20,122 bases of DNA from positions 1 through 20,122 of the IMG/VR virus record IMGVR_UViG_3300046323_000008, one strand, 5' to 3'. Position numbers and translations under genes: made by a program. Of this stretch, positions 1 to 20,122 are shown one piece after another. The DNA comes from a virus. Position 1 is the stretch's first letter. Each line of letters begins with the position of its first letter. The notes under the pieces were generated by a model that made no database searches, had not been told where the DNA came from, and saw only the letters and a program-made list of their open reading frames with translations.

Positions 1-60
1 CTCTGGAGCATCAACTTCAAAACGCTGCCCGTCCGGTGCATTGACTTCGTAACGTGGCAT
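1..60 (-). CDS. N-terminus of a probable large ejection/internal virion protein (partial)
   Basis: Only the first 20 codons lie in the window. The ATG is at position 60 and the reading frame stays open to position 1. The translation begins MPRYEVNAPDGQRFEVDAPE. From family knowledge, a Y-E-V-x-A-P-D-G-x-x-[FY]-x-V-x-A-P-[ED]-G opening is common at the N-terminus of very large phage internal virion or ejection proteins, some of which carry a transglycosylase. That this is one is inference, supported by three ejection-type genes directly upstream. The stop codon of the preceding gene ends 10 bases before this ATG, and a weak GTAGAGA stretch lies between them. The rest of the gene lies outside the window, so catalytic domains cannot be judged. 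Confidence 0.6.
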   Translation of the reverse strand, partial: MPRYEVNAPDGQRFEVDAPE

Positions 61-70
61 AGTTCTCTAC

Positions 71-1444
71 TTATTTAAGTGGGCGACCTGAAAATCCAGC
101 AAATGTTGGTTGGGCTGCTTTACCTGTCGCTAATTGCGTAGCTTTGGCATATAACTGCTCATCCGTTAAGTTCATATTTTCGGGTCTAGCAGCAAGCATT
201 TTAGCAGCATTTAGTATGCGATTCTGTTCTGCAGTATCAGCACGTAATGCGGCACCTTCACGGCGAGTAGCAGCGGACTCCCCAATCTGCATTTTCTGTA
301 CTTTAAGCCAGTCGTCATAGTGTTTTTCAGTAATACCAAGCTTACGAGCTTCTTGCTTAAGTTGAGCACCTTTAAGACCTAAACCAGCTAACTGAGTCAT
401 CTTAGCATTTTCATCCGCACGGATACCTTTAATATCTTCAGCATAACCCTTCATAGCTTGAGTTGCGCCTTTACCGACGTTCTCGGCAAAGTTAGTAGAT
501 GTACCACCCATAATGCCAAGACCTGCTTCAGCAAGACGACTCCACATAGCATCTTTACGAGCTTTAGCAGAAGCTTCAGGATCACCAGCAATCATTTTTT
601 CGTACTTAGCCAGCATTGCATCAATAGGGTCTACTTTAGTTTCCGGCATTTCAGGTGCGCCAGTAGCTTTTTGTAATGGGGATTGTGGCTTAGCAGCTGG
701 ACGCTCGGTTAAGGACTTAAGACCAGGTTCGGTAGGAGCCGTAGGAGCTGCATTTGTTGCACGAATTTTATCAATCTCAGCTTGGCTAGGCGTAGAATTA
801 ATAGTACGTGTATTTGGTGAAGTATCTGTAAGACTTACATTCTTACGAGCATTAGAAGAGGCATTAAATCTAGCAGCTTGCGCTTCTAAATCACGGTTTT
901 CCCCAATAAAAGAATTAACCCCACGCTCAAAAGGTCCCCCAATATACTCGTTATATAAATCACCAAGCTTAGCAAGTGGGTTGTAATTTCTTGGGTTAAA
1001 AAACTCATTACCTGCGCCATAAAGAGCTTGTACACGTTGCATATAAGCGTTCTCAGATTCACCTTCTTGGCGTGGGGGCAGTTCTTTATCTTCTACCTCT
1101 CCAGCTTTTGCAAACGCAACAATGCCACCACCTGCATATTGACGCTCAGGAATTGGTAACTGGGCAACACCCATATCTCTACCATCAGTCATTGGAGGCT
1201 GTTCAGCTTCTGCATTTTGCTGCATCAACTGTTCCATTATCGTAGGTTGAGGCGCACCGGCACCTTGCATAGCCTTAGTACGGGCAACAGCTTCAGTCAT
1301 TTCCGCTTTTCTAGACAGAATAGGTGCAATCATATCTTCACTAATTTGCTTCTTTTGGGCCATCTGCATAATCATGGCTTGTGGAAGTTTAGCTAAGTCG
1401 TCGATAGACCCACTTTGTTGCTTGAGTGCGCTAAGTATGCTCAT
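71..1444 (-). CDS. Predicted internal virion / ejection protein, 457 aa
   Basis: No enzymatic motif is recognised. Residues 1-60 are helical and Met/Gln-rich. Residues 102-111 read QYAGGGIVAF, a short tag that recurs in other proteins of this window. Residues 205-270 are Pro/Thr/Ala-rich and probably unstructured. Residues 271-420 are charged and helical, with a segment LAEAGLGIMGGTS (304-316) that I associate with a conserved patch of phage internal proteins. Low Cys content, long helices, a disordered linker and a position between two other ejection-type genes fit a protein packaged in the head and expelled with DNA. The ATG lies just after the upstream stop (TAATAATG), with AGG about 11 bases upstream as a modest ribosome site. 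Function is inferred from context; a scaffold-like role is an alternative. Confidence 0.65.
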   Translation of the reverse strand: MSILSALKQQSGSIDDLAKLPQAMIMQMAQKKQISEDMIAPILSRKAEMTEAVARTKAMQGAGAPQPTIMEQLMQQNAEAEQPPMTDGRDMGVAQLPIPERQYAGGGIVAFAKAGEVEDKELPPRQEGESENAYMQRVQALYGAGNEFFNPRNYNPLAKLGDLYNEYIGGPFERGVNSFIGENRDLEAQAARFNASSNARKNVSLTDTSPNTRTINSTPSQAEIDKIRATNAAPTAPTEPGLKSLTERPAAKPQSPLQKATGAPEMPETKVDPIDAMLAKYEKMIAGDPEASAKARKDAMWSRLAEAGLGIMGGTSTNFAENVGKGATQAMKGYAEDIKGIRADENAKMTQLAGLGLKGAQLKQEARKLGITEKHYDDWLKVQKMQIGESAATRREGAALRADTAEQNRILNAAKMLAARPENMNLTDEQLYAKATQLATGKAAQPTFAGFSGRPLK

Positions 1445-1446
1445 TA

Positions 1447-2691
1447 TTATTTACCTGCAAACATGTTGTAGAGAGACAATCCAGTTAAACCTGCACCGCC
1501 TAATTGACTTGCAAAGCTTGGAGCTGGAGTAGATGTAGCTGTTGTAGAAGAAGACTGAGATACTGGAACACCACGAAGGATATTAGCCATGTTTCCAAGT
1601 TGTTCTGCTGGGAAGCCTAAGCGACTCATTAAATCTTGATAACGAGCATCAATACCTTGCTGGTCAACTGCACGCTGTAAGTCACCATAAGCGCCTTGAG
1701 TTTTAATACGATCAATATCCGCAGCTTGTTCAGCAACACCCAACTGACCATAAGTAGCACCTAATGTGCCAAGTCCTGCCGCAGATTGAAGTGCAGCTGC
1801 CTGATTAGCTTTTTGTGCATCTAAGGCTTGTGCTGAACCTAATTGTTGCACACTAAGACCTGCTTGTTGGTTAGCTAAATCACGTGCTTGTTGTGCGGCT
1901 TGGTTAGCTCTTTGTGCCTCTAAAGACTGTGCAGAACCAAGTTGTTGTACACCAAGGCTAGCCTGTTGATTAGCTAAGTTGGTTTGGTAGGCTGCAGCAC
2001 GGTCACGCTCAAACTGTTGTTGTGCATTTGTATAGGCATCTTGTTGGCCTTTATACTGCAAACCTTGCATTTGCGACTGTAGGTTACGGTCTAATTCTGT
2101 TTGAGCAAGTAAACTTCTAGCGCCGCCATAAGTGCCTTGACGAGCCGAACCTAAATTCTGTGCAACAGAACGAATCTGTGCATCACGTAAAGCTTGGTCT
2201 TTAGCATAGTCGGTTACGTTTTGCTGGTAAGGCGACATGTATTTAGAAGCTTGATCTGCACCAAACTCACCTGCCTTATCCATTTGGTATTGCTGTAAAG
2301 TATTTGCAGTAACGTCTGTACCTGCCCCTAATTGGTACTGGCTAAGATCTTGGGCTTTTATTTGTGGGAGACTTCCGTATATATCTGTTGCTTTTCCTAA
2401 TGCAGTTGAACCTAAACCAAACTGTTCAGGAGTTTGCATACCTGCTAATTCTGTGCCAATTTGAGTTTGTAGTGCGGATAAGCCAGCTACTCGTCCTTCA
2501 CCACCTAAACCAGATGCAGCTAACTCATCACCGATTGTACCGGCATAATCTTTAGAAAAAATCTCTTGTGCTTTTGGTAGTAAACCAGGAATGTACCCCG
2601 CTTTCCCTTCAGTTCCTTTACCCACAAAATAGGGCATTAACTGGGTTGGGATTGACTGTTGTCCTGTTACGGTACTTGTTGTTGTTGCCAT
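1447..2691 (-). CDS. Gln/Ala-rich coiled-coil internal virion protein, 414 aa
   Basis: The protein is dominated by Ala, Gln and Gly. Residues 150-175 (YMSPYQQNVTDYA and following) open a long predicted helix continuing to about 350. Within it, residues 239-271 and 272-304 form a near-exact tandem 33-residue repeat. Low-complexity Ser/Thr residues (377-392) lead to a short hydrophobic tail ending SLYNMFAGK. From family knowledge, long Ala/Gln-rich helical proteins that sit beside tail-hub genes in podoviruses are typically ejection proteins, with P22 gp7, gp16 and gp20 as functional analogues. No sequence homology to those is claimed. The start has AAAGGA eight bases upstream of ATG, inside the tail of the previous gene. 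Confidence is good for a structural role and moderate for ejection. Confidence 0.7.
   Translation of the reverse strand: MATTTSTVTGQQSIPTQLMPYFVGKGTEGKAGYIPGLLPKAQEIFSKDYAGTIGDELAASGLGGEGRVAGLSALQTQIGTELAGMQTPEQFGLGSTALGKATDIYGSLPQIKAQDLSQYQLGAGTDVTANTLQQYQMDKAGEFGADQASKYMSPYQQNVTDYAKDQALRDAQIRSVAQNLGSARQGTYGGARSLLAQTELDRNLQSQMQGLQYKGQQDAYTNAQQQFERDRAAAYQTNLANQQASLGVQQLGSAQSLEAQRANQAAQQARDLANQQAGLSVQQLGSAQALDAQKANQAAALQSAAGLGTLGATYGQLGVAEQAADIDRIKTQGAYGDLQRAVDQQGIDARYQDLMSRLGFPAEQLGNMANILRGVPVSQSSSTTATSTPAPSFASQLGGAGLTGLSLYNMFAGK
1780..1977 (-). repeat. Tandem 33-residue repeat (2 x 99 bp) inside the coiled-coil protein
   Basis: Residues 239-271 and 272-304 of the 414-aa protein both start LANQQA and contain VQQLGSAQ, followed by L-[ED]-A-Q-[RK]-A-N-Q-A-A. 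The DNA copies have diverged, so this is an old duplication kept at protein level. A 33-residue period equals three 11-residue (hendecad) coiled-coil steps, which would preserve helical register. The hendecad reading is inference. Confidence 0.85.
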
Positions 2692-2701
2692 AATTTATCC
2701 T

Positions 2702-4204
2702 TTACGCAGGTAAAACTTTATCTGCATTTACTTTACGAATTTGTTTAGTAGTACCATGTGCTTGTTTACGTACCCTGTCCATCATGTCATATAGTTTCTT
2801 GGCACCAGCTTTAGAAGAGCCATTACCTAAATTGGAAACTACATCACTAGAAACTACAAATTCACCATCTGCTAATCTAGCTGGCTGGTCTTTACCAATA
2901 ATAGCAGGAATATCATCACTTAAGCCATCCCCACCACCCGATAAAAAGCGGGGTTCTCCACCCATAGCGTAGCCTCCCATAGCATAACTAGCTAGGTTGT
3001 CCGTGCCCGGCTCATCATCAACTGAACCACCATAAGCGAATTGGTACGGGTTCTTTGCCATAGCAGCTTCACCACGCTTACGACCTGCTTCAATCTCAGC
3101 CATTTGAGCGTTATAGTCAGCATCTGAAATTGCGCCCGCAGCTTGTTGTTGGTTTAGTAAATCTCTTTGGGCATCTAGGTCAGATAAACCCATAGCTCCA
3201 ACACCCACTGATAAGGCAGCTTTTCCTGGTGCCATAATCCCAGCTACTTTATCTGCTTGTGCTATTGCTGCTTTAGGGTCAGTAATTAAGCTCTTAAGTC
3301 CACCACCTGTTTTTTGAACATTTTCCAAACCTTCTTTAAGGGCATCTGTATAAGTACTACCGGTAGTTGCTTTATTAGCAAAATCAGCTGCTGAGTCGTA
3401 TGCGCTAGACGCAGCGTTAGAAATATTAGAACCAATCTGCCCCATAGCAGTACCAAAGTTACCACTTGCTAAATTAGACATAATTCCTGGAGGAGGGGGA
3501 GGTGTATAAGCTTGTGCCATACCTGCAGTTGGGTCTGATAGAGAACCCGCAAAATCACCTACAGGAGGAGCTACTGATGGGGTTATAGGAGGTGGAACAA
3601 CATCTAAACCAGGAGTCGGTGTGCCAGCAGCGCCAGTACCTAAATCAGCTGCACGAGCATATTCACCAAGGCTAGACATACCGTAAGCCATTGCACCACC
3701 CATCAAAGCACCTTGAAGGTTAAAATTACCGCCTTTACGCATTACACCTGATCCAGTTAAAGCCCCTAAACCTGTCATAGCATATGTAGGAAGCCCCATT
3801 GCAGAGCCAGCAACCATACCAACAGTACCCCAACCACCTGGGATAGTCTTACCAACCGCTTTGTCTAAACCTACGAGACCTTGATCTACTGCACCCATAC
3901 CAGACTGAAATGCTTGACTAATAGGGGCTGTAAGCTGTGATACACCTTTAGAAATAGGGTCAGAAGCATTTTTATTAATACCTGTACCTAAGAAACCACC
4001 ACCGCCGCCAATACCAAACATACCAAATTCGGGTAAACCCGTAGCTGGGTTAATAGTGCCTGAACCCCCCGCAGCTTTAAGCATCTGGGCTTCTTGTGGG
4101 TTAATATGGGCTAATATAGTATCGCCATTACGTCCTTTATCTTGGAGGTCTTGGGCAACACGTTTTAGTCCTTGGGCTTGTCCGCCCGCTGCGTAATAGT
4201 TCAT
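2702..4204 (-). CDS. Gly/Ala-rich internal virion / ejection protein with conserved C-terminal module, 500 aa
   Basis: N-terminal residues 28-60 (DTILAHINPQEAQML, then GGSGTINPATGLPEF) match a block I recognise in phage internal or tail proteins. Residues 60-190 are Gly/Ala-rich with hydrophobic stretches (GTVGMVAGSAMGLPTYAM), which could insert in a membrane. Residues 195-240 are Pro-rich. Three [FY]-A-x-GG tags occur at 4-8, 389-393 and 407-411, and a YAMGG copy follows directly at 412-416. Residues 419-500 form a second conserved module: GDGLSDDIPAIIG, QPARLADGEFVVSSDVVSNL, then a basic helix. The repetitive, membrane-friendly composition and its place after the tail-hub genes suggest a protein that helps DNA cross the envelope. 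Family role is inference. AAGAGG lies five bases before the ATG. Confidence 0.7.
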   Translation of the reverse strand: MNYYAAGGQAQGLKRVAQDLQDKGRNGDTILAHINPQEAQMLKAAGGSGTINPATGLPEFGMFGIGGGGGFLGTGINKNASDPISKGVSQLTAPISQAFQSGMGAVDQGLVGLDKAVGKTIPGGWGTVGMVAGSAMGLPTYAMTGLGALTGSGVMRKGGNFNLQGALMGGAMAYGMSSLGEYARAADLGTGAAGTPTPGLDVVPPPITPSVAPPVGDFAGSLSDPTAGMAQAYTPPPPPGIMSNLASGNFGTAMGQIGSNISNAASSAYDSAADFANKATTGSTYTDALKEGLENVQKTGGGLKSLITDPKAAIAQADKVAGIMAPGKAALSVGVGAMGLSDLDAQRDLLNQQQAAGAISDADYNAQMAEIEAGRKRGEAAMAKNPYQFAYGGSVDDEPGTDNLASYAMGGYAMGGEPRFLSGGGDGLSDDIPAIIGKDQPARLADGEFVVSSDVVSNLGNGSSKAGAKKLYDMMDRVRKQAHGTTKQIRKVNADKVLPA

Positions 4205-4246
4205 ACGAACCTCTTAGGAGTAATTTGGGGTAATTTTAACATTTAT

Positions 4247-4903
4247 TTAGCCACCTGAGAACTGTATTCGGATAGCTGGAACGTACACGGTAGGAGTTAC
4301 GCCGGGTAAAGTAATTGTTTCTAAAATAGGGCCTGAAGCACTTGCGTAGATATAGTATCTAGTCTTTTCGCCCGCCCGCCTATATACAGCTTGGGGGTTA
4401 ACAAACTGCACATCGTCGTTGTTAAATAGTTTGTATGCTTTACCAGAATTGGATGTATTTACCCACCCGGCGCCGATGTTTCTTTGTGCATAGACATAAA
4501 CAATTTGATTAGCGTTTGTTCCAGATATATTTAAAGCAATAGATAACGAGTACACCCCTTCGTACTGAAACGTAAACTCTCCTGTTAGGGGGTCGTAGGT
4601 AATACCTTCGCTTACTGGGGGTAAAAAGCTGTCCGGAATCAACAAGGTAGGTGTGGTTGCTATTGCAATAGACGCAGCCCGGTCATACGCTTCTATATAA
4701 GACGGTTCCCAAGCAGTAGTTTGCAATGTGCCGTCTGGATAAACAATTCCTGGGTCTGTAACTACTTGGCTTACCTGGGTATTAAAATCATCTAATCTAT
4801 TAAAGTAAAGGCGCAGTGCGTTTTGGAACTGATCTTGTTGACGTTGATCGTAGTCAAACGGACTTAGCGGTAGCGCTGGCGCTCTTACATTATATTTAGC
4901 CAT
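4247..4903 (-). CDS. Tail needle- or receptor-binding-like protein with jelly-roll C-terminus, 218 aa
   Basis: Residues 18-47 form a Gln/Leu/Asp-rich helix likely to be a short coiled coil. Residues 55-65 (YPDGTLQTTAW) match a linker motif frequent in phage fibre proteins. Residues 98-218 are beta-rich with an F-x-Y-E-G-V-Y-S-L-S-I pattern typical of C1q/TNF-like trimeric jelly rolls. The gene overlaps the stop of the gp10-like gene by one base (TAATG), implying translational coupling. In P22-type phages the gene after gp10 encodes the trimeric tail needle gp26, and the Sf6 needle ends in a TNF-like knob, so a needle or tip role is attractive. The long coiled-coil shaft of gp26 is missing, so a receptor-binding tail protein is equally possible. 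A 42-base gap follows, holding only the ribosome site of the next gene. Confidence 0.55.
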   Translation of the reverse strand: MAKYNVRAPALPLSPFDYDQRQQDQFQNALRLYFNRLDDFNTQVSQVVTDPGIVYPDGTLQTTAWEPSYIEAYDRAASIAIATTPTLLIPDSFLPPVSEGITYDPLTGEFTFQYEGVYSLSIALNISGTNANQIVYVYAQRNIGAGWVNTSNSGKAYKLFNNDDVQFVNPQAVYRRAGEKTRYYIYASASGPILETITLPGVTPTVYVPAIRIQFSGG

Positions 4904-6735
4904 TACCTATGTCCGTCTGCTTGGCTATCTAAACGTGGGCTACCTAACTGCCACTGCACACCTAGCCCAGTAGATAAAATCTTAAAGCCCATCTGACGTG
5001 CACGTGCACGAATAAATACCTGGTCGGTATACACATCTACAGAAGTCTCAATTACTCGCTCATTAGGCTCGGTCTTATATACAGAACCTGGGAAGTTTCT
5101 TGGGCGCATTGTAAGGAGAATCTCTGGTGACTCTGCTGTAGACCCTGTGAAATCTATGTCAGGCAGTATCCGCTTAATAAGCATGAACTCGTCACCGTCG
5201 GTGATGTCAAAGTCTGAAGACGTAATAAACGATTCCATTGGTAGTCCGTTGTCATCAACACCTTGCTCATGGTTGTAAATAATCTGCTGTCCAGCAGCTT
5301 GTGGGTATTGGCGAAGGGGGCTGTCATTCCAAGCAGTGCGCTCAATAGAACCGTAATACCAAATTCTTTCTAAGTGGTTATAGACCACATAAGCGTTGTT
5401 TACATTGCTATCCGCAGTAGGATAAAACCACCAAACCTCATTCCAACCCTCATTAGTGCCACATACAATTTGCTCTAGTTGATTGTAGTTAAGGTTGGTA
5501 AACACATGGTTACGTAGTGAGCAAGGTAGGGTTTCTACACGGCCTGAATAAGCATAAAACTTGTCGGTGCCCATCCAATAAGCGGTGTTGTTTGCAATAG
5601 CTACCGAGCGAGGTCCAGCAATAGAAATGTTATCTGACATTTCCTGAATACCAAACACATCTGCAGTGCCTAAAAACTGTAGTGAATTTAATGTAGCATT
5701 AGTAAAAACTAATGTTTCTTGTCTTGTTGCAATAGCTCTAACAATCGCAGACCCCCTAGACACTCTTAAAAATCCTGCGGAGTTAGTCGGTGCTGGTGTC
5801 CAGTATTCAGGGCGATCTTGGTCAGACCAGCGAATTAACAACGGGTCAAAATCACCACCACCAAACGGGGTTGCGCCAAAAGCTAATAAGTGTTTATCTC
5901 CTTGAGAAGTCATAATCTGCATGGCTTCAGTAGGCACTTCAGTTGCACCGGGTAAAGAACTTAATAGCACTGCACGACTACCAAACGTACCATCAAAAGT
6001 CCAATAGTAAATAGCGCCGTTACGGATATTCATTACTAAGTCGTTATCAAAATTATCAAACCACCAATCTCTTTGGTACTCTGCTACTGGAACGATAGAA
6101 CCTGAACCCCAAGTTGTACGTCCCCAAGCACCAGCACCCCAACCATAACCATAAGTAGTTGTAACTGGCCCTGGGTTAATTTGGCATGCAACAACAATAG
6201 CTGTACCGCCCCCATTAGAAACTGTAGAAGTAGCGGCAGTATCAACAACCACCGTAAAGTTATCTTGGTCAACAACAGTAACTACAAACTCTTTATTTAA
6301 CGAACCCGCAGGTATACCCCCTACTGCAGTTGCACCCGATATAGTTACGTATGCGCCAGTAAGTACACCATGACTAATGATATTAATATTTACTGTAGTA
6401 GAGCCATTAGTTGTGTCTATGCAGTTATCTGACGCAGGGGTAGAAAAGGTATTAGCTATTGGTGTAATGTCGTATAAGTTATTACCAGCTTCGGCGTACA
6501 CTTTGATATTAGTGCCAACAGCAAGTACATTTTCCCCACCACTAGCAACCCAAGTAAATAAAGAACGGCATACGCCTAGGTAATTTTGAATAGTAGACTT
6601 TAACCAACCACCTATTTTTTGGGGGTATCCAGAACGAAAACGAATTTTATCGCACGAATACCAACCGCCTTCGTTGGTATAGTTAGTCTGGTCTCTATTG
6701 ACCCCGGGCTTAAATTGTAGTTTTTGTAATGGCAT
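4903..6735 (-). CDS. P22 gp10-like tail hub / packaged-DNA stabilisation protein, 610 aa
   Basis: The N-terminus (residues 5-45, with F-K-P-G-V-N-R-D and W-Y-S-C-D-K-I-R-F-R-S-G-Y-P) and the long run of beta strands rich in Trp/Tyr (residues 215-470) fit the propeller-like hub proteins of podovirus tails. The C-terminus (MGFKILSTGLGVQWQLGSPR) resembles the closing strands of P22 gp10. Residues 101-187 look like an inserted beta module with SHGVLTGAYVTISG and DNFTVV, of the kind databases often label E1-FCCH-like. A Tyr/Gly/Trp-rich stretch (196-210) follows. Known gp10 joins the portal/gp4 neck to the tail needle and retains packaged DNA. Assignment rests on fold-like pattern and on the downstream needle-like gene, not on a computed alignment. 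AGGA lies ten bases before the ATG within the endolysin end. Confidence 0.6.
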   Translation of the reverse strand: MPLQKLQFKPGVNRDQTNYTNEGGWYSCDKIRFRSGYPQKIGGWLKSTIQNYLGVCRSLFTWVASGGENVLAVGTNIKVYAEAGNNLYDITPIANTFSTPASDNCIDTTNGSTTVNINIISHGVLTGAYVTISGATAVGGIPAGSLNKEFVVTVVDQDNFTVVVDTAATSTVSNGGGTAIVVACQINPGPVTTTYGYGWGAGAWGRTTWGSGSIVPVAEYQRDWWFDNFDNDLVMNIRNGAIYYWTFDGTFGSRAVLLSSLPGATEVPTEAMQIMTSQGDKHLLAFGATPFGGGDFDPLLIRWSDQDRPEYWTPAPTNSAGFLRVSRGSAIVRAIATRQETLVFTNATLNSLQFLGTADVFGIQEMSDNISIAGPRSVAIANNTAYWMGTDKFYAYSGRVETLPCSLRNHVFTNLNYNQLEQIVCGTNEGWNEVWWFYPTADSNVNNAYVVYNHLERIWYYGSIERTAWNDSPLRQYPQAAGQQIIYNHEQGVDDNGLPMESFITSSDFDITDGDEFMLIKRILPDIDFTGSTAESPEILLTMRPRNFPGSVYKTEPNERVIETSVDVYTDQVFIRARARQMGFKILSTGLGVQWQLGSPRLDSQADGHR

Positions 6736-6741
6736 ACGGGT

Positions 6742-7263
6742 TTATCCTAGCATCTTAAGTGCTTCGTCTTTAACTTCATTAACCCGGCGCTCCCAACCTT
6801 TACCGAATACAGGCCAAGTTTTGAGGGACTTTAGGAATTGTAACCGACTATCGCAGTAGTCCTCAACTAGAGTTTTGGCTTTATCACCTTTATAACGGTT
6901 TACGGTAGCCACAGTAACTGGGCCAAGACCCCCATCAGGCAACAACCCAACGCAAGTCTGAAGATTCTTAGTAGCGCGCCCGACCCCGGAATTAACAGCG
7001 AAGTCAAAAACAGCGTAATCGACACCAGATATAAGCTCATCAGCATTGCAAGCATCCCAGTACTTCCTTTTATAAAGTGGTGCTACATCAGAAACCGTTA
7101 ACGCTCTCATTTGTTTTTCGTTGACAGGGTGCCCTACCCATAATGCCCAAACAGCTGCAGTAACCCCAAGATTAGTCATACCACCTGGATCATCTTTATG
7201 ATTTACGAATCCTGCTTCGTGCTCAAGTAGCTTTTCTAAACAAGCTGGAAAATTACTTTGCAT
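6742..7263 (-). CDS. GH108-family endolysin (N-acetylmuramidase), 173 aa
   Basis: The enzyme would cleave peptidoglycan glycan strands in the periplasm at lysis. Residues 12-36 carry the family signature LLEHEAGFVN and DDPGGMTNLGVT, with Glu16 the expected catalytic acid; the usual E-G-G-Y is E-A-G-F here. KYWDAC (67-72), FDFAVNSG (86-93) and GWERR (156-160) are further GH108 hallmarks. LPDGGLGPVTVATVN (108-122) matches the peptidoglycan-binding half (PG_binding_3-like). No signal peptide or membrane segment is visible, so export must depend on the holin just upstream. I chose the ATG at 7263 over a TTG at 7287, because the family alignment starts there and GGGAAAG precedes it. It overlaps the holin gene by 11 bases. 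Length is normal for the family. Confidence 0.9.
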   Translation of the reverse strand: MQSNFPACLEKLLEHEAGFVNHKDDPGGMTNLGVTAAVWALWVGHPVNEKQMRALTVSDVAPLYKRKYWDACNADELISGVDYAVFDFAVNSGVGRATKNLQTCVGLLPDGGLGPVTVATVNRYKGDKAKTLVEDYCDSRLQFLKSLKTWPVFGKGWERRVNEVKDEALKMLG

Positions 7264-7663
7264 CTTTAGATCTTTCCCGCATATCAATAATTTTTTCTAA
7301 AGTACGACCACCAAAGTAAAAAGACATAATTAGCATGCCCCATTGACCTAATAGCTCTACATATTTGCTGTTGGTTTCCATATTAAAAGCGCTCATCATG
7401 GCAAAGATAAAATACCCCGCTAGGATCGCCATAAGCGTCATGGGGCGTATGTTTTTACTCAACCAGCTATCGCTCATCATGTCGGCTTGTTGGCGTTTAG
7501 TAAGCTCTTGCTGTTCAACTACATCCGCCTGTATCTCTGCTAGTTTCCCTTCTTGCGCTAATTTAGCAAGGTCTAGTTGCGCCTGTGCTTTGGCTTGGGG
7601 GTCAGGAATCAGCTTGTCTATAAGCTTCATCCCAACCGAGACGATGTCGTCAATCCCAAACAT
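7253..7663 (-). CDS. Holin (3TM holin-like, gene-transfer-agent type), 136 aa
   Basis: The opening LIDKLIPDPQAKAQAQLDLAKL (residues 14-35) followed by a charged Glu/Gln helix and then paired membrane segments matches the holin family known as 'holin of 3TMs, for gene-transfer release' (PF11351-like, from memory). Residues 73-93 (starting RPMTLMAILAGYFIFAMM) and about 102-118 (VELLGQWGMLIMSFYFG) are the clear transmembrane helices. The C-terminus is charged (RERSKDAK) and would face the cytoplasm. The protein should accumulate in the inner membrane and open it at the programmed lysis time, releasing the downstream endolysin. The start overlaps the upstream stop by one base (TAATG). The endolysin gene starts inside the last codons, so production of the two is coupled. 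Confidence 0.8.
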   Translation of the reverse strand: MFGIDDIVSVGMKLIDKLIPDPQAKAQAQLDLAKLAQEGKLAEIQADVVEQQELTKRQQADMMSDSWLSKNIRPMTLMAILAGYFIFAMMSAFNMETNSKYVELLGQWGMLIMSFYFGGRTLEKIIDMRERSKDAK

Positions 7664-7845
7664 TACTTAGCTTTCTTAGTGCGAACTGTTTTAGCAACAA
7701 CTGCAGGTTTTTTAACAGTGCGTTTTTTAGCAACTGGTTTCTTTTTTGGAGTTTCCTCTGGAAAAGGCCAAGCAACACCACCAGCATCTACCGTAATTTT
7801 CGGTACATACCCAAGCTTGTCAAAAATCCAAGTCACAATAAACAT
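7663..7845 (-). CDS. Small Lys-rich protein of the lysis cassette, 60 aa
   Basis: The first 16 residues (MFIVTWIFDKLGYVPK) are hydrophobic and aromatic. A central AWPFPEE follows, then a very basic tail from residue 33 built of KK-P-x-A-like steps (KKKPVAKK, VKKPAVVAK, VRTKKAK). It might be a membrane-anchored peptide with a cytoplasmic nucleic-acid or phospholipid-binding tail; that is inference. It is flanked by one-base TAATG overlaps on both sides, so translation is coupled to the 77-aa gene before it and the holin after it. Lysis genes next door make a lysis regulator (antiholin or pinholin-like) possible, but it lacks a full transmembrane span and shows no spanin hallmark. I do not know a function for it. 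Confidence 0.75.
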   Translation of the reverse strand: MFIVTWIFDKLGYVPKITVDAGGVAWPFPEETPKKKPVAKKRTVKKPAVVAKTVRTKKAK

Positions 7846-8078
7846 TATTCCACCACCTCTACATTAGCTTGCTCAACAGGGGCAGTAAGTTTTTCTTTAA
7901 GCATTGTAATAAACGCTTGTTTACCTACTGAAAGCTGATCCAAATTAAACTGGGTAGAAGCAATCTTGCGATCCAAATCTGCCACATGATTTACAAGCAA
8001 CTGCTGCTCTTGGTTCATATCTTCAAAGATATACTCTACGTCGTCGATAGTAATGGGAGTTGTTTTTTTCTCGCCCAT
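7845..8078 (-). CDS. Small acidic helical protein (DUF6447-like), 77 aa
   Basis: The N-terminus TTPITIDDVEYIFEDMNQEQ fits a short phage family that starts with an ITI[DN]xxEY strand and continues as a two-helix hairpin. Residues 20-66 are predominantly helical with regular Leu/Val/Ile spacing (LLVNHVADLDRKIAS, FNLDQLSVGKQAFITML), so a small coiled coil is likely. The family name DUF6447 is recalled, not searched. Function is unknown; the position as first gene of the lysis cassette is the only clue. TTAGGAG lies nine bases upstream of the ATG, the best ribosome site nearby. It follows the only gap (50 bases) between the fibre and lysis blocks, which also contains a hairpin. Confidence 0.75.
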   Translation of the reverse strand: MGEKKTTPITIDDVEYIFEDMNQEQQLLVNHVADLDRKIASTQFNLDQLSVGKQAFITMLKEKLTAPVEQANVEVVE

Positions 8079-8095
8079 GTCATTCTCCTAAATAT

Positions 8096-8117
8096 GCCAG
8101 CAAAAAGGGCTGCTGGC
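8096..8117 (-). promoter_or_regulatory. Perfect 7-bp hairpin between the fibre and lysis genes
   Basis: GCCAGCA and its exact complement TGCTGGC flank an 8-base loop in the 50-base gap after the 713-aa fibre gene and before the 77-aa gene. Read on the transcribed strand, the stem is followed by ATATTTAGGAG rather than a uridine run. It is therefore a weak candidate for an intrinsic terminator and a better candidate for an attenuator, RNA-processing site or mRNA stabiliser that sets lysis-gene expression. Its function is inference. Confidence 0.5.
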
Positions 8118-8128
8118 TTGCCCTAAAC

Positions 8129-10270
8129 TTATGAGTAATAAATGTTAATAGTAGTACCTGCGTCTAAGTTTCCAGTATCCACTTCAATAAATACTCCGTT
8201 AAGAGCAGCGCCAATATCTACTTGCCCAGAACCAGAAGCAGCTGTAGCAGTATTAGTACTAGCAAATTGCCATGAAGCTACCCAATAAGTGCCATCTACT
8301 TTGTTTATGTCAATAGTACCAGTATAGGTATTAGCAGCTGCCCAAGTAGTGCGTAAAGAAAACCCACTAGTTGCAGTTGCTGCAGTTGCTATTGAGCTTA
8401 CAGCAAACCCAGCAACCGAACCTGTATATCCAGTGATTACTGTTCCGCCAGAGGTTGCTAAACGTATTTTTGGTGCTTCTGTGCCGTCGGTACCTAGATT
8501 TCTAACTACTATTTTTATGTTTTTAACATAAGAAGGTATCCCTGAGACACCGATACTATTTTGAGCGCCACTAAGTGTAGTATCTATTGCAAGTGGGAAA
8601 TCTTGCCATGCCGGAGTATTGTTACCAGTAGACCTTAATACTTGCCCAGTAGTGCCATAATTGGTTGACCCGCCAAAAGCAACGCCACCAGCAGTAGTAA
8701 CCCGTACTGTTTCAGTGTTGTTTACAACAAATACTAGGGGGGAGTTTGTTTTACTACCAACAGAGATAAGGCCAGCATTTGTTTTAAAAACCCCAGTGCC
8801 TAAATCGTTAGCAACAAAGACACCTGCAGAAGTAGTGTTATAAATAACGGAATTTAGCGTTTGGTCCCCATAAGTGGCAATACTAGTAGTACCAAGGCCT
8901 AAACTACCGGTGCCTCCATCTAAGTACATTGAGGTTGACCAAGTAATAGGATTGCCCGCAGTACCTGAAATAGCTCTTTGCCAAAATTGAGAAGCCGAAG
9001 AAGTTTGATAATACCTTGATGCTGCTCCAGTAACTGTATACAGCCAGCCACCCGTTGTCTCGTAAGCGTTTCCTGAAATAACTATTTCATTGTTACCACC
9101 GGTTGATCCACTAATAGCCCCTCTATAAGTAGCCCCTGCAATAATCTCAATAGCCCTACTAGAAGTCCAGGCGCTAGGAGTAACCCCAAGACCTACGTTA
9201 CCACTAGAGCTAATACGTAAACGTTCGGTACCACCTTGTGTAAAAGCTGTAGTATCAGCTGCTGGAAAGTAAATACCTGTATTGGTGTCACCTGTAGTTG
9301 TAATTGCAGGAAGTGAAAGAGTGCCAGCAGAAAATGTAACTACTCCGCTAAACACTCCAGTAGTAGCAGAAAGAGCTGCACCCGGAACAAAATAGTCTGT
9401 ACCAGCAGTGGCTGCAGAAATGGCAGTACCATTACCTTTTAAAATCCCAGTAATAGTTGTAGAAAGAGTCAAAGCAGGGGTAGTGGTGGCATTAGCGACG
9501 GTGCCAGCTAACCCGTTTGCAGAAACCACAGAAACAGAAGAAACTGTACCGCCAGAAACAGGAACAGACGCCCAAGTACCATCTCCACGCCAGAATGTAG
9601 ACCCGGAAGCAGAAGTGCCACTATTAAGGTTTGTAACAGGAAGGTTACCTGTAACGCCTGTACTTAAGGGTAAACCCGTACCGTTAGTTAATACTATTGC
9701 AGTCGGTGTGCTTAGGTTTTTGTTTGAAAGAGTCTGTGTGGCTGTGGTTGTAACCACGTCAATACCGTTAACAGTAGCCGCACTAAATGCTCCAGTAGAC
9801 GCAGAGCTTGCACCGATTGGGGTTCCGTCAATAGAACCGCCGTTAATATCTACCCAGTCTGTAGCAACAACCACATTAGTATTATCTACATACAAAGCCG
9901 CTTTTCTGCCGTTAGGAATAGTAATCCCAGTACCTGCGGCGGTTTTAACCGTAATAGACTGTCCACCAGTAGTGTTGTTAGCTACGATGTAGTTTTTGTA
10001 TATAGTCGGTACTATTAGTGATCTAGTAACAGTTAAACTTACAGAAGAAGTTACGTCTAAAAATAGGTTGCGAGCTGTCTGAGAAGCGACAGTATTGGTA
10101 TAGGTAAGGGTTAAATCAGCATCGGTTGAAAAGTTTGGGTTTCCTCTACCTACGATTGCCTGTTCAAATACGTTAGCAAAGTTTGAGTTAGTAACAGTGC
10201 CCCAGCTTCCAGAGTTTTCTCCGGTGGTCATTAACTCAATTTTTAGATTTGTTGAATAGATACTTGCCAT
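8129..10270 (-). CDS. Second tail fibre protein, 713 aa
   Basis: Residues 1-140 are a virion-anchor domain of a common phage type: STNLKIELMTTGENSGSWGT, then TNSNFANVFEQAI. The shaft (about 140-530) is Gly/Thr/Ser/Ala-rich beta repeat with TFWRGDGTWASVP (225-237) and GGTERLRISSSGNVGLG (346-362), both recurrent fibre motifs. Residues 531-557 (starting VAFGGSTNYGTTGQVL) form a connector also present in the large fibre. The last 150 residues form a beta-rich tip ending NLDAGTTINIYYS. No intramolecular chaperone of the S74 type is seen. The fibre probably trimerises and contacts a host surface receptor. AAGGAAAA lies just before the ATG, in the gap after the repeat protein. Confidence in fibre identity is high; the receptor cannot be told. 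Confidence 0.85.
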   Translation of the reverse strand: MASIYSTNLKIELMTTGENSGSWGTVTNSNFANVFEQAIVGRGNPNFSTDADLTLTYTNTVASQTARNLFLDVTSSVSLTVTRSLIVPTIYKNYIVANNTTGGQSITVKTAAGTGITIPNGRKAALYVDNTNVVVATDWVDINGGSIDGTPIGASSASTGAFSAATVNGIDVVTTTATQTLSNKNLSTPTAIVLTNGTGLPLSTGVTGNLPVTNLNSGTSASGSTFWRGDGTWASVPVSGGTVSSVSVVSANGLAGTVANATTTPALTLSTTITGILKGNGTAISAATAGTDYFVPGAALSATTGVFSGVVTFSAGTLSLPAITTTGDTNTGIYFPAADTTAFTQGGTERLRISSSGNVGLGVTPSAWTSSRAIEIIAGATYRGAISGSTGGNNEIVISGNAYETTGGWLYTVTGAASRYYQTSSASQFWQRAISGTAGNPITWSTSMYLDGGTGSLGLGTTSIATYGDQTLNSVIYNTTSAGVFVANDLGTGVFKTNAGLISVGSKTNSPLVFVVNNTETVRVTTAGGVAFGGSTNYGTTGQVLRSTGNNTPAWQDFPLAIDTTLSGAQNSIGVSGIPSYVKNIKIVVRNLGTDGTEAPKIRLATSGGTVITGYTGSVAGFAVSSIATAATATSGFSLRTTWAAANTYTGTIDINKVDGTYWVASWQFASTNTATAASGSGQVDIGAALNGVFIEVDTGNLDAGTTINIYYS

Positions 10271-10279
10271 ATATTTTCC

Positions 10280-11047
10280 TTAATGCACTACATTATCCCA
10301 GCCTGGTACGTTAGAGTCGTCTATATCAGTCCAGTTACTTGTTTGTCCGTCGTTTATAACAGCCCATGTTACTGTTTGTGAGTCATCTACCGCTGCCCAT
10401 ACTGCACCTTGACTGTCGTCAATTACACCCCAATTAGGTGTTTGGTTATCATCAATTTGTCCCCATACTAACGCAAAGCCTATAGTTCCAGTACCTTGGA
10501 CTCCTGTTAAGTATACCGTAGCTTTACCCGCAAGTGAAACGTTTCCTATAGCTCCAGTGGCTTGCACACCTGTTAAAGTTACCCCCGCATTACCTTGAGC
10601 TACAACTGTACCCAAAACGCCTGTAGCGGACATCCCCGTAACTTGGATGTAGTTATTAGTAATGAGGGATATATCGCCTAAAGCCGTGTCGCCTTGAACA
10701 CCTAAAACATAGACATTTGACTTGCTTGTGGTGGTTACGTCACCTACAGCAGTAATACCTTCTACGCCTGTTACTAGAACTACAGACTTGCCTGATACTC
10801 CGATAGTACCTAAAACAGTAGTGCCTTGAACCCCAGTAACAAGGATATTGGCTTTAGCTTCAAAGGTTACTGTGCCTGTTTCACCAGTAGCTACTAACCC
10901 AGTCGGTCTTAAATAGTTATTAGTCTGAAGGGCAATATCCCCCAAAAGCGCATCCGCAGAAACCCCTGTGAGCGTAACTAACGTACTTTCAGATACCTGC
11001 CCAAGCGAAGCAAACGGCGTACTTCCAAATGGGGCATCTGCAAACAT
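10280..11047 (-). CDS. Two-period repeat protein (8 x 22 aa, 5 x 11 aa), probable virion/fibre component, 255 aa
   Basis: A 23-residue N-terminus (MFADAPFGSTPFAS and following) leads into eight consecutive repeats of exactly 22 residues (24-199). Their consensus is roughly hydrophobic-x-[LV]-T-G-V-x-[AG]-x-x-x-x-G-x-[IV]. From Trp195, five repeats of exactly 11 residues follow (W-x-x-[IV]-[DN]-D-x-[QN]-x-x-x), closing with WDNVVH. Alternating hydrophobic/small residues with one Gly-rich turn per half repeat suggest a beta-solenoid with 22-residue coils. The gene lies between the two fibre genes and shares their Gly/Thr/Val composition, so a fibre or tail-spike shaft role is likely. No catalytic motif is present. 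I recognise similar repeats from aquatic phages but know no assigned function. AAGAGA precedes the ATG across the upstream stop. Confidence 0.75.
   Translation of the reverse strand: MFADAPFGSTPFASLGQVSESTLVTLTGVSADALLGDIALQTNNYLRPTGLVATGETGTVTFEAKANILVTGVQGTTVLGTIGVSGKSVVLVTGVEGITAVGDVTTTSKSNVYVLGVQGDTALGDISLITNNYIQVTGMSATGVLGTVVAQGNAGVTLTGVQATGAIGNVSLAGKATVYLTGVQGTGTIGFALVWGQIDDNQTPNWGVIDDSQGAVWAAVDDSQTVTWAVINDGQTSNWTDIDDSNVPGWDNVVH
10301..10465 (-). repeat. Five 11-residue Trp-Asp repeats (33 bp units)
   Basis: Residues 195-249 of the 255-aa protein divide into WGQIDDNQTPN, WGVIDDSQGAV, WAAVDDSQTVT, WAVINDGQTSN and WTDIDDSNVPG, with a sixth partial unit WDNVVH. Every unit has Trp at position 1, Ile/Val at 4 and Asp at 6. 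Length is invariant. Confidence 0.95.
10451..10978 (-). repeat. Eight 22-residue Gly-Val repeats (66 bp units)
   Basis: Residues 24-199 of the 255-aa protein divide into eight units with no insertions or deletions. Examples are ILVTGVQGTTVLGTIGV, VYVLGVQGDTALGDISL and VTLTGVQATGAIGNVSL, each followed by about five variable residues. Gly5 and Gly13 of the unit are nearly invariant. Units 1 and 5 both end in TNNY, which hints at a four-unit super-repeat. The last unit overlaps the first residues of the Trp repeats. Confidence 0.95.
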
Positions 11048-11050
11048 CTA

Positions 11051-11338
11051 TTAGTCTCTTGGGTGGCGTTGTTTGATTTCTGCTACTTTAGCAAGCCATT
11101 CTTCTTTTGTAATTTCGTCACGTTGCCATTTAAAAAACAACGGGTCAGCCTCGTCTTTATAGGCAGCAGCTCTAAGCTCTTTATTAGCAAGGTTTTCACG
11201 AGCAGACTTTACCCAAGCACCGTCAACCCAGTCATAGGTTTCGTCAGGTCTTTGTGGTACTTCAAACGAGCCTTCAGATACAGGAGTATCGTCTCGTAGC
11301 TCTCGATATACGCCAGCGCCAGTTATCCAATATTTCAT
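11051..11338 (-). CDS. Small fibre-associated conserved protein, 95 aa
   Basis: Residues 1-45 (MKYWITGAGVYRELRDDTP, then SFEVPQRPDETYDWVDGAW) resemble the short N-terminal beta unit of tail-fibre-linked small proteins. Residues 50-92 are a charged helical tail containing EADPLFFKWQRDEITKEEWL and AEIKQRHP, a block I recall from many aquatic phages. The position immediately after the giant fibre gene is where fibre-assembly chaperones are normally encoded, so a folding or attachment aid for the fibre is a reasonable guess. That role is inferred from position and small size only. The gene begins with TAAGG seven bases before its ATG, overlapping the end of the fibre gene. No signal peptide or membrane span is visible. 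Confidence 0.7.
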   Translation of the reverse strand: MKYWITGAGVYRELRDDTPVSEGSFEVPQRPDETYDWVDGAWVKSARENLANKELRAAAYKDEADPLFFKWQRDEITKEEWLAKVAEIKQRHPRD

Positions 11339-11346
11339 TTTTAACC

Positions 11347-14300
11347 TTATTCGTATATCAATGAAACAGAACCAGAGTCAAAAGTACCTGTGGAACAAGC
11401 TATTGTAACTGTATTGCAAACCCCAGCTAAGTTTATAGAGGCTGCTCCAATATAAAGCCCAACTGCACCGCCAGTAGTTCCTGACCCTTCCCAATTATTA
11501 CCACCCCCATTGGCCCAAGTTACTATACCACTAACTGTAGAAACAGCAGTGTTTACTGGTAAATATAGTCCAGTTGTTAGTGAGCCACTAGCAAGTGTGG
11601 AAGTCCCTGTACGGGTACCATATGAAACATATCCAGTAGTTGTCGGAGTACCGCCAGTACCGAGCTGGACAGAAATTGTACCAGTACTAGTTGAAGACAC
11701 CTCGTTTAAAATTATGTGTATTTTTTTAGTCCCAGCTGGGATAGTTGTACTAACGTTGATAGAAGTTCCTGAGGTAGTTGCAACAACGGCAGTTCGAGTC
11801 CCAGAAAATCCAGCAGTTATAGTGCTTGTGTCAACCCAATTAGGTGACGCATCTCCAGCAGATTGCAATATCTGACCAGATGTTCCGTAATTTGTACCAG
11901 TAGATCCAAATGAAATACCACCCAAGGCTGTTATGTTAAGTTTTGCAGACCCATTAGTAGCAAATCCCATACGATTGTTACTATGTTGATATGAAATTAC
12001 CCCGTCAAACGTAGTATTACCAGCAAATACGATATACCCAACACTAGCTGAGCCACTTGCAATAGTCATCCCAGAGCTACTAGCGGTATTAGCAATAACC
12101 AATTCATTTGCATTTGAATTATACGCAGATGGGGTGCTAGTACCAATACCCACTAAACCGTCTGGGTCAATACGTATACGCTCTGTAATGCTGCCTGAGT
12201 CTGGCCTAGTCGAAAGAACAAGATACCCAGCGGTAGTACCACTATTATGCTTTCTACCAGCAATTTCTGCCCAGTCTATTGAGTTAGTTTGTCCAGAATA
12301 ATAGCCACCAAATGCAATAGAACCCCCAGCGTTGGTTGCCGCAGTGCTGTTAGATAGTACTCTTAAGTTTCCACCACCATTAGTAAAAGCATTAGGCCCA
12401 ACTATACTAGCAGCAATGCCTGTTGTATTTCCACCCCAACCCGTAATTCCATTTACGTCTAACTTAACAGTAGGGCTAACACCAATACCTAAGTTACCAG
12501 TCAGATTGCCACCGCCAATAGGCAAAGCATAAGTTGCCACGTTACCGCTATTTAAATAATAAACCCACGCAGAATAAACTCCGTTGGATACGTTTCTTTG
12601 CGCTAGTTTATTGGCGTTATCTTCCCATCCCCAAGCAACTTGTGTTCCCCAATAGTTTGAGCTGTTGCTATGACGATAATCTTCTTGAAACCACCAAGTT
12701 CCACCTGGGTTGTTTGTACCGCCAGCAATGTCACCATTATATCTTTTGGTGTTTGCAGTAGTGTTTTGGAAGTCTGTATCCCAGTTGCCACTTGTGCCAC
12801 CAGAAACAATGTAGTTGCTAGAAGTTAAACCAGTAGCAGTTGCCGCATTACCGCCAATAGAAAGGCTTGTGGCAGTTCCAGTTAGCCCTGTGCCAGCACC
12901 GCTAAATGATGTGCCTGTTATTGCGCCTGTTGATGATATTGCCACATTAAATGTTGCTAAAGAGCCTGTCATTCCCAGTATGGTAGTTAATGCTACTGGT
13001 ATGCCAGCAGTTGTGTTATCGCCTAACTGAAATGTCATCCCAGAAGTTGTGCTATCCACATTGCAAGTTATTCTTCCTGATGAGCCGTTTACATCAGGGG
13101 TCCCGCTTTTATGATTAAACGCCACATTTGCATTGCCATAACCGTCATTAATGGTGAATGCCGCTGAACCAGAGCCTCTGCCAGCTTCAATTAAAGAGCC
13201 TGTTGTGTAAATAGTGCCACCAAATGTGCCTGTTCCATTTACTAATAAATTCCCAGCCCCAGCATCTGTTGTTGTTCCAATAGAAACACCACCAGAAGTA
13301 GTTATGCGTAGTCTTTCGCTACCGCCTGTGTACATTGTTATTGGAACTGCTGTTCCTGTACCAAGCAAATTTGTTCTAAATCTAAATTCACTGTTATTTA
13401 AAGTAAGGTCAGCGTAGTTCCCGTTAGCAATACTTGGGTCTGTATATAGAGCATATTGAACTTGTGTAGCGGTGCCATTGGGTATAGCCTGTATAGCAGT
13501 ATTCCCGTTAGTCGTACTTGACTGAAAAGTAACTCGGTTTGTAAGGGTTCCATTACTAAAATCACCAGTAATACGATTACCAGTGCCTGTGAAGGTGAGG
13601 TTGCTTGACAAGCTAAGTGATGGTACAGAGAGTGTAGAGCTGCTGTATACAAAGTTAGAATCTTGGCTAAATGCGCTAGTTGTAGAGGCGTACAAAACAC
13701 CGTTGGCTGTTAGTGTAGAAAGCCCTGTACCACCATTGCTTACAGCTAAAGTACCGCTAATGTGAGTACCTAAACCTACTTTTCCGTACGCAGGGGCGGT
13801 ATTCGTACCACCAGATAACAATACGTTTCCAGTAGCGACATCGGCTAACTTAGCTAAAGTAGTAGTTGTATCTGCATAAACAAGATCACCAACAGAGTAA
13901 GAACTCTGACCTGTACCACCATAAATGGCTGGCAATACACCTGTACCTATATCAGCTGCTGATAAGGTAACCCATGAAGGTGCAGCAGAAGCAGATCCTG
14001 TACCAGTCTGACTTAAATATTTCTTAGTAGTTGCAGTGTTACCTGATAACTTGCTTAGCGTGTCAGTAGCTGAGCTGTAAAGTATGTCACCTGTTGTATA
14101 TCCAGCCTGTCCAGTACCGCCATTAATTGGGCCTAAAGCACCAGATACTGCGGCAGATTGATTTAAAGCTACAGCGTTCCATTCAACTTGTGTTCCACCA
14201 GCATTAACTAATAAAGACTTATATGCAGCCCCAATAGGCAACTTGCTCCATGTATTAGAAGCAGAACCGTAAAGCAAATCGCCTGTAGTTACTGTATTTG

Positions 14301-15930
14301 TTCCTGTACCACCATTAGTAGCCGCAACGGTACCAGTCAAAGAAATAGTCTGACCTGTAACATCAATGTTTGTACCACCAGTATAAGTAACTGCACCGCT
14401 AAACTGAGTATAAGTTAAGTCGGTATACCCAATAATCATTGTGTTGGGTTCAGTTGTTAGTACATGGGAATCACCAGCATTAATATCGCCATCTTGAGTG
14501 TAAAAATAATCGCCGGTTCCTAATCCATCTGGGTCTTCAGGTTGTACTTTATTTGCATCTGTAGCACGAGTTAAAACCCAATTTGTAGAACCGCTACCAA
14601 CTGTAGTGACTGTATATACACCATTCTCAAACCCATTGGTCTGCAACCGAACCATTACTCGGTTACCAATACTTAAAGCAACGTTATCAACATTTAGCGC
14701 TACTTGAGTTCCTGCATTAGTTAAAGTAGCTCCAACACCAGAGTTAGCCCGGGTAGCGTATGTAAGGCCAGCCGCATTGGTTAGCCCAGAAATTTGAGCA
14801 CCGCCAAAGGTCAAAGAAAGGGTAAGTGTATTTAATGCTGGCGTTGAATATACAAAGTAAGCGGTATTTATAGATAGCCCATTACCAGCAGTGCTGTATA
14901 ACCAAATTTGATCGCCTACAGATAACCCATGATTTACAGAAGTTGTTACTGTATTACCAGTTGTAATAGTAGTAATGTTAAATGTTGTGCCGCCCTGTGC
15001 ATAAGTAGCAGTTAAGTTGCCAGTTGTTTCAACTAAAACAGGAGTGTGAATATGTAAACCAGCAGTAACAAGGTTGTCTACATATTGTTTTGTAGCAGCT
15101 TGAAGTGCGAGTGTCGGGTCTTGGTTTAATAAAACTGTGCTACCAAATGCAGCTGCACCTGTAACATCTAAATCACCAACAGCACTTAAATCGCCCTCAA
15201 AGGAAACGCTTTTATCTGTACCAGAAAAAGTTGCAACTAAATCAGTATTCTCAACACCACCAGAGAAGAATTTAATATCCTTGTTGGTAGTTTGGTTACC
15301 AATGAAAAAGTCACCACCTTGGTGAAATACATATCCAGAGTTTGGGGTAAAAATTGGGTAATCTAAAGATGTGTAGTTTGAACTACTAATACCCATATCA
15401 GTAAAGTATGTGTATCCATCAGTAGTTAAGTCATTGTAGGCAACAAAGTCTGCTGAAGCTGTTGTACCATCGTTTTGGTTTAACGTATAAATCTGCGCAA
15501 ACGAATTTACATCACCTATAAATTTACCTAATTCAGCAGGTAAAGACGGAATAGAAGTTACTCCAGAACCAATAATAGTAATCGGGCCACCGTTAATTAG
15601 GGTTTCGCCACCAGCTTCTTCATAGATGGCTTTTTCAGCAGGGTAGACTACATATACGTCTTTTGTGCCAGCAGATAAGCTAACAAGCGTGCCACTATTA
15701 GAAGAAGAAAGGACTGTATCTCGACTTAGTACCGCACCAGATGTTGTGTATGTACCAATACCGACTTCCCACTCGTTGCTAGCAGGGGCAGAGATAGCAT
15801 AATAGCAAGTGTTTCCATTCCCAATAACAGAGAACGCTTGGTATCCAACTGCGGCACCCAATAAGGATAGCGAACCTGTGCCAGTAGTGGTTGTGGTTTC
15901 CTTAACCCGATCCTTCAGAACTAGAGCCAT
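11347..15930 (-). CDS. Giant tail fibre protein, 1527 aa
   Basis: Residues 1-110 form a beta anchor (MALVLKDRVKETTTTTGTGS, then NEWEVGIGTY) common at fibre N-termini. Residues 135-235 hold a module with GDVNSFAQIYTLNQNDGTTA and ADFVAYND. A TLALQAATKQYVDNLV link (273-288) follows. Residues 300-400 contain an NHGLSVGDQIW (333-343) FCCH-like unit. Four roughly 64-residue GGTG repeats span 539-760. GGSERLRITTSG (about 870) and ERIRIDPDGLVGIGT (1250-1264) are shaft motifs. Residues 1040-1130 (WWFQEDYRHSNSSNYWGTQ) look like a pyocin-knob-type receptor-binding module. The C-terminal 189 residues hold the connector and a tip ending FDSGSVSLIYE. No S74 chaperone is visible. AGGAGCC lies just before the ATG in a hairpin. 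It is the likely main host-range determinant. Confidence 0.9.
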   Translation of the reverse strand: MALVLKDRVKETTTTTGTGSLSLLGAAVGYQAFSVIGNGNTCYYAISAPASNEWEVGIGTYTTSGAVLSRDTVLSSSNSGTLVSLSAGTKDVYVVYPAEKAIYEEAGGETLINGGPITIIGSGVTSIPSLPAELGKFIGDVNSFAQIYTLNQNDGTTASADFVAYNDLTTDGYTYFTDMGISSSNYTSLDYPIFTPNSGYVFHQGGDFFIGNQTTNKDIKFFSGGVENTDLVATFSGTDKSVSFEGDLSAVGDLDVTGAAAFGSTVLLNQDPTLALQAATKQYVDNLVTAGLHIHTPVLVETTGNLTATYAQGGTTFNITTITTGNTVTTSVNHGLSVGDQIWLYSTAGNGLSINTAYFVYSTPALNTLTLSLTFGGAQISGLTNAAGLTYATRANSGVGATLTNAGTQVALNVDNVALSIGNRVMVRLQTNGFENGVYTVTTVGSGSTNWVLTRATDANKVQPEDPDGLGTGDYFYTQDGDINAGDSHVLTTEPNTMIIGYTDLTYTQFSGAVTYTGGTNIDVTGQTISLTGTVAATNGGTGTNTVTTGDLLYGSASNTWSKLPIGAAYKSLLVNAGGTQVEWNAVALNQSAAVSGALGPINGGTGQAGYTTGDILYSSATDTLSKLSGNTATTKKYLSQTGTGSASAAPSWVTLSAADIGTGVLPAIYGGTGQSSYSVGDLVYADTTTTLAKLADVATGNVLLSGGTNTAPAYGKVGLGTHISGTLAVSNGGTGLSTLTANGVLYASTTSAFSQDSNFVYSSSTLSVPSLSLSSNLTFTGTGNRITGDFSNGTLTNRVTFQSSTTNGNTAIQAIPNGTATQVQYALYTDPSIANGNYADLTLNNSEFRFRTNLLGTGTAVPITMYTGGSERLRITTSGGVSIGTTTDAGAGNLLVNGTGTFGGTIYTTGSLIEAGRGSGSAAFTINDGYGNANVAFNHKSGTPDVNGSSGRITCNVDSTTSGMTFQLGDNTTAGIPVALTTILGMTGSLATFNVAISSTGAITGTSFSGAGTGLTGTATSLSIGGNAATATGLTSSNYIVSGGTSGNWDTDFQNTTANTKRYNGDIAGGTNNPGGTWWFQEDYRHSNSSNYWGTQVAWGWEDNANKLAQRNVSNGVYSAWVYYLNSGNVATYALPIGGGNLTGNLGIGVSPTVKLDVNGITGWGGNTTGIAASIVGPNAFTNGGGNLRVLSNSTAATNAGGSIAFGGYYSGQTNSIDWAEIAGRKHNSGTTAGYLVLSTRPDSGSITERIRIDPDGLVGIGTSTPSAYNSNANELVIANTASSSGMTIASGSASVGYIVFAGNTTFDGVISYQHSNNRMGFATNGSAKLNITALGGISFGSTGTNYGTSGQILQSAGDASPNWVDTSTITAGFSGTRTAVVATTSGTSINVSTTIPAGTKKIHIILNEVSSTSTGTISVQLGTGGTPTTTGYVSYGTRTGTSTLASGSLTTGLYLPVNTAVSTVSGIVTWANGGGNNWEGSGTTGGAVGLYIGAASINLAGVCNTVTIACSTGTFDSGSVSLIYE
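13651..14316 (-). repeat. Four GGTG shaft repeats (about 64 aa each) in the giant fibre
   Basis: Units begin at residues 539, 603, 670 and 732 with [NY]GGTG and continue with a [TS]-x-G-[DV]-[LI]-[LV]-Y block, followed by a Leu/Ser stretch. Examples are GDLLYGSASNTWSKL, GDILYSSATDTLSKL and GDLVYADTTTTLAKL. Spacings are 64, 67 and 62 residues. Such units build extended trimeric shafts and are common recombination points in fibre genes. Confidence 0.85.
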
Positions 15931-15939
15931 TTGTGGCTC
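15924..15939 (-). promoter_or_regulatory. Hairpin burying ribosome site and start codon of the giant fibre gene
   Basis: On the transcribed strand GAGCCA-CAAA-TGGCTC is a perfect 6-bp stem with a tetraloop. The Shine-Dalgarno GGAG falls in the 5' arm, and the ATG spans the loop and the 3' arm. A flanking G-U pair could extend it. Folding would occlude initiation, so the fibre gene may need ribosomes arriving from the 149-aa gene, whose stop lies 12 bases upstream. The 149-aa gene shares the same 16-base start region but can form only a 4-bp stem. Confidence 0.55.
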
Positions 15940-15942
15940 CTA

Positions 15943-16392
15943 TTAAGCGATGCGGATAATAGCGTTTGAAGCGTCAGCTGTTGGGAAAATGATTGTAAAG
16001 TCACCATCCGTAGATGTCTTATCTCCACCAAAAGCCAAAACTGCTACAGCTTTATCGCCTTGCGTGCTGTTGTAGATTAAAGCGCCATTAGCAGTAATAG
16101 TTGCATTAGCCCAAGTGGTGTCGTTAAAGTCTAAAAACGCTGTAGTACCTGTAGATGTTGGTGCAATAGTAGTTAATGTATTACCGCCAGCAGAGTAGTT
16201 ACCAGTTGAAGGTACTTCACCAGAAGTTGTATATACAGTTGTAGCTGCACTCAAAGATGCTGAGCTTGTGTACAAAGCGATTTTAAATGTGTCTGGAGTG
16301 GTAGCCGCACGAACTACAGAAGTTCCAAATGCGTGAACGCCATTAAGGATTTGTACCTTAAACGACGTTACCATTGCTTGAGTGATTGCCAT
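15943..16392 (-). CDS. Predicted virion structural protein, 149 aa
   Basis: The protein is Thr/Ser/Ala-rich and beta-strand-like throughout after an N-terminal helix (MAITQAMVTSFKVQILNGVH). FKIALYTSSASLSAATTVYT (36-55), GNYSAGGNTLT (63-73) and FLDFNDTTWANATITANGAL (86-105) are blocks I recognise from a widespread aquatic-phage family that is usually annotated as hypothetical or structural. The C-terminal half (AVAVLAFGGDKTSTDGDFTI) fits a compact beta sandwich. No enzyme motif is present. Its place between neck genes and the giant fibre suggests a tail or head-decoration component. Its start region TAAGGAGCCACAAATG merges the upstream stop with the Shine-Dalgarno, and 16 bases of it are identical to the fibre start region. 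Function unknown. Confidence 0.75.
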   Translation of the reverse strand: MAITQAMVTSFKVQILNGVHAFGTSVVRAATTPDTFKIALYTSSASLSAATTVYTTSGEVPSTGNYSAGGNTLTTIAPTSTGTTAFLDFNDTTWANATITANGALIYNSTQGDKAVAVLAFGGDKTSTDGDFTIIFPTADASNAIIRIA

Positions 16393-16402
16393 TTGTGGCT
16401 CC

Positions 16403-16690
16403 TTAATCTATCAAAAGTGTTTTTAATTCTGGGTGCCCAGCTTGCGCAAGGCGATTAGCTATAGTTGTTCTGTCTGACTTAATTGCTTCATGCAGGTAAA
16501 ACTCCACTACAGAACGAATGTTGTCTTTAAACGCTTCTGCTTGTTCGCGAATAATTGGATGCGAATCTTTACCAACATATAAGATTTTATCTACAGCACG
16601 GTCAGCAATTTGAGCTGGAGTAAACCCCTGCCCATTAGTAGTATGAACTTGTATACCACCTAAAAAACCTTCTAATGCGTTCGGCATCAT
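16403..16690 (-). CDS. Conserved phage protein of unknown function, 95 aa
   Basis: After GFTPAQIADRAVDKILYVG (residues 22-40), the protein is mainly alpha-helical (REQAEAFKDNIRSVVEFYLH, residues 48-67) and ends in ANRLAQAGHPELKTLLID. No membrane segment, metal site or catalytic motif is visible. I recognise the Q-I-A-D-R-A-x-D-K-I and D-N-I-R-x-V-x-x-F-Y patterns as a recurring small family located beside tail-adaptor genes in podovirus-like genomes, but know no assigned role. Two adjacent ATG codons are available. The one at 16690 overlaps the adaptor stop by four bases (ATGA), which supports translational coupling to the adaptor and joint use in neck or tail assembly. Confidence 0.75.
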   Translation of the reverse strand: MMPNALEGFLGGIQVHTTNGQGFTPAQIADRAVDKILYVGKDSHPIIREQAEAFKDNIRSVVEFYLHEAIKSDRTTIANRLAQAGHPELKTLLID

Positions 16691-17337
16691 CTGACTGGAT
16701 CCCTTACTTGTCCGTTGCGGTATGAATCACGTCTATCTTTACCATCGCCCAACTGTTTAAGCAGGGTAATAGCCTCGTTGTAGCGGGTCATATAGTTGCT
16801 TATTGTATCAGGACTTGACTTCATATAGGCAGCTGCTTCTAATAAAGAGCCGTATAAAAGCACAGATTCAAAGTTATCGCCAAGCCAACTAGTACCAGCA
16901 GTAACAATGGACTCTGGGTAGTAGAAGTAGTGCAGTTCTGCGTTGTAGCTAGCATCAGGGGTAGGCCCTAGGATGAACGTATTCTGGTCAAACTGCGCAT
17001 AGTACTTAGGTTCGCCATAAAACGCAGCATCTGTATCTGGGTATGATTCACGAATAAAGTTTACATCCTTGTTTAAAAGATATACATACTCGTTGTTAGG
17101 TTTAATTACCGCCAAGCTAAACGTAGCTAACCAGTCAGAAGGGCATGCTAAATACTTGTTACCTGAAGTTAAAGTACCTGTAACGTTTTTACGTAACGCT
17201 GGCAACTGAACAATGTTATATACACGCTCTTCAGCATTTTGTACAAATACGGGAATGTTCTCAATGAAACCCCCAGTACCTGTATCATAATTTTCAGCAT
17301 ACGCCTTAATTGCGGCGGTTAACTCAGCGTAGTTCAT
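16687..17337 (-). CDS. Tail adaptor protein (SU10-adaptor-like), 216 aa
   Basis: The fold pattern is an N-terminal helix (MNYAELTAAIKAYAENY), then IPVFVQNAEERVYNIVQLPA (residues 29-48), a beta-rich middle with KYLACPSDWLATFSLAVI (57-74), and LLNKDVNFIRESYP (82-95). After that come FILGPTPDASYNAELHYFYY and GTSWLGDNFESVLLYGSLLE. These blocks match a phage adaptor family I associate with the SU10 adaptor (PF24175-like, from memory), which docks under the portal and links it to the tail nozzle. A charged C-terminus (GDGKDRRDSYRNGQVRDPVR) may thread into the portal. The start overlaps the preceding stop by one base (TAATG) and the stop overlaps the next start by four. Adaptor identity is fairly secure, exact homology untested. 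Confidence 0.8.
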   Translation of the reverse strand: MNYAELTAAIKAYAENYDTGTGGFIENIPVFVQNAEERVYNIVQLPALRKNVTGTLTSGNKYLACPSDWLATFSLAVIKPNNEYVYLLNKDVNFIRESYPDTDAAFYGEPKYYAQFDQNTFILGPTPDASYNAELHYFYYPESIVTAGTSWLGDNFESVLLYGSLLEAAAYMKSSPDTISNYMTRYNEAITLLKQLGDGKDRRDSYRNGQVRDPVR

Positions 17338-17597
17338 TAGGCCATAGGTCCACGAGCCATAACGCCTTTAGTAGCAGCGCCAGTACCACGAATCTTAATA
17401 CCAGAAGTTTTAGTTTCTGGGTAGTTACCCTTAGATACACCTCCAACAGAAATATTGGCTTTATCTAGTCCATTGCCAGGCTTAGTAACAGCTGACTGTG
17501 CTGTAGTTACTTTTTTACCGTCCATAGTATGAGGCTCCGCATAAGTACTGGCAGGTCCTACTTCTTTCCCGCCTTGTTTCATAGAAAATTTAGCCAT
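17337..17597 (-). CDS. Small Gly/Lys-rich protein with RGTGAATKG tail, 86 aa
   Basis: The protein is basic, Gly/Thr/Lys-rich and without predicted long helices or a membrane span, so it is probably disordered unless bound. The C-terminal 24 residues contain TSGIKIRGTGAATKGVMARG, a tail I recognise from short hypothetical proteins next to phage connector genes. It lies between another tiny Gly/Lys-rich gene and the adaptor, with a two-base gap upstream and a one-base overlap downstream. AGAGG is nine bases before the ATG. A virion role such as lining the head-tail junction or binding DNA is a guess from charge and neighbours. Function unknown. Confidence 0.7.
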   Translation of the reverse strand: MAKFSMKQGGKEVGPASTYAEPHTMDGKKVTTAQSAVTKPGNGLDKANISVGGVSKGNYPETKTSGIKIRGTGAATKGVMARGPMA

Positions 17598-17599
17598 GA

Positions 17600-17785
17600 T
17601 TAACGGCCTCTTTGGTTATTGGCACGAGCCATATTGCGACCTACTGCACGCATAGCTTTTCCAGATACGCCGCCTGTTTTCTTACCACCCTTTTGGATGC
17701 CAGAAGTTGGACCTGAATCACCGTAGTTTTTACCTTCGGTTTTACCTTTTTTCTCAATGCCGTTGGCACCTGATTTGAATGACAT
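17600..17785 (-). CDS. Tiny Gly/Lys/Arg-rich protein, 61 aa
   Basis: About half of the residues are Gly, Lys, Arg or Ser. GIEKKGKTEGKNYG (9-22) resembles the GKT-x-G tags of the upstream small proteins. GDSGPTSGIQKGGKKTGGVS follows, and the end MRAVGRNMARANNQRGR is an Arg-rich helix candidate. A strong TAGGAG lies five bases before ATG and partly overlaps the previous stop codon, which supports real translation despite the small size. The charge suggests nucleic-acid or acidic-surface binding; nothing more can be said about function. Codon use and coupling are like its neighbours. Confidence 0.7.
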   Translation of the reverse strand: MSFKSGANGIEKKGKTEGKNYGDSGPTSGIQKGGKKTGGVSGKAMRAVGRNMARANNQRGR

Positions 17786-17793
17786 ATTAACTC

Positions 17794-18219
17794 CTAGTTT
17801 GTTGTTACTGTTACTGTACCTACTTGTCCAGCTGCAATCAAGTCATTTGGTGTAAGCCCGGTATCAAAACTCCTTGCCCCACCTACTGGATTCCAACCCC
17901 ATTGAAATACCCTACTACCCATTTCTGGACTACCTGCACCATCTGGACCAATTCCAGTAAGGTTTAATTGTAATCCTGAATTGCCCGACTGCAAATAGCT
18001 AACGTCTGGTCTTGGCTCCCGTACGGCTTGTGGGTCATTAACCGGATACATACCTAATTGCAACTGTGGCTGATCTGGGTCCCAACAACTAGGGCAAACT
18101 TTAACGTTATATAGCTTAGTTTTTAAGACCTGTTTCTTTAATTCTTTTAACTTATACCGCTGACCACACCTATCACATTCGGCAATCGCATGTTTACCAC
18201 TGGCAAATTTAGAAGGCAT
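17794..18219 (-). CDS. Zinc-ribbon protein of the neck region, 141 aa
   Basis: Cys15-x-x-Cys18 and Cys42-x-x-Cys45 (ECDRCG and VCPSCW) form a four-cysteine metal site in the N-terminal half, with a Lys-rich linker between them (KLKELKKQVLKTKLYNVK). DPDQPQLQLGMYPVNDPQAV (47-66) follows. The C-terminal half is Gly/Asn/Pro-rich and ends in GQVGTVTVTTN. Zinc binding is inferred from cysteine spacing. I recognise the Cys-Pro-x-Cys followed by D-P-D-x-P-Q-L as conserved in phages, but its job is undescribed to my knowledge. The position between connector and adaptor genes suggests a virion or assembly part rather than a transcription factor, although the latter cannot be excluded. GAGGTGA precedes the ATG. 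Confidence 0.75.
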   Translation of the reverse strand: MPSKFASGKHAIAECDRCGQRYKLKELKKQVLKTKLYNVKVCPSCWDPDQPQLQLGMYPVNDPQAVREPRPDVSYLQSGNSGLQLNLTGIGPDGAGSPEMGSRVFQWGWNPVGGARSFDTGLTPNDLIAAGQVGTVTVTTN

Positions 18220-18227
18220 AAGTCACC

Positions 18228-18950
18228 TCAATAAAACATTGAACGTGGCACAAACCTAATACTAGCTTTCTCACGGTCTTCATCAGCCGCAAGTTGGAAT
18301 TGTTGGTCGTAATCACCTTTTAAAATCGTAATACGCTCGGTACCTACTTCAGGCTTTTTCATAGCGATATAAAATGCTAGTCCTGCAACCATAGCTGGTA
18401 AGAAACGGAATGGAATATCTTGGGTGCTAATACCTGTACCAGCATCTTGAATACGACGTAAACGCCAGTAAACAAACTTATATTGGTCACCAGGAGCATT
18501 AGGTGTAGGCCAGACGTTAATTTGTGGGTACGCAATGCCGGTAACCGGGTTAGTTGCACCAGACTGGCGGTTAATCCAAACCTGAATTGGTCGGCCTTGT
18601 GCAAGCTTATTAGGGATAGTAGCGTAAGTAGATTCGGAAATACGGCTAATATTAATATCGGTTTGAGTAGCTTGTACACCAGCATTAGTACGAATAACTT
18701 GGTCTAGAAGGTCAATAGTATCAATAGGTAAGTCATATACGCCTTGTCCTGTAACCATAGGGATTTCACCCTGCTCGATAGTCCACAGATTAATGCCCTT
18801 ATTAGCCCACTCAATAGTAAGAAGGTTTAAAGAACGACGAGCAGTACGCAGGTCATATCCAGTACGTAGCTCTAAACCACAACGCTCAAACGCCTCTTCA
18901 ACGAGGTCATTAAGGTCTAGATTAAATGTTGACGAACCTGTAGTGGTCAT
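18228..18950 (-). CDS. Head-tail connector / tail tubular-like protein (gp4-type), 240 aa
   Basis: The N-terminal half is helical (LDLNDLVEEAFERCGLELRT, then RTARRSLNLLTIEWANKGIN) and is followed by the beta stretch TGQGVYDLPIDTIDLLDQVI (residues 68-87). A central block carries RISESTYATIPNKLAQGRP and then INVWPTPNAPGD. The C-terminus has FRFLPAMVAGLAFYIAMKKP and a charged helix with DEDREKASIRFVPR. This arrangement fits the podovirus connector ring proteins related in role to P22 gp4 or T7 gp11, which seal the portal after DNA packaging. The start shares an ATGA with the stop of the preceding small gene, so translation is coupled. Role is well supported by pattern and neighbours; which exact family cannot be settled without a profile search. 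Confidence 0.75.
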   Translation of the reverse strand: MTTTGSSTFNLDLNDLVEEAFERCGLELRTGYDLRTARRSLNLLTIEWANKGINLWTIEQGEIPMVTGQGVYDLPIDTIDLLDQVIRTNAGVQATQTDINISRISESTYATIPNKLAQGRPIQVWINRQSGATNPVTGIAYPQINVWPTPNAPGDQYKFVYWRLRRIQDAGTGISTQDIPFRFLPAMVAGLAFYIAMKKPEVGTERITILKGDYDQQFQLAADEDREKASIRFVPRSMFY

Positions 18951-19201
18951 TTTTTAGCAGCTCTCATGTTGTCTACTAGATTTGGGTATGGTCTACCTGC
19001 TGCTTTAGCCATTGCTTTTGCAGAAGCTTTTTTTGTAGACGATAGTTTCTTAGGCTTTCCTAGCTTCTTTGGACGTGACTTATCCCATACTTCTCCACCT
19101 TCAGCATACTGTGTGAAGTCAGTATCATCCCTACGGGCTTTTCTTTTCCCGCTAGGCATTTTAGAAGGGGCTATATCGCCCATACCACGAGAGGCTCTCA
19201 T
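18947..19201 (-). CDS. Small basic protein beginning MRASRGMG, 84 aa
   Basis: The N-terminus MRASRGMGDIAPSKMPSGKR is a start I recognise from several phages. QYAEGGEVWD (31-40) carries the [FY]-A-x-GG tag, and the rest is Lys/Ala-rich (SRPKKLGKPKKLSSTKKASA), ending AAGRPYPNLVDNMRAAKK. It is probably disordered or forms a basic helix; no domain is seen. I placed the start at 19201, where ATG overlaps the previous stop as ATGA, rather than at an upstream TTG (19228) that would overlap the preceding coding region by 31 bases. The gene ends with a four-base overlap into the connector gene. Function unknown. Confidence 0.75.
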   Translation of the reverse strand: MRASRGMGDIAPSKMPSGKRKARRDDTDFTQYAEGGEVWDKSRPKKLGKPKKLSSTKKASAKAMAKAAGRPYPNLVDNMRAAKK

Positions 19202-19512
19202 GCACGTGTCTTTCCACGAATTGCACAACCATCTGCACGTTTAGAAGCGGCGGATACCTTACCACCCTTTTTAAAGAAAGTAGTTGAGCTTCCAGGTTGG
19301 CCTAAAGCGTTTTGGATTTTACCTAACGAATCTGCAAGTTTTCCAGAACCTTGGCTAATACTTTCTAAGCCACTAAATGCGCTAGCGTTACTAACATTAT
19401 CTAAAGGACCCCCAGTAGGGGTAGGTGCAGGGGCAGTTGTTGGAGATTGGCTACCACTGAGCGAACTTAAGTCACCACCCATTGCAAATTTTTTAACTTT
19501 TTTAGTTGCCAT
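19198..19512 (-). CDS. Small Ser/Gly/Lys-rich protein with KRADGCAIRGKT tail, 104 aa
   Basis: The opening MATKKVKKFAMGGDLSSLSG contains a [FY]-A-x-GG tag at residues 9-13. Residues 20-45 are Ser/Thr/Pro-rich, and 46-75 form a possible amphipathic helix (LESISQGSGKLADSLGKIQN). The end is KKGGKVSAASKRADGCAIRG then KTRA-stop. This C-terminal tail closely parallels that of the 92-aa protein upstream, though it ends several residues earlier because the frame meets the ATGA junction with the next gene. No ribosome-independent feature stands out, and the flanking genes are two bases upstream and overlapping downstream. Function unknown; a role in the virion is inferred only from location. Confidence 0.75.
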   Translation of the reverse strand: MATKKVKKFAMGGDLSSLSGSQSPTTAPAPTPTGGPLDNVSNASAFSGLESISQGSGKLADSLGKIQNALGQPGSSTTFFKKGGKVSAASKRADGCAIRGKTRA

Positions 19513-19514
19513 GA

Positions 19515-19793
19515 TTAGACCATTTTACCTTTAGTTTTGCCTTTAACAGCACAACCATCGCCACGTTTGGAAGCGGAAGATACTGAACCGCCTTTGGCTT
19601 TTCTAACTGACTTAGCTTTTTCTTTATCTTCGTAGTACTTGTTTTGTGCTTCAGTACCCATAATACCTTCTTTAACCTTTTTATAGGCAGCTTTAGCGGG
19701 GTCAACAATATACTTGTTAAGGTTGGCTAAGTCTTCTTCATTCTGCTTGCGGTCAATATCCGCAACGATTTTATCTGGATCTGGCTGCGCCAT
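19515..19793 (-). CDS. Small charged helical protein with KRGDGCAVKGKTKGKMV tail, 92 aa
   Basis: Residues 1-62 are highly charged and helical (DPDKIVADIDRKQNEEDLAN, AKAAYKKVKEGIMG, NKYYEDKEKAKS). The last 19 residues, 74-92, carry the tail S-K-R-G-D-G-C-A-V-K-G-K-T-K-G-K-M-V. That tail is close to the end of the 104-aa protein downstream, and its GKTKGKMV occurs again in the protein upstream. It could be a bipartite protein: a helical body plus a basic tag. The ATG lies two bases after the upstream stop, with AAAGGAAA about seven bases before it. The tail has a single Cys, so metal binding would need partners. No function is recognised. Confidence 0.75.
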   Translation of the reverse strand: MAQPDPDKIVADIDRKQNEEDLANLNKYIVDPAKAAYKKVKEGIMGTEAQNKYYEDKEKAKSVRKAKGGSVSSASKRGDGCAVKGKTKGKMV

Positions 19794-19795
19794 GA

Positions 19796-20122
19796 TTATT
19801 TCTTTCCTTTAGACATGCCACCACCACACATAGTGACCATCTTACCCTTGGTTTTGCCCTTGGCCTCGATACCGCCGCCACGAGCCATGCCGTGCATACG
19901 CTTCTCGTGCCCTTTAACTTCTTTTTTGGCTACGGTTTTGCACTCAGTCATGCCACCTTTTTTCATACCTTTGGCTTCGGCTTTTTCGTGTTTGAGCATA
20001 GAAGCAGGAGCGCCTTTTTTCTTCATAAACGCAACTTCTTTTTGCATCATTGCTTTAGATTCTTTCATTTCGCCACCTTCTCTAAATTTTCTGCCTTTGT
20101 CGGCCTTTAAAAAGTCCTCACC
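19796..20122 (-). CDS. Lys/Met-rich small protein, probably partial at the window edge
   Basis: An ATG at 20068 gives 90 residues, but the frame stays open through 18 more codons to the window end (...KGRKFREGGE before that Met). The upstream segment carries the [FY]-x-x-GG tag seen in neighbouring genes, so the true start is likely outside the window. GAAGG also lies about eight bases before the internal ATG, so it remains possible. The body is helical and basic (ESKAMMQKEVAFMKKKGAPA, MLKHEKAEAKGMKKGGM), and the tail has GIEAKGKTKGKMVTMCGGGM then SKGKK. Met and Lys are unusually abundant. Function unknown. Confidence 0.65.
   Translation of the reverse strand, partial: GEDFLKADKGRKFREGGEMKESKAMMQKEVAFMKKKGAPASMLKHEKAEAKGMKKGGMTECKTVAKKEVKGHEKRMHGMARGGGIEAKGKTKGKMVTMCGGGMSKGKK

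Follow-up and report, generated by a model that had tools for sequence, protein, structure and literature searches.

A C-terminal peptide tag shared by hypervariable small proteins encoded between the capsid and adaptor genes of uncultured aquatic phages

Why should several small proteins of one phage, whose bodies have nothing in common, carry the same short peptide? The question is raised by a 20,122-base virus record (IMG/VR IMGVR_UViG_3300046323_000008), called here the window, whose genes lie on the minus strand. An initial annotation of this DNA had pointed out four copies of a peptide built around GKT, and a looser ending on a fifth protein, and had proposed that they form a docking or DNA-binding tail recruiting accessory proteins to the capsid or portal. 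The observation is confirmed here and is much broader than the window; the interpretation is partly supported.

The four GKT copies occur where they had been placed, with small corrections to their exact ends and positions. In gene direction, from the right edge, the window displays a truncated tagged ORF, a 92-aa and a 104-aa protein, an untagged conserved protein and a first adaptor; then come a 141-aa protein with cysteine pairs, a 61-aa and an 86-aa protein, a second SU10-like adaptor, and genes of the fibre, lysis and ejection types. The truncated ORF (108 aa, 19796..20122, minus strand like all features below) covers the C-terminal portion of a tagged member of the ‘MPxxSxKQxxFM...’ family, in which EDFLKADKGRKFREGG matches L046:9339-9836 (GAEFMKADKGRKFKEGG). 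Its tag is of the long-tail form, MARGGGIEAKGKTKGKMV followed by TMCGGGMSKGKK (19799..19888): GIEAKGKTKGKMV, at 19835-19873, was thought to end a 90-aa protein, but it is followed by the 12 residues TMCGGGMSKGKK, and the supposed 90-aa protein is a part of a longer one, since the ORF is open (5') at the window edge. The 92-aa protein (19515..19793), with a helical body, carries the only full terminal tag among the window proteins, GGSVSSASKRGDGCAVKGKTKGKMV (19518..19592), and DGCAVKGKTKGKMV (19518-19559) is indeed exactly terminal. In the 104-aa protein (19198..19512), which like the 92-aa one is without Pfam or PHROG family, DGCAIRGKT does lie near the end, at 19207-19233, and is then followed by RA-stop; this is a recurrent short form of the tag (GGKVSAASKRADGCAIRGKTRA, 19201..19269), RGKTRA-stop being found in at least 49 distinct proteins elsewhere. 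The stop codon of this form overlaps the start codon of the gene that follows, which encodes the conserved untagged protein MRASRGMG...AGRPYPNLVDNMRAAKK (18947..19201; phrog_34011) and closes the tagged cluster.

The downstream flank of this tag slot is the SU10-like adaptor 1 (18228..18950), and adaptor 2 (16687..17337; phrog_2941, virion structural) lies further on; the two adaptor genes score 34.3 and 83.8 bits against PF24175, above the gathering score of 27. Between the adaptors, the 141-aa protein (17794..18219) is conserved, and its cysteine pairs could possibly, on weak grounds, form a Zn ribbon. The 61-aa protein (17600..17785) has its GKT motif (MSFKSGANGIEKKGKTEGKNYGDSGP) at the other end: the looser copy GIEKKGKTEGKN, correctly placed at 17726-17761, is near the N-terminus, and this N-terminal form is kept in relatives. 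The 86-aa protein (17337..17597) does end with GIKIRGTGAATKGVMARGPMA (17340-17402), as had been seen; this RGTGAATKG ending is, however, a separate single-copy C-terminal tag, different from the GKT tag, and not simply a loose variant of it.

Chance does not account for the four GKT copies: when the short proteins of the window were shuffled 20,000 times, one match appeared in 2 shuffles and never more than one. Reversed peptides proved a poor control, because MKGKTKGKM is nearly palindromic; only about 5 of the 112 newly fetched hits of that scan were not the tag.

The tag holds up outside the window: it is widespread, and selection acts on it as a peptide. Its consensus, of about 20 residues, is (G)GxV-SSAS-[KS]R[AG]DG[CI]Ax[KR]GKT[KR]G[KR][MIF][VIC]-stop; from 441 unique 22-mers it reads V/G-S-S-A-S-K-R-A-D-G-C/I-A-x-R/K-G-K-T-K/R-G-R/K-M-V/C/I. 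The G..T.G columns are 100% conserved by construction, since the regular expression of the search demanded them; among the residues left unforced, D reaches 92%, K 98%, R 84% and A 83%. At least 775 distinct proteins are tagged at the C-terminus, in at least about 400 IMG/VR loci, with up to 6 tagged proteins per locus, and at least 863 distinct proteins among the matches listed contain the tag at any position. In 546 of these 863 exactly three residues follow it before the stop; in most of the rest there are 9-26 extra residues, mostly ending in Cys (e.g. a short KM..GGKxC tail). A minority have it 41-54 residues before the end, and this form is the motif at the N-terminus of a protein of roughly 65 aa. 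A scan for the tag core that demanded no stop codon brought 100 newly fetched loci, with the tag at most about 26 residues from the C-terminus in nearly all. A scatter over random positions and unrelated loci at background frequency would have spoken against the tag as a distinct signal; it is on the contrary restricted both in position and in locus.

The carriers are hundreds of uncultured aquatic phages. Scanning GTDB genomes gave 7 contigs, whose titles, so far as they go, place all of them in environmental assemblies; nothing therefore points to a tag system in cells or to common prophages. The 32-aa tag alone, compared by tblastn with 50,697 phage records, gave no match, probably owing to the query length and low-complexity filtering; one tagged cultured phage, MinM2, was found only via its neighbourhood. 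In this freshwater cyanophage a single tagged protein of 308 aa (MM2_5, WEV89192), ending with ...RDGCAKRGRTKGRFI, is encoded exactly between a gpT-like capsid gene and the adaptor. The Planktothrix phages Pag-Yong1 and Pra-JY27 are closely related to MinM2. Among named phages, DSL-LC04 is the closest in synteny; it has the same head genes in the same order and no tag, so that the head machinery can do without one, which counts against the recruitment reading proposed below. By eye, a small protein of DSL-LC04 resembles the body of a tagged protein but has a different ending. In the open-access papers searched we found no description of the tag or of DUF6321, a domain discussed below.

The location of the tag genes is remarkably constant. 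A landmark gene is present in 391 of 399 tag loci, and in all of the 134 loci of at least 10 kb; these loci were gathered via the tag or one tagged protein, so that they tell where tags sit and not how prevalent they are. The tag lies at a median of 3.0 kb after the major capsid protein (MCP) gene (10-90%: 2.2-4.3) and 1.4 kb before adaptor 1 (10-90%: 0.75-2.4), on the same strand as the landmark everywhere except for two portal matches. In two long relatives the order is terminase, portal, GroES, scaffold-like, MCP, putative cement, a 173-aa protein, the tagged cluster, adaptor 1, the Cys-pair protein, the N-terminal GKT protein, the second-tag protein and adaptor 2. The tag genes thus occupy one slot between the major capsid gene and the SU10-like adaptor, and this clustering of position-restricted tags beside connector and capsid genes supports the initial interpretation in part.

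In this slot the tag is constant and the bodies change. The 775 C-terminally tagged proteins form 198 body clusters by loose linking—one large cluster being then held together by low complexity—or 356 by strict linking, and the idea of one tag conserved on unlike bodies is borne out on a far larger scale. Most matches to the 92-aa protein of the window cover only its last 25-45 residues, often with 85-93% identity. The bodies turn over much faster than the flanking genes: in pairs of phages with an MCP identity of 80-90% (about 85%), adaptor 1 still shows 65% identity, yet a counterpart above 60% exists for only 9% of the tagged genes, and when the MCPs are more than 97% identical 40% of the tagged genes are still without one.

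Codon choice indicates what maintains the peptide. Over 3,059 pairs of codons for identical residues in tags of one contig, the same codon is used in 45% of cases, against 44% expected from local codon usage; and in 521 distinct tag DNAs the Gly and Thr codons do not vary in their first two positions but are much freer in the third, near random at several sites. Purifying selection thus acts on the tag residues while synonymous codons are randomised, as the different codons of the window copies had suggested, and an origin of the copies by DNA duplication is rejected. Tags are nevertheless more alike within a contig (similarity 0.730) than between contigs (0.677; 0 of 500 permutations). This likeness is consistent with a receptor shared by the tags of one phage; part of it could be due to descent, which counts against a reading of the tag as a recruitment signal.

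What the bodies do is hardly told by known families. Among 139 tagged representatives we found one Pfam match, 14 PHROG families with one member matching each, no match in NCBIfam or PADLOC and no enzyme family, and a PDB search gave no relative of the tagged proteins. The bodies are basic and rich in lysine and glycine (median pI 10.0, Lys 15%, Gly 11%). AlphaFold models of the 92-aa protein and of a DUF6321-tagged protein are of low confidence (mean pLDDT 60 and 57), the tag being in both the least confident part (35-52), without secondary structure; this modelled lack of fold would fit, as weak evidence, a linear motif acting only when bound. The tagged accessory proteins are fast-evolving, small and basic, and probably disordered.

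Two tagged families, on the other hand, lead to known phages. The single Pfam match is DUF6321 (PF19846), which the tagged protein L028:8064-8381 matches with 66 bits (gathering cut-off 28.5) and for which the tagged window proteins give no match. DUF6321 occurs in 556 phage records, mostly of cyanophages and pelagiphages, with a match that in nearly every case ends short of the tag; the proteins of HTVC115P and MinM2 finish directly after ...RAWNC/RAWKC. It stands at the C-terminal end of eight PHROG profiles and is therefore a C-terminal module in its own right; hundreds of cultured phages have it without the tag and the present loci have it with the tag, as an existing module to which the tag was appended. 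The second family starts with MPSTSKKQHGFM..., and this N-terminus matches gp165.1 of phiKZ (66% over 53 aa), the N-terminal part of jumbo-phage proteins with structural annotations, and PHROG virion structural families. One protein sharing this N-terminal motif, CBB_322 of a jumbo phage, was identified by mass spectrometry of purified virions from 30 unique peptides (PMC5259590, Table 4).

We propose that this C-terminal tag serves as a linear recruitment signal that docks in the head or connector, its body being built into or packaged in the virion, a reading to which we give about an even chance. During assembly the tail would fit into a conserved pocket on some component of the head or connector, and whatever body it carries would be incorporated into the virion or packaged inside it, possibly to be ejected with the DNA. 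The bodies would be freely exchangeable provided the address label is kept, by analogy with the logic of the T4 internal proteins and their capsid-targeting sequence; the lone cysteine of the tag, whether it stands in DGC or at the very end of the protein, may help to lock or pack the tail where it binds, and a neighbouring site may be the address given by the second tag (RGTGAATKG..RGPMA), which is borne by one protein encoded between the adaptors. That the tag binds in trans to an unchanging part of the head or neck, and that its carriers are present in the virion, is what we infer, and the docking to capsid or portal first suggested keeps this status, as covariation singles out no partner: that of the tag with MCP, the adaptors, the 202-aa and the 141-aa proteins is modest for all, and tag similarity follows overall relatedness with no preference for MCP, scaffold or adaptor. 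It also counts against recruitment that the low-complexity bodies are unlike the folded internal proteins of T4.

The same location and modularity, with a phage GroES and a scaffold-like gene in the same block, might also mean that small factors, accessory or chaperone-like, are brought by the tag to the head or neck as it grows and leave before the virion is complete. This appears unlikely: hypervariable bodies suit accessory cargo better than core assembly factors, and the modules of the two tagged families described above are common to structural-region or virion proteins.

It is rather unlikely, too, that the basic GKT/RG tail and the Lys-rich bodies bind packaged DNA like internal condensing proteins. 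The pI, the lysine content and the K/R at four tag positions speak for it; but the invariant G, T and D, the hydrophobic C-terminal residues and the alternating cysteine are not needed for binding by charge, and the tag stays within a single operon slot. The DNA-binding variant of the initial proposal is thus weakened, since the exact pattern D-G....G-K-T-x-G-x-hydrophobic is kept together with the alternating cysteine, and not a mere charge.

The cysteine itself might be the functional atom, in a disulphide, a cross-link or as the substrate of a modifying enzyme. Its distribution is indeed striking: 94% of the bodies have no Cys (0.06% of body residues, against 0.60% in other long ORFs), while 81% of the tagged proteins have one inside the tag. 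In 279 unique tags it lies at -12 (DGC) only in 124, at the end (-1) only in 41, at both in 5 and at neither in 109; the two sites are rarely occupied together (Fisher p ~4e-8, a significance inflated by relatedness), and in tagged proteins with a DUF6321 body Cys is at -12 in 24, at -1 in 9, at both in 0 and at neither in 1. A thiol attachment or processing tag is all the same improbable: the 109 tags have Cys at neither site, the counts are non-independent by descent, and no modifying enzyme was identified. A beta-hairpin facing -12 with -1 was considered and rejected, this pair being outside the top 14 for mutual information and the AlphaFold models showing no hairpin.

Finally, a selfish C-terminal cassette shuffled by recombination without any recruitment function, which many unrelated bodies and body families found with and without the tag might suggest, is already disfavoured and very improbable, the synonymous sites of same-phage tags being no closer than codon usage predicts and their third codon positions near random where the first two are fixed.

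Whatever the mechanism, the tag explains the hypervariable island between the capsid and neck genes of a widespread phage group. If the recruitment reading is true, a short label would predict which orphan small proteins of uncultured phages are virion-borne or injected, hundreds of orphan families would become candidates for counter-defence or host take-over, and the tag would be a portable phage-loading tag.

How does the tag compare with known systems? In T4 the capsid targeting sequence sits at the N-terminus and is cut off by the prohead protease. The T4 internal proteins form a highly diverse, encapsidated set (PMC3012670). The tag resembles this system as a small conserved signal on diverse, unrelated, small basic accessory proteins with a fast turnover of bodies. 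It differs in being C-terminal (exactly so in 546 of 863 proteins, most others being within 26 aa of the end), kept in the reading frame, unrelated in sequence and present on many genes of one head-neck operon; since the T4 signal is N-terminal, the tag falls outside its family. Among the portal-to-MCP genes of L028, compared with Pfam and PHROGs, there is no separate protease, and the MCP matches only the capsid parts of fused protease-MCP PHROGs.

Encapsulin targeting peptides are closer in position: short and C-terminal, they load cargo into an HK97-fold shell whose gene adjoins that of the cargo (PMC8346489). The tag too sits at the C-terminus of proteins whose genes neighbour that of an HK97-fold shell, the MCP gene (matching PF25209 and PF10124) lying about 3 kb upstream. 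The consensus, however, differs from the TVGSL-like motif of encapsulin cargo, no enzyme cargo is recognised, several proteins are tagged per genome, and the tag is on the side of a phage capsid, not of a nanocompartment. DUF6321 is likewise a basic, Cys-ending C-terminal module of unrelated phage proteins, but it has about 80 aa and a conserved sequence of its own, and here it serves as a body, the tag being added after the final ...RAWNC. Taken as a whole, it is possible, if somewhat short of even, that the tag is an undescribed C-terminal, cysteine-bearing encapsidation signal loading hypervariable small proteins in a large group of aquatic phages, with a second tag addressing another head-neck site.

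A second C-terminal tag, GIKxRGTGAATKGxxxRGPMA-stop (17340-17402, minus strand), distinct from the GKT tag, ends the 86-aa protein of the window. Its gene falls between those of the Cys-pair protein and adaptor 2; the tag is usually present once per phage and is carried by diverse bodies of 46-111 aa, and in 178 of 209 distinct proteins the chain ends exactly 8 residues past the core.

As for the GKT tag, its short form ends in GCA TGA, and this stop shares bases with the start codon (ATG) of the gene that follows (MRASRGMG...; 19198-19206, minus strand), an arrangement that recurs in many relatives. In a few longer proteins (loci L327, L372, L387 and L391) the tag is internal (SADGIAMKGKTKGKEVKM) and followed by 100-190 more residues. 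Tagged genes also lie on contigs binned in bacterial MAGs (L434, L435, L436, L437 and L439: Chitinophagales, Gammaproteobacteria, Porticoccaceae and lake bacteria); these may be host hints or else binned phage contigs. In phage DSL-LC04, a relative devoid of the GKT tag, two adjacent small proteins share the ending GG(L/S)V...KKT(R/K)I(C/Y) (L429:7316-7918, minus strand), possibly a different tag. Elsewhere in the window, a 414-aa protein (1447-2691, minus strand) weakly matches phrog_4287, a family of DNA ejection proteins (E 1e-4).

The C-terminus of eight PHROG profiles (99-928 positions) is occupied by DUF6321 (L028:8064-8381 in a relative), which thus looks like another C-terminal address module, in cyanophages and pelagiphages. 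Tagged proteins of one family (L046:9339-9836) have an N-terminal motif of about 45 residues, MPSxSKKQxxFMxAVAxNPxFAKKVGVPxSVGxEF, which is shared with phiKZ-like jumbo phages (phiKZ gp165.1) and with virion proteins confirmed by mass spectrometry (CBB_322).
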